A program made the position numbers and the translations under genes. Source: a virus. Taken from it: a DNA stretch of 46,022 nt. Shown piece after piece: positions 1 to 46,022 of the stretch. Position 1 is the first letter of the stretch. Every line of letters begins with the position of its first letter. The stretch is taken from IMG/VR virus record IMGVR_UViG_3300022822_000032, positions 1 through 46,022 of that record; one strand, 5' to 3'. The notes below the pieces were generated by a model. It saw only the letters and a list, made by a program, of their open reading frames with translations. It searched no databases and was not told the DNA's origin.

Positions 1-64
1 GTCTATATATATAGGCTATGATACACACTAGGATACATATCCTAATACATGCCATTATATAGAC
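1..64. repeat. Nested dyad (cruciform-like) inside terminal repeat
   Basis: Three nested inverted arms share one centre. The outer pair is GTCTATATA (1-9) with TATATAGAC (56-64). The middle pair is GGCtATG (14-20) with CATGCC (48-53), with one unpaired T. The inner pair is AGGATA (30-35) with TATCCT (38-43), separated by CA. The same structure is present in the right repeat. It could be a terminase or protein-binding site, a replication element or an RNA terminator-like hairpin; the sequence does not decide. Confidence 0.6.
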
Positions 65-131
65 ACGATATACTACTAGGTAATTGGTTGGGTCGTGCGG
101 TAGCACTGTTACTATATAACATAACAATATC
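1..131. repeat. Left direct terminal repeat
   Basis: Positions 6-131 are identical to 45897-46022 (126 bp). The match continues to the outer GTC if one extra TA unit is allowed at the left (five TA units here, four at the right). This is the layout of a phage with short direct terminal repeats, or of a circular or concatemeric genome cut with overlap. The TA-count difference argues against a pure k-mer overlap artefact, though a sequencing error in the microsatellite would give the same picture. Confidence 0.85.
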
Positions 132-540
132 AAGGGGATGCAATCAATAGGATGTGGTGTATACCTCGATAAGTCATTACACCAATTCATTATGGTATAA
201 CATAACATTATGCAATTCTCATGCCAATAATAAAATAATCTGACTAATGCTATGTTATAATGTAACACCACAGGAATTTATTGTTGAGGGGGATAAGGGG
301 GGTTAGGGGGTTGTTCTATATTGCATATAGCACCATAACATTTTCTACATATAATCCTAGAGTTAGGGGGTCACCATAACATTTTCTCAGTATAATCCTC
401 AGGAAACCAGAAGTCCTCCCCAAAGTTCCCCTAGTCTACACTACAAGCCTACGGCGAGTATACAAAGTAATATCGGTTTTACGCAGTAAAAGCTAAAAGA
501 GTGTTTATAAATGCAATAATGTATTTACAAATATTTTTAA
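132..540 (+). promoter_or_regulatory. Gene-free leader in front of the rightward late block
   Basis: I see no credible gene here. The region holds a 7-bp hairpin (TGGTGTA 155-161 with TACACCA 178-184), three copies of TATAACATA (115-123 and 196-204 direct, about 251-260 inverted), an extended -10 (TGTTATAAT at 253-261), a G-rich tract (288-310) and two near-identical blocks ending in TATAAT (331-358 and 372-399). It most likely contains the promoters for the tRNA and the tail/packaging genes. None has a good -35 box, so an activator or alternative sigma factor may be needed. Confidence 0.6.
331..399 (+). promoter_or_regulatory. Tandem promoter-like repeat with TATAAT
   Basis: Two copies of CACCATAACATTTTCT, each followed after 3-4 bases by TATAATCCT, lie 41 bp apart (331-358 and 372-399). 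Each TATAAT matches the -10 consensus perfectly, but no TTGACA-like box lies 17 bp upstream. The conserved CATAACATTTTCT may replace the -35 as a binding site for a phage regulator. GTTAGGGGGT also precedes or overlaps the second unit and occurs earlier at 302-311. Confidence 0.5.
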
Positions 541-618
541 CTGTGTGTAATATCAATCTGGTAGATGGCTCCCCTTGGACGGGAGAGGTTGTAGGTTCAA
601 ATCCTACCGCGCAGACCA
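541..618 (+). tRNA. tRNA-Pro (UGG)-like gene with encoded CCA
   Basis: A near-canonical cloverleaf can be drawn. The acceptor is CTGTGTG (541-547) with CGCGCAG (608-614), seven pairs including two G-U. The D-arm is TATC/GATG around AATCTGGTA. The anticodon stem is CTCCC/GGGAG with loop CTTGGAC (574-580), so the anticodon is UGG (576-578). The T-arm is GTAGG/CCTAC with loop TTCAAAT, followed by ACCA. C1-G72 and A73 fit bacterial tRNA-Pro. Two features are odd: three bases instead of two between acceptor and D-stem, and A rather than G 3' of the anticodon. It would decode CCN, mainly CCA/CCG, in late mRNAs. Confidence 0.75.
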
Positions 619-651
619 ATTCACCCAAACTGTCTTTAATAGGAATAATAA

Positions 652-1143
652 ATGACAACATTAAATAACATAGGTAGTGGTTTTAATAGAGCTGTTATCA
701 ATGACAACTTTGATACAATTGAAGACGAGTTTAACGATAACGTCTTACGAAGAGATGGAGTAACTCAAGGACAAGATAACAGTATGAAAGTAGACTTGGA
801 TATGAACTCCAACCGTATACTGAACCTACCAGCACCTCAATCTTTATCAGAACCCTTACGTAAGGCAGATGTACCTAACTATGTACTAGAAGCTGGAAAC
901 GTAATTATAACAGATACAACAGAAACAATAACTTTAACGTCAGGTCAAAGCACTGTTATTTTTGTAAGTAATACAACAACTAAAGCAAAATACTACATGT
1001 CGGGAGATAACTCAGATAGGGGTCTTTTGTTAGAAGTTGAAGATTACTCTGTTACCAATTTAACAACAATAGAACTTGCATCTACTTTCCCCGCTGGTTC
1101 TAAAATAAGTAATACTCAAGTAATAGGTGCAGAAGTAATATGA
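652..1143 (+). CDS. Tail fibre / tail-associated structural protein, short
   Basis: This 163-residue protein has AGGAA ten bases before ATG as a ribosome site. The N-terminal part (roughly residues 1-75), with the pattern 'MKVDLDMNSNRILNLP', is typical of N-terminal regions of podovirus tail fibre and spike proteins that attach to the virion. The C-terminal half is beta-rich and Thr/Ser-rich. It overlaps the following tail spike by ATGA, so the two are probably translationally coupled. It may be the virion anchor for the spike encoded next. The exact role is inferred from position and motif. Confidence 0.6.
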   Translation: MTTLNNIGSGFNRAVINDNFDTIEDEFNDNVLRRDGVTQGQDNSMKVDLDMNSNRILNLPAPQSLSEPLRKADVPNYVLEAGNVIITDTTETITLTSGQSTVIFVSNTTTKAKYYMSGDNSDRGLLLEVEDYSVTNLTTIELASTFPAGSKISNTQVIGAEVI

Positions 1144-2741
1144 AAACATTTGAAAGTGTAGCCGACTTAAAACTGGCTAAGTTAAAGATAGGTGAGAGAG
1201 TTTCCTGCAAGCGTTACTACGACGAGGGAGCCTTTGTAGAAGGGTTAGTATATGACATACTTTCGGGCACAGGTGATGGGAACTTTAGCCATACCTTAGC
1301 TAACAGTAACTACGCAAAACTAATAGTTAGCCCTGCTACCACTACATTAATACAGGGGGGAGCAACTGTTGATATAGATGTTAGTGCCCTAATACTGACA
1401 CTTATAGCACTAATAAACAAAGTTGTTTTACCTCTCAATAGTTTTGGCATAAAAATATCAGTGCCATTAAATGTACCTAGTGGTTGCGTTATTGATTTAG
1501 GTAACAATGCTTTAAACAAGACAACAGAGTACATTGCTAATGCCACTAATACTTATTTTCACCATGTAGGAAATGGAGCTAAACTTGCTAATATAAATGC
1601 GCCAAATATTGGATTTTCAGAAAGGCTTATAAGCTATGCTACAGACGCAGATAATAATACAGAAATCGGATGCTTTACAGGCAGAGGTAGCAAGTCTTTA
1701 ATTAAGTTTGAAGGCGTTGTTAACAACAATTATTCAGAAACCTTAAACCGAGCTAGTGTAGGTAAAAGAAGCAATTATAATCCCAGTAAAATTATGACTT
1801 ACCAAGTGACTACCGCAGGAGCCACAGCCGCCGCCGAGTTTAGAAGAATTAGACCTTTCCCTTCTTTTGCAAGTATAACACACCTAAAAGTAACGGACAC
1901 AAATGGCTCTCCTGATTTTAGATTTGAAATGAGAATGAGTAACCCTGCTACTTTTCCTTTTATTCGTGCAAGAGACAGTTCAGATATAAATGAAGCTGTT
2001 AGCATAGATTGGTTTAATACTTCGTTTGATGACCTAACACAGTGCCAGATTTTAAACCACAAAGGAACTGCTACTACTTTTGAAATAGAAATAACATACC
2101 GCGATGGACGCAATGGCTTAAGTAATGATGTATGGCAGTACATGGGAACACGAGATTTTAATAGACCCCATGATTATGGCGCGGCAACAATAATTGAGGC
2201 TCAAAGAGGAATAGAGTATAGAAGTTATATAGGAACGGTGATAGACATTAAAACGTCAACGGCTACAAGGGCTAAGGACGCTAATTATAACTACCCAATA
2301 CTGACAATTCCTACTCCCGCAGGTACTAGAAACACCGCGTTAACAACGGAGTTAAAATTTTACTTTAACTTTAACGCATCACAAGCCCTATCTACAGGCG
2401 CAACTCATATTTTGTTTAGAGTCTTTCAACAAACTAGAGATATAAAATGCACTGTGATTAATGGGTTTTTGTCACAAGTTCCTGACTGGTCAACGGAAGC
2501 TGATAATCTATCCGCTTCTTATCAACCAGATGTTGAGGTTAATTTATCGGGGGCTACTAGAGATGTTCCACAAGAGGTACTTATACCGCTGGATAAAAAA
2601 GCTATGATGAATGCAGTAATAGAGGAAAAAGCCGGTGATTTGCCTTATTTTTACTTGACATTCTTTGATAACTTAGCGGGGCACATACCTATTGAATGGG
2701 GAGATTCTTGGGAGTTTGATTGTTTATTTGTAAAAGCCTAA
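1140..2741 (+). CDS. Tail spike / receptor-binding protein
   Basis: This 533-residue protein starts with a segment ('VADLKLAKLKIGERV' through 'GDGNFSHTLANSNYAKLI', about residues 7-65) of the kind that begins many phage tail spikes and pectate-lyase-like fibres. The rest is rich in beta-forming, Asn and Thr residues, as expected for a trimeric beta-structured receptor-binding protein. I see no polysaccharide lyase or hydrolase catalytic motif. It follows the short tail gene with a 4-base overlap. It probably determines host surface specificity and should be the most variable gene in relatives. Confidence 0.65.
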   Translation: MKTFESVADLKLAKLKIGERVSCKRYYDEGAFVEGLVYDILSGTGDGNFSHTLANSNYAKLIVSPATTTLIQGGATVDIDVSALILTLIALINKVVLPLNSFGIKISVPLNVPSGCVIDLGNNALNKTTEYIANATNTYFHHVGNGAKLANINAPNIGFSERLISYATDADNNTEIGCFTGRGSKSLIKFEGVVNNNYSETLNRASVGKRSNYNPSKIMTYQVTTAGATAAAEFRRIRPFPSFASITHLKVTDTNGSPDFRFEMRMSNPATFPFIRARDSSDINEAVSIDWFNTSFDDLTQCQILNHKGTATTFEIEITYRDGRNGLSNDVWQYMGTRDFNRPHDYGAATIIEAQRGIEYRSYIGTVIDIKTSTATRAKDANYNYPILTIPTPAGTRNTALTTELKFYFNFNASQALSTGATHILFRVFQQTRDIKCTVINGFLSQVPDWSTEADNLSASYQPDVEVNLSGATRDVPQEVLIPLDKKAMMNAVIEEKAGDLPYFYLTFFDNLAGHIPIEWGDSWEFDCLFVKA

Positions 2742-2755
2742 AGAGGATGTAAAAA

Positions 2756-3247
2756 ATGTCAGTAATAAATAAAAAGAAACTGGTGGATACACAAGGGAGA
2801 CCCCTTACACAGGGGTTGTTCCTAGAGATAGGCTACACAGACTATGCAATATTTACATTAAAAGAACAAGACTATAAGTACAAAGGTAAGACATATCCTT
2901 CGCTTAAACAGTTGTACCTTGAAATGTGTGACCCTATTGAGTGGGACTTTGCTCAGGAATATCTCCTTGGCTACCAACACTGGAAAAGGTTATGTGCAAA
3001 TAAGATTATAGCAAAGCATGTCGAAGAATGGCGTGAAGAACTAGAACTTAAACTACGCTCCCAAGCTACAGCTCAGATGTTAGACATGTCTGATGACAGC
3101 TTCCAAGCAGTTAAATGGTTAGCTGACAAAGGTTGGGAAAAGAAAACAGTAGGTCGCCCTGCTAAGAAAGCTCAAGAAATAGAAGATGAACTTACTAAGC
3201 GAGTGCAAACAGATTACAGTGCAGACATTGTAAGATTGAAACGATAA
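2756..3247 (+). CDS. Terminase small subunit-like DNA-packaging protein
   Basis: This 163-residue protein lies directly upstream of the large terminase gene, where podoviruses carry the DNA-recognition subunit. It is helical and charged, with a long amphipathic middle part and the C-terminal string 'WLADKGWEKKTVGRPAKKAQE' region (about residues 121-141), a pattern I associate with small terminases of phiEco32- and T7-like phages. It would select the concatemer site and present DNA to TerL. The assignment rests mainly on synteny. The ribosome site AGAGGA lies about 9 bases before ATG. Confidence 0.65.
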   Translation: MSVINKKKLVDTQGRPLTQGLFLEIGYTDYAIFTLKEQDYKYKGKTYPSLKQLYLEMCDPIEWDFAQEYLLGYQHWKRLCANKIIAKHVEEWREELELKLRSQATAQMLDMSDDSFQAVKWLADKGWEKKTVGRPAKKAQEIEDELTKRVQTDYSADIVRLKR

Positions 3248-3256
3248 GGAAAAATT

Positions 3257-4828
3257 ATGGATTGGTTGCAACAAGCTAAGTTCAAAATGAACAACATGCC
3301 ACAAGCGGCTAAGGATTTAAAACTAGCGGCAGAAGAAGATTTATTTACATTCGCCCAGTTAGTAAACCCTATGCGAGTATACGGAGACATCCACAAAGAT
3401 GTTTTCGATTGGCTCCAAAATGACATAGTAGGCAACCAACTCCTTCTCCTTCCTCGTGCTCACATGAAATCACATTGTATTGCTGTATGGGCCGCATGGT
3501 GGATTACAAAACATCCTGAGACCTCTATCCTCTACTTATCAGCTACGGCTGAACTAGCAGAAAAACAGCTATACGATATTAAAAACATCCTAACAGGGGA
3601 TGCTTATTCACGATACTGGCCTGACATGCTAAACCCTGAAGAAGGGAAGCGTGAGAAATGGGCTACATCTAAAATCGCAGTGTGTCATCCTCAACGTAGG
3701 TTAGAGGGTATCCGAGACTGGACGGTAGCAACTGCGGGCTTGACAACTAACACAACTGGTTGGCACGCTGACGTTATCTTAGCAGATGATGTCGTAGTTC
3801 CAGACAACGCATATACAGAAGACGGTAGACGTAAAGTTACAATGGCAATGTCTCAGATGACATCTATTCGTAACACAGGTGGATTCACTAAGGCATGTGG
3901 CACTCGTTACCACCCTTCGGACATCTACGATACATGGAAGAAACAAACCATGATGTTGTATGACGAAGTAACTGCCGAAGTAATAGATGTCATTCCAGTA
4001 TGGGACATCAATGAGCACGTAGTTGAAATTGATAATATCTTTCTCTGGCCTAGAGAGGTACGTGGTGACGGTAAAGCCTTTGGCTTTGATATTAATCAAC
4101 TCTCTCGGATTAAAGCCGAGTATGAGGATGCTACTCAGTTCTTTGCTCAATACTATAATGACCCTAATGACCCTGCATCAGCTCGTATCACTTATGATAA
4201 ATTCCAATACTTTGACCCTAAATTTATAAAAAGGGAACACGGTGATTGGGTTTACAAGGGATACAAGCTAAACATCTATGCTTCTGTTGACTTTGCATTC
4301 TCCTTATCTAAGAGAGCAGACAGTACAGCTATTGTTGTAATAGGTATTGATTCCGAAAACAACGTATACGTACTTGACATTGCTAGGTTCAAAACAGATA
4401 AGGTACTTGACTATTACAAAGAAATCGGTAAGCTCCATTCAAGATGGGAGTTTAAAAAAATGAGAGCCGAAGTTTCGGTTGCTCAGAAGGTTATTGTAAA
4501 TGGTATCAAAGACCACATTAAGAAAGATGGTATGCGTTTGTCTATTGAAGAATTTAGACCTTCAAGACATGATGGTAGTAAACAAGAAAGAATAGCGGCC
4601 GCACTTGAGCCACGTTATGACGACATGCAGATGTGGCACTATAGAGGTGGGTACACTGGTATGCTTGAAGAGGAACTGGTGCTTGCTAGGCCACCTCACG
4701 ATGATTTAAAAGATGCACTAGCAAGTGCTGTAGAAATGGCTATCCGACCTAAGCAACGTAAAAAACAAGACGTAGGTATGTTTAACCAAAATATGAAATT
4801 CCATTCACGATTTGGAGGTGTAAATTAG
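3257..4828 (+). CDS. terL: Terminase large subunit (packaging ATPase/nuclease)
   Basis: This 523-residue T7-type large terminase has an ATPase domain with Walker A LPRAHMKS (65-72) and Walker B ADVILADD (171-178). An RNase H-like nuclease domain begins near D345 in 'ASVDFAFSL', with E406 and the late acidic pair in 'PPHDDLKDAL' (D482/D483, D486) as candidate metal ligands. It docks on the portal, pumps DNA into the prohead and cuts concatemers. The length is close to T7 gp19-like proteins. It follows terS by 9 bases and precedes the portal gene, in normal packaging order. Confidence 0.95.
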   Translation: MDWLQQAKFKMNNMPQAAKDLKLAAEEDLFTFAQLVNPMRVYGDIHKDVFDWLQNDIVGNQLLLLPRAHMKSHCIAVWAAWWITKHPETSILYLSATAELAEKQLYDIKNILTGDAYSRYWPDMLNPEEGKREKWATSKIAVCHPQRRLEGIRDWTVATAGLTTNTTGWHADVILADDVVVPDNAYTEDGRRKVTMAMSQMTSIRNTGGFTKACGTRYHPSDIYDTWKKQTMMLYDEVTAEVIDVIPVWDINEHVVEIDNIFLWPREVRGDGKAFGFDINQLSRIKAEYEDATQFFAQYYNDPNDPASARITYDKFQYFDPKFIKREHGDWVYKGYKLNIYASVDFAFSLSKRADSTAIVVIGIDSENNVYVLDIARFKTDKVLDYYKEIGKLHSRWEFKKMRAEVSVAQKVIVNGIKDHIKKDGMRLSIEEFRPSRHDGSKQERIAAALEPRYDDMQMWHYRGGYTGMLEEELVLARPPHDDLKDALASAVEMAIRPKQRKKQDVGMFNQNMKFHSRFGGVN

Positions 4829-4868
4829 ATGATTGATTTAAAATTTAACAAAATAGGGGAGACTAACC

Positions 4869-6629
4869 GTGTCGACTAAAGTAGCTGAACTATCAGCATT
4901 ATTTAATCAAGACAATGAAGCGGCTTGGGTTGCTAACCTGTGGGATAAGTTCAACACTCAGCGTCAAGGTAAGATAGAAGAATGGAAGGAATTACGCAAT
5001 TACATTTTTGCAACAGATACTTCTACTACAACTAACCAGTCGCTTCCTTGGAAGAACTCTACCACTATACCTAAGCTATGTCAGATACGAGACAACTTAC
5101 ATTCAAATTATTTGAGTGCATTGTTTCCAAATGACAACTGGGTAAAGTGGGAAGCACACAGTGCAGACTCAGCAGTTAGAACTAAAGCTCAGGCAATAGA
5201 ACAGTACATAGCTAATAAAGCTCGTCTAAGCGGCCTCAAGACCACAGTAAGTAAGTTGCTATACGATTACATAGACTATGGCAATTCGTTCGTTACAACG
5301 TCATACGTTAACAAATACAAAGAACTACCTAGCGGAGAAAAGGTTGTATCTTTTATGGGGCCAGTTTCTCATCGTATATCGCCTCTTGACATTGTGTTTA
5401 ACCCTTTAGCTGAAAGCTTTGAAGACACCTTCAAAATAGTACGTAGTATTAAAACTATAGGTGAGTTAAAGAAACTAGCTATGGATGACCCAGACAATGC
5501 GTTCTGGGCTGACGTAGTGGAACGTAGGCAGACTTTAAGACACACACTAGGGGGTTACTCTAAGGAAGACTTTGATAAGGCTGTAGGCTTTCAGGCAGAT
5601 GGATTTGGTAACATGTACGAATACTTCATGGGAGACTATGTAGAAATCCTTGAGTTCTTTGGTGACTACCATACTAAAGATGGTGTTCTTGAACTTAATA
5701 AAGTTCTTACCGTTGTTGACCGTAACTACACAGCAAGAGTTGAAGACATCCCTTCATGGCAGGGAACAAGCCCTATACGCCACGTAGGTTGGAGAATTAG
5801 ACAAGATAACCTATGGGCAATGGGGCCGCTAGATAACCTTGTAGGTATGCAGTACAGGCTTGACCACTTAGAGAATCTTAAAGCAGATGCAATGGATTTA
5901 CTTGTACACCCACCATTAAAAATAATTGGTGAGGTAGAAGAATTTGTTTATGGCCCTAGTGAAGAGATTCACATAGACGAAAACGGAGATGTTCAAGAGC
6001 TAGGCAAGAACCTTAACGGCGTTATTTCTGCTAACAACGATATTGAAATGACAGAAATGCGTATGGAAATGTATGCAGGTGCTCCTCGTGAAGCTATGGG
6101 TATTCGTACCGCAGGTGAGAAGACAGCGTTTGAAGTTAACCAATTAGCTACAGCAGGAGGGAGAATATTCCAAGAGAAGATAACATCTTTCGAGATTAAC
6201 CTTCTTGAGCCTAACCTGAATGACCAGCTAGAGGTTGCAGTACGTAACCTAGACCAAACGGATGTCATACGTGTTATAGACGATGACCTTGGCGTACAGG
6301 AGTTCCTAAGCATAACCAAGGAAGATATTACTGCTAACGGTAAGATTCGTCCTATTGGTGCTAGACACTTTGCCAAGCAAGCTCAGGACTTACAGAACCT
6401 TATGGGTGTATTCAATTCACCAATTGGGCAAATGATTACTCCGCATACCTCTGGTAAGGAAATGACTAAGGTAGTTAACGACATAGTTGGTCTTTCAGGC
6501 TACAACATCTTTAGCCCTAACGTGAGCATCTTTGAAGCACAAGAGACTCAATCCCTAATGCAACAAGCTACAAGTAACCTACAGGGTGAACAAGAAGCTT
6601 CTAACATAGCTACAGAGGAAGGTATCTAA
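4869..6629 (+). CDS. Portal (head-tail connector) protein
   Basis: This 586-residue protein follows terL and precedes the scaffold/capsid genes, the invariant place for podovirus portals. Features fitting the family are the N-terminal 'KIEEWKELRNYIFATDTS' helix, the central wing with long acidic stretches and the late 'EVNQLATAGGRIFQEKI' helix (about residues 423-440) that resembles the tunnel/stem area of T7 gp8-like portals. It forms the dodecameric vertex for packaging and tail attachment. Translation starts at GTG (4869) with AGGGGA just upstream. No ATG lies nearby in frame. Confidence 0.9.
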   Translation: MSTKVAELSALFNQDNEAAWVANLWDKFNTQRQGKIEEWKELRNYIFATDTSTTTNQSLPWKNSTTIPKLCQIRDNLHSNYLSALFPNDNWVKWEAHSADSAVRTKAQAIEQYIANKARLSGLKTTVSKLLYDYIDYGNSFVTTSYVNKYKELPSGEKVVSFMGPVSHRISPLDIVFNPLAESFEDTFKIVRSIKTIGELKKLAMDDPDNAFWADVVERRQTLRHTLGGYSKEDFDKAVGFQADGFGNMYEYFMGDYVEILEFFGDYHTKDGVLELNKVLTVVDRNYTARVEDIPSWQGTSPIRHVGWRIRQDNLWAMGPLDNLVGMQYRLDHLENLKADAMDLLVHPPLKIIGEVEEFVYGPSEEIHIDENGDVQELGKNLNGVISANNDIEMTEMRMEMYAGAPREAMGIRTAGEKTAFEVNQLATAGGRIFQEKITSFEINLLEPNLNDQLEVAVRNLDQTDVIRVIDDDLGVQEFLSITKEDITANGKIRPIGARHFAKQAQDLQNLMGVFNSPIGQMITPHTSGKEMTKVVNDIVGLSGYNIFSPNVSIFEAQETQSLMQQATSNLQGEQEASNIATEEGI

Positions 6630-6868
6630 TGAAGACAGTCTGGACTAAAGGTTTAGACTTGGACGCTGAAAAAGAGGTGAGGGCTGATTTTAAGTCCTCT
6701 CTCTGTACGCGGAAAAGACTAATAGCTATCGCAACAGAAAAATTAGATTTAACTACAAAAGATTCACGCAATAAAGATAACTATGAAAGCCCCAACTGGT
6801 CTCACTTACAGGCTGATTGTCGTGGTTATGAAAGAGCATTGCAAGAAATTATTTCAATTCTTTCTTAA
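6629..6868 (+). CDS. Hypothetical protein, 79 aa
   Basis: It starts inside the portal stop codon (TAATG), so it is coupled to the portal. The product is small, charged and probably helical, with no motif I recognise. It is the last gene before the intergenic promoter-like repeat at 6873. It could be a head-completion or assembly factor because of its place, but nothing in the sequence shows this. Confidence 0.7.
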   Translation: MKTVWTKGLDLDAEKEVRADFKSSLCTRKRLIAIATEKLDLTTKDSRNKDNYESPNWSHLQADCRGYERALQEIISILS

Positions 6869-6872
6869 ACTC

Positions 6873-6917
6873 TTGCGTACTATTTGCTGAAAAACTGATA
6901 TATACTAATACTAGTAT
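6873..6917 (+). promoter_or_regulatory. Promoter-like repeat A (rightward, before scaffold/capsid)
   Basis: The 45-bp element starts with TTGCGTACT and ends with ATACTAATACTAGTAT. It is 40/45 identical to the element at 43780-43824 and related to elements at 35373-35412 and 39713-39748 on the other strand. It lies in the 133-bp gene-free gap before the scaffold/capsid genes, where a high-output late promoter is expected. TTGCGT could be a -35, but the -10 at normal spacing (TGATAT) is weak. The 3' end contains the palindrome ATACTAGTAT. Confidence 0.6.
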
Positions 6918-7001
6918 AAGAATAGTAATTAATAATATACCAAGATAATATATTTAATAATTTTTACTATACTAAATAAACAATAACATATAGGATATTA
7001 A

Positions 7002-7175
7002 ATGGCTAGGCGTGATAAAGAAAAAGTTAAAGAGGAGAAGCCTACAGAAACAAAACCTCCTATGAGTAAAAAATGGGAAGAACTTCCTCCTATAGTAACT
7101 AAAGAATTTAAAAAAGAATTAAAAACCGCTAAAAAGAAAAAGAAGCCTAAAGCTTCTAAGTCTTATGAATTTTAA
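7002..7175 (+). CDS. Small Lys/Glu-rich protein, 57 aa
   Basis: Translation gives 57 residues starting MARRDKEKVK and ending KASKSYEF, with long Lys runs near the C-terminus. AGGAT lies six bases before the ATG. It is the first gene after promoter-like repeat A and precedes the scaffold by 18 bases. The strong basic character suggests a DNA- or capsid-interacting small virion or assembly protein. There is no family match I can name. Confidence 0.65.
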   Translation: MARRDKEKVKEEKPTETKPPMSKKWEELPPIVTKEFKKELKTAKKKKKPKASKSYEF

Positions 7176-7193
7176 AACTAATTAAGGAATACT

Positions 7194-7940
7194 ATGGCCG
7201 ACCAGTCAGTATTTGATGAATCACAAGTAAAGCCGCAGGAAACCCCTGCACAACAGCCATCACAAGAATCTGCATTAGCCGACCAGCTAAAAGGGATTTT
7301 AAATGATAATGGCGAACCTAAGTACAGTACGCTCGAAGAAGCACTAAAAGGTGCGGCTCATGCTCAAACTTATATTACTGAACTGAAAGGTAAACTTTCT
7401 GAGTTCGAAGGTAAATATACACAAACACAAGCAGAGTTGGACAAACGTGAATCAATTGAGCAGACAGTAGCTAGGTTACAAGCCAATCAAAACCAAGGAA
7501 CTCAGGAAACCCCTGCTCCAAAAGGTTTAGACGAGGCATCAATATCCGAATTAATAAACCAACAGTTCACTCAACGAGACCAGCTTTCTAAAGCACAAAC
7601 TAATGAGTCTTCGGTGAACACTGCATTGCAACAGAAGTTCGGAGATAAAGCAACTGAGATAGTTAAGGCGAAAGCCGCAGAACTAGGTATCTCTATTGCG
7701 CGTGTCAAGGAACTCTCTCAAGAGTCTCCTCAAGCTGTGCTTGCCTTATTCGGCACTGCACAATCTAAACAAGGGGTTGCCCATATGACAGGTAGCCAAC
7801 GCTTACCAGACTATCATCAAGAAGATGTTCTGGAGAAACCTAAGAAATCTCTCTTAGCAGGTGCGACAACTAAAGACCAAGCCGCTTACATGGCTCTCAT
7901 ACGAGAACGTGTATATAAGAGAAATGGAATTACACAATAA
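7194..7940 (+). CDS. Capsid assembly scaffolding protein
   Basis: This 248-residue protein is very rich in Gln, Glu, Ala and Lys. It has a predicted long helix or coiled coil around residues 60-105 ('ITELKGKLSEFEGKY', 'QAELDKRESIEQTVARL') and low-complexity Gln-rich ends. This composition and the position immediately before the major capsid gene match T7 gp9-like scaffolds, which drive prohead assembly and are absent from mature virions. The C-terminal basic segment ('RERVYKRNGITQ') may be the capsid-binding helix, as in other scaffolds. The ATG is preceded by AAGGA. Confidence 0.85.
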   Translation: MADQSVFDESQVKPQETPAQQPSQESALADQLKGILNDNGEPKYSTLEEALKGAAHAQTYITELKGKLSEFEGKYTQTQAELDKRESIEQTVARLQANQNQGTQETPAPKGLDEASISELINQQFTQRDQLSKAQTNESSVNTALQQKFGDKATEIVKAKAAELGISIARVKELSQESPQAVLALFGTAQSKQGVAHMTGSQRLPDYHQEDVLEKPKKSLLAGATTKDQAAYMALIRERVYKRNGITQ

Positions 7941-7953
7941 CTAGGAATAAATA

Positions 7954-8895
7954 ATGCAAATTACTGATAACAGCCGTGCGTTTATCGAAGCAGAACAGTA
8001 CTCTGACTTCATCTTGATGAACTTGCACGATGGCTTATTGCCAATGACTATGTACCGTGATGTGTCTGACTTTGGTTCAGGCTCTACTCTAAATATTAAA
8101 ACTGTTGGTACAGTTACTATTCAAGAAGCCGCAGAAGATACGCCTCTTGAGTACAACCCAATCGAATCTGGAACTGTTACTTTGTCTATTACCGACTATG
8201 TTGGTGATGCTTGGTACGTTACAGATGACTTACGTGAAGATGGTGCACAGATTGACGCACTAATGGCGGCTCGTTCTGCTGAATCTACTCGTGCTCTCCA
8301 AGAGACTTACGAGTCACGCTTCTTAGCAGTATGTAACTCTGCTCAGACTAACGGCAACCCAATGACTATCAATGGTTTTGCTCACCGACTAGCCTCTCCT
8401 GAGACTAACGGTATCTTTGCACTAGACCAACTGTCTTACGCCAAGCTTGCTTTCGGTAAAGCTAACGTACCTTCGGAAGGTCGTGTATTCATCATGGATG
8501 AAGTAGCGGCTACCACTCTTGATAACCTTGTAACCATCACTCACGATGTATCACCGTTCGGTGCTATGTTGCTACAAGAGGGTATGGCGCGTGGTCAAGA
8601 GTTTGTTATGCGTTTATATGGCTGGGATATTATCACATCTAACCGTCTACCAACAGGTACTTTCGGTGATGGTACTACTTCTATCACAGGAGCTGTAGCT
8701 AACATTGGTATGTGTATCTTAGACGACCAGTGTAAACCTATTATGGGTGCATGGCGTAGACAGCCTAAAGTAGAAGGCGAACGTAACAAAGACCGCGCTC
8801 GTGATGAGTTCGTTACACGTTCTCGCTGGGGCTTTGGTGTACAGCGTTTAGATACGTTGTTCGTCCTAATCACTTCTGCAACTAACATTGCATAA
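7954..8895 (+). CDS. Major capsid protein
   Basis: This 313-residue protein directly follows the scaffold and precedes a small head protein and a terminator. It shows HK97-fold-like features: an N-terminal arm, a spine helix region near residues 105-120 ('ALQETYESRFLAVCNSA') and a C-terminal P/A-domain with 'RGQEFVMRLYGWDIITSNRLP' around 213-233. Codon usage is biased and regular, as for a highly expressed gene. It builds the icosahedral shell. AGGAATAA lies before the ATG. Confidence 0.9.
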   Translation: MQITDNSRAFIEAEQYSDFILMNLHDGLLPMTMYRDVSDFGSGSTLNIKTVGTVTIQEAAEDTPLEYNPIESGTVTLSITDYVGDAWYVTDDLREDGAQIDALMAARSAESTRALQETYESRFLAVCNSAQTNGNPMTINGFAHRLASPETNGIFALDQLSYAKLAFGKANVPSEGRVFIMDEVAATTLDNLVTITHDVSPFGAMLLQEGMARGQEFVMRLYGWDIITSNRLPTGTFGDGTTSITGAVANIGMCILDDQCKPIMGAWRRQPKVEGERNKDRARDEFVTRSRWGFGVQRLDTLFVLITSATNIA

Positions 8896-8908
8896 TAAGG
8901 AATTATAA

Positions 8909-9265
8909 ATGAGTTATGAAAAAACTTCGGGCCTTGGTGTGTCTAACCAATATGGCCCTCGTGACACTGGTGGTGTTGAAGGCATTATCAAAACCGAAGG
9001 TTTGTACAATGAGTACGCTATCAACTTTGATGGAGCTGGCCCTCTAGGGTTTCTCTTCCCAGTATTAGACGGTTGCCGTGTAACTGGTGTTGATTTGTCC
9101 TTTACCACAAATGGTACTGAGACATTGACCGTTGGTGGTGTTAACGTGCTTACTGCTACAGAGGGTACTAACGTAGTTATTGCAAGTGATAACACTGGTG
9201 TTGTTGCTTCAACTAACATCACTGCTGGTACTTTGGTAATCAAGTTCAAGCGAATCGCTCAATAA
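8909..9265 (+). CDS. Small head protein (possible decoration protein), 118 aa
   Basis: It follows the major capsid gene by 13 bases with AAGGAA before ATG, and it is the last gene before a strong terminator, so it shares the high-expression capsid transcript. The product is Gly/Thr/Val-rich and predicted all-beta, with many short hydrophobic strands after residue 45. That fits a capsid decoration or head-fibre subunit. The role is inferred from position and composition. Confidence 0.65.
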   Translation: MSYEKTSGLGVSNQYGPRDTGGVEGIIKTEGLYNEYAINFDGAGPLGFLFPVLDGCRVTGVDLSFTTNGTETLTVGGVNVLTATEGTNVVIASDNTGVVASTNITAGTLVIKFKRIAQ

Positions 9266-9276
9266 GTAAAATAAAT

Positions 9277-9304
9277 AAGGCTGGCTTTTTAGCTGGCCTT
9301 TTTT
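9277..9304 (+). terminator. Rho-independent terminator after capsid genes
   Basis: AAGGCTGGCT pairs with AGCTGGCCTT (10 pairs, two of them G-U) around a TTTT loop, followed directly by a T run. It sits right after the capsid/decoration genes, the position of T-phi behind gene 10 in T7. It would limit read-through into adaptor and tail genes and so raise capsid over tail mRNA. Confidence 0.85.
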
Positions 9305-9320
9305 GTATCAGGAGTACGTT

Positions 9321-10001
9321 ATGACAATACAACACAAAGACATTCCCGATGCTGAAAGGCATGAACCAAAAGGTGTAAGCACAGCTTCTGATGGAACGGT
9401 ATACCAAGCAGACGGAGCTGGTTCAGGTAGTTGGGAAATAGGCAAAGTAAAAGGACAAGCCTCAGCAGAAGAAGGTATGATACTTAGGGCTAACGGAAGC
9501 AATGACACTGCTTGGGTATATGCACCTGAGGGTTGGGCACACTACCGAGAAGGTGGTGCTGGTCAGGTAATTAACACCACCGCTAGTAAGGTTCTGATTG
9601 ACGGGGCGGCTACTGAAAGCACAAGTGCTTACTTGCCTTACCAGATAAGAGGGACTGGGCAGTTATGGAATGTAACTACAAGTAAGATTACCCCTATTAA
9701 CACAGGGGACACATATGATTTACGTATAGACATACCTGTCACTGCTGAATCAGGTTCTCCTACTGAGCTTAAACTTGAGCTTGATATAGGGACAGGGGCA
9801 GGAATAACTGACTCTATTGTGACTATCTTTAAGAAAACAGGCAGAACAACACCTTACCAAATAACTATGTCTTTCCCTGTTTTTGTTTCAGCAGACTTTA
9901 AAGTTAACGGTGGTCAGATATTCTTAAAGACGGATGCAGGAACTGTTACTTGTGGGGAAATAGGTCTAACACTAGTACGTAATGTTGATGGGAGCTTCTA
10001 A
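9321..10001 (+). CDS. Structural protein, probable head fibre / tail-associated
   Basis: I choose ATG 9321 (226 residues) because AGGAG lies 6 bases upstream; an upstream TTG in frame overlaps the terminator. Residues 1-45 ('HKDIPDAERHEPKGVSTASDGTVYQADG') form a repeat-like N-terminal tag common in marine podovirus structural proteins. Residues about 65-226 look like an all-beta jelly-roll domain (C1q/TNF-like pattern of strands). Between capsid and adaptor genes it is probably a virion surface fibre or minor structural protein. The stop overlaps the next start (TAATG). Confidence 0.6.
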   Translation: MTIQHKDIPDAERHEPKGVSTASDGTVYQADGAGSGSWEIGKVKGQASAEEGMILRANGSNDTAWVYAPEGWAHYREGGAGQVINTTASKVLIDGAATESTSAYLPYQIRGTGQLWNVTTSKITPINTGDTYDLRIDIPVTAESGSPTELKLELDIGTGAGITDSIVTIFKKTGRTTPYQITMSFPVFVSADFKVNGGQIFLKTDAGTVTCGEIGLTLVRNVDGSF

Positions 10002-10789
10002 TGAAATATACACTTCTTGAGATAGTTCAAGAGATACTATCAGATATGGACAGTGATGAAGTAAATAGCATTACTGATACAACAGAGTCTGAGCAAGTAG
10101 CTATCATAGTTAAGTCTACATTCAACGCTATGATGGTAAACAGAGATTGGCCTCATACACGTAAGCTTGTTACTTTTATAGCTTCGGGAACTACCGCCTT
10201 ACCTACGCACCTAAAGTTGAAGACCAATGTTAAGCACATGCTTAGTGCTACTTATAACAAGGTAAAGACAGGTGAGACACGTAAGAAGTATTTACCTGTC
10301 AATTACCTAGACCCAGACGCATTCCTACGTAAACAGAATCAATTAAATAATGACAATGCCTACGTAGACATCATAACTGACCCTACAGGTGTAGAGTTAC
10401 TAATACGTAATGACATAGCTCCCCAGTACTACACATCTTTTGATGACAGTTACATGGTGTTTGACTCTTACGACAAGGCTGTAGATGATACATTACAAGA
10501 AAGCAAAGTACAAGCTCTCGCTTACACTCTTCCAGTTTGGGTTCACACTGATACAGCTATCCCAGACTTACCCGATGATGCTTTCCCTCTATTAGTAGAG
10601 GAAGCTAAAAGCAAGGCTCAGTTTAAGCTTAGACAGTTTCAAGATGTTAAAGCTGAGGTAGAAGCAGGGAGACAGAACAGATGGCTTTCACGTAAAGCTC
10701 GTAAGATAAATCGTGGTATAAGCTACCCTAACTATGGTCGTAATAGCCGCAAGTTTGCTAAAGACCCAACATTTAATAGAGAGAACTAA
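10001..10789 (+). CDS. Tail tubular protein A / head-tail adaptor
   Basis: This 262-residue protein sits directly upstream of the 794-residue tail tube B gene, as gp11 precedes gp12 in T7. The N-terminal part ('LLEIVQEILSDMDSDEVNSI', residues 5-24) and the segment 'STFNAMMVNRDWPHTRKLV' (about 38-56) are typical of the gp11-like adaptor family in marine podoviruses. It forms the ring joining portal and nozzle. Its start overlaps the previous stop and its own stop overlaps the next start. Confidence 0.8.
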   Translation: MKYTLLEIVQEILSDMDSDEVNSITDTTESEQVAIIVKSTFNAMMVNRDWPHTRKLVTFIASGTTALPTHLKLKTNVKHMLSATYNKVKTGETRKKYLPVNYLDPDAFLRKQNQLNNDNAYVDIITDPTGVELLIRNDIAPQYYTSFDDSYMVFDSYDKAVDDTLQESKVQALAYTLPVWVHTDTAIPDLPDDAFPLLVEEAKSKAQFKLRQFQDVKAEVEAGRQNRWLSRKARKINRGISYPNYGRNSRKFAKDPTFNREN

Positions 10790-10989
10790 TGGAATACAAA
10801 GGATATAAAGTAGTAGGTGATGGAACATTCGGCTATAAACATATCGTCCCCCTTAGCAAGGGTTCAGTATCTTTAGAGCTACGAGGTGCATACACAACAG
10901 CAGTTGAGGCGCATAAGGCGATAGACAGCTTCGAAACATCAAAGTTGGAGAAGACTAGTGGCAATTCAAAAAGTACCAATAGAGGTTAA
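10789..10989 (+). CDS. Hypothetical protein, 66 aa
   Basis: It starts within the stop of the adaptor gene (TAATG) and ends 32 bases inside the next gene in another frame. The product is a short alpha/beta protein with aromatic residues near the N-terminus. It is squeezed between the two tail tube genes. No family is recognised. Tight coupling on both sides supports that it is translated. Confidence 0.55.
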   Translation: MEYKGYKVVGDGTFGYKHIVPLSKGSVSLELRGAYTTAVEAHKAIDSFETSKLEKTSGNSKSTNRG

Positions 10990-13342
10990 TGTATTTGTTA
11001 AAGGTTTAATTACCGAAGCAAGTCCCTTAACTTTTCCTGAGAATGCGTCTATTGATGAAAGGAACTTTGTCCTTAACAGAGATGGTTCTCGTAATAGACG
11101 TTTAGGTATGAACAAGTTAGGTAACATCACCAACATTCCTACAGAGACAGCCGAAGGTAAATCTTTCAGCTCTTTTGAATGGGAGAATGCTGGTGGCATA
11201 GCTGATAAACTTCTTATCGTTGTACAATACGGTAAAGACTTGTTAGTGTTCAACATCTCAGCAGGTACGCCTGAACTTGTCACAACTTTCGATTTAAAAG
11301 CTTTACTAAACTCTGATAAAATAGATATAGAGAGAGGTAGCTTTGCAACGGTAGATGGTATATTGGTAGGAGCGTTTGGTGAACACTCTATACTCAGACT
11401 AATATATAACTCAGGGAATAATACAGTATCTTCAAGCACAGTGTTTTTAAAAATACGTGACCAGTTTGGTATTGAAGTTCCTTTTGAAAGACCTGAGGAA
11501 AGTAGGCCACAACAAGACGGCAGTTTTAAGTTTTATCCTTATAGAAATATTAAAGATATGCTAGATGACGATGCTGTACAAGTCCGACCTTTCAGAGGAG
11601 ACTCTCCTAACTTACACTTTTATAATCTACGTAACCAGTCTTGGGGAAGACCAAGAGAATCGATTAGGTTTGCAGGTAGTGATGATGAGGGTTTGTTAGA
11701 CCCAATTCAAGAGTTTGATGACACTACAGGCTTTATACCTAGTAACGCAGATGTTGTAGCCTTAGGTTTAATTAACTACGCAGAAGAAGAAGGTGCTCCT
11801 GTAAAGTTTGTAGCTAAAGAGTTAGGTATTCTTCCTTTGCTCAGTTCTTCTTCGGCAAGAGGTTTCTTTATTATAGATGCCTTGAGAAGAGGGCCAAGCC
11901 GAAAAGAACAGTATACCAATATGTTTGAAGAATCGGCAGGGGCACTTACTGTTGATTTAACTGCCCCCTTAGGGCTAGACACAACACCTGACGGAGCTAG
12001 AACAGTAGCAGAGTTTGCAGGAAGAATGTGGTATGCAGGTTTCTCAGGTGATACTATTTCCCCTGATACAAGGTCTCCTCGTATGTCTTCATACGTATTG
12101 TTTTCACAACTAGTTACAGCCTCTTCTAACATAGATAAATGTTATCAGAATAATGACCCTACTTATGAAGCAGAAGCTGACTTGTTAGCTACCGATGGTG
12201 GCCTAATAAGACTAGACCAAGCTTACGGTATAAAAGAACTTATAGCTGTAGGCAGTTCTCTTTTAGTGTTTGCAACTAACGGCGTATGGGCTATCAGTGG
12301 AGGAACTAACGTAGGTTTCCAAGCAGATGCTTTTATTGTTGAGAAAGTATCAGACCAAGGAGCTGTTAATTCTGACAGTATTGTAGAAGATGGTAGTACT
12401 GTTTTCTATTGGAGCACTGCTGGTATCTTTGCAGTAGCCCCTAATGAAGTGGGAGTATTTGCAAGCCAGTCTTTAACAAAGAATACTATTCAAACTTTTT
12501 ACGAAGCTATACCTATAGAAGCCAAGACAAGGGCATCGGGTGTATACGATAGATATGAAAATAAAATAAAGTGGGTTTACAGTGAGGGCAGAATAGCCAG
12601 CACTTCTAAAGAACTACTACTTGATTTAAACTTACAAGCTTTCTCCCCTAATACTTTCGGAACTCTGGAAGGTGAAACACCTACGTTACTAAGCCCTATT
12701 GCAGTTAAACCTTTTAACCAACAAGTTAACTTTTTAACTATTCTTGTAGGAACTGACGCAGTTTTCTCTGGAACAGATGCAGTGGGTATAGACGAACTAG
12801 TTTTACTAGACAGTGAAATAGAAACAATGTATCTAGCCTTATGGTCAGCAAGCCCTTTGCAATTAGCTTTCTGTACATACAAGAATACAAGTTTCAAAGA
12901 CTGGGTTGATAAGGACAATGTAGGTGCAGACGCAGAAGCTTACTTCATCACAGGCTACGGCCCTCAAGGTGATTTCCAAAGACGTAAGCAAGTGCCTAGT
13001 ATCTCAACTCACATGAGAAAGACCGAAGACGGTTTTAAGGTAGTGAGTGAAGACCTAGTACCTGATAACGCTTCTTCTTGTATAATGCAAGCTAGATGGG
13101 ATTGGCACAATAGCCCCAACGGTAACAGGTGGGGACGAGAGAATCAGATATACAAAAACAAGCGTGTGTACATGCCTGAGAATGTAAACGATTCTTACGA
13201 TACAGGTGAGGATGTTATAACTACCAAGACTAAGTTAAGAGGTAATGGTAGGACACTCTCGATGCTATTTAAAACAGAACCAGAAAAGGATTGTAAGATT
13301 CTAGGATGGTCATACATAATGGATGTAAGCACTAATGTCTGA
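10958..13342 (+). CDS. Tail tubular protein B (nozzle)
   Basis: This 794-residue protein has the order and size of T7 gp12-type nozzle proteins. It starts 'VEVNVFVKGLITEASPLTFPENASIDERNFVLNRDG' in pieces typical of this family (residues 8-43: 'F.KGLITEASPL', 'DERNF.L.RDGSR.RR'), then shows beta-propeller-like repeats through the middle. The start is GTG 10958 with GGAG 8 bases upstream, inside the end of the previous gene. It forms the distal tail tube that contacts the spikes and seals DNA. Confidence 0.85.
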   Translation: MAIQKVPIEVNVFVKGLITEASPLTFPENASIDERNFVLNRDGSRNRRLGMNKLGNITNIPTETAEGKSFSSFEWENAGGIADKLLIVVQYGKDLLVFNISAGTPELVTTFDLKALLNSDKIDIERGSFATVDGILVGAFGEHSILRLIYNSGNNTVSSSTVFLKIRDQFGIEVPFERPEESRPQQDGSFKFYPYRNIKDMLDDDAVQVRPFRGDSPNLHFYNLRNQSWGRPRESIRFAGSDDEGLLDPIQEFDDTTGFIPSNADVVALGLINYAEEEGAPVKFVAKELGILPLLSSSSARGFFIIDALRRGPSRKEQYTNMFEESAGALTVDLTAPLGLDTTPDGARTVAEFAGRMWYAGFSGDTISPDTRSPRMSSYVLFSQLVTASSNIDKCYQNNDPTYEAEADLLATDGGLIRLDQAYGIKELIAVGSSLLVFATNGVWAISGGTNVGFQADAFIVEKVSDQGAVNSDSIVEDGSTVFYWSTAGIFAVAPNEVGVFASQSLTKNTIQTFYEAIPIEAKTRASGVYDRYENKIKWVYSEGRIASTSKELLLDLNLQAFSPNTFGTLEGETPTLLSPIAVKPFNQQVNFLTILVGTDAVFSGTDAVGIDELVLLDSEIETMYLALWSASPLQLAFCTYKNTSFKDWVDKDNVGADAEAYFITGYGPQGDFQRRKQVPSISTHMRKTEDGFKVVSEDLVPDNASSCIMQARWDWHNSPNGNRWGRENQIYKNKRVYMPENVNDSYDTGEDVITTKTKLRGNGRTLSMLFKTEPEKDCKILGWSYIMDVSTNV

Positions 13343-13625
13343 TAAAAGAAATATAGCAATAATCTATCAAGACGATGATTTAATAGTAAAAGCAGAGCTT
13401 ATCAAAGGTAATCCTTTCCTACACTGTACTGTTTTAGAGTTTAAAAAATCTGTTATGAAAAGGGCTAGGGTTAAATGGGAAGACATAAAGGAAGGGTTTT
13501 ATTACGAAGGTTTTAATACTATATACTCTGTCTCCCCTAATCCTCGGTTTATAAAATTCATAGGAGGCTCTTTACATGAGGAGCTTGAAGATGGAATAGG
13601 GGTATACAAATGGGAACTGGTTTAG
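13335..13625 (+). CDS. Hypothetical protein between nozzle and internal virion genes, 96 aa
   Basis: It starts eight bases before the nozzle gene ends and overlaps the next gene by 16 bases. It is a small mixed alpha/beta protein with several Lys/Tyr. Genes at this place in T7-like phages (gp13 position) are internal or assembly proteins, but I see no sequence feature that shows the same function. Confidence 0.6.
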   Translation: MSDKRNIAIIYQDDDLIVKAELIKGNPFLHCTVLEFKKSVMKRARVKWEDIKEGFYYEGFNTIYSVSPNPRFIKFIGGSLHEELEDGIGVYKWELV

Positions 13626-14047
13626 AAATAGCCTTAATTGGTCTAGCGGTAGGAAGTACAGTAGCTTCTATTGACGCTAGTAAGACCTCAGCCCGTAGGC
13701 AGAAGAGAGCTGGTGAACTGAGACAGAACACACAGCTAGGGCAAGACAGAGATGCCAGAACTCAAGGGATACGTGAACAACGTATACGGAGAGCTAGGAT
13801 TCTACAAGCTGGTGAGAATACAGGAACAACTGGTAGTTCGCAAGAGACAGGTGCTCTAGGAGGAATGAGCACAGTGTTTAGCCAATCTATAGGTAATCAA
13901 GCTGGTCAACGAATAGCTAATGTAGCTATTGGTAATCAAATGCAAGGGGCGGCAGATGCGGCTTCAAGAGCTAACACATTCCAAGCTATAAGTAGCCTTG
14001 CTATGCAGGGTGCTAGTTTCAGCGCAAGCCAGCCAACAAAAACATAA
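13610..14047 (+). CDS. Internal virion protein, gp14-like
   Basis: This 145-residue protein has a hydrophobic N-terminal helix (residues about 4-20, 'GLEIALIGLAVGSTVAS') followed by Ala/Gln/Arg-rich helical sequence and many Gly/Ser. This matches the small ejection protein of T7-like phages (gp14), which inserts in the outer membrane as the first part of the ejection conduit. It precedes two large internal virion genes, as gp14 precedes gp15 and gp16 in T7. AGGGG lies before the ATG. Confidence 0.7.
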   Translation: MGTGLEIALIGLAVGSTVASIDASKTSARRQKRAGELRQNTQLGQDRDARTQGIREQRIRRARILQAGENTGTTGSSQETGALGGMSTVFSQSIGNQAGQRIANVAIGNQMQGAADAASRANTFQAISSLAMQGASFSASQPTKT

Positions 14048-14055
14048 GGTAAATT

Positions 14056-17000
14056 ATGGAAGACATAGACAACATGTTTGCAGAACCTACTGATGTCAAT
14101 TCAATGTTTGAAGAAGAGACAGAAGAAAAGAATAGGTCTCCAAACAGAAGCTTAAACAGTAGTACAGCAAGCTACACTGCTCTCTTGAAAGGTGGGACAG
14201 AAGAGTTCTCAGAGAACCAGAGAGAGATAATGGCTGAGTTTGACATGTTGGGCTATTCACCTACTGCTGAGTTTGTTGAAGACCAACAGAGAGTAGACTC
14301 GTACATGGCAGACCAATCTAACCTTGTAGACATCATTTCAGATGAAGCTATAGGGGACGATGTTAAGATGGCGGCCGCACAAGCTTCACTAGATTTAAGT
14401 AACGAGAGATATAGTCTACGTAATGACTACTCTACTAGAATCTTATCAGAGGACAGTGAGTTTCCTCAAGATACTAATAACGAAGCTGTTCGTATCAGTT
14501 CAGCAGAAATTATTGATGAGGTTAACTATAGCAACAACCAACTACAGGGATTGCTTGCGGCTGAGGTAGCCAAGTCTGACCCTGCAACACTAGAACTAGT
14601 AAAAGATTTTGCTCAGATGTTTGTACCATTTGTTGAACAAACTATGGTAAACAACATAGATATGGAAGATGAGAACTGGCCTTTCCTTCTGATGGGTGCG
14701 GCTAAGTCTGACCTAAGTAAGATACTTCGTAAGATGCCACCAGCTCAACGATTAACTGCGGCTAAGGCGTATGCAAAGATAGTGAATGAAAACTCTTCGC
14801 TGTTCTCTGACGACCCTAACGATGTAATCCGTACAGGTATGTTAGCAGATGCTTTTGACTTACACAGCTACAGTTCAGAGGACGAGTTCCTTGATAACTT
14901 CTTTAGTGTTATTGATGCAGGTGGTTTATTCTGGCAACCATTGCGTGCTACAGCCAGAGGTGTGGGAAGTTTAATCACTTCTGCTAAACCTCGTTTTGTA
15001 AGAGCAGGTGTATCACCTAACTCACCTGTCGAGAATGCAAAGGTGTTCAACCAGAAGAAGGGTAAGGAGATGCACGATGCTATCCTAGCCGATGAGACTG
15101 ATGACACCGCTAAGGCTCTCTCAGGGACAACTAGAGAGCAATACATTGCTAGTTCAGAGCTTCCACAGATACACAACAACGATGGTGTCTTTACATCAGA
15201 GATGGTAGACCCAAGCTTAAAGCGTATTGTTGAGAAAGACGGAGCTATCTATTGGTCTGATGAAGCTAAGAGTAACGCTCGTGTAAAGATTAGTAATGAC
15301 TTTATCAGAGCTTCTAGTGCAGACATACGTGCTAACATGTCCTCTATCTCTAATGCAGATGATGGTATGACATTCCATGCAGTGTACGGCCCAGCCGAGA
15401 ATGGGTGGAGTAGTGCAGAAGAAGCTGTTGACACAATGGCTTACAACTTACGTGAGTTTGGTATCACCTCTGACGACTTCAAGATACTTGGTAGACAGTC
15501 AGATGGTAACTATAAAGAAGTAACCCTTGCTGAACTAGATGCTATGGGTACTGTACGTTCTACAATGAAAATGTCTAAAGGTAAGCAACCACGTAGTGTA
15601 CGTGTAGTATCTCGTAACCCTGCTGACTTCTTGATAAGTATAGACCATAAGCATAAGTTTAATCCAATGGATATTACTGACCCTAAGAACATGGAAGCTA
15701 GATTTAACGTGTTTGATAGAGTTAAGAACTTCATGGTAACTTCTGGATTTGGTAGTGTCTCAAGACATACCTTAGACCCAATGACTCTTATTAACAAGTC
15801 TATAACACAAGGTGCTTCGGTAGCTGTGGACAAGGCTAGTGCTGTTGAGAGAGTTGTTTTGGATATGGCTGTAGAGGTGTTTGCTAAACCATTCAACGCT
15901 ATGAAGCCTGAGAAACAGGACATGTTGTATGATATTATAAAGCAACAGAACAAAGAGCAGAGATTTCTTACCCGCCAAGAGCTTATCGCACAAGGGCTTA
16001 GTGGTGACGAAATCAGAACATTGGATGGATTTAAGAAGGTACAGGATAACTTATACTTCTTAGAGAACAGAGACCTCGGCACTACCATGCGTAACCAAGG
16101 TTATAAAGTTCTTACAGACAGCGAAGGTAGTAAGTTCTATGGAAAGGAACGTGGAAGGTTAGACGTAGACATGAACAAGGCTATCTTGTTAGATGCGGAT
16201 ACTAAGGTTTTAGTTGAGAAAGGTAGCTTTGATAGTGTAGACCTTTACAACAGAGGTGGGACTATCGTAGAGCTACGTAGACCTGAAAGAGTAGATGGTG
16301 TAATGGTTACACACGTAGTAACTCGTAACCAACCATCAGCTTCCTACACTAGAGCAATACGTATTGATGAACAAGTTCTAAACTACAGAGCAGGTTACTA
16401 CAAAGTTAAGTATGAAGCTCCTATCTTTATTACTAAGAAAGTATTAGATGACAATGGAAACATTCTGTACACCAAAGCTATTGGTACAGCACAAAGCACT
16501 AAAGAGGCTAAACTCCTAGTAGAGAAGAAAAGGTCTGCTGATGGTTCTGTGTACAACAATGATGGTGTAGAAGAAAGTATCTACAGATTCAGAGATGATG
16601 TTAAAGATGAGCCTGACCTTAGCCCTGAGAATATTCAATGGGATTTGGCTACAGGTGGAGGAAGAAGTTCTCAGAGACTGAGAGGTGAGAGACTAGAGGA
16701 TAGCAACGAGAACATTGATACATCGGCACAGCACATAGCTGGCCCTGTTGACTCGATGGTACAGGCGGCAAGGGGGTTATCTAACAGAACCACTATGCGT
16801 CCTTACATTGATGGTGTTAAGAAAAGATTCGTTGATGCTTATAAGACTGAGCTACCTAAAGATAAATTCGGTAAGACAGTGTTCCCTAAGAACCTAGACG
16901 AACTCAATGCTATGTTAATGGATAGAGGTATCAGTGGTGAAAAACTTGGTGCTGACATGCGTTCTAACTTCGAGTACATTAACTACTTAGAGAACGGCTA

Positions 17001-18756
17001 CCGTAACGCTCTTGACGAAGGCTGGAAGGCTGGACTAAACGCTATTGGTAAGTTGCTAGGTAAGCAAAGTTCTACAGGTGAGAAAGCCGCATACTGGTTA
17101 GCTGACAACACAGCACCTACACAGCTAGGTAAGAACATTGCGTTCAACCTATACTTAGGTCTTAACCCTATACGTCAGATTATAGTACAGGGACACCAGT
17201 CTATACAGTTAGCGTCTATTCATCCTAAGTATTTTCTTACAGGGCTAGGCAGTGACTTTGCTAAACTAACAGCCATGAGAATGGGTAGTAGTGCAGACAC
17301 TGCGGCTAAGTTAGACATCCTGAGAGGTGCTGACGCTCGTACATCTAGTCAGATGAAACAGATGCACCAAGAGTACATGGATAGTGGGATACCTTCTGCT
17401 ATTGATAAACAGTCTCTTGTAGCAGGTAACTTGACAGAGATGACCGAGTACGCTCAGTATACTAAGAGTAGAAATGCTATTGGTAAAGTGGGTAAAGGTT
17501 TAGCAACTGTACTACGTACTGCTAGAAAGATTGGTTTTGATGTTGGTGAGGAAACTAACATGATGACAGCTTGGTTGTCTATGCGTAATGCTAAGACTGA
17601 GAAGCTTGGTAGATTTGAACTTAGTGCGAAGGAGTTAGAAGAGGTGAGTGCTGAGGCACGTAACTTTACGTTTAACATGAACGCGGCAGGTGATATGCCT
17701 TATAACCAGAACTTACTTAGCATACCTATGCAGTTCTTACAAGTGCCACACAAAGCGGCTCTACAGATGATGAACAATTCATTAACTGGTGCAGAGAAAG
17801 CTCGTGTAGCGGCATTCAGTATGTTTATGTACGCACCAGCAGGTGTTGCCCTTACCCAATGGTTAGGTGATGATTTCTTTGAAGGTGTTCCAGACCCAAT
17901 CAGAACTATTGTAGAAGATGGAGCTGAGTCAGCCGCATTGAATGGGTTGTTCTCTGTACTATCGGGAGATGAAGTTAACACAGATTGGACTAGTTTAGCT
18001 CCATACGATGCAGGTCTTTTAGGTTTCACAGAAGCGTTGTTCAATACAGACTTGAACTCCTTCTATTCAGAAAGCCCATCAGGTCAGTTGTTCTCTGCTA
18101 ACGGTAGGGTTACAGCTCTTGCTGATTCAGTAGGTAGGTTGATAAATGTGTTTGACGAACATGAGACATCAGACGATTTGTTGTTAACTGTTCAATCATT
18201 CCTTAAACTATCTTCTGGTTATAGTAATGCGGCTAAGGCACACTACGCTTATAAGACAGGTCAAGCTCTAAGCTCAAGAGGTGATGTATTAGATACTCAC
18301 GTAACTAAGCTTGAAGCTATGTTGATTGCGGCAGGTTTCCCAACTAGGGATAGTTCTTGGAAGTATACAACAGTGATGTTGAAGTCAGAGAAAATGAAGG
18401 CTATCAAAGACGATGCCAAAGTGTTCTACGACAGCATACGTTCAGAGCTAGTGAATAAGGATGTGACTAACAAGTCTCACCGTTTTGCTCAGATGGCTAT
18501 TGCAGAGTTTATGCGTAGTTATGATGGGGAAGATAGGGACGTAATGCTTACAGAAGTACAGAAGCTTATTAAGCGTGATGCTATGGCTGATGATGCGTCT
18601 GTTCTTCTATACATACAGAAGGATGCAGGTGTTGTTGGTTACGAGGAACAGCTTCAAGCAATAGACAACATGCCTAACATATCTGATGAGAAGAAAGAAA
18701 TACTCAAGAATCGTGTCAGAATTTTTAATAATTGGAAAGAAGAAGGTGGGAAATAA
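14056..18756 (+). CDS. Very large internal virion (ejection) protein
   Basis: At 1566 residues this is the largest gene in the window. It is acidic and poorly ordered at the N-terminus ('DIDNMFAEPTDVNSMFEEETEE' within 1-30), then largely helical, with a few hydrophobic helices near residues 1255-1275 ('AAFSMFMYAPAGVALTQWLG'). Size and position match T7 gp16-like core proteins that are ejected to form the DNA channel. I see no clear lytic transglycosylase motif at the N-terminus, unlike T7 gp16. The next gene starts within its stop (TAATG). Confidence 0.75.
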   Translation: MEDIDNMFAEPTDVNSMFEEETEEKNRSPNRSLNSSTASYTALLKGGTEEFSENQREIMAEFDMLGYSPTAEFVEDQQRVDSYMADQSNLVDIISDEAIGDDVKMAAAQASLDLSNERYSLRNDYSTRILSEDSEFPQDTNNEAVRISSAEIIDEVNYSNNQLQGLLAAEVAKSDPATLELVKDFAQMFVPFVEQTMVNNIDMEDENWPFLLMGAAKSDLSKILRKMPPAQRLTAAKAYAKIVNENSSLFSDDPNDVIRTGMLADAFDLHSYSSEDEFLDNFFSVIDAGGLFWQPLRATARGVGSLITSAKPRFVRAGVSPNSPVENAKVFNQKKGKEMHDAILADETDDTAKALSGTTREQYIASSELPQIHNNDGVFTSEMVDPSLKRIVEKDGAIYWSDEAKSNARVKISNDFIRASSADIRANMSSISNADDGMTFHAVYGPAENGWSSAEEAVDTMAYNLREFGITSDDFKILGRQSDGNYKEVTLAELDAMGTVRSTMKMSKGKQPRSVRVVSRNPADFLISIDHKHKFNPMDITDPKNMEARFNVFDRVKNFMVTSGFGSVSRHTLDPMTLINKSITQGASVAVDKASAVERVVLDMAVEVFAKPFNAMKPEKQDMLYDIIKQQNKEQRFLTRQELIAQGLSGDEIRTLDGFKKVQDNLYFLENRDLGTTMRNQGYKVLTDSEGSKFYGKERGRLDVDMNKAILLDADTKVLVEKGSFDSVDLYNRGGTIVELRRPERVDGVMVTHVVTRNQPSASYTRAIRIDEQVLNYRAGYYKVKYEAPIFITKKVLDDNGNILYTKAIGTAQSTKEAKLLVEKKRSADGSVYNNDGVEESIYRFRDDVKDEPDLSPENIQWDLATGGGRSSQRLRGERLEDSNENIDTSAQHIAGPVDSMVQAARGLSNRTTMRPYIDGVKKRFVDAYKTELPKDKFGKTVFPKNLDELNAMLMDRGISGEKLGADMRSNFEYINYLENGYRNALDEGWKAGLNAIGKLLGKQSSTGEKAAYWLADNTAPTQLGKNIAFNLYLGLNPIRQIIVQGHQSIQLASIHPKYFLTGLGSDFAKLTAMRMGSSADTAAKLDILRGADARTSSQMKQMHQEYMDSGIPSAIDKQSLVAGNLTEMTEYAQYTKSRNAIGKVGKGLATVLRTARKIGFDVGEETNMMTAWLSMRNAKTEKLGRFELSAKELEEVSAEARNFTFNMNAAGDMPYNQNLLSIPMQFLQVPHKAALQMMNNSLTGAEKARVAAFSMFMYAPAGVALTQWLGDDFFEGVPDPIRTIVEDGAESAALNGLFSVLSGDEVNTDWTSLAPYDAGLLGFTEALFNTDLNSFYSESPSGQLFSANGRVTALADSVGRLINVFDEHETSDDLLLTVQSFLKLSSGYSNAAKAHYAYKTGQALSSRGDVLDTHVTKLEAMLIAAGFPTRDSSWKYTTVMLKSEKMKAIKDDAKVFYDSIRSELVNKDVTNKSHRFAQMAIAEFMRSYDGEDRDVMLTEVQKLIKRDAMADDASVLLYIQKDAGVVGYEEQLQAIDNMPNISDEKKEILKNRVRIFNNWKEEGGK

Positions 18757-20714
18757 TGGCAGTATTAAATCAAGGAGCAGGGCCGATGAATGCCCTAGCT
18801 TCGGCTACCAGTCCTAAGCAAGCAGTACAGGAAGATTCTGGCTTATCCCAAGTGGCAGGTCTAGCGCAAGGGGCAATGAGTGTATTTGCTACAGGTCAAC
18901 AAGCACAGGCTAAGTTAGCTAGTGATTCTGCTGTAGAAGCAGGGAAGGTTGTTGATACTAACATGGTACGTAGGTTGACCACTATTAGCACAGGTTTGAA
19001 CGAAGGTAAGTACAATCAAGAGCAAGCTATGACGTTATCAAGGCAAGCTCTGGCTCAGGCAATGAACGGGCCTACTGGTAAGTCTAGGGGTAATGAGTTA
19101 CTTACTGAGTTTAGTAAGTTTATGAATGCTAAAGGACTTGGTGCGGAGTTTACTGAGGAGACACAGGCGGATAGGATTTACAAAGCACGCATAGATGCGG
19201 CATTGAAAGACAATGTTCTACTTCTACCTGATGATTCAGAAGAAGAGATTGAACGTAAGTTAAGAAACCACAATAAGTATGCTCGTGGTAAGCAAGCCTT
19301 ACAGGATTCTACTGATGTGATAACTAACGCTAATGCCATGCTAACGCAGACAGGTAAGCTAACTACTAATCAACTTAGTGAACTTAACCTAGAGAAGACA
19401 CAGGCTGAAAAGGCCGCTTCTGATGCACTGACAGGTATGTCTGGTAGCTACATGACTATCCTGAGAGATAACTTCCAAGTGTCCAGACAAGCCTTCGATG
19501 CAGGAGGTGATTCTAAAGTTGCACTGCAAGAGATTGAATCTCAGTGGGCTAATGTCCAGATGTTAATTAGTCAGACGGCTGGTACAGGTAACGAAGCACA
19601 GGTAACAGCCTTGACTACTCCTATGAAGAACCTTTATCAGTTCAACAAGGACTTCGTTACAGGTAAGATTACTCGTGATGAGTTAGCTAACAAAGCTAAG
19701 ATTGAAGGTCTACGTTCACAAGCTCTTATGTTTGCGTCTAATCCACGTATACAGCAGTTGTGGGCGGCTAGTGAATTAGTAGGGCACACTGACCCTAGCT
19801 TAACACTAGAGTTTCAAGGCTTGGTCTCTAACTACTTAGATAACGCTACTAAAGGAAAAGTTGATGCGTTCACTAACTTAGAACCTGAGGGACAGAAAAC
19901 ACTTACCGACCTATCTATGAAATTTATAGAGAGTGACTTGGCAGGTACAACATCTGATAAAGAGAAAGCCGAAGGTATACAGGTTATCTCTAAGATATTC
20001 ACAGACATGGATGCCTTTTCAGCGTCTGTTAATAACCCTCAACAGTTGAACCAAGTAGTGTCTATGTTGGCTGACCCTCGCTTTGGTCAATGGGCTAGTG
20101 CTAACAAAGGTATTCCAGCGTCTATCTCACCACAGGTGAAGCAAACATTACAAGCTTACTACAGTGAGCCTGTATTGAAAGATGTTATTCAGAACTGGGA
20201 GACTGATGTAGCGATAGACCAAAGAGTGTTTGGGTTTACTGGCATACTGGATGGTGTGGCTAACTTGGGAGGTGCTATTACAGGCACTGTAAACAATCCT
20301 AGAGGCCCAGCACCGACTACTATAATGGCATTGCCTGAGATACTAGAACCGTTTATGACACCAACTGGTCTTTCATTCAGAGCTAAGAAGGGTGCTCCTG
20401 CTAACCTTGTAGCCCCTGCATTAAAGCAAGTGAACAAAACTGTACTGCCTAAGATTAATAGGCTAGTAAAGGCACTCGCTCACGTAGAAGGACACACTGA
20501 CTATCGGAAAGTGTACGAAGAGAACTACGAACAAATTCTAGGGGTTCGCCCTGAGGAAGAGGAAGTTCCTGCGACACCAAGAGTTCCGTTAGCAAGTGAA
20601 ACCTTTGAACCTTTGGAAGGAGACACTATTGAATCTGGTGCTGTTGTGGCTGGTTATGAGTATCTTGGTGGCGACACCCTCGACCCTGCAAGTTGGAGAG
20701 AAGTGGATGGCTAA
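18756..20714 (+). CDS. Internal virion protein, gp15-like size
   Basis: I choose ATG 18756 (652 residues), coupled to the previous stop and preceded by GGTGGG; an earlier in-frame TTG (18732) is less likely. The protein is Ala/Gln/Lys/Asp-rich, mostly helical, with heptad-like stretches around residues 190-230. Together with the 145- and 1566-residue proteins it makes the usual set of three core/ejection proteins, though the order of the two large ones is inverted relative to T7. It overlaps the lysozyme gene by eight bases. Confidence 0.7.
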   Translation: MAVLNQGAGPMNALASATSPKQAVQEDSGLSQVAGLAQGAMSVFATGQQAQAKLASDSAVEAGKVVDTNMVRRLTTISTGLNEGKYNQEQAMTLSRQALAQAMNGPTGKSRGNELLTEFSKFMNAKGLGAEFTEETQADRIYKARIDAALKDNVLLLPDDSEEEIERKLRNHNKYARGKQALQDSTDVITNANAMLTQTGKLTTNQLSELNLEKTQAEKAASDALTGMSGSYMTILRDNFQVSRQAFDAGGDSKVALQEIESQWANVQMLISQTAGTGNEAQVTALTTPMKNLYQFNKDFVTGKITRDELANKAKIEGLRSQALMFASNPRIQQLWAASELVGHTDPSLTLEFQGLVSNYLDNATKGKVDAFTNLEPEGQKTLTDLSMKFIESDLAGTTSDKEKAEGIQVISKIFTDMDAFSASVNNPQQLNQVVSMLADPRFGQWASANKGIPASISPQVKQTLQAYYSEPVLKDVIQNWETDVAIDQRVFGFTGILDGVANLGGAITGTVNNPRGPAPTTIMALPEILEPFMTPTGLSFRAKKGAPANLVAPALKQVNKTVLPKINRLVKALAHVEGHTDYRKVYEENYEQILGVRPEEEEVPATPRVPLASETFEPLEGDTIESGAVVAGYEYLGGDTLDPASWREVDG

Positions 20715-21276
20715 AAAACCTTGGGAAATGGGCTTGAAAGAAGGGGCGGCTACGGCTACCCCTAAGAAGCCTTGGGAAATGAACCTATCCTCTGAACCTA
20801 AGACATACTTAGGAGCTGAGGCTGTATCACAGGTGGAGAAAAGGGAGGGGCGTTCACTGTCTCTCTCTGAGAAACGTGTGGTAGAGGAGGAGGGATATGT
20901 TTCTGGTACGTATAAGGATGATAAAGGTATTGAGACTTCTGGTGTAGGACAAACAGGGAAGTGGAAAGGTAAGACTTTCAAAGAGACATTCGATGCTCAC
21001 GAGGCAGATACTAAGAGGATGGTGAAGGGTTTTGATACGCTACCTGAGTACTTGCAAGCAGAGCTTGTGCAAGCTACCTACCGAGGGGACGTACAACAAT
21101 CCCCTAGAGCTATTAAGCTACTAGAAGAAGGTAAGTATGGAGAAGCGGCTACTGAACTACTAGACCACAAAGAGTATAAGGACAGGAAAGCTAAGGGAGA
21201 TGACGGAGTAACTCGTAGACTAGAAGCTTTACAATCAGCTATACGGAAGTATGGTAAGGAGAAAGGTGTGCAATGA
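20707..21276 (+). CDS. T4-type lysozyme (GH24 endolysin or virion muramidase)
   Basis: ATG 20707 (189 residues) has GGAGAG just upstream; an upstream in-frame ATG at 20596 would overlap the previous gene by 119 bases. E62, D71 and T77 in 'EEGYVSGTYKDDKGIETSGVG' have exactly the spacing of the T4 lysozyme triad E11-D20-T26. 'GVTRRLEAL' near the C-terminus also fits. There is no signal peptide. Residues 4-8 and 21-25 are two copies of KPWEM, a motif style seen at N-termini of virion proteins, so it may be carried in the particle as well as used for lysis. It is followed by spanin-like genes. Confidence 0.8.
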   Translation: MAKKPWEMGLKEGAATATPKKPWEMNLSSEPKTYLGAEAVSQVEKREGRSLSLSEKRVVEEEGYVSGTYKDDKGIETSGVGQTGKWKGKTFKETFDAHEADTKRMVKGFDTLPEYLQAELVQATYRGDVQQSPRAIKLLEEGKYGEAATELLDHKEYKDRKAKGDDGVTRRLEALQSAIRKYGKEKGVQ

Positions 21277-21593
21277 TACGTGTAGTGTTGTTAGTGCTCT
21301 TGTTGTCAGGTTGCAGTGCTTTACAGACGGCACTCAGCCTAGCACAACCTGCTAGTAATGGTATAGCGGTTGATGCAGAACTGACAGTAGGTGATAAGCA
21401 GGAAGAAATAAATACAGAGGTTGGTCGTCAGGTTATGAATAGTAATCAAGCGGCTAAGTCTATTGAGAACAATATCAATAGCGTACCTTTGACTTTCTTG
21501 GTGTTGTTAGTGTTGGGTTGGTTGTTGCCGAGTCCCAATGAGATATGGAAAGGCTTGAAAGGAATGGTGTTGTTTTGGAGAAAGAAGGAGTGA
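21273..21593 (+). CDS. u-spanin-like outer-membrane lipoprotein
   Basis: This 106-residue protein starts with a signal peptide and lipobox ending LSGC (Cys14, Ser at +2, suiting outer-membrane sorting). It has a periplasmic stretch and a C-terminal transmembrane segment (about 71-86, 'VPLTFLVLLVLGWLLP') with a basic tail 'FWRKKE'. One protein tethered to both membranes is the layout of unimolecular spanins such as T1 gp11, which fuse inner and outer membranes at lysis. It overlaps the lysozyme gene by ATGA and the next gene by GTGA. A separate lysis role for the family cannot be excluded. Confidence 0.6.
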   Translation: MIRVVLLVLLLSGCSALQTALSLAQPASNGIAVDAELTVGDKQEEINTEVGRQVMNSNQAAKSIENNINSVPLTFLVLLVLGWLLPSPNEIWKGLKGMVLFWRKKE

Positions 21594-21853
21594 AGGCCCA
21601 TGCGTGGGTAGAGGTAGGTGTTGGTGTGGTGCTGTTAATTATGGCGATAGGTGGAACGTATGCTACACTAAAGACTGAAATATACACATTGGAAACTAGG
21701 GTGAGTTATCTTGAAACGGAAGGGGTTAGGAAAGATGAGAGGTCTTATGAGGTTATGAATAAACTATCGGATAGTGTTGACAGGTTAAACATCAATATGG
21801 CAAGGATAGAGGAGAGGTTGAAAGCTACGGAGGGTGGAGAAAAACATAACTAA
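21590..21853 (+). CDS. TM plus coiled-coil protein of the lysis cassette (holin or i-spanin candidate)
   Basis: The preferred start is GTG 21590, overlapping the previous stop as GTGA with GGAG about 9 bases upstream (87 residues). An ATG at 21545 gives 102 residues but lacks a ribosome site. One transmembrane helix (about residues 6-25, 'VEVGVGVVLLIMAIGGTY') is followed by a charged coiled coil with heptads ('LETRVSYLETEGV', 'MARIEERLK'). It could be a holin-like pore former or the inner-membrane partner of the lipoprotein. Position next to lysozyme supports a lysis role. Confidence 0.6.
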   Translation: MKAHAWVEVGVGVVLLIMAIGGTYATLKTEIYTLETRVSYLETEGVRKDERSYEVMNKLSDSVDRLNINMARIEERLKATEGGEKHN

Positions 21854-21877
21854 GGGGGTGATTATATCTACTTAATC

Positions 21878-21901
21878 AGGGGCTAATTAAAGCCCCTTTT
21901 T
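21878..21901 (+). terminator. Rho-independent terminator at the end of the late block
   Basis: AGGGGCT and AGCCCCT form a 7-bp GC-rich stem around AATTAA, followed by TTTT. It ends the rightward late block and lies 13 bases before the convergent stop codon of nrdB. There is no T run in the leftward direction, so it should act on the late transcript only. Confidence 0.85.
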
Positions 21902-21913
21902 GTTGTCTAAAAT

Positions 21914-22858
21914 TTACCAGCCCCAAGAACCCTTGAGACCAGCTACACTGTATTCAGATACACGTTGCTCAAAGAAGTTAGTGTGTCCTTCTGTAAGCAC
22001 CCAGTCTAGCCAAGGCAAGGGGTTAGCTTCAACTCCAAAGTTAGGCTTCATACCGAGCTGTGTGAGCCGTCTATCGGCTATGTATTTGATGTACTCCTTT
22101 ACCTCTTCCTTAGTGAGGCCCTCACAGCCGCCCATCTCAAATACCAAATCAATAAACTTATCCTCAAGGCCAACAGCATTACGATACATTTTATATATCT
22201 TCTTCTTAAATGCGTCAGTAACGATTTCTTTATTCTCTTTGCAATATTGAGTAAAGAGTTTCGCCATACCATTAACATGTTGACTCTCATCACGTAAACT
22301 CCATTCAGTTATCTTACACATCCCCAACATCTTACCATACCGTTGGTAATTCAACAGCATAACAAACGCTGAAAACAGTGACATCCCCTCGTTACACACA
22401 GTCTGTGCCAAGGCTAATCCAATACCTTCCTTAGTAGATACATCATTCTCCTGCATAAACTCAATCTTATTAGCCATCTCTTCGTAATCAAGGAAAGCCT
22501 TGTAGTCATCATCGGGTAAGCCTAACGTATCATTCAGTAAGGCATACGCCCTCTGGTGAATCCCTTCCCTACTAGCAAAGGCGAGAAGCATACATCTGGC
22601 TTCGTTGTTCTTGAAGATTGGGATGAAGAGGTCACAATAGTTCTGCCCAACCTGAACGTCCGTCTGCGTGAACAGTCTAAGGATTTGTGTAATTTGATTA
22701 GTTTCTTGTTCACTTAAATCTCCTTTATTCCACTGGTCTATGTCGTCACCTAAGTCTATCTCGTCCTCGTGCCAATGGATAAGCTCATGCTTCTTAGCTA
22801 TCTCCATTAGGTCAGGGTAGTTAAACGGTTTAAATGTCTTAGCGTAATCTGTTAGCAT
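21914..22858 (-). CDS. nrdB: Ribonucleotide reductase class I beta subunit
   Basis: This 314-residue protein carries the di-iron/radical site: D67, E98 and H101 ('REGIHQRAY'), E157, E191 and H194 ('WSLRDESQH'), and the radical Tyr105 at E+7 as in E. coli Y122. The 34-residue spacing E157 to E191 equals that of E. coli (204 to 238). It makes the tyrosyl radical used by NrdA to reduce ribonucleotides to dNTP precursors for phage DNA. It is the last leftward gene and is separated from nrdA by three small genes. AAGGA lies before the ATG. Confidence 0.95.
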   Translation of the reverse strand: MLTDYAKTFKPFNYPDLMEIAKKHELIHWHEDEIDLGDDIDQWNKGDLSEQETNQITQILRLFTQTDVQVGQNYCDLFIPIFKNNEARCMLLAFASREGIHQRAYALLNDTLGLPDDDYKAFLDYEEMANKIEFMQENDVSTKEGIGLALAQTVCNEGMSLFSAFVMLLNYQRYGKMLGMCKITEWSLRDESQHVNGMAKLFTQYCKENKEIVTDAFKKKIYKMYRNAVGLEDKFIDLVFEMGGCEGLTKEEVKEYIKYIADRRLTQLGMKPNFGVEANPLPWLDWVLTEGHTNFFEQRVSEYSVAGLKGSWGW

Positions 22859-23078
22859 TTTTATCCTTAATTATCTTTAACATTTCTTCGTAAGTTATAT
22901 ATTTCCAATCTTCATCTTGTGACCACCAGAAGTCAAACACTCCTGTAAGTAAACCTATTACATCCTCAGATGCAACTATGGTCGGATAGTGGTCATCGAG
23001 GGCTACTAATGTATCTAGTTGTTGTCGTGTCAAGTCCTTTAATTTTATAGCAATAGCTTCCGCATAGTAGTTACTCAT
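22839..23078 (-). CDS. Hypothetical protein between nrdA and nrdB, 79 aa
   Basis: It overlaps the nrdB start by 20 bases, and its own start overlaps the previous stop (TAATG). The product is acidic and alpha-helical with a Trp-rich stretch ('FDFWWSQDEDWKYIT', about 48-62). No family is recognised. Its place in the RNR operon may mean a role in nucleotide metabolism, but nothing proves it. Confidence 0.65.
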   Translation of the reverse strand: MSNYYAEAIAIKLKDLTRQQLDTLVALDDHYPTIVASEDVIGLLTGVFDFWWSQDEDWKYITYEEMLKIIKDKNANRLR

Positions 23079-23245
23079 TATTGAATACCCCTGTATAGTG
23101 CTTGTAAATCTTCTTCTGTATGCTCAACATTGTTGTGTACAAAAATATACCCTTCGTGTACACCCCTATCTACTTCGCTTTTATTACTAGCTGTAAGAAA
23201 ACACTGACAGACAGGGCAGTACATTTTATATTCTTTGACACTCAT
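23078..23245 (-). CDS. Small Cys-containing protein, 55 aa (zinc-ribbon-like)
   Basis: Reading ATG at 23245 leftward gives 55 residues beginning MSVKEYKMYCPVCQCF, with C10, C13 and C15 and several later His residues. This could be a minimal metal-binding knuckle. The ATG is preceded by GGGGAG, and the stop is fused to the next start (TAATG), so it fits the operon well. Function unknown. Confidence 0.6.
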   Translation of the reverse strand: MSVKEYKMYCPVCQCFLTASNKSEVDRGVHEGYIFVHNNVEHTEEDLQALYRGIQ

Positions 23246-23483
23246 TATATAATCTCCCCTCTAGTTCTTCAGCATACTCCATGATGTGAGCATTTGACCT
23301 ACCTGCTACCCGTAACTTTTTCTTTAAATCTTTAATTTCTATGTTTGCACTAGCTAACTGCTCACGTAACAAGTCATTCTTTTGTTTAAGTTGTTTAATT
23401 TCAGCTCTATCATCATTCATATGTTGAATTGTCAGTTCATCATCTTGATTTCGCACGATTGATTCTACTGTTTGTTTATTCAT
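23226..23483 (-). CDS. Coiled-coil hypothetical protein, 85 aa
   Basis: Residues about 25-60 form an uninterrupted Lys/Glu/Leu-rich helix with heptads ('RAEIKQLKQKNDLLREQL', 'IEIKDLKKKLR'). It overlaps the next gene by 20 bases and follows nrdA by six bases. A small dimeric helper or regulatory protein is possible. No family is recognised. Confidence 0.6.
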   Translation of the reverse strand: MNKQTVESIVRNQDDELTIQHMNDDRAEIKQLKQKNDLLREQLASANIEIKDLKKKLRVAGRSNAHIMEYAEELEGRLYNECQRI

Positions 23484-23489
23484 TAGCCT

Positions 23490-25229
23490 TCACCCCTCAC
23501 AACTTAGACAACCATCGTCTTGTAATATTCCAGAGAGTGCCTTCCTCTCCACCTTTACGCTCACCTTATCTGTCACAGCACCAGATGAACTACGTACATA
23601 ATACAACCCTTTCAGCTTCTTCTTCCAAGCACTGAGATGTACCTCGTTTAGGTACGCCTTGTCACACTCAGCAGGGAAGTAAAGGTTAACAGATTGCCCT
23701 TGGCATAAGAACTCCTGTCTATTACTTGCTTGCTCTATCACCCAGTTCATATCTAACTCAGAGAATGTCTTGTATACTAACTTCTCATAGTCAGGGATGA
23801 ATTCTAAGTGTTGAACACTACCTTCGTTCTGTACAATACTAGCCCATACCTCATCAGTATTTCTATTAACACCCACTAGATACGCTTCTAAATACTTATT
23901 CTTAATCAGGTGAGTTCCAACACGAGTACGGTGAGGATAAGCATTGCTTTTAACAGGCTCTATACTAGGGCTACATCCTGCTATCATTGAACTGTTAGCG
24001 TTAGGGGCGATAGCCAGTAAATGGCTGTTACGTCTACCTGTTCCTGCCATGTCTGGTGCTTCACCTCTCTCAGCTCCTAGCTTCATTGACTGAGCTATAG
24101 CTTTACTCTGCATATATTTGAATATGTGCCTAGTTTGACCTACAGCAAGAGCTGACTCGAACGGTATGCCCTTCTTCTGTAGTAACCCATGCCAACCCAT
24201 AGCCCCAAGACCTAAAGCTCTCTCCTGTGTTGCTGAGTAGATAGCCTTGTGTAGCTCTTTAGGTGCATAGTTAATGAAGAATGTTAATACGTTGTCCAAC
24301 ATAGTGATTAAGTCTTCAACCATTGTTGTGTCACGCCACTCATCCCACTTCTCTAGGTTGACGGAAGATAGACAGCAAACGGCAGTTCGTTTCTCGTCTG
24401 TCGGAAGGTGTATCTCGTTGCAAAGATTAGAGCCGTTGATTCGAAGGCCAAGTTTCTTCTGGCTAGTCGGCAAGCTCTCATTCGCCGTGTCGATAAAGTT
24501 GAGATAAGGTTCACCAGTACGGTGTCTTGTTGCCAATATTTCTTGCCACAAGTCTCTTGAATCCACTGTTTTTCTAATGGACTTGGAGTTAGGACATACG
24601 AGATTCCAATCTTTATCATTAACCACTGCCTCCATGAAAGAGTCTGTTATGTTAACAGCATTGTGTATATTGAAACACTTACGGTTAACGTCGCCACCAG
24701 TAGGTGTACGTATCTTTAAGAACTCGTTTATATCAGGGTGGCTAACATCCATGTAAGCGGCATACGCTCCCTTACGTGTCTCTCCTTGCTTGTAGGCTGT
24801 CATCTCAGCGTCTACTGTATGGATGAAAGGGATAGGGCCACAGCTTTTCTTATCTACTGCACGTACATTAGACCAATGACCGCCAACACCACCACCTTTA
24901 ACACTAAGCCATGCTGTCTCTGATTGATGGTCTATCAAACCTTCTACTGTATCTGGTACGTAGCTGAGGAAACAGCTAATAGGCATGCCCTTAATCTTCT
25001 CTCCATCAACAGGGGCATTGGATAGCAAAGGACTTGCATACATAAACCAGCCTTGAGATACGTAATCATATAACCGCTGTGCTAGTCCTTCATCCCTACC
25101 ACTCCATGCGGTAGCGGCCCTAGCATAAGCCTCTTGGGGAGAGGTCTCCCCCTCCTTCAAGTAGAACTCTGTTACTAGACGGTAAGCTTGCTCTGATAAC
25201 AGCTTATCCCTTTCTAGGTTTATCATCAT
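23490..25229 (-). CDS. nrdA: Ribonucleotide reductase class I alpha subunit
   Basis: This 579-residue catalytic subunit has the redox Cys pair C86 ('PISCFLSY') and C285/C286 ('AVCCLSS'), the active-site triad N268-C270-E272 in 'SNLCNEI', the radical-relay tyrosines Y543-Y544 ('LYYVRS') and a C-terminal CLSC (574-577) for re-reduction. It is about 180 residues shorter than E. coli NrdA and lacks the N-terminal ATP cone, so it probably escapes dATP feedback inhibition. That is common in phage enzymes and useful for mass dNTP synthesis. Confidence 0.95.
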   Translation of the reverse strand: MMINLERDKLLSEQAYRLVTEFYLKEGETSPQEAYARAATAWSGRDEGLAQRLYDYVSQGWFMYASPLLSNAPVDGEKIKGMPISCFLSYVPDTVEGLIDHQSETAWLSVKGGGVGGHWSNVRAVDKKSCGPIPFIHTVDAEMTAYKQGETRKGAYAAYMDVSHPDINEFLKIRTPTGGDVNRKCFNIHNAVNITDSFMEAVVNDKDWNLVCPNSKSIRKTVDSRDLWQEILATRHRTGEPYLNFIDTANESLPTSQKKLGLRINGSNLCNEIHLPTDEKRTAVCCLSSVNLEKWDEWRDTTMVEDLITMLDNVLTFFINYAPKELHKAIYSATQERALGLGAMGWHGLLQKKGIPFESALAVGQTRHIFKYMQSKAIAQSMKLGAERGEAPDMAGTGRRNSHLLAIAPNANSSMIAGCSPSIEPVKSNAYPHRTRVGTHLIKNKYLEAYLVGVNRNTDEVWASIVQNEGSVQHLEFIPDYEKLVYKTFSELDMNWVIEQASNRQEFLCQGQSVNLYFPAECDKAYLNEVHLSAWKKKLKGLYYVRSSSGAVTDKVSVKVERKALSGILQDDGCLSCEG

Positions 25230-25302
25230 CTTTTGCTCTCTCCTCTTTCTCTCTTCTTAGACGTTCTAAATACTCAGCCCTTTCTTCGTAATAATGTGAC
25301 AT
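25204..25302 (-). CDS. Very small charged protein, 32 aa
   Basis: ATG at 25302 opens a 32-codon frame (MSHYYEERAEYLERLRREK...) rich in Arg/Glu, probably one helix. It overlaps the preceding stop by TGATG and runs 26 bases into nrdA. GGAGG lies just before the ATG. It may be a real microprotein or act as a leader that couples translation to nrdA. Confidence 0.45.
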   Translation of the reverse strand: MSHYYEERAEYLERLRREKEERAKDDDKPRKG

Positions 25303-25463
25303 CAGTCCTCCTTAATCTCTCTAGCCGCTTGCATAGCCTCTTCGAGCTGAACACGCTTGCTCTCCCACTTGGGTTCAGACGATGTAGATGTCTTGTAAAG
25401 CATGTAGGAAACCCTTGCTCCTAATAGAACAAATCCACATACAAAACCTAGTATAAACATCAT
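25302..25463 (-). CDS. Small membrane protein, 53 aa
   Basis: ATG at 25463, overlapping the end of the phosphoesterase gene, gives 53 residues. Residues 2-21 are a hydrophobic helix ('MFILGFVCGFVLLGARVSYM'), followed by a charged cytoplasmic tail ending 'AREIKED'. AAGGAAA lies upstream of the ATG. A single-pass inner-membrane protein of unknown function. Confidence 0.55.
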   Translation of the reverse strand: MMFILGFVCGFVLLGARVSYMLYKTSTSSEPKWESKRVQLEEAMQAAREIKED

Positions 25464-26230
25464 AAGTATTTCCTTAATAAGTAATCCATATTAATAACGC
25501 AAGGGCTGTAGTCACCATCCTTTACATCATGCTTCATAACTATACCACGCCAATGGCTGTTACCTTGATAGCCTTTATACTCCTCATCATGTAGGTAGAA
25601 TGCACCGCATACTAAGCCCCACATACGATTACCGATTGGTGTCTCTGTGTTACCAATCTCTAACACCTGTTGGTGTCCCTGAGTAAAGCTAATCTTAATC
25701 TTGTTTAGCTTATTCATTATGTTGCCACCGTAAGGTCTACCAGACATAGGGTTAGCAAAGTAATGAGCGTATGCAATACCATCAATAACTACAGGCTTTA
25801 GGAAGTCATGTACTGTCCAACCAAATCTCTCTAGTTCAAACGCATCATACGATAAGTAACCTGCTAACTCAGGATTGTAATTGACATGTCTCATCAATCT
25901 CTCCTCGTGATTACCCAGTGTGAAGTGCATCTCTGGACGGTATACTTTTTTCTTGTTAGCCTTCTGTTGTTTCTGTAAGGCAAACATAGGGGCTAGTAGC
26001 ATCTCCATAGCCCTGATACCTGCCTGTATATCATCGTTAAGTCTACGTCCTTCTGCTTTCTTAGTGCCTCTATCATAAGAGGAGAGGGAAGGTAAGTCGA
26101 ACCAATCACCAATCATTATAATAACGTCAGGCTTCTTAGCTACTATGTAGTTACCAAGGGCGACAATGTGCTCTAAAGGCACACCATCTTTAACCTGTGT
26201 ATCTGGAATTACTAAATGTTTTCTAGCCAT
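25460..26230 (-). CDS. Calcineurin-like metallophosphoesterase
   Basis: This 256-residue protein has the metal motifs in order: PDTQ (D10, with Gln where DxH has His), GDWFD (D42, D45), GNHEE (about 110-114) and the late GHQQ. Phosphoesterases of this kind are typical of SIO1/VpV262-type marine podoviruses, where they lie near RNR and replication genes. Substrate is unknown; nucleotides or nucleic-acid ends are plausible. The replacement of the first His by Gln may change metal preference. It is coupled to its neighbours by short overlaps. Confidence 0.85.
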   Translation of the reverse strand: MARKHLVIPDTQVKDGVPLEHIVALGNYIVAKKPDVIIMIGDWFDLPSLSSYDRGTKKAEGRRLNDDIQAGIRAMEMLLAPMFALQKQQKANKKKVYRPEMHFTLGNHEERLMRHVNYNPELAGYLSYDAFELERFGWTVHDFLKPVVIDGIAYAHYFANPMSGRPYGGNIMNKLNKIKISFTQGHQQVLEIGNTETPIGNRMWGLVCGAFYLHDEEYKGYQGNSHWRGIVMKHDVKDGDYSPCVINMDYLLRKYL

Positions 26231-26448
26231 TAAGTTGTCTCCTGTTGGGACGTTCTCTTATCAAGCTCTCTGTCTATGTACCACCGAGCTTTACGTAAGT
26301 CCTCTATCGCATCTTTCTTTAAGTCACACCTCCATATATACTTGAGAGCATTGCCGAGGTTGAAGCCCATGTGCTCAGTAATCTGAATACACTCAACACC
26401 TGAGGGATGTTCTGTGTAATGTTTAGGGTGTGATACAGGGTCATCCAT
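26230..26448 (-). CDS. DUF3310-family protein (T7 gp1.7-related domain)
   Basis: These 72 residues have the family signature 'HPKHYTEHPSGVECIQITEHM' in parts (H7, H10, Y11, G17, E19-I21), then 'NLGNALKYIWR' and 'DLRKARWYIDREL'. The domain is found in T7 gp1.7, a thymidylate-type nucleotide kinase, and in many phage small proteins. Here it stands alone, so kinase activity is not assured. Its place between phosphoesterase and RNR genes on one side and exonuclease on the other suits nucleotide metabolism. Confidence 0.8.
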   Translation of the reverse strand: MDDPVSHPKHYTEHPSGVECIQITEHMGFNLGNALKYIWRCDLKKDAIEDLRKARWYIDRELDKRTSQQETT

Positions 26449-26702
26449 TAGTGCACCGTAGCATCAGATGATTTCATTACCTGTGCCCTTGTAGCTTCGT
26501 AACCTTTAGTCTTTACAGAGGAGAACATAGCCATCATGTTAAGTCTTTCCTTAGCATTGAATTCCTCTACGTATTTCTTACCGTACTCCTGTCCCAAGTC
26601 CTTACAAATATTAAAAGTAATTACGCATCTATTCCAAGCCTGTAGTGAGTTATTTTCTACGTCATTAAATCTTGGTAAGCTTGCTAATTTCTTATTCGTC
26701 AT
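26448..26702 (-). CDS. Hypothetical protein, 84 aa
   Basis: It overlaps the HNH gene start region by 11 bases and abuts the DUF3310 gene by one base. It is helical and moderately basic, with no recognised motif. Tight packing in the replication operon supports that it is real. Confidence 0.65.
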   Translation of the reverse strand: MTNKKLASLPRFNDVENNSLQAWNRCVITFNICKDLGQEYGKKYVEEFNAKERLNMMAMFSSVKTKGYEATRAQVMKSSDATVH

Positions 26703-27111
26703 TCAACTTCTCCTGCTCTCTGCGAGTCTTTGCTAATTCTTTTTCTTCATTAGTTTTTACAGTGTGACATGCTGTGCATAGTGCTTGTAGGTTAGGTAGC
26801 TCGGAGAACATACCTTCGATAGTCTCGTCCCAACTAACCCAACCTACAACAGGGTCAACCACAGGATTAATGTGGTCGATGTGTACGTTGTTCTTACGAA
26901 CCCTGTCTATCTTTATACTAGCAGGAACTTCCTCCTTACATCCTGCACATAGGTAGAAACCTCTTCGTGTGTTAGCTAACTTCTTAGCCTCACCTATCGG
27001 CCCCCACTTCATACTAATCCTACGTAAGTTGCCCTTTATGAACGACCTGTATCTAGCCTCTGTCCATTTACCTGAGCATCTTGTCTTCTCCCCACCTATC
27101 CTACCTGCCAT
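26692..27111 (-). CDS. HNH endonuclease
   Basis: This 139-residue protein has a zinc-supported HNH core: CAGC (about 56-59), 'VHIDHINPV' (about 76-84) with the catalytic His pair, 'LPNLQALCTACHTVKT' (about 108-123) with the second Cys pair and terminal His. It is similar in plan to free-standing phage HNH nucleases near exonuclease genes, such as T7 gp5.3. It may be a homing enzyme or serve in host DNA breakdown or packaging. It overlaps the exonuclease gene by 11 bases. Confidence 0.9.
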   Translation of the reverse strand: MAGRIGGEKTRCSGKWTEARYRSFIKGNLRRISMKWGPIGEAKKLANTRRGFYLCAGCKEEVPASIKIDRVRKNNVHIDHINPVVDPVVGWVSWDETIEGMFSELPNLQALCTACHTVKTNEEKELAKTRREQEKLNDE

Positions 27112-27898
27112 TCGGGAACTCCCACATTACTGGCTTACCATCTACCAGTTCGTTAACCATCCATAAGAGCTGACCTTGCTCTAACATTTCTTCTTCCCAT
27201 GTCTCTTCGTATTTTGCTTTGTACAACTGGGATACTGCCTCAAACATTTCTTGTTCATCTGTAAGGCCATGTAAGGACTTGTACGCCAGAGCAGGTCCAC
27301 CCCTTGGCAAGCCAGCAATGTTATCAACCGTGTCACCAGTGATGATTTGTGAATAGAAGAACAAGAGACCTGTTCCTTTGATTTTCTTACCATCGATTAA
27401 CTCCAATGTTCCTATCTTATCTACATACTTAGGGCCAAACTGCTCTTGTAAACCACAGGGCCAGCCAAAGTGCATACCTTCTCCTATACGTAAGTCCTTA
27501 TCTCTCGTACAGATTATAGTATCTTCTCTAAGTGCTTGCTCAATGGTCATAAGGTCGTCAGCCTCTAGTCCCTCTTCCCATCTAACATCGTACATTGCTT
27601 TAGCATAAGCTTTCAGATTGCCATAGTGAAATGGCTTGTCTTGTTTACGATTACCTTTGTAAGGTTTCTTCTTAGCAATGGCGTTACGAAAGTTAGTCTT
27701 ACCTGTCATATAAACTATGCTAGGCTCTGTAGCCCAACACTCTGCCTCTATCTGTGTAACCTTTTCATCAAACTTGATAGCTACATCATCGAAGTTGCGA
27801 GGTACGATGATAAACTCACCGTCCTCTGTCTCTTCTTTGAACTGTCCACCAAAGGCTACCTCATAGAGCAAGAGGTCTCCATCAATAAGACATTGCAT
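27101..27898 (-). CDS. 5'-3' exonuclease (FEN1/T7 gp6-like)
   Basis: This 265-residue protein has the acidic metal site of the 5'-nuclease family: D6/D8 ('LIDGDLLLY'), 'KPYKGNRK' arch residues (about 73-80), 'EGLEADDLM' (about 109-117), 'CTRDKDLRI' (about 131-139) and 'ITGDTVDNIAGLPRGGPALA' (about 185-204), the helix-hairpin-helix with Asp ligands. It removes RNA primers and degrades host DNA for nucleotide recycling, as T7 gp6 does. It lies between SSB/small genes and the HNH nuclease. Confidence 0.9.
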   Translation of the reverse strand: MQCLIDGDLLLYEVAFGGQFKEETEDGEFIIVPRNFDDVAIKFDEKVTQIEAECWATEPSIVYMTGKTNFRNAIAKKKPYKGNRKQDKPFHYGNLKAYAKAMYDVRWEEGLEADDLMTIEQALREDTIICTRDKDLRIGEGMHFGWPCGLQEQFGPKYVDKIGTLELIDGKKIKGTGLLFFYSQIITGDTVDNIAGLPRGGPALAYKSLHGLTDEQEMFEAVSQLYKAKYEETWEEEMLEQGQLLWMVNELVDGKPVMWEFPNGR

Positions 27899-28155
27899 TA
27901 CCCCTCCTCAGGAGGCAGTACTGGAATCTTGTTAGCCTTAGCTACCTCGTCCAGCTCCACCCTGCTTGAATCAATCCAGTACATCTCCTGTGTGTAGTTA
28001 GGCATAAACAATACCAACCTACTACCCTCAATGTTCTCGATACGGTTTACTGTACCCTTGATACCTTTACGAAAGCCATACTTGCCTAAGTCGTTAGCAT
28101 TAATCAAAGTAACAGGGTCGCCTGTCTCGTAGTTATTCGGAATCTCTTTTGTCAT
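27898..28155 (-). CDS. Hypothetical protein, 85 aa (small beta-barrel-like)
   Basis: Residues 10-65 show the alternation 'GDPVTLINAND', 'KGIKGTVNRIE', 'SRLVLFMPN' typical of SH3-like or KOW-like small beta barrels. The Pro-rich end 'IPVLPPEEG' may be flexible. It is coupled to the exonuclease gene by a one-base overlap. It may bind nucleic acid or a replisome protein; function unknown. Confidence 0.6.
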   Translation of the reverse strand: MTKEIPNNYETGDPVTLINANDLGKYGFRKGIKGTVNRIENIEGSRLVLFMPNYTQEMYWIDSSRVELDEVAKANKIPVLPPEEG

Positions 28156-28324
28156 AATATGCCTTCATTATAATGTATAAATTTTCTGTTTCTAAACAGT
28201 CTAGGTTGCCCATAGCCCACGCCTGTTTATCTAAGCCGTTAGCACTGAATCTTATAGAGCCTTCATTAAATGTAAAATTCCTAGACGCTCCGTGTATTTC
28301 ATAATTACCAAGGGATTTCGTCAT
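28133..28324 (-). CDS. Hypothetical protein, 63 aa
   Basis: I start it at ATG 28324, inside the end of the SSB gene, because GAGGAAGAAG gives a strong ribosome site there; a longer frame upstream is only the SSB gene read in another frame. The product ('MTKSLGNYEIHGASRNF...') is a small mixed protein. It is coupled at both ends (20 and 23 base overlaps). Unknown function. Confidence 0.55.
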   Translation of the reverse strand: MTKSLGNYEIHGASRNFTFNEGSIRFSANGLDKQAWAMGNLDCLETENLYIIMKAYYDKRDSE

Positions 28325-29066
28325 CTTCTTCCTCATCTTCTGCTGGTGCAGGTGCTGGTTTAGCTTTAGCTTTCTTAGCTGGCTCTGCCTTAGGCTCTTG
28401 CTTAGGAGCAGGGGCTTTACCATTAAGCGCATCTTGTAACACACTGCCGTTGAACTCTAAGTTTTCCTTAATCTTATCCTGTAACCAGTCAGGTAGAGAA
28501 CCAAGGATAGTCAGGTCAGGCTCATCTAAGGTGAATAACTTAGGTGGGTTAATCAGGTCAGGGATTACCATACCTTTCATAAGACCAGTCACAGCACCAA
28601 TACGATTACCTAGCGCAGGGTTTGTCTCCCCTTGCTTGAGCTTCTTTTGATACTGAACTACTGTGAGGGTACAAGGTCTGCCTAACAACTCAGATAAGTC
28701 AAACTCTAACTCACCCTTAGGGTCAAACGTCTTACAACGCTGTACTAATTTAGACTTACCTTTGAACTGGTCAGCATAAATCTGCTGTGTTGTCATGTTG
28801 TCAGGGAGGTCTATCATGTTAATAGTCTCACTAAGCCACAAAGGTTTGTCCTCTAAAGGCTCACCCTTCTCGTCTAACATGAACTCAGACACTAGTTCAT
28901 ACGTCAACATAATCTCATGGTTAATCTTCTCAGGGTCAAAGAAGTTAGGACGTTTACCCATCTCGATTACCTGTACTAGACGTGCAGGGTAGTTATCAGG
29001 GTCTAGCACTGGGTTAGACATCTTGTTTAGGTCTGACTGTTTTACTCTTTTAGCTTTTAAGCTCAT
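28305..29066 (-). CDS. Single-stranded DNA-binding protein
   Basis: This 253-residue protein has an N-terminal globular part with basic/aromatic content (about 1-205), a Lys/Ala/Pro-rich linker (about 213-240) and a strongly acidic tail ending DDEIPW. The layout equals T7 gp2.5 and bacterial SSB, whose acidic tail recruits replication proteins. The tip DDEIPW resembles the DDDIPF tip of bacterial SSB, so it may dock on host SSB-binding enzymes. It follows DNA polymerase by 17 bases. Confidence 0.8.
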   Translation of the reverse strand: MSLKAKRVKQSDLNKMSNPVLDPDNYPARLVQVIEMGKRPNFFDPEKINHEIMLTYELVSEFMLDEKGEPLEDKPLWLSETINMIDLPDNMTTQQIYADQFKGKSKLVQRCKTFDPKGELEFDLSELLGRPCTLTVVQYQKKLKQGETNPALGNRIGAVTGLMKGMVIPDLINPPKLFTLDEPDLTILGSLPDWLQDKIKENLEFNGSVLQDALNGKAPAPKQEPKAEPAKKAKAKPAPAPAEDEEEDDEIPW

Positions 29067-29083
29067 ATTTATATCTCTTTTAG

Positions 29084-31024
29084 TTAGTGAATCTCATACC
29101 AATCGTTACCGATTTGGGCTTCCCCTGCATGGGGACATAATATCTTGTAGAATATACCTGCATCTACTATACATCTTTCTGCTATCTCTGCTACTACCTC
29201 TGCTATCTCTGTCCTACATTCTATTGTGTACTCATCGTGATAGAAGCATACTATCCCATAGTCCACACCCCACACATAGCCCTTAGCTTTTAGTCTCTTG
29301 TATAACATACAGTACGCGGCTGACATCATAATGGCCTCGTCTGATTGTAACATGTATACAAGTATCTGATGCTCAGACTTAATGAAGATAGGTCTACCGT
29401 CTAGCCCTGCTATCCATCCGTTGTAATACTCTTTCTTACCCCATGCGTTAGTCCTAGACTTAGCGTTAGACTTCCACTCCTCTGTCAAGGCTTCAACTAA
29501 GGCTTCAAAACCTGCGGCTACTGATAGTAATGCTTTACGTATCTTAGCACCAGCTTCCTTACCTTTGTTAAGGGTTGCCCCTAGTTTGTTATCACTAGCA
29601 CCAAACATAAAGGCATAGTTGAGGGTCTTTGCTTGTCCATAAGTAACATTAAAACCAGCTACTATTTTGATAGCTTTCTGGTTTACTTGGTGTATTGATG
29701 TACCTTTTTTCTTATCACCATTGATAAGGGTATCGGTAAAGGTGTCATCACCTACTCTTGCGGCTAACATCCTGTTCTGACAACCTGCACTATCACAGCC
29801 TACCAGTGTCATACCTTCTCTTGAGATGAAACACTTACGCATTTGCTTACCGAAGAAAGACTCTACGTTAGGTACGTTAACAATACCTGCATGTTTCATA
29901 CGTCCAGTGGTTGCTATCCCACTAACTCTGCTACCTATGCTTCCATCCTCTCTTATCAGTTTTAGCCAACCTTCGACTGTACTACGTCTGTGTCTACACT
30001 GAACACGTTTAGCGATAAGTTTACCGATGCCACCAGCAACCCCGTTAAATGGGTCATCATAAGAAAGCTTAGGACTAGTCCGTATCTTCTGGCCTTGCTC
30101 ATCTCTTACCTCCCTGCCGTCTACTTTCTTGTAATTCCATACGTCAGGTATCCAACCATCATTAAGTAGATAATCTTTTACCTCCATGTTACTGTCTAGG
30201 CTTGTAGTTCTAAAACTGATACGACTAAAAGCACCAGAAATATGGCTGGTATTGAGGCCATTATCAAGGCTATCAATCCAGTCAACGCACTGCTTGGTAA
30301 CACTACCAGATATTTTAAAAGGTTTTGAAACAAACCTATACTCTCCCTTAACTTTGGATTCTCCTATTACCAAAATCTTAGGGAGATGGGGGATAACATT
30401 CCTGTCAATCCTGTCCATCCAGTGTGTTAGTCTGCCTATACATGTTTCCATATAATCTCGGTCAACTAACCAACCATAGTCCTCTTGTTTTTGGAGAATC
30501 TCAAATAGTTTAAAGGTGAGTAGGTACGCATCTCGCCAACTCTTACCTTTACCTTCCTTCAATAATGCTAGGTAGGTAAGGTGAGTAATCTCTACGTCTT
30601 CTGTACAACGGTGTAGCATTTCAGGGCTATACTGTGACCAGTCCTCATGGTCAGGCTTGCCTCGTCCAACACGGTATCCCCAAGCACCTAAGGAATGTGG
30701 ACCTACTCTGCTTGGTGGCATGTTGAAAGGCTTGAGCCTGTCAGGATTAAGAAGTCGTGACATTAGTAAGGTGTCTACTACTTTGCCTTTAAATTTGTAT
30801 CCGTATAACTTGTGCAACAGTGGCAGGTCATAGCCTATACCATTGTGCATAATTACAACGTCTACGTTATCGAGATGTTCAAGAAGCATCGGTACGTAAC
30901 CAACGTGGTTGCTAGAGAACTTGAATACCTCTTTAGTGTGTATGTCTTTAAACACACCACACCAACTCTGTGTAACATCACTAAGCAAACCATCTGCTTC
31001 TAAATCAGCTACCTGTACCCGCAT
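29084..31024 (-). CDS. DNA polymerase, family A (T7-like)
   Basis: This 646-residue protein has an N-terminal 3'-5' exonuclease (D7/E9 in 'VADLEADG', 'MHNGIGYDLPLL', 'TEDVEIT') and a polymerase domain: motif A 'VGCDSAGCQNR' (D411), motif B with K466 and 'TLNYAFMFG', motif C 'YHDEY' (H596-D597-E598). Tyr470 takes the place of E. coli Pol I Phe762, as in T7. It replicates the genome with the primase-helicase, SSB and exonuclease nearby. It overlaps the sigma-like gene by 20 bases. Confidence 0.95.
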   Translation of the reverse strand: MRVQVADLEADGLLSDVTQSWCGVFKDIHTKEVFKFSSNHVGYVPMLLEHLDNVDVVIMHNGIGYDLPLLHKLYGYKFKGKVVDTLLMSRLLNPDRLKPFNMPPSRVGPHSLGAWGYRVGRGKPDHEDWSQYSPEMLHRCTEDVEITHLTYLALLKEGKGKSWRDAYLLTFKLFEILQKQEDYGWLVDRDYMETCIGRLTHWMDRIDRNVIPHLPKILVIGESKVKGEYRFVSKPFKISGSVTKQCVDWIDSLDNGLNTSHISGAFSRISFRTTSLDSNMEVKDYLLNDGWIPDVWNYKKVDGREVRDEQGQKIRTSPKLSYDDPFNGVAGGIGKLIAKRVQCRHRRSTVEGWLKLIREDGSIGSRVSGIATTGRMKHAGIVNVPNVESFFGKQMRKCFISREGMTLVGCDSAGCQNRMLAARVGDDTFTDTLINGDKKKGTSIHQVNQKAIKIVAGFNVTYGQAKTLNYAFMFGASDNKLGATLNKGKEAGAKIRKALLSVAAGFEALVEALTEEWKSNAKSRTNAWGKKEYYNGWIAGLDGRPIFIKSEHQILVYMLQSDEAIMMSAAYCMLYKRLKAKGYVWGVDYGIVCFYHDEYTIECRTEIAEVVAEIAERCIVDAGIFYKILCPHAGEAQIGNDWYEIH

Positions 31025-31499
31025 ATCTCTCCTTAACTTTCTTATTAAAGCGAGTGATGATAGTCATAACAGTGCTCCTAGAAAGGTCTAGGATTTCCTG
31101 TATTTCTTTAGGCTTGTAGTTGAGTGGGTAGTACAGAGTAAGTAGCTCTACGTGCTGTGGGTTGCCTTCTGCGGCTATCATCTCACGTATCTCATTCTTA
31201 CATGCTCTGACAGTTTTACCATCAGGGCTACCACCTTCCTTTACTTCGTCAAACTCCATACACATGCCGTAGTTCATCTCATCGCGCTTGAAAGCTTTTA
31301 GTGCATTGTTGAGGATAGCGTTCATCCATGCACCGAACTCTTTCTTGTTAGGGTCAAAGCTATTGGCATACTTGATTGCTCTGGCAAACCCTTCTGATAC
31401 TACATCTTCTGCATTCCATGATGTACCAGCTCGGTTAGTAAAGCGTTTAACTAATGTGCCATGCTCTTTTCTAAAATATTCTTCAATCATCTCGTTCAT
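31005..31499 (-). CDS. ECF-type sigma factor-like protein
   Basis: This 164-residue protein has a region-2-like N-terminal half ('WNAEDVVSEGFARAIKYANSFDP', about 28-50, then 'FGAWMNAILNNALKAFKR', about 55-72) and a region-4-like HTH at the C-terminus ('YKPKEIQEILDLSRSTVMTIITRFNKKVK', about 128-156). No region 1.1 or 3 is seen. It probably redirects host RNA polymerase to middle or late phage promoters, the role known for gp36 of phiEco32. It is transcribed with DNA polymerase, so it would appear after the first early genes. Confidence 0.75.
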   Translation of the reverse strand: MNEMIEEYFRKEHGTLVKRFTNRAGTSWNAEDVVSEGFARAIKYANSFDPNKKEFGAWMNAILNNALKAFKRDEMNYGMCMEFDEVKEGGSPDGKTVRACKNEIREMIAAEGNPQHVELLTLYYPLNYKPKEIQEILDLSRSTVMTIITRFNKKVKERYAGTGS

Positions 31500-31534
31500 T
31501 GTTAATTCCTATAGAGGGTTAAGTTAAAAATTTT

Positions 31535-31720
31535 CTATGAGTCTTTTTTTACTAATGGTTGTCTTTCTATGACTACGGACTCAATGTAATATAGCTCTGG
31601 TAAAAAATGATTATCTCTTTCGACTATCTGTTCCGCTTCCTCTTTGCTGTAAGTACTAGTCGCATGTCTTATTTTCTCTTCGACATCTATAGACATTATT
31701 TTGTATAAAGTCCTTCCCAT
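31535..31720 (-). CDS. Hypothetical protein, 61 aa
   Basis: It begins nine bases downstream of the primase-helicase stop on the transcript order (that gene ends at 31730). The product is small with a Glu/His-rich middle and 'AEQIVERDNHFLPELYYIESV' near the end, predicted alpha-beta. No family is recognised. Confidence 0.6.
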   Translation of the reverse strand: MGRTLYKIMSIDVEEKIRHATSTYSKEEAEQIVERDNHFLPELYYIESVVIERQPLVKKDS

Positions 31721-31729
31721 AAGTCTCTC

Positions 31730-33382
31730 CTACATTTCATTAAACAATTGAGTTTTGTTATCCCAGTACAACTTAGGGCCACCTACTTGACCAAACTCCC
31801 TATCGTCTAGGATGATTAAGTCTCGTATGTTACGCTCCTCCTCAGTCAGTAAGGGGTCTTTGTTACCTTGCAGTGCAATCATGTAGTTAGACGACCTACC
31901 CATTGCTCTACTACCTGCAAACTGTGACGTTAATACAACACCACCTCTGTCGTGAGACAGGCCACTCTCAGGGTTACGTAAGTGACAGAAGATGAAGATT
32001 ATTACATCTAAGTCTTTAGCCATTGCCGCTAACTCTTCCGAGATACCTTGTAGTGCTGTGTTAGCTTGAGCCGCATCCATATTGTTAGTGAGGTTAGTGA
32101 TGGGGTCTATAAAGATAGCCTTACAACCCAAACCTACTGCCGCTATGATGTCAACCTTTAGGCTGTCCCAACCTACATGCTGATAAAGGTTAAGCAAGAG
32201 GAGTTTATCTTTCAGTATCACCCCTGCCCTGTCGTAAGCTTTATCATCGAATGGTACGTTAGGGTCATGGAATACATTACCTGCCATCTTACCTGCTACT
32301 AACTTATAACTCTTCTTGTTAGCCTCCTCAGGCTTTGCTAAGAGGCATGTAAGACCATGCTCTTTGATTAACCAAGCCGCTAAGGTATTAACTACCTCTG
32401 ACTTACCTAACTTCTGAGCCGCACCAATATATATAGTTTCTCCAAATCTTATACCTCTGGTAAGCTTAGTCATTTTAGGGAAAGGCCAAGACAATCCAAA
32501 CTCAGCAGGAACTTTTGCCTCCTCATGCAAATCATGTCCCCATACTAGCTTAGTATTCTTAGCTTTCTCTGCACGAAAAGTAGCCGCTTGGTAAGCCTTC
32601 TTACCTGAGCCTTTCATCATACATTCGTTAGCATCTTTGTGAGGTAAGGTGACAACAGTTGCTAAGGGTAGTAGTTGTAACACCGCTTGAACTGCATCAT
32701 GTCCTGCCTTATCATCATCAAAGCATAAGCTAATATCCTCGTCTTTGAACTGCTTACGTATCTTAGGGAGTAAGCGAGCAATGTCCTTAGCCGCAGTTGC
32801 ACTGCCATTAGGTATTGATACAACAGCAGGGCTGTTATCTCTCCATTTCTCTGGTGTATAGGTGTGTAATATCTTAGTAAGGGCTACAGCATCGAACTCT
32901 CCCTCAGTAATTATTAAACGTCTAGCACCACTCTTAACAGCTTGCTCCCAACCAAACAAGTCAACATTAGTAGATAAACTATAGCTCCACATGTTTTTCT
33001 TGTCTAGCATACGTACTTTCATACGAACTAACACACCATCCTCATAGTAAGGAAGGAATGCCGCGCTAGGTGTAACACCGTCACGTTGGTCAACACCCAC
33101 TCTAATATTAAACTGTTGAAGAACATCCTTTCGTAGTCTACGTGATGCAATATCGGCAAAACCGCATTCAGCTATCTCTGCAAACTTCTCTCGTATCTCT
33201 TCATCAGTTATTTTCTTAGGCTTAGGTGGTATATAACCTTCTGGCTTGTCACCGTAAGGGTTAGGTACAGGGGTCTTGCAAGAGAAACAATAGGCATTGA
33301 TAGTGCCATCATCTTGCTCGAATACCTGTAAACCAGCCCTACTACCACAACTATGCGGCAGTTTCTCTATACATTTTCCCAT
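31730..33382 (-). CDS. DNA primase-helicase (T7 gp4-like)
   Basis: This 550-residue fusion protein has an N-terminal zinc-binding segment with C4, H10, C12, C32 and C35 ('AYCFSCK'), a TOPRIM core with E160 ('IITEGEFDAVAL') and D222-D224 ('CFDDDKAG'), and a RecA-like DnaB-type helicase with Walker A GAAQKLGKS (320-328), Walker B 'AIFIDPITNL' and 'IFIFCHLRN'. It unwinds DNA and primes the lagging strand for the T7-like polymerase. The length is close to T7 gp4. It lies next to the sigma and polymerase genes. Confidence 0.95.
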   Translation of the reverse strand: MGKCIEKLPHSCGSRAGLQVFEQDDGTINAYCFSCKTPVPNPYGDKPEGYIPPKPKKITDEEIREKFAEIAECGFADIASRRLRKDVLQQFNIRVGVDQRDGVTPSAAFLPYYEDGVLVRMKVRMLDKKNMWSYSLSTNVDLFGWEQAVKSGARRLIITEGEFDAVALTKILHTYTPEKWRDNSPAVVSIPNGSATAAKDIARLLPKIRKQFKDEDISLCFDDDKAGHDAVQAVLQLLPLATVVTLPHKDANECMMKGSGKKAYQAATFRAEKAKNTKLVWGHDLHEEAKVPAEFGLSWPFPKMTKLTRGIRFGETIYIGAAQKLGKSEVVNTLAAWLIKEHGLTCLLAKPEEANKKSYKLVAGKMAGNVFHDPNVPFDDKAYDRAGVILKDKLLLLNLYQHVGWDSLKVDIIAAVGLGCKAIFIDPITNLTNNMDAAQANTALQGISEELAAMAKDLDVIIFIFCHLRNPESGLSHDRGGVVLTSQFAGSRAMGRSSNYMIALQGNKDPLLTEEERNIRDLIILDDREFGQVGGPKLYWDNKTQLFNEM

Positions 33383-33390
33383 CCTATCTC

Positions 33391-33705
33391 CTATTTTTGT
33401 TTTAGTAACTCAGTTATCCTAGTAACACATGTTTGCCAGTAAGGTTGTCTCTCAACTGGTAGGTGGTGAGTGTTAAAGTAATCCTCTGAGTATTTGTACA
33501 AAAGTATTGAATCATTTTCACATTCCTCAACCTCTTCTACCTCTTTTTCCATTAGTTCAAAAGCTTTTTCTTTAAACTCGATAGCTAATTCATGTTCCTG
33601 AGACACTTCCATTTCCCACAAGTCATATCTGAAATCAGAGTTTCTATCAGAATGGTACTCTTCCCAGCATTGTTCCGTTGTTAACAGTTCACCTATAAGT
33701 ACCAC
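33391..33705 (-). CDS. Hypothetical acidic protein, 104 aa
   Basis: It lies nine bases upstream of the primase-helicase gene. It is strongly acidic ('MEKEVEEVEECENDS', about 53-67) with Trp and Tyr residues and likely helical. A DNA-mimic or protein-binding role is possible for such a protein, but no motif supports one. Confidence 0.6.
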   Translation of the reverse strand: MVLIGELLTTEQCWEEYHSDRNSDFRYDLWEMEVSQEHELAIEFKEKAFELMEKEVEEVEECENDSILLYKYSEDYFNTHHLPVERQPYWQTCVTRITELLKQK

Positions 33706-33714
33706 GCCTATCTC

Positions 33715-34251
33715 CTATCCCTTTAAAAACATATAATCTTTATTCTCATAAGTCTTAATGAGCCTACCAGACACTACAGGTTCTATTATTTTTGAGGTAA
33801 GTGTATCCTCTTCTTCCTCAAATAGTAATACAATTGCATCACGACTGAATCTTATTGAGTGTATCTCATTAGAATCCATCTTGTAAGACTCCCCTTGAGT
33901 ATACCCCTCACTACTCATGCAGAAGTAGTCAGGGTCTCCTCTTGTAACTGTGTGCTTACCTACTTCCCCGTCATACTCTAGGGTTGAAACTAGGAATAAA
34001 TCCCCTTGGGAATCATCACAACTCTCCCACAATTCATTTACAACTGAGCCTTGCAAAACTAAAGAGGAGAAGCCATACCTATGAGAGTGCGGAGTAATGT
34101 AGTCAAGGTGGTTACGACTGTTTTTAAACATACGAACCTTTCCTTTACCTAGCAGGTAGCTGTCAAGCCCTGCAATAACATAGTTATGTACTTTATCTGA
34201 TTTAATGTTATCCAGAGTGTGTATTAAATTACTAAATTTATTATATGCCAT
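33715..34251 (-). CDS. Cupin-like hypothetical protein, 178 aa
   Basis: Residues about 50-75 read 'YITPHSHRYGFSSLVLQGSVVNELW', the HxH...G(x)V pattern of a cupin strand pair, and later strands ('SNEIHSIRFSRDAIVLLFEE', about 126-145) carry another His in the place of the second cupin motif. This supports a small double-stranded beta-helix with a metal site. The substrate is unknown. It is coupled to its neighbour by a one-base overlap. Confidence 0.6.
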   Translation of the reverse strand: MAYNKFSNLIHTLDNIKSDKVHNYVIAGLDSYLLGKGKVRMFKNSRNHLDYITPHSHRYGFSSLVLQGSVVNELWESCDDSQGDLFLVSTLEYDGEVGKHTVTRGDPDYFCMSSEGYTQGESYKMDSNEIHSIRFSRDAIVLLFEEEEDTLTSKIIEPVVSGRLIKTYENKDYMFLKG

Positions 34252-34487
34252 TAGCTTTTACCCTCTAGTAGCTCAATATATTTACGCAGTGCTACTCTAA
34301 CGCCTTTAGTATGATTTGATGTTGCGTACTGCATTGCTTCACGAATACCATCAGCCTTTGCACTAGCTAAGTGCTCTTCAAGCTCCTTGATACGTATATC
34401 TCTAGCCTTAATAACTACATTCAACTGTTCGATTGAGGCAGTTTGTGCTGACAGTTCTATCAATTCTTTTGTGAATGAGTTTTTCAT
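34251..34487 (-). CDS. Hypothetical coiled-coil protein, 78 aa
   Basis: I choose ATG 34487 (MKNSFTKEL...), which overlaps the previous stop (TAATG) and is preceded by a GAGAGAAAAGCTA leader almost identical to that of the gene starting at 35110. A longer frame upstream only repeats the end of that gene. Residues 15-48 form a heptad-rich helix. Function unknown. Confidence 0.6.
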   Translation of the reverse strand: MKNSFTKELIELSAQTASIEQLNVVIKARDIRIKELEEHLASAKADGIREAMQYATSNHTKGVRVALRKYIELLEGKS

Positions 34488-35110
34488 TAGCTTTTCTCTC
34501 TTAGTAATCCAAGCATCCAATCTTTTTCACTAGACCAAGCAGTAGACCAAGCAGTAGACCAAGTAGCAGAATCAGCAGACTTAGCAACAGACCAAGCGGC
34601 AGACTTAGCGGCAGACTTAGCAACAGACCAAGCAGGATGAGCAGACCAAGCAGAATCAGCGGCAGAATCAGCGGCAGACTTAGCGGCAATTCGTTTTTGT
34701 TCATCAGGGTTTTTATGATAAGCAATTACTAGTGCAATTGCTGAATCTACCTCTTCATTTTTTGTGGGTAATAAATTAGTCAACCGCTTTATTGCTAAAT
34801 CGTGCCTTAATTTCTCAGTGTCACCTTTAAAATTGACTAGTGATTCTAGTAGTTGAACAGGCCATTTAACTGCATCTTCGGGTTTTAATTCTTCAAAAAC
34901 CGATTCAGACCAATAACCAATCCAAAGTGGTAAATCGTACATTTCACAAGCCTTTTCAATTGCATCATCTGAGGTTTGCATAGCGCAACCGAAGAAGCAA
35001 CCGAGATAATCTCCATGTACTTTCTCAGCACGCAACCAGTAGCCCTGCACTAGACGGTCAAACTTTTGGTGTTCTTTCATTATTTCTAGCAGTTCGTTTA
35101 GTTTATTCAT
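34487..35110 (-). CDS. Hypothetical protein with C-terminal Ala/Ser/Trp/Lys repeats
   Basis: This 207-residue protein starts at ATG 35110 with GGAGAAAGG upstream. Residues about 1-140 are a normal helical domain. Residues about 141-195 are built of short repeats such as KSAADSAADSAWSA and WSVAKSA, encoded by imperfect 12-15 bp tandem units (34535-34685). Such repeats appear in several unrelated phages and can expand or shrink. They may form a long solenoid helix. The Leu-rich frame on the same strand is a by-product of the repeats. Function unknown. Confidence 0.65.
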   Translation of the reverse strand: MNKLNELLEIMKEHQKFDRLVQGYWLRAEKVHGDYLGCFFGCAMQTSDDAIEKACEMYDLPLWIGYWSESVFEELKPEDAVKWPVQLLESLVNFKGDTEKLRHDLAIKRLTNLLPTKNEEVDSAIALVIAYHKNPDEQKRIAAKSAADSAADSAWSAHPAWSVAKSAAKSAAWSVAKSADSATWSTAWSTAWSSEKDWMLGLLREKS

Positions 35111-35123
35111 TAGCCTTTCTCCT

Positions 35124-35354
35124 CTATTCAGAATGCCATTCTTGTGCAAGAGTCAGCTCATACTCTTCTATCCATCCAGTCTCTAACCCATTATTGGACT
35201 CTAGCTCTTTTTTAAGCCTTTTTTCTGCCTGTATAAAAGTAGCGAACCCTCTTCCTGCTTGAGAGCTAACCCTAGAAGGAGGCGTGTCAGCCCACTGAGT
35301 TTGAGTTATTACTGGGTAAAACATTTTTACTTGTAAAGGTTTTGGCCTATTCAT
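35124..35354 (-). CDS. Hypothetical protein, 76 aa
   Basis: It is the first gene after promoter-like repeat C, with AAGGAAAA upstream of the ATG. The product is mixed with a basic helix ('IQAEKRLKKELESN', about 41-54). Being first in the replication transcript it may be produced in quantity. No family is recognised. Confidence 0.6.
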   Translation of the reverse strand: MNRPKPLQVKMFYPVITQTQWADTPPSRVSSQAGRGFATFIQAEKRLKKELESNNGLETGWIEEYELTLAQEWHSE

Positions 35355-35372
35355 TATGTTTTCCTTAGGGGG

Positions 35373-35412
35373 TAGTAGGTACTATCTACAAATTCTATAA
35401 ATAGTACGCATT
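35373..35412 (-). promoter_or_regulatory. Promoter-like repeat C (leftward, before replication block)
   Basis: Read leftward it begins ATGCGTACTATTTATAGAAT and continues to GATAGTAC about 12-13 bases later. It matches repeat A in the first twelve bases and in the GATA(n)TAC end. It lies 20-60 bases upstream of the gene starting at 35354 and behind a weak terminator, so it probably starts the replication-block transcript. The exact -10 is uncertain. Confidence 0.55.
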
Positions 35413-35422
35413 TAATTTAAAC

Positions 35423-35448
35423 TAAAAACCTAACTCCTTGATAGGCTT
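35423..35448 (-). terminator. Possible weak terminator between amidoligase and replication blocks
   Basis: Leftward the RNA can pair AGCCTA with TAGGTT around a nine-base loop, followed by TTTAGTTT. The stem is short and AU-rich, so termination would be partial. Its place, after the amidoligase stop and just before promoter-like repeat C, makes it plausible. Confidence 0.35.
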
Positions 35449-35497
35449 GAAATTTTTCTAGGGGTAAATTCAGACAAATGACATCCTCTATTACACA

Positions 35498-36550
35498 TTA
35501 GAAATCATCATCTACATCATCCTCGTCAAAAAACCATTCCTCTTTCTTCTTAGGTTTATTTTCCTCTGCTCTATCGTCTATAACAACAAACTTGGGAGCA
35601 CGACCGTTAATCTTAACATTCTCAGGATGTGGCATAGGCGGTGGTGGAGTAGGGTTCATAACCTTCTTAAACTCTGCCCTCTGTTTATCATTAAAGAGGT
35701 CTTTTTTATCTACCCATTGAACACTACCAAGATTTTCTTCTGTTTGATGCCAATCACCAGCGTAGGCTACTTCTTGAGCACGCCACATAGCCTCTCTCGC
35801 ATCATCCTCTGATATAAGATTGGTAATTCTTTCATGGTCAGGTAGTATCATTTTACACATACCCTCCCAACCATGCAAGCTAAACTGAGACACAACATCT
35901 TTAGGGTCAGAGAACTTACTAACGCTAAGACGTATAGCCTCGATAGCCCCTACCCAATACATAAAGTAGTCAATGTCTGTAGTAGTCTTCATACAACGAA
36001 ATTCTATACTACCGTAGCTGAATAAAGATTTTAAGTTTATCGCACTGTAACGAATAGCGTCAGTCTTGAGATTCATTAGGCTACCACGGTTAAGGGCCGC
36101 CTTTACTCTTTCCAACACTCTTTGACAGTCTGCGGTACGTAAACAAAACAGATTACCTACTCTCTCCTTGCCACAATATTCCACTAATCCATTCTCAAAC
36201 AGTAGGCATAGTGTGTAGAATGTCCACATTTGTTTGAGAGTAAAGTCCTGCATGTTGACATGCAAATGACTACCTGCTCGCTTACTGTCGCTTATAACTG
36301 CCTGATTCTCTTCTAAGGCTTTGAACAGCCTACGTACCTTTATGCCAGTACCGTTGAAGGTGCAAGGCTTGCTAAAAACATACTCAGCATTACTCTTACG
36401 TAGACTACCGTCCTCCTCGCATCTCCAACCTAATAGGTTTAGGCGAGGTACAAACGTACCCTCTAATTCTAATTCAACACCGAAAGTGCCCTTGTAGTGA
36501 GCACGCTCAGGTATTCTAAAATATTCCTTAACAGTTGTATCTAAGTTCAT
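35498..36550 (-). CDS. Amidoligase (GCS-like COOH-NH2 ligase)
   Basis: This 350-residue protein has the amidoligase-2 pattern of glutamine-synthetase/GCS-like ligases: GVELELEG (24-31) with three Glu for metal/ATP, 'EEDGSLR' (about 45-51), 'AGSHLHVNM' (about 92-100), 'RYSAINLKS' and 'GSIEFRCM' (about 180-187). Such enzymes join a carboxylate to an amine with ATP. The C-terminal 60 residues are Pro-rich and then acidic (ends DDVDDDF), possibly a disordered tail. It is the last of the ligase/amidotransferase cluster. Substrate unknown. Confidence 0.85.
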   Translation of the reverse strand: MNLDTTVKEYFRIPERAHYKGTFGVELELEGTFVPRLNLLGWRCEEDGSLRKSNAEYVFSKPCTFNGTGIKVRRLFKALEENQAVISDSKRAGSHLHVNMQDFTLKQMWTFYTLCLLFENGLVEYCGKERVGNLFCLRTADCQRVLERVKAALNRGSLMNLKTDAIRYSAINLKSLFSYGSIEFRCMKTTTDIDYFMYWVGAIEAIRLSVSKFSDPKDVVSQFSLHGWEGMCKMILPDHERITNLISEDDAREAMWRAQEVAYAGDWHQTEENLGSVQWVDKKDLFNDKQRAEFKKVMNPTPPPPMPHPENVKINGRAPKFVVIDDRAEENKPKKKEEWFFDEDDVDDDF

Positions 36551-37104
36551 TTTAATCTCTCCTGTAACATCTCGGTTAAGTGTTGAAATCTTGGCTCAAG
36601 TTGGAAGCTAAGGTCAGGCTTGATAGTGCCTACCATAGACCCTTTGAACAGTAAGTAGTATCTACCCTTAGCCACTATGCAAAACTCTTTACTAAAAGCT
36701 TGTTCAGTGTCCTCAGGTAACTCAAAACATTCCTTTACAGTAGGGTAAATGTTCAACAGCATTTTCAAAAACTGAGGGCTAAAGCAATCAACAGCGCCAT
36801 TAGTATTCTTCAATGCCCTTATGTCTATACCTTGTTTCCATCTACGTTCTGCCTCCCTAGACACATAGCTACATCTGCCGTAGTTATTGACATTTCCTAG
36901 TTTTAGATTGCCAAAACATATTTCCTCTAAATCAATAGCAGACTTAGCAATCTTACCGTCTACATTAATACAAGAGGAATAAACTATTACCTGCTTGTTT
37001 ACCATGTCGAGACTGCTGTATTTGTGTAAACACTCGTTATGTAGGAAACATGTTCCTGAAAGTCTGCCAGCTATGAATCCTAAGTCGTCTTTCTCAAAGA
37101 GCAT
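36547..37104 (-). CDS. Hypothetical protein of the amidoligase cluster, 185 aa
   Basis: It is coupled to both ligase genes by overlaps of 4 and 11 bases. It has seven Cys spread along its length and a mixed alpha/beta pattern, with no motif I recognise. The tight placement between two COOH-NH2 ligases suggests that it is a partner, carrier or substrate of that pathway. Confidence 0.65.
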   Translation of the reverse strand: MLFEKDDLGFIAGRLSGTCFLHNECLHKYSSLDMVNKQVIVYSSCINVDGKIAKSAIDLEEICFGNLKLGNVNNYGRCSYVSREAERRWKQGIDIRALKNTNGAVDCFSPQFLKMLLNIYPTVKECFELPEDTEQAFSKEFCIVAKGRYYLLFKGSMVGTIKPDLSFQLEPRFQHLTEMLQERLK

Positions 37105-37930
37105 ATAGTCTCTCCTTTAATCCTCTTACACCTAGTCTCTCGCATACCACTTCCGTATAATATCTTCTATTGGGTTGGCTACTATCTGTTAAAACTTTCT
37201 CCCACTCACCAACACTTCTAGGTGAATCTGAAACGAATGCCACCTTACCTCCTACAAGCTTTGAGTGTACCGCTGTAATTACATCGTACACTATATCCAT
37301 CTTTTCTTTACTCTCCAACCAAGCATTAGAGAGAACTCTATACTCAACACCGTAAGACTTAGGACGATAAGCCCCTAAAGCTCCGTAAAGCTGACGTCTT
37401 TTCTTGTCTGAATCCCACAAGCAAGACAACAGATACAATGTGCTATCCAATGCTTTCACAAACAACTCACAATCTTCTAAATGAGATTGACTTTCTATGT
37501 CCATGCCCTCTGTCCACCCTATGTGGACATGCCCTGCACCAGTACGGAAAGATGTTTCCGCATTAGGTCTTGGGTTAGCTTTACCTGTCCATGCGTTATA
37601 GTCAGGCTCACAGCCAAGAATCTTGGCCTCATCTGGTTGGCTTGCTATATACTCGAAGCCAAACTCTGCGGTAGGGACTGCTACCACATCATAGTCGGGA
37701 CACATACCCTTTAGGGTAGACATAACAGTCTGTAAATTATCTACAAACTCCTCTTTACTCTTGGCTGGGTCTATATTGAACTCCAATGCCATACCGTCTA
37801 CCTGCACCGCCCCTTTGTCTACAACAAAAGGATTTTTCTTATCGCCTTGCACCATACCATGTGCTGAAATAAATTTACCACTAGTACGGTCTTGTACGAA
37901 TAACTCTGGGTCTGCTCCAACTAATAACAT
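37094..37930 (-). CDS. phiEco32-like COOH-NH2 ligase
   Basis: This 278-residue protein starts GADPELF (5-11), continues with 'DGMALEFNI' (about 45-53), 'FRTGAGHVHIGW' (about 128-139) and 'LGAYRPKSYGVEYRVLSNAWL', the hallmarks of the phage-type COOH-NH2 ligase family first noted in phiEco32-like viruses. The Glu and His/Arg residues in these motifs form the ATP/metal site by analogy with glutamine synthetase folds. It should make an amide or peptide bond in a small metabolite or on a protein. It lies between the 185-residue protein and the amidotransferase. Confidence 0.85.
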   Translation of the reverse strand: MLLVGADPELFVQDRTSGKFISAHGMVQGDKKNPFVVDKGAVQVDGMALEFNIDPAKSKEEFVDNLQTVMSTLKGMCPDYDVVAVPTAEFGFEYIASQPDEAKILGCEPDYNAWTGKANPRPNAETSFRTGAGHVHIGWTEGMDIESQSHLEDCELFVKALDSTLYLLSCLWDSDKKRRQLYGALGAYRPKSYGVEYRVLSNAWLESKEKMDIVYDVITAVHSKLVGGKVAFVSDSPRSVGEWEKVLTDSSQPNRRYYTEVVCERLGVRGLKERLYAL

Positions 37931-37944
37931 AATGTTCTTCCTAA

Positions 37945-39234
37945 TTAATAATCGTTAAATTCAATGTTGAGGAATTGCTGAACATCCTCAAAATCCTGAC
38001 AAGCTCCACAGATAAACTCATCTCTTGCCAGCCAATGTAACTCATGGCTTTCCTCCACCTCAGTTGAGTCAGAGCACCAAGCACAGCCTTTCTTAGTACT
38101 TGCATTGAACTCAGCTTCTGTGATGGCTACGTTATTGTAGCCTAATAACTTTTTTTCATCAGCTCTATTACCTCCCTCAGGTTCTTCTTTAACAACTTCT
38201 ACTAAAGTACGTTTGTCACCAACCAAGTAAGACCAGCCTTTCATGTTCTTAACTTCTTTAATAGTAATAGCATACCTTTTGCCTTTATTAGCAGGGTTCA
38301 TTACTCTTTGCATAATTTCAGACTCACGCTCTGTGTATACCCTCATGCTTGGTGAACCAAAGCCTCCAACATTGCCTGCAAAATACCAAACAGTGTTGTA
38401 ACAGCCTTCATAAGTAGGTTCAAACTCTACCACTTGACCTTTTATTGGCAAAGGGGTTAAAGTCTCTGGCTTTTTTACAACGTGATTTACAGCGTATACA
38501 TAAGGCTTAAAAGCATGTTCCTTTTGATTGATAATAGTAACATTGTTACGCATATCTACAACCTTCTCACCTTGAGTAGGTATTCTGATTTTTATCTGAA
38601 TGTTAGGTGCTAACATCATCATCTTCTGGCAGTACAAAGCTTTCTTACCTGAACGAGTAGTAGCTACGTAAGACATCCACTCTTCGCTAGACCAGTACAC
38701 TGCCTTGTTATCGTCTGAATAAGAGTAATACAAGTCACGCTCACTGTTACGTATCAGGTTAATAGTCTTATCAGAACTGTCGTACCAACTTAAAGCATAA
38801 GCACCGTCCAACATACCAAGCGTTTTCTCTATGCCGTGAATATCTATGTTGTGAAAGATTGCTTCGCTGTCTGTATGGTAATCTAAAGCATCGTCTAGCA
38901 AAGCCTTACGTTTCAGTGTGCCGTTATGAGCACCAATAACTGAACCTGCCTCAAAAGGGTGAGCATTAGCGGCATTAACACTGCCTACTGTTGCATAACG
39001 ATTGTGTCCCATCAGTGCATTGTTTTTACCACGCATTGCCATATCAAAGGATTTGGTATCAAATAGGTTACAAGGTGAACCCACTGTCTTTACCAAGCCA
39101 AAGTCACCATTAGGTGCTACTGAACAAACACCAGTACTGTGTTTACCACGTACCACATCCAAATGAAGTAAAGTTTTGAACACATTTTCGTGGTCTACTG
39201 TTAAATCTCCTACCATACCAACTAATCCGCAAAT
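37945..39234 (-). CDS. Class II glutamine amidotransferase, probable AUU start
   Basis: From the first ATG (39216) the protein lacks the catalytic N-terminal Cys. Six codons upstream the frame reads ATT TGC GGA TTA GTT GGT ATG, i.e. (M)CGLVGM, the normal start of an Ntn-type amidotransferase, and AGGAGG lies 8 bases before the ATT (39234). The rest is intact: HNRYATVG (R79, T82), HNG (N104, G105) and TDSE (D122). Residues about 200-360 are unassigned, and a four-Cys zinc site lies at C384, C387, C409, C412. No ATP-pyrophosphatase SGGxDS domain is seen, so it releases ammonia for a partner ligase. It is 429 residues with this start. Confidence 0.85.
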   Translation of the reverse strand: MCGLVGMVGDLTVDHENVFKTLLHLDVVRGKHSTGVCSVAPNGDFGLVKTVGSPCNLFDTKSFDMAMRGKNNALMGHNRYATVGSVNAANAHPFEAGSVIGAHNGTLKRKALLDDALDYHTDSEAIFHNIDIHGIEKTLGMLDGAYALSWYDSSDKTINLIRNSERDLYYSYSDDNKAVYWSSEEWMSYVATTRSGKKALYCQKMMMLAPNIQIKIRIPTQGEKVVDMRNNVTIINQKEHAFKPYVYAVNHVVKKPETLTPLPIKGQVVEFEPTYEGCYNTVWYFAGNVGGFGSPSMRVYTERESEIMQRVMNPANKGKRYAITIKEVKNMKGWSYLVGDKRTLVEVVKEEPEGGNRADEKKLLGYNNVAITEAEFNASTKKGCAWCSDSTEVEESHELHWLARDEFICGACQDFEDVQQFLNIEFNDY

Positions 39235-39238
39235 GGGC

Positions 39239-39682
39239 CTATCCTCCTAAAGCTTCCGCTTTAATTTTATTTAAAATATATTCAACCCTTTTGGGTTTAA
39301 TGTTTAGGTGACTAGCTATATCTTTATAACTAGCACCATAGTTTCTTAATGTTTTTATCTTAAAGGTATCTCCATCTACTACATGACCTCTTGACCTACC
39401 TCTCTCAACCCTATCTCCAACATTTTGTTGAACTGTACCTATCACAAGATGCTCAGGGTTTACGCAGGTAGGGTTGTCGCAGGTATGTCTTACAATTTTA
39501 CCATCAATACTAATATTCCTTGTAAGTTGATAGACCAGTCTATGTACTTTTATATTGGAATTACCTTTAAAACTCATCCTTGCATACCCATCGGTATTTA
39601 GGCATCCTGTCCATTCCATACAACCCAACACAGGTATTGTCACTGTTCTTTCTAGTATCTTTTTTAGAGTATCGTTACTCAT
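39239..39682 (-). CDS. HNH/His-Me finger homing-type endonuclease
   Basis: This 147-residue protein has 'GYARMSFKGNSNIKVHRLVYQL' core strands (about 32-53), the His-Me motif 'VRHTCDNPTCVNPEHLVIGT' (about 64-83) with zinc Cys and His, and a C-terminal HTH ('GASYKDIASHLNIKP', about 115-129). This is the plan of free-standing phage homing nucleases. It sits between the 123-residue gene and the amidotransferase with its own promoter-like repeat, and its last codons (TTA GGA GGA TAG) contain the ribosome site of the amidotransferase. It was probably inserted into the operon. Confidence 0.85.
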   Translation of the reverse strand: MSNDTLKKILERTVTIPVLGCMEWTGCLNTDGYARMSFKGNSNIKVHRLVYQLTRNISIDGKIVRHTCDNPTCVNPEHLVIGTVQQNVGDRVERGRSRGHVVDGDTFKIKTLRNYGASYKDIASHLNIKPKRVEYILNKIKAEALGG

Positions 39683-39712
39683 GTGCGGTTCTCCTAATTA
39701 TTTGTCCTCACA

Positions 39713-39748
39713 CATAGTACTATCTATATTTTAAGCAATAGTGCTCAA
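39713..39748 (-). promoter_or_regulatory. Promoter-like repeat D (leftward, before HNH/amidotransferase)
   Basis: Leftward it reads TTGAGCACTATTGCTTAAAA then TATAGATAGTACTATG, matching repeat A at TTG.G.ACTATT, GCT.AAAA and GATA..TACTA with the same spacing. It lies about 30 bases upstream of the HNH start codon at 39682. The gap from the previous gene is 70 bases. Probably a promoter; the -10 is not certain. Confidence 0.55.
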
Positions 39749-39752
39749 AACA

Positions 39753-40124
39753 TTATAACTCTCCTTCTATTAATCTGTCTAAAAATAAATCCATGTTAAA
39801 AGTCAATCCAAAACAACCGCTATCCAACCTGTAACCACTTGGGGCAAAAATGGCTTTAGGGAACAGTTTTACTGTTGTGCTAATATCCTCTCCTTTTTGC
39901 GTTCTACGACTTGCAATCTCAGTCTGAGAAATTTGCTCAGGAGAGTAGCAAAGCTCTGCCATCTCTTTAAGCAAAAGCTTACGTAGTTCTTCTTTAACTA
40001 CACCCTTAACAGCCTTGTCAAATAACTCTTCCTTAGTTTTTTCAGGAATTTCTACAGCAAATGACATCCCAGATTGAGCATACTTTTCTTTACTCCTGAA
40101 TATTTTAGGTATGAACTTTAACAT
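39753..40124 (-). CDS. Hypothetical protein, 123 aa
   Basis: It is the last gene of the ATP-grasp sub-operon, coupled to the previous gene by one base. It is Lys/Glu-rich with a long central helix ('FDKAVKGVVKEELRKLLLKEM', about 35-55). No motif is recognised. Confidence 0.6.
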   Translation of the reverse strand: MLKFIPKIFRSKEKYAQSGMSFAVEIPEKTKEELFDKAVKGVVKEELRKLLLKEMAELCYSPEQISQTEIASRRTQKGEDISTTVKLFPKAIFAPSGYRLDSGCFGLTFNMDLFLDRLIEGEL

Positions 40125-40369
40125 TAGAATTTACCCCTTTCATAAGCCAAATAATTTGCTTTTAATTCAATTGCATGGAGAAAGTATCTATAATTTAAGT
40201 TATCCATAGTATTAAAAGAATTTCTTACTACCTCAAGAGTCTGCTCTAAATCATCATTCCTTACATGCTCCTCCGCTTCCTTCTTATCTAAGAACTCTAA
40301 GTTCTTTTTTAATGAGGAAGGGTCATCTTCAAATACGATATACACCTTTTTAGTTTTAATCTTTAACAT
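40124..40369 (-). CDS. Hypothetical protein, 81 aa
   Basis: It is coupled to the ATP-grasp gene and to the next gene by one-base overlaps. It is an acidic small protein with a beta start ('KVYIVFEDD') and helices after it. The coupling suggests work together with the ATP-grasp enzyme, for instance as a small partner or substrate. Confidence 0.6.
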   Translation of the reverse strand: MLKIKTKKVYIVFEDDPSSLKKNLEFLDKKEAEEHVRNDDLEQTLEVVRNSFNTMDNLNYRYFLHAIELKANYLAYERGKF

Positions 40370-41211
40370 TACTCTCCCCTCACCATTGCATCACCGTTAA
40401 TTGCAGGATGGATAAACTTCTTATAACCACCACGTTGTTCTACTAAAGGAATACGTTCCTTACCATGCTCTAAGATGTAGTCAAAAGCCTTAGCCATTGT
40501 CTCCTGTCTATATGGGCTTGTAAGGGACGGTGCTGAGTTAATCTCTAATACATAGGCATTGCCCTCTGCATCAGCCATAATGTCCACACCACCGAAGTCA
40601 AGAGCACTGAGGTTGAATGCTTCGATAGCCACACGAACAGACTTGAGAGGCCAGTTATCCCATGATACATTATCGAATCTGCCACCTCTGGCAACATTCC
40701 ATGCTATATCATTAGGGTCAGAAGGTGTCTTTTGGGCTACTGATACCACCCTACCCTGTACTACAAACACCCTATACTCAGCAACTTTTCTGATATAAAG
40801 GCTGACATAATACATCCCCAATTGCATACAGCGTTGAATTAACTCATGACGTGTATGCACTAACCACAACTTTCTACCTTGTGCATGTTTAGCAGGGCGA
40901 ATGATTACGCCAGTCTGTAGTGCATCGTCAGGTACATTGCGGTGGTCTGTCCATGTAGTAGGACTAAGCCCTGCATCTGCTGTTTTAACACGAAAGTTAA
41001 GCTTATCGTTAACCTCACTGATAGCCTTAGCTTTGTTTAATACCTTAGCATCAGGCACAGGTAGCTCAGAAGTACAACCCCAACGAATATACATATCGTC
41101 TACAGGTATACCTTTGTCACTACGACACCATGCTATAGCTTTCTTACTAAAAGTAGAGATACCCTTTGCACTACTTCTTCCCAATAATCTACGTCTAACG
41201 ATAGTAGTCAT
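40369..41211 (-). CDS. ATP-grasp ligase (RimK-like)
   Basis: This 280-residue protein has the ATP-grasp pattern: 'VIIRPAKHAQGRKLWLV' (about 102-118, lysine and glycine-rich loop), 'EYRVFVVQGRVVSVAQK' (about 145-161), 'NVARGGRF' (about 172-179) and the metal-binding 'DFGGVDIMADAEGNAYVLEINSAPSL' spread over about 207-232 (D212, E225, N227). Such enzymes ligate an acyl phosphate to an amine, often adding amino acids to peptides. It overlaps the amidotransferase-I gene and is a core member of the ligase cluster. Confidence 0.85.
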   Translation of the reverse strand: MTTIVRRRLLGRSSAKGISTFSKKAIAWCRSDKGIPVDDMYIRWGCTSELPVPDAKVLNKAKAISEVNDKLNFRVKTADAGLSPTTWTDHRNVPDDALQTGVIIRPAKHAQGRKLWLVHTRHELIQRCMQLGMYYVSLYIRKVAEYRVFVVQGRVVSVAQKTPSDPNDIAWNVARGGRFDNVSWDNWPLKSVRVAIEAFNLSALDFGGVDIMADAEGNAYVLEINSAPSLTSPYRQETMAKAFDYILEHGKERIPLVEQRGGYKKFIHPAINGDAMVRGE

Positions 41212-41852
41212 TACTTATCTCCTAATAGTTTATACACCAGTGTAAAGAAATATTCTCTACACTCACCTTCTTCAAACTCAGGATGAGGTTGAAAACATAA
41301 CACATTGGACTCAGGGTATGCCACAACTTCTACATCCACGTTGGAATATCCAGCATCATCCACAACCTTACCTTCTGACACATACTCCTTGACAGTAGCA
41401 CAAGTACCATCCGATTGTCCAATAAGAGTCCCCTCTGCCCCCACACGCATCATTTGATGGTGAGTTGATGTAACCGCCCACCTCTTACCTGTTGGTAGGT
41501 CTAAGAGGCCATGAGTGCCTCCTATGGCATGATTGTTTACATGTTGGTACAGTTTACCACCACACATGACATTCAGGAACTGACCACCACGACATACACC
41601 TACCATAGGTATGCCTTGAGCTTTGAATACATTGAACCACTCAGACTCAACTTCATCCCTTTGTAAGCTGTTACCTGTCAGAGGGTGTTTACCTTCACCG
41701 TACAAGTGAGGGCTTACATCAGAACCGCCAGTGAAGCACACTAGGTCAGCCTCATTAGAGTTGTAGGTCTTTTCGAATCCCTCAGACCTAAACATGTGGG
41801 CATACTGGCATGTGCCTATACTTCCTACAATAAACACTTTAACCTTTGACAT
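41211..41852 (-). CDS. Class I glutamine amidotransferase / gamma-glutamyl hydrolase-like
   Basis: This 213-residue protein has the flavodoxin-like GATase-I fold with the triad C87 ('VGVCRGGQFLNV') and H190/E192 ('QPHPEFE'), plus 'FTGGSDVSPHLY' (about 40-51), as in peptidase C26 or GuaA-type GATases. It would release ammonia from glutamine, or cleave gamma-glutamyl bonds made by the ligases. It overlaps neighbours on both sides. That two unrelated amidotransferase types occur in one cluster is notable. Confidence 0.85.
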   Translation of the reverse strand: MSKVKVFIVGSIGTCQYAHMFRSEGFEKTYNSNEADLVCFTGGSDVSPHLYGEGKHPLTGNSLQRDEVESEWFNVFKAQGIPMVGVCRGGQFLNVMCGGKLYQHVNNHAIGGTHGLLDLPTGKRWAVTSTHHQMMRVGAEGTLIGQSDGTCATVKEYVSEGKVVDDAGYSNVDVEVVAYPESNVLCFQPHPEFEEGECREYFFTLVYKLLGDK

Positions 41853-42720
41853 TTTTCTCTCCTAGTGCTAATGAAAAATTCTTCATTAGGTTTGTTAACG
41901 AATCTTTTGGGAATCTCTTTTTTTCTTCGTTCTCTGTAAGGGCTTCATGAGCTAGTTCAAAGTATCTTAAAACCTTTACAGCTTTACCGCTACCTGACCA
42001 TGAGGATAAGTCGTTCTCACGTATTGTAGGAGATTTTTGGATTGGCTGAAACATGACGTTAACATACTTCGTATTCTCTCTGTTTGTCAGTGAGTAATTA
42101 GCAGGTATATACTTACCTTTAAGAAATCTCTTAAACGCTTCAATACTTAAAGCTCCTGATGCAAATGCAGAATGACCACATGTGCTTTTTTGGAATACGT
42201 AGTCACCATTTAATTCCATCCGAACTGTTGTAGATAGTAACCAAGATTTACCCATGTCGTTACTAATTTTGAAACACTCTTGCATAAACTTAGCTCTTGC
42301 AGGAAATTCCCATAAACGCATTGCTATTAAAGCTGACTTTACTAAAGAATAATCTACACTACAATCAATCTCTACACCATTCTCTAATACAAAAACAGGA
42401 CACTTTGTTAAGAAAACAGGAGCATACACACTTTCGTTTAATAGCCATTCAAGGTAAGGCTCTGCAACTTCAAAGTCTGGTATTTTCTTGTATCTAGGAA
42501 CAAATACTACCAAATTGGTAATACTGTGGTCGCCGTCAAGAACAGACATACATGCCGCACCTTCTGAGCAATCCTTATGTTTTACCTTTCCATTACTAAA
42601 CTTAACTACGTAGTGAGACACATCGAAAGCGCCTTTACCTTTACGGTTACTGTCACGGGTAAAGCCTGTCCAATCACAACTAACTTCCTTGACCATCTGC
42701 TTTGCTATATCTGAAAACAT
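41839..42720 (-). CDS. Hypothetical protein at the head of the ligase cluster, 293 aa
   Basis: It overlaps the amidotransferase-I gene by 14 bases, so it belongs to the cluster. It has Cys/His residues at several places ('VKHKDCSEGAACM', about 45-57; 'STCGHSAF', about 179-186) and aromatic strands, with no named family. It could be the enzyme that receives the ligated product, or a structural partner. Confidence 0.6.
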   Translation of the reverse strand: MFSDIAKQMVKEVSCDWTGFTRDSNRKGKGAFDVSHYVVKFSNGKVKHKDCSEGAACMSVLDGDHSITNLVVFVPRYKKIPDFEVAEPYLEWLLNESVYAPVFLTKCPVFVLENGVEIDCSVDYSLVKSALIAMRLWEFPARAKFMQECFKISNDMGKSWLLSTTVRMELNGDYVFQKSTCGHSAFASGALSIEAFKRFLKGKYIPANYSLTNRENTKYVNVMFQPIQKSPTIRENDLSSWSGSGKAVKVLRYFELAHEALTENEEKKRFPKDSLTNLMKNFSLALGEKNVKG

Positions 42721-42765
42721 AATACCTCTACCTTAATTTCTAATGTTAATGCAAGCAATACCACC

Positions 42766-42957
42766 TCATAATGGCATTGGCGTTGCTGTTACCTTCTCTG
42801 CTATGAATAGCAAACACAATGACGACATTATCAGGGCAAAACCTAATAAGTCTAAAACACTACTTGATAGGTAGTGCATGTCTGGGTCTTCAATCGGCAA
42901 TAAGTCTGAAAAAGAAATCAGAATTATACCCGACACTAGCAATATAAATATAAGCAT
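42766..42957 (-). CDS. Small two-TM membrane protein, 63 aa
   Basis: I choose ATG 42957 with GGGGA seven bases upstream; an in-frame TTG lies earlier. Two hydrophobic helices are visible (about residues 2-18, 'LIFILLVSGIILISFSD', and 34-53, 'LDLLGFALIMSSLCLLFIAE'). It is likely an inner-membrane protein made early. Roles such as superinfection exclusion or host envelope change are possible but not shown. Confidence 0.6.
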   Translation of the reverse strand: MLIFILLVSGIILISFSDLLPIEDPDMHYLSSSVLDLLGFALIMSSLCLLFIAEKVTATPMPL

Positions 42958-42958
42958 A

Positions 42959-43135
42959 CTATTCCCCAAAGTTTAAAGGGTTAACGTAAGGTGTTCCCTT
43001 TTTAATTTTACTGAAAGTGCTCGCCATTTCACCCCTGCCAGCATAGGTTACAGGCTTAAAACCTTCATCAAAATGCTTACGAGTTACGGCATTCATACCC
43101 TTGTACATTTTACGTAGTTTCTTATTCATTTTCAT
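42959..43135 (-). CDS. Small basic protein, 58 aa
   Basis: ATG 43135 overlaps the previous stop (ATGA) and gives 58 residues starting MKMNKKLRKMYKG and ending YVNPLNFGE. The product is basic, with 11 Lys/Arg in the first 25 residues, consistent with RNA, DNA or membrane-surface binding. Its stop lies one base before the next ATG. Unknown function. Confidence 0.6.
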   Translation of the reverse strand: MKMNKKLRKMYKGMNAVTRKHFDEGFKPVTYAGRGEMASTFSKIKKGTPYVNPLNFGE

Positions 43136-43332
43136 GGTGCATTTCCCTTCGATGTTATTAGATTAAAGACAATACTGGACGCTACCCAATATATTATTAC
43201 TAAAAAGATGAGTGATTTAAACGCCTCAAACCATCTGTATTCGTCTAATTCTTCTATCAACCTTATGAGCGATATTAGAAAGAGACACACAAGCAACATT
43301 GATACAAATGTACTAATTATTGCAATTAACAT
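43132..43332 (-). CDS. Small two-TM membrane protein, 66 aa
   Basis: ATG 43332 is preferred because GGGAGG lies eight bases upstream; the earlier ATG at 43347 would overlap that site. Two hydrophobic helices (about 2-25 and 40-58) flank a charged loop 'IEELDEYRWFEAFKS'. It is an early inner-membrane protein of unknown role. Confidence 0.6.
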   Translation of the reverse strand: MLIAIISTFVSMLLVCLFLISLIRLIEELDEYRWFEAFKSLIFLVIIYWVASSIVFNLITSKGNAP

Positions 43333-43493
43333 GGTGTATCCTCCCATTCGTTAAGGTAGATAAGACGCTGTTCTTCTAGCTTATCAGCATGTGCTAACAG
43401 AAGACTAAACACACTGTTACGCCTAAGATAAGGTATCTCCATGTATACCTTAATCAAAGCATTGGTTGTTTCTAAATCAAGGATTAATTTCAT
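43326..43493 (-). CDS. Small hypothetical protein, 55 aa
   Basis: ATG 43493 gives 55 residues (MKLILDLETTNALIKVY...). It overlaps the previous gene by 17 bases and the next start by seven. The product is a helical, Leu/Glu-rich protein. Although it begins like an exonuclease strand (LDLETT), it is far too short to be one. Confidence 0.55.
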   Translation of the reverse strand: MKLILDLETTNALIKVYMEIPYLRRNSVFSLLLAHADKLEEQRLIYLNEWEDTPC

Positions 43494-43707
43494 AAGCCTC
43501 CCGTAGCAATAGCCCTAGTTTCTCCTGTTCCACACTAAATCTCTTACGAGTACTAGATTTACGCACAGTTGAGCGCATTTCTCTTGGTGTGTGTACGTAA
43601 GTACCAGTAGATTTTACAATACGTCCAGTGTGTGCACTAGCAGGTGCTACGACACCTTTGGTTAAAAGTTTGGCATAGTTCAAAATGTTAGGAATTGTTC
43701 TTGGCAT
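43477..43707 (-). CDS. Small basic protein, 76 aa
   Basis: ATG 43707 (MPRTIPNIL...) has GGAG eight bases upstream; an upstream in-frame ATG lacks a site. The middle is rich in Arg, Lys, Ser and Thr ('MRSTVRKSSTRKRFS', about 44-58), suggesting nucleic-acid or protein binding. It is the first gene after the sigma-70-like promoter at 43770-43798, so it should be made early. Confidence 0.6.
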   Translation of the reverse strand: MPRTIPNILNYAKLLTKGVVAPASAHTGRIVKSTGTYVHTPREMRSTVRKSSTRKRFSVEQEKLGLLLREAYEINP

Positions 43708-43769
43708 AGGTTTCTCCAAATAAAATGCACAGAAATAGCACCCCATAATACAAGGGCTTATACATTAAT

Positions 43770-43798
43770 ATTAAAATAGTTGCGTACTTTTCGCTCAA
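43770..43798 (-). promoter_or_regulatory. Sigma-70-like leftward promoter
   Basis: On the minus strand TTGAGC (43798-43793) is followed after exactly 17 bases by TTTAAT (43775-43770), five of six matches to the -10 consensus. Transcription would begin near 43763, about 55 bases before the ATG at 43707, and serve the small early genes and the ligase cluster. It overlaps repeat B on the opposite strand. Confidence 0.55.
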
Positions 43799-43824
43799 AA
43801 AGAGATATATACTAATACTAGTAT
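43780..43824 (+). repeat. Promoter-like repeat B (rightward copy of A)
   Basis: It is 40/45 identical to 6873-6917, from TTGCGTACT to ACTAATACTAGTAT. In this orientation it points toward the first early gene in antisense and on to the genome end. It overlaps the leftward sigma-70-like promoter, so it may act as an operator or as a switch between the two directions. Confidence 0.6.
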
Positions 43825-43857
43825 TCGTTTGAACGTAGTGAAAGAGAATAGGTACAA

Positions 43858-43880
43858 GGGGATAAGATAAAATTATCCCC
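43858..43880. terminator. Hairpin between first early gene and next operon
   Basis: GGGGATAA (43858-43865) pairs with TTATCCCC (43873-43880) around a seven-base loop. It lies 34 bases after the stop of the 213-residue early gene. Neither side has a strong T run, so it is a candidate for weak termination or mRNA-end protection rather than a classic terminator. Confidence 0.35.
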
Positions 43881-43913
43881 CTTATTACTTACAGCAAAGC
43901 ATTGTAAGATTAC

Positions 43914-44555
43914 TTAGAAGTTAGGTTCTTTATCAGTAACTTCCATAGTTTCATCTTCACAAGGTATTTCTTCTATCTCACCCATAGCTTCAATAACCAT
44001 ATCGGCAGTGAGCATGTCACTTGATAGCATTGCAAGCATAACATCAGATATACTTAGACCACCTTTTTCAATAGCGGATTCTACAGCAGACGTGATACGC
44101 TTAGAATAATCTATATCCTTGGCCTTTACTTCTACAGTATCAGAGAACGTCCATATGTCATTAGTCTCAATGTCAAGCCAAGTATAGATAGCGATAGCTT
44201 TAGTATCGTATACACGTTTGTCTTTTTTGCTAAACACTAAGGCTTCACGCTTGCCTTTGGCACTGATAATGAAAGCTTGAGTGTCATTCCAGTTAGACTT
44301 AAACGGTACGAATTTGTAGAAATACTGGCAAGCCAAGCGCCAATTCATAGGCGTCAATAAGAACTTGCCATTTTCATCAGTGCCAAGTAAACGGTTCACT
44401 GGACGTACATCGTTGTTATTGTCTAGCATATACAGCAAAACAGAACGCGATAGTTCACCTAGTATCTTGTTAGTAATCACTTCTGCATTGGCTAATACAG
44501 TGATACTGGCTTCGATTTGTTCGAAAGTTTGCACATCTTTATTGATTGTAGTCAT
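43914..44555 (-). CDS. First early gene product, 213 aa, unknown
   Basis: I choose ATG 44555 (MTTINKDVQTF...) with AAGTGAGA upstream; a GTG at 44567 is possible. The product is a soluble alpha/beta protein with 'LTPMNWRLACQYFYKFVPF' (about 68-86) and an acidic C-terminal tail ('EEIPCEDETMEVTDKEPNF' region). As the first gene behind the 1.3 kb early control region, it should be expressed immediately after infection. A host-takeover or anti-defence role is reasonable to suspect but not shown. Confidence 0.7.
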   Translation of the reverse strand: MTTINKDVQTFEQIEASITVLANAEVITNKILGELSRSVLLYMLDNNNDVRPVNRLLGTDENGKFLLTPMNWRLACQYFYKFVPFKSNWNDTQAFIISAKGKREALVFSKKDKRVYDTKAIAIYTWLDIETNDIWTFSDTVEVKAKDIDYSKRITSAVESAIEKGGLSISDVMLAMLSSDMLTADMVIEAMGEIEEIPCEDETMEVTDKEPNF

Positions 44556-44729
44556 GGTAATTCTCACTTAATAGATTGATTGAAAGGATATTCAGAAGTA
44601 AATATCATAAATAGCACCCTGAATTAAGAATGCTATTGAGTTATTCACTTGTTTTTTAATTGTCATTTTTACGGTCTGACTAGCTAAATTCACCTTGTCA
44701 AGGTTACTCGAAGCTATTTAAAACCATCC

Positions 44730-44815
44730 CACTGCTAGACACAAAACTACCCTTGTTTCTAAGTCATTACTAGGAATAAAAAAGAAAGTACTATCGTTCC
44801 TCTATTCTAGCAGTG
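44730..44815 (-). repeat. Inverted repeat after boxA a
   Basis: CACTGCTAGA (44730-44739) and TCTAGCAGTG (44806-44815) are perfect 10-bp arms enclosing 66 bases. In RNA they would form a long-range stem behind boxA a, like a processing stem. Confidence 0.5.
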
Positions 44816-44827
44816 CATTCATGTATA

Positions 44828-44860
44828 TTGTTAAAGAGCACAATTGGCAAGCTGTAATTG
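44828..44860 (-). promoter_or_regulatory. boxA cassette a
   Basis: Leftward, hairpin CAATT(10 nt)AATTG (44860-44841) is followed at once by TGCTCTTTAACAA (44840-44828), identical to the boxA of E. coli rRNA leaders. It is the cassette nearest to the first early gene. A long inverted repeat (44730-44739 with 44806-44815) follows 12 bases later. Confidence 0.65.
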
Positions 44861-44979
44861 GTCAACCTATCCTAAGGACGGATTGATTCTAGTAGGCTAA
44901 AAGGATATAAATATCTACACTTTAACGGCGTACCTCACAGGGGATTGATAGCCCTATGAGTTATCCGTATGTTTTGTGC

Positions 44980-45076
44980 CATTAGGTTATTTTCAAATAC
45001 TTGTCACTTGTGTCATTAACCTTGCCTAGCATGTCAATGCAATGGGCGCAACTATATTGTGAACCGTAACCTAATG
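44980..45076 (-). repeat. Inverted repeat after boxA b
   Basis: CATTAGGTTA (44980-44989) and TAACCTAATG (45067-45076) are perfect 10-bp arms enclosing 77 bases. The distance from boxA b is 26 bases, longer than in cassettes c and d. Confidence 0.45.
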
Positions 45077-45102
45077 TTACTTTTTCTACTTCACTTGCCA
45101 AA

Positions 45103-45137
45103 TTGTTAAAGAGCGTTACTACTTGCTACATAAGTAA
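45103..45137 (-). promoter_or_regulatory. boxA cassette b
   Basis: Leftward, TTACT(12 nt with GCAAG)AGTAA (45137-45116) precedes CGCTCTTTAACAA (45115-45103), followed by TTTGG as in rRNA leaders. AT-rich DNA with TTGAAC lies upstream. An inverted repeat CATTAGGTTA (45067-45076 with 44980-44989) follows. Confidence 0.65.
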
Positions 45138-45188
45138 GACGTCACACTTTCAATAAAGTTCAAACTAATTAAAAATTAATTCGAATGA

Positions 45189-45263
45189 GGTTTGTTACTG
45201 CATTGTGTACCGCCTAAGCTAAGTATCATATAGTCACCTTGTGACCAATACATATAACAAACC
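45189..45263 (-). repeat. Inverted repeat after boxA c
   Basis: GGTTTGTTA (45189-45197) and TAACAAACC (45255-45263) enclose 57 bases that contain a second hairpin, GTCAC(aag)GTGAC on the minus strand. The stem starts three bases after boxA c. Confidence 0.5.
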
Positions 45264-45266
45264 GAA

Positions 45267-45296
45267 TTTTTAAAGAACGTGTAAAACTTGCTTACA
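45267..45296 (-). promoter_or_regulatory. boxA cassette c (variant)
   Basis: Leftward, TGTAA(GCAAGTT)TTACA (45296-45280) precedes CGTTCTTTAAAAA (45279-45267), the GTTCTTTAAAAAT form of boxA known from other gammaproteobacterial rRNA leaders. Three bases later the inverted repeat GGTTTGTTA/TAACAAACC (45255-45263 with 45189-45197) begins. Confidence 0.6.
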
Positions 45297-45355
45297 ATAC
45301 TTAGTCAACTGGATTCGAAATAAGTTCAATTTAATTTCAAACTAATTTCAAATCA

Positions 45356-45425
45356 GATTATTCACCATCCCACATTCAGTACGCTAATACCTTTAACCTG
45401 TTAACTGGTTACATGGTGAATAATC
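45356..45425 (-). repeat. Inverted repeat after boxA d (possible structured RNA)
   Basis: GATTATTCACCAT (45356-45368) and ATGGTGAATAATC (45413-45425) are perfect 13-bp arms of a 70-base element. The loop holds a smaller TAACC/GGTTA hairpin. It begins three bases after boxA d. It could be a small structured RNA or a processing stem. Confidence 0.5.
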
Positions 45426-45428
45426 AAA

Positions 45429-45461
45429 TTGTTAAAGAGCATGTAAACATCTTGCTTACAT
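45429..45461 (-). promoter_or_regulatory. boxA cassette d
   Basis: Leftward, ATGTAA(GCAAGATGT)TTACAT (45461-45441) runs into TGCTCTTTAACAA (45441-45429), again identical to the E. coli rRNA boxA. Three bases later a perfect 13-bp inverted repeat begins (45413-45425 with 45356-45368). Confidence 0.65.
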
Positions 45462-45540
45462 AGATAAGAGTACAACAATAAGAGATAGTTCAATCTTATT
45501 TCAAATTAATTAAATATCTTTATGGATAGGCTAAAATCAT

Positions 45541-45893
45541 TACCTATATATAAGGCTACCAATAGCACTCTAAAATACATAAGGAACGCATGCGTAGCAC
45601 ATACCATGCCAACATGCCAATAACGGGCAAATTAAATCAATATCTCAAATAGGGCAAAATGCTTGTATCGCACCCTAACAGCATATGCAATGACAGGGCA
45701 TACACTGGCCTCATAAGCCCTTGAAACGCTGTACAGTGCCATGTAGGCCCATAGAATGAGGGCTATTTTGTGGAACATTGCATAACTATGCACTATAACA
45801 AGGCTACAACCCGCATTAAAAGTTTGAAAGTGAATAGAATAGTGCATATCTATTCATTATCCTGTGAAACATAGGTCAAAACAGGCATATCAA
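45541..45893. other. Gene-free stretch before the right terminal repeat, rich in dyads
   Basis: I see no reliable gene. A 71-codon leftward frame (45632-45847) has odd composition and a poor ribosome site. The stretch contains perfect palindromes ACGCATGCGT (45586-45595) and CTGTACAG, an inverted pair TATGCACTAT/ATAGTGCATA (45787-45796 with 45839-45848) and TGAATAG/CTATTCA flanking the latter. They are candidates for operator, origin or terminus-processing sites. Confidence 0.45.
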
Positions 45894-46022
45894 GTCTATA
45901 TATAGGCTATGATACACACTAGGATACATATCCTAATACATGCCATTATATAGACACGATATACTACTAGGTAATTGGTTGGGTCGTGCGGTAGCACTGT
46001 TACTATATAACATAACAATATC
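45894..46022. repeat. Right direct terminal repeat
   Basis: It repeats positions 1-131 with one TA unit fewer and is otherwise identical, including the nested dyad. It marks the right genome end or the overlap of a circular map. Confidence 0.85.

Follow-up and report, generated by a model that had tools for sequence, protein, structure and literature searches.

Why would a phage place four copies of boxA, an element that it shares with rRNA operons, in the leader of an early operon? The window examined here, the whole 46,022-nucleotide stretch of DNA, comes from a Zobellviridae-like podovirus whose terminase is ~61-72% identical to those of Zobellviridae. The members of that family behind this comparison are oyster-associated phages, Vibrio VP41s3, ICP2, the Pseudomonas PA11 group, and Salinivibrio CW02. 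A sequence-only reading had proposed four boxA cassettes in noncoding DNA ahead of a leftward operon of roughly 22 kb. The operon is borne out by identifiable genes, all on the minus strand, running from 44567 to ribonucleotide reductase (21914). Its first early gene occupies 43914-44567 (minus strand), and its content includes DNA polymerase, helicase, a sigma70-domain protein, and ribonucleotide reductase. The ~0.9-kb leader at its start is untranslated and indeed noncoding, as no ORF within 44568-45465 exceeds 39 aa (minus strand) or 22 aa (plus strand). This leader is AT-rich (GC 34% vs 41%) and holds TTGAAATTA-type repeats. No phage RNA polymerase was found among the window proteins scanned. 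Likewise, scans of the early proteins, which covered a subset, turned up no homologue of N or Q; small early proteins of no assigned function remain.

The leader gave no DNA match among GenBank phages, and relatives were therefore sought through the terminase and by pattern scans; IMG/VR holds a 98%-identical fragment of the window phage (G002). In the order in which leftward transcription would read them, the features are:

45475-45504, minus strand: candidate promoter of cassette 4, TTGAAA-18-TATTGT (consensus scans, weak)
45441-45461, minus strand: hairpin of cassette 4, ATGTAAGCA-AGA-TGTTTACAT, flush with boxA (fold z -4.12)
45429-45440, minus strand: boxA 4, GCTCTTTAACAA (exact match)
45413-45425, minus strand: left arm of stem 4, GATTATTCACCAT (p 0.005 vs shuffles)
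45356-45368, minus strand: right arm of stem 4, ATGGTGAATAATC (stem scan and local fold)
45280-45296, minus strand: hairpin of cassette 3, TGTAAG-CAAGT-TTTACA (local fold)
45267-45278, minus strand: boxA 3, GTTCTTTAAAAA, full GYTCTTTAANA match (exact match and consensus)
45254-45263, minus strand: left arm of stem 3, GGTTTGTTAT (p 0.14 alone; fold z -2.68)
45189-45198, minus strand: right arm of stem 3, GTAACAAACC (stem scan and local fold)
45119-45137, minus strand: hairpin of cassette 2, TTACTTATGTAGCAAGTAG (hairpin scan)
45103-45114, minus strand: boxA 2, GCTCTTTAACAA (exact match)
45093-45101, minus strand: left arm of the long helix from boxA 2 to boxA 1, TTGGCAAGT (fold z -3.38; p 0.006)
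45067-45076, minus strand: left arm of the inner stem of cassette 2, CATTAGGTTA (fold and G002 alignment)
44980-44989, minus strand: right arm of the inner stem of cassette 2, TAACCTAATG (fold and G002 alignment)
44844-44852, minus strand: right arm of the long helix, GCTTGCCAA, with 4 nt between it and boxA 1 (arm-pairing test)
44828-44839, minus strand: boxA 1, GCTCTTTAACAA (exact match)
44806-44815, minus strand: left arm of stem 1, CACTGCTAGA (G002 alignment)
44730-44739, minus strand: right arm of stem 1, TCTAGCAGTG (stem scan and G002 alignment)
21914-44567, minus strand: leftward early/replication operon behind the leader (protein scans of early genes)

All four boxA copies were recovered exactly where they had been proposed, three as GCTCTTTAACAA and one as GTTCTTTAAAAA. 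The published consensus of functional gamma-proteobacterial boxA, GYTCTTTAANA (PMC5725501), has exactly four matches on the two strands of the window, and these are the four leader copies. An order-2 Markov model gives a chance expectation of 0.27 matches per strand, and no cluster of four matches inside 650 bp arose in 400 simulated strands, ruling out a chance origin. The cassette 3 copy had been described as a variant; as a full match to the consensus, it is instead a regular boxA, and its 11-mer, GTTCTTTAAAA, is an active boxA in Legionella CRISPR arrays (PMC7862264). A search of the window leader for boxC (ATCTGTGTGGG-like) after boxA gave no match, and an Rfam scan returned nothing relevant, only an insignificant RUF4 match.

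The proposal that a hairpin precedes each boxA holds in position, with one ending 0-8 nt 5' of every copy, but not evenly in strength. The hairpin is strong at copy 4 (9 pairs, flush with boxA), fair at copies 3 and 2, and weak at copy 1. Similarly, the GCAAG ascribed to three loops is present in hairpins 4, 3, and 2, but is partly paired in the predicted fold of copy 4. Across the whole cassette set (window and other phages), 5' hairpins are enriched over nearby positions (p 6e-7), as are sigma70 promoters upstream of boxA (p 5e-4). The clearest promoters, TTGACA-N17-TATAGT in CW02 and T5S1, lie 26-29 nt 5' of boxA, and a good sigma70 promoter stands ~20-55 nt ahead of most boxAs in CW02, KZY1, T5S1, T2S1, and VR7901. 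Promoters of the window are weak by consensus, and their count over the whole region is not clearly above background. An overlapping TTGAAC is located at the -35 region of cassette 4, TTGAAC also occurs 5' of cassettes 3 and 2, and the consensus scan gave no promoter for cassette 1.

Two features absent from the earlier account lie on the other side of boxA: a predicted stem 3' of each copy, and a boxA-helix-boxA order within the leader. The left arm of each stem begins 1-12 nt past boxA, and the stems enclose 44-240 nt. Collectively they exceed shuffles in Zobellviridae (Fisher 9e-11) and in other phages (1.5e-6), while those of several cassettes are not significant singly. In the copy 1 stem, 3/10 pairs differ on both sides between the window and G002 with pairing kept; the inner copy 2 stem reads CATTAGGTTA/TAACCTAATG in the window and CATTATGTTA/TGACATAATG in G002, one double change (read by eye). 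These compensatory changes, drawn from two sequences only, support the predicted stems. Local folds compared with shuffles gave z values of -4.1, -2.7, and -3.4 for copies 4, 3, and 2, and -0.2 for copy 1, which is no more stable than shuffles. At copies 4 and 3, the local fold leaves boxA essentially unpaired between the hairpin and the stem. When the whole leader is folded at once, parts of the boxAs become paired; only the local folds were counted as structural support, as the whole-leader fold scrambles boxA accessibility.

In the majority of arrays, the penultimate stem has a right arm that runs up to the last boxA, producing the boxA-helix-boxA order. The gap between this arm and the last boxA is 0-4 nt in the window, KZY1, T5S1, CW02, and O4, and 13 nt in ICP2; for the last boxA pair of T2S1, helix pairing was not significant. 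We tested this abutment on all neighboring boxA pairs against sliding controls, and it holds only for last pairs (Fisher p 1.7e-7, vs 0.12 for earlier pairs). Outside Zobellviridae, all others together gave p 6e-4 for the last-pair helix, with AAPEc6 and K1E displaying 19-nt helix arms that end 2 nt ahead of the last boxA.

The earlier reading knew of no other phage with four copies in one leader. The layout is not peculiar to this phage: Zobellviridae relatives, oyster phages among them, have two to four copies in tandem, and so do SP6-, T5-, and T7-like phages. Among the relatives, arrays stand at the start of the early operon, also where leader sequences are unlike, with four copies in G002, three in CW02, and two in ICP2. 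T2S1 has three copies, PA11 two, and phiPLS27 one. Imperfect copies contribute to the counts of KZY1 (three, one imperfect), T5S1_444551 (four, two imperfect), and Pseudomonas O4 (two, one imperfect). Klebsiella VR7901, Pseudomonas DMTU_1, and Citrobacter CVT22 have a single boxA. With most or all of the record searched, no array was found in Vibrio 468E53, 521E56, 1.264, and VPMCC5, VP41s3, RIO-1, 1.015, P12053L, T5S1_18163, T4S1_776450, or GP100, so the array is not essential to the family. For array-bearing genomes, the two-mismatch rescan covered the surroundings of their leaders only, and short metagenome fragments are not informative on absence.

Beyond the family, at least 120 IMG/VR contigs carry one boxA form; among the matches listed, a hairpin directly abutting boxA on its upstream side is frequent, and about fifteen contigs have a second boxA close by. 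One degenerate pattern found nothing in IMG/VR, and Rfam on related loci gave nothing relevant. Named phages equivalent to such contigs are Vibrio phage Vc1, with four boxA copies and a T7/N4-type RNA polymerase gene downstream; Pectobacterium My1 and Proteus PM135/Stubb, with a T5-type DNA-transfer gene nearby; and the AAPEc6/Vectrevirus group, in which 162 records match the AAPEc6 region by DNA. K1E has three boxAs. T7 has one full-consensus copy, GCTCTTTAACAATCTGG, which starts at position 813 between host promoter A3 (750) and gene 0.3 (925); neither record annotates boxA. The first RNase III site of T7 is also located in the A3-gene 0.3 region and is likewise without annotation in the record used.

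Several observations stand apart from this argument. In the window, the minus-strand gene at 31005-31499 encodes 164 aa that include a sigma70 region 2 domain and, weakly, a region 4; the product is possibly a phage sigma factor for later genes. Early genes within 35498-41852 (minus strand) encode an S6 glutaminyl transferase-like protein along with glutamine amidotransferase-type proteins and two proteins of the amidoligase/COOH.NH2 ligase type, which may together form a cluster for peptide or surface modification. A tRNA-Pro gene (anticodon TGG) lies at 541-618 (plus strand), near the left end of the contig. In viral contigs L045, L073, L099, L028, and L129, boxA is upstream of or between phage tRNA genes (placed by eye in the last three). 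In both PA11 (L257, 1048-1269 and 1365-1514) and K1E (L401, 1719-1931), helices flanked by boxA enclose small ORFs between their arms, and the record of PA11 ORF055 mentions a resemblance to a protein of phage LKA1. A further motif, AGTCAARGATAAAGACGTTAAAAC, is 24 nt long, has CC directly after it in most cases, and occurs in 22 IMG/VR contigs and several Zobellviridae leaders (L190 ~2900-2940, L250 ~1570-1610, L251 394-420, L258-L279). On either side it has arms that vary in sequence but are complementary (e.g., CATAAAGAGA...TCTCTTTATG in L260); without an Rfam match in the loci scanned, it is a candidate undescribed phage RNA motif. Lastly, the Pseudomonas O4 leader and phiKMV-like phages, otherwise unrelated, have in common a 60-95 nt element of 75-85% identity holding GTGTAAGGCCGGCAGGCATC, located upstream of the first boxA in L199 and at 1079-1173 in L252.

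We conclude that the leader is probably a tandem series of rrn-type antitermination cassettes that would operate with host factors only, in the manner of neither N nor Q. This assignment draws on the fit of all four copies to the functional consensus, the rrn order of hairpin and boxA, the enrichment of 5' hairpins and sigma70 promoters near boxA, post-boxA stems that exceed shuffles and covary, and recurrence of the array in relatives with unlike leaders. Host sigma70 RNA polymerase would start at several closely spaced early promoters, and the nascent RNA from most starts would soon carry a boxB-like hairpin and boxA. Recognition of boxA by NusB-S10, together with NusA, NusG, and SuhB, would render the polymerase resistant to Rho, enabling transcription of the ~0.9-kb leader and 22-kb operon without a phage N or Q protein. 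Rho protection would be needed because the leader has no ORF above 39 aa, and repetition of the cassette would supply a boxA to transcripts from internal promoters as well. The post-boxA stems, and most of all the helix that separates the final two boxAs, would mimic the rRNA leader-trailer helix and may protect the RNA or be an RNase III target. From sequence, we infer NusB/S10 binding, Rho resistance, promoter activity, and RNase III cutting of the leader. Antitermination by host factors alone would explain why promoter and boxA are paired, why the leader is untranslated, and why no N or Q was detected. Counting against it are the weak window promoters, the fold of cassette 1, the paired boxAs in the whole-leader fold, the absence of boxC, the several Zobellviridae without an array, and the small early proteins, which could be antiterminators.

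How do other explanations fare? An abundant leader RNA might titrate NusB/S10 off rrn operons, lowering rRNA synthesis and freeing RNA polymerase, as the sequence-only reading had also suggested. Four consensus copies on one RNA, and arrays of two to four in many phages, would suit such a role. However, most copies in relatives follow their own promoter, as cis action predicts and as favors antitermination over titration. Single copies recur too (T7, VR7901, CVT22, DMTU_1), and the boxAs stand ahead of the early operon, not in a separate gene for a small RNA. We thus consider titration quite unlikely as the main function, while it may be a side effect of a cis-acting array. Alternatively, the helices could be the essential element, with boxA mainly aiding the pairing of distant arms (as proposed for rRNA), RNase III releasing stable RNA pieces or small mRNAs, and antitermination being secondary. 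No feature of the arrays is as regular as the helix separating the last two boxAs, PA11 and K1E enclose small ORFs within it, and the stems covary; yet the stems of several cassettes fall short of significance alone, and helices by themselves do not explain why the exact NusB/S10 sequence is kept. A primary role in processing is unlikely, and titration and processing could both act alongside host-only antitermination.

The hairpins might instead be boxB sites for an unrecognized N-like peptide, which we regard as very unlikely. Some loops are GNRA-like (VR7901 GTGA, DMTU_1 GAAA), and small early proteins without assigned function do exist, but the hairpin is 5' of boxA, as in rrn, whereas nut has a 3' hairpin. 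Moreover, hairpin sequences and loops vary among the cassettes of one genome, unlike a single peptide target. Finally, the AT-rich leader and its repeats could recall replication origin iterons or operator sites. Simulation excludes chance, and what stays conserved in differing phage surroundings is the rrn boxA, oriented so that transcription into the operon reads it; we give DNA-level repeats or chance virtually no weight.

Each component of the cassettes is known biology; the recurrence of the arrays across phages is surprising. Tentatively, and with somewhat more doubt than belief, several lytic gamma-proteobacterial phage families may carry mini rRNA-operon mimics (promoter-boxB-boxA-helix-boxA-helix), a protein-free antitermination and RNA-processing module that perhaps competes with rrn for NusB/S10. 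The arrays suggest a way in which lytic phages that lack N and Q might shield untranslated early RNA and long early operons from Rho, and would link Zobellviridae and SP6-, T5-, and T7-like phages to the host rRNA antitermination machinery. The compact, helix-flanked cassettes could also serve as small models of the boxA/leader-trailer system. In the open-licence literature searched, neither tandem nor helix-flanked boxA is described for the leaders of lytic phages, which makes the layout provisionally novel.

Among known systems, lambdoid nut sites also place boxA and a hairpin in a phage early leader, with more than one site per genome (three in mEp021; PMC11893012). In nut, boxA precedes boxB and a phage N-type protein is needed, whereas in the window the adjoining hairpin is 5' of boxA. 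The T7 early leader differs in having one boxA copy only. In natural and synthetic CRISPR-array leaders, as described in PMC7862264, citing Stringer et al., a promoter-near boxA keeps long untranslated RNA transcribed; this boxA is single, bacterial, and outside phage early operons. The suhB leader shares the setting of an mRNA leader outside rrn, but has one copy in a short leader, where the Nus complex represses the gene via translation-dependent/Rho effects (PMC5725501).

The cassettes also have a counterpart in rrn itself, as read in genomes of Vibrio, Shewanella, Alteromonas, and others. Order, consensus, and hairpin match, as had been claimed for the host rrn leader, but the phage cassettes are nearer to the 16S-23S spacer. 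There, the boxAs of these genera read hairpin-GCTCTTTAACAATTTGGAAAGCTGA, with boxA then TTTGGAAAGCTGA, while 16S leaders read boxA...ATCTGTGTGG. The window copies resemble this spacer form more than the 16S leader form, with hairpin and boxA commonly followed by GG after four nt; many phage copies share the GG. Phage and rrn boxAs share the 11-12-mer, a 5' hairpin, an untranslated transcript, and a site after predicted sigma70 promoters that are clear in several relatives and weak in the window. The phage array differs in leading into mRNA with no rRNA, in having up to four copies and no boxC, and in its helix, which is much shorter and starts within about a dozen nt of boxA, whereas the rrn helix lies far downstream. 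The resemblance, as judged from sequence, is thus a likeness of layout and does not imply descent. Around 16S rRNA, a leader boxA, a helix, and a spacer boxA follow in order (PMC10250234), and successive phage boxAs with a helix between them repeat that arrangement.
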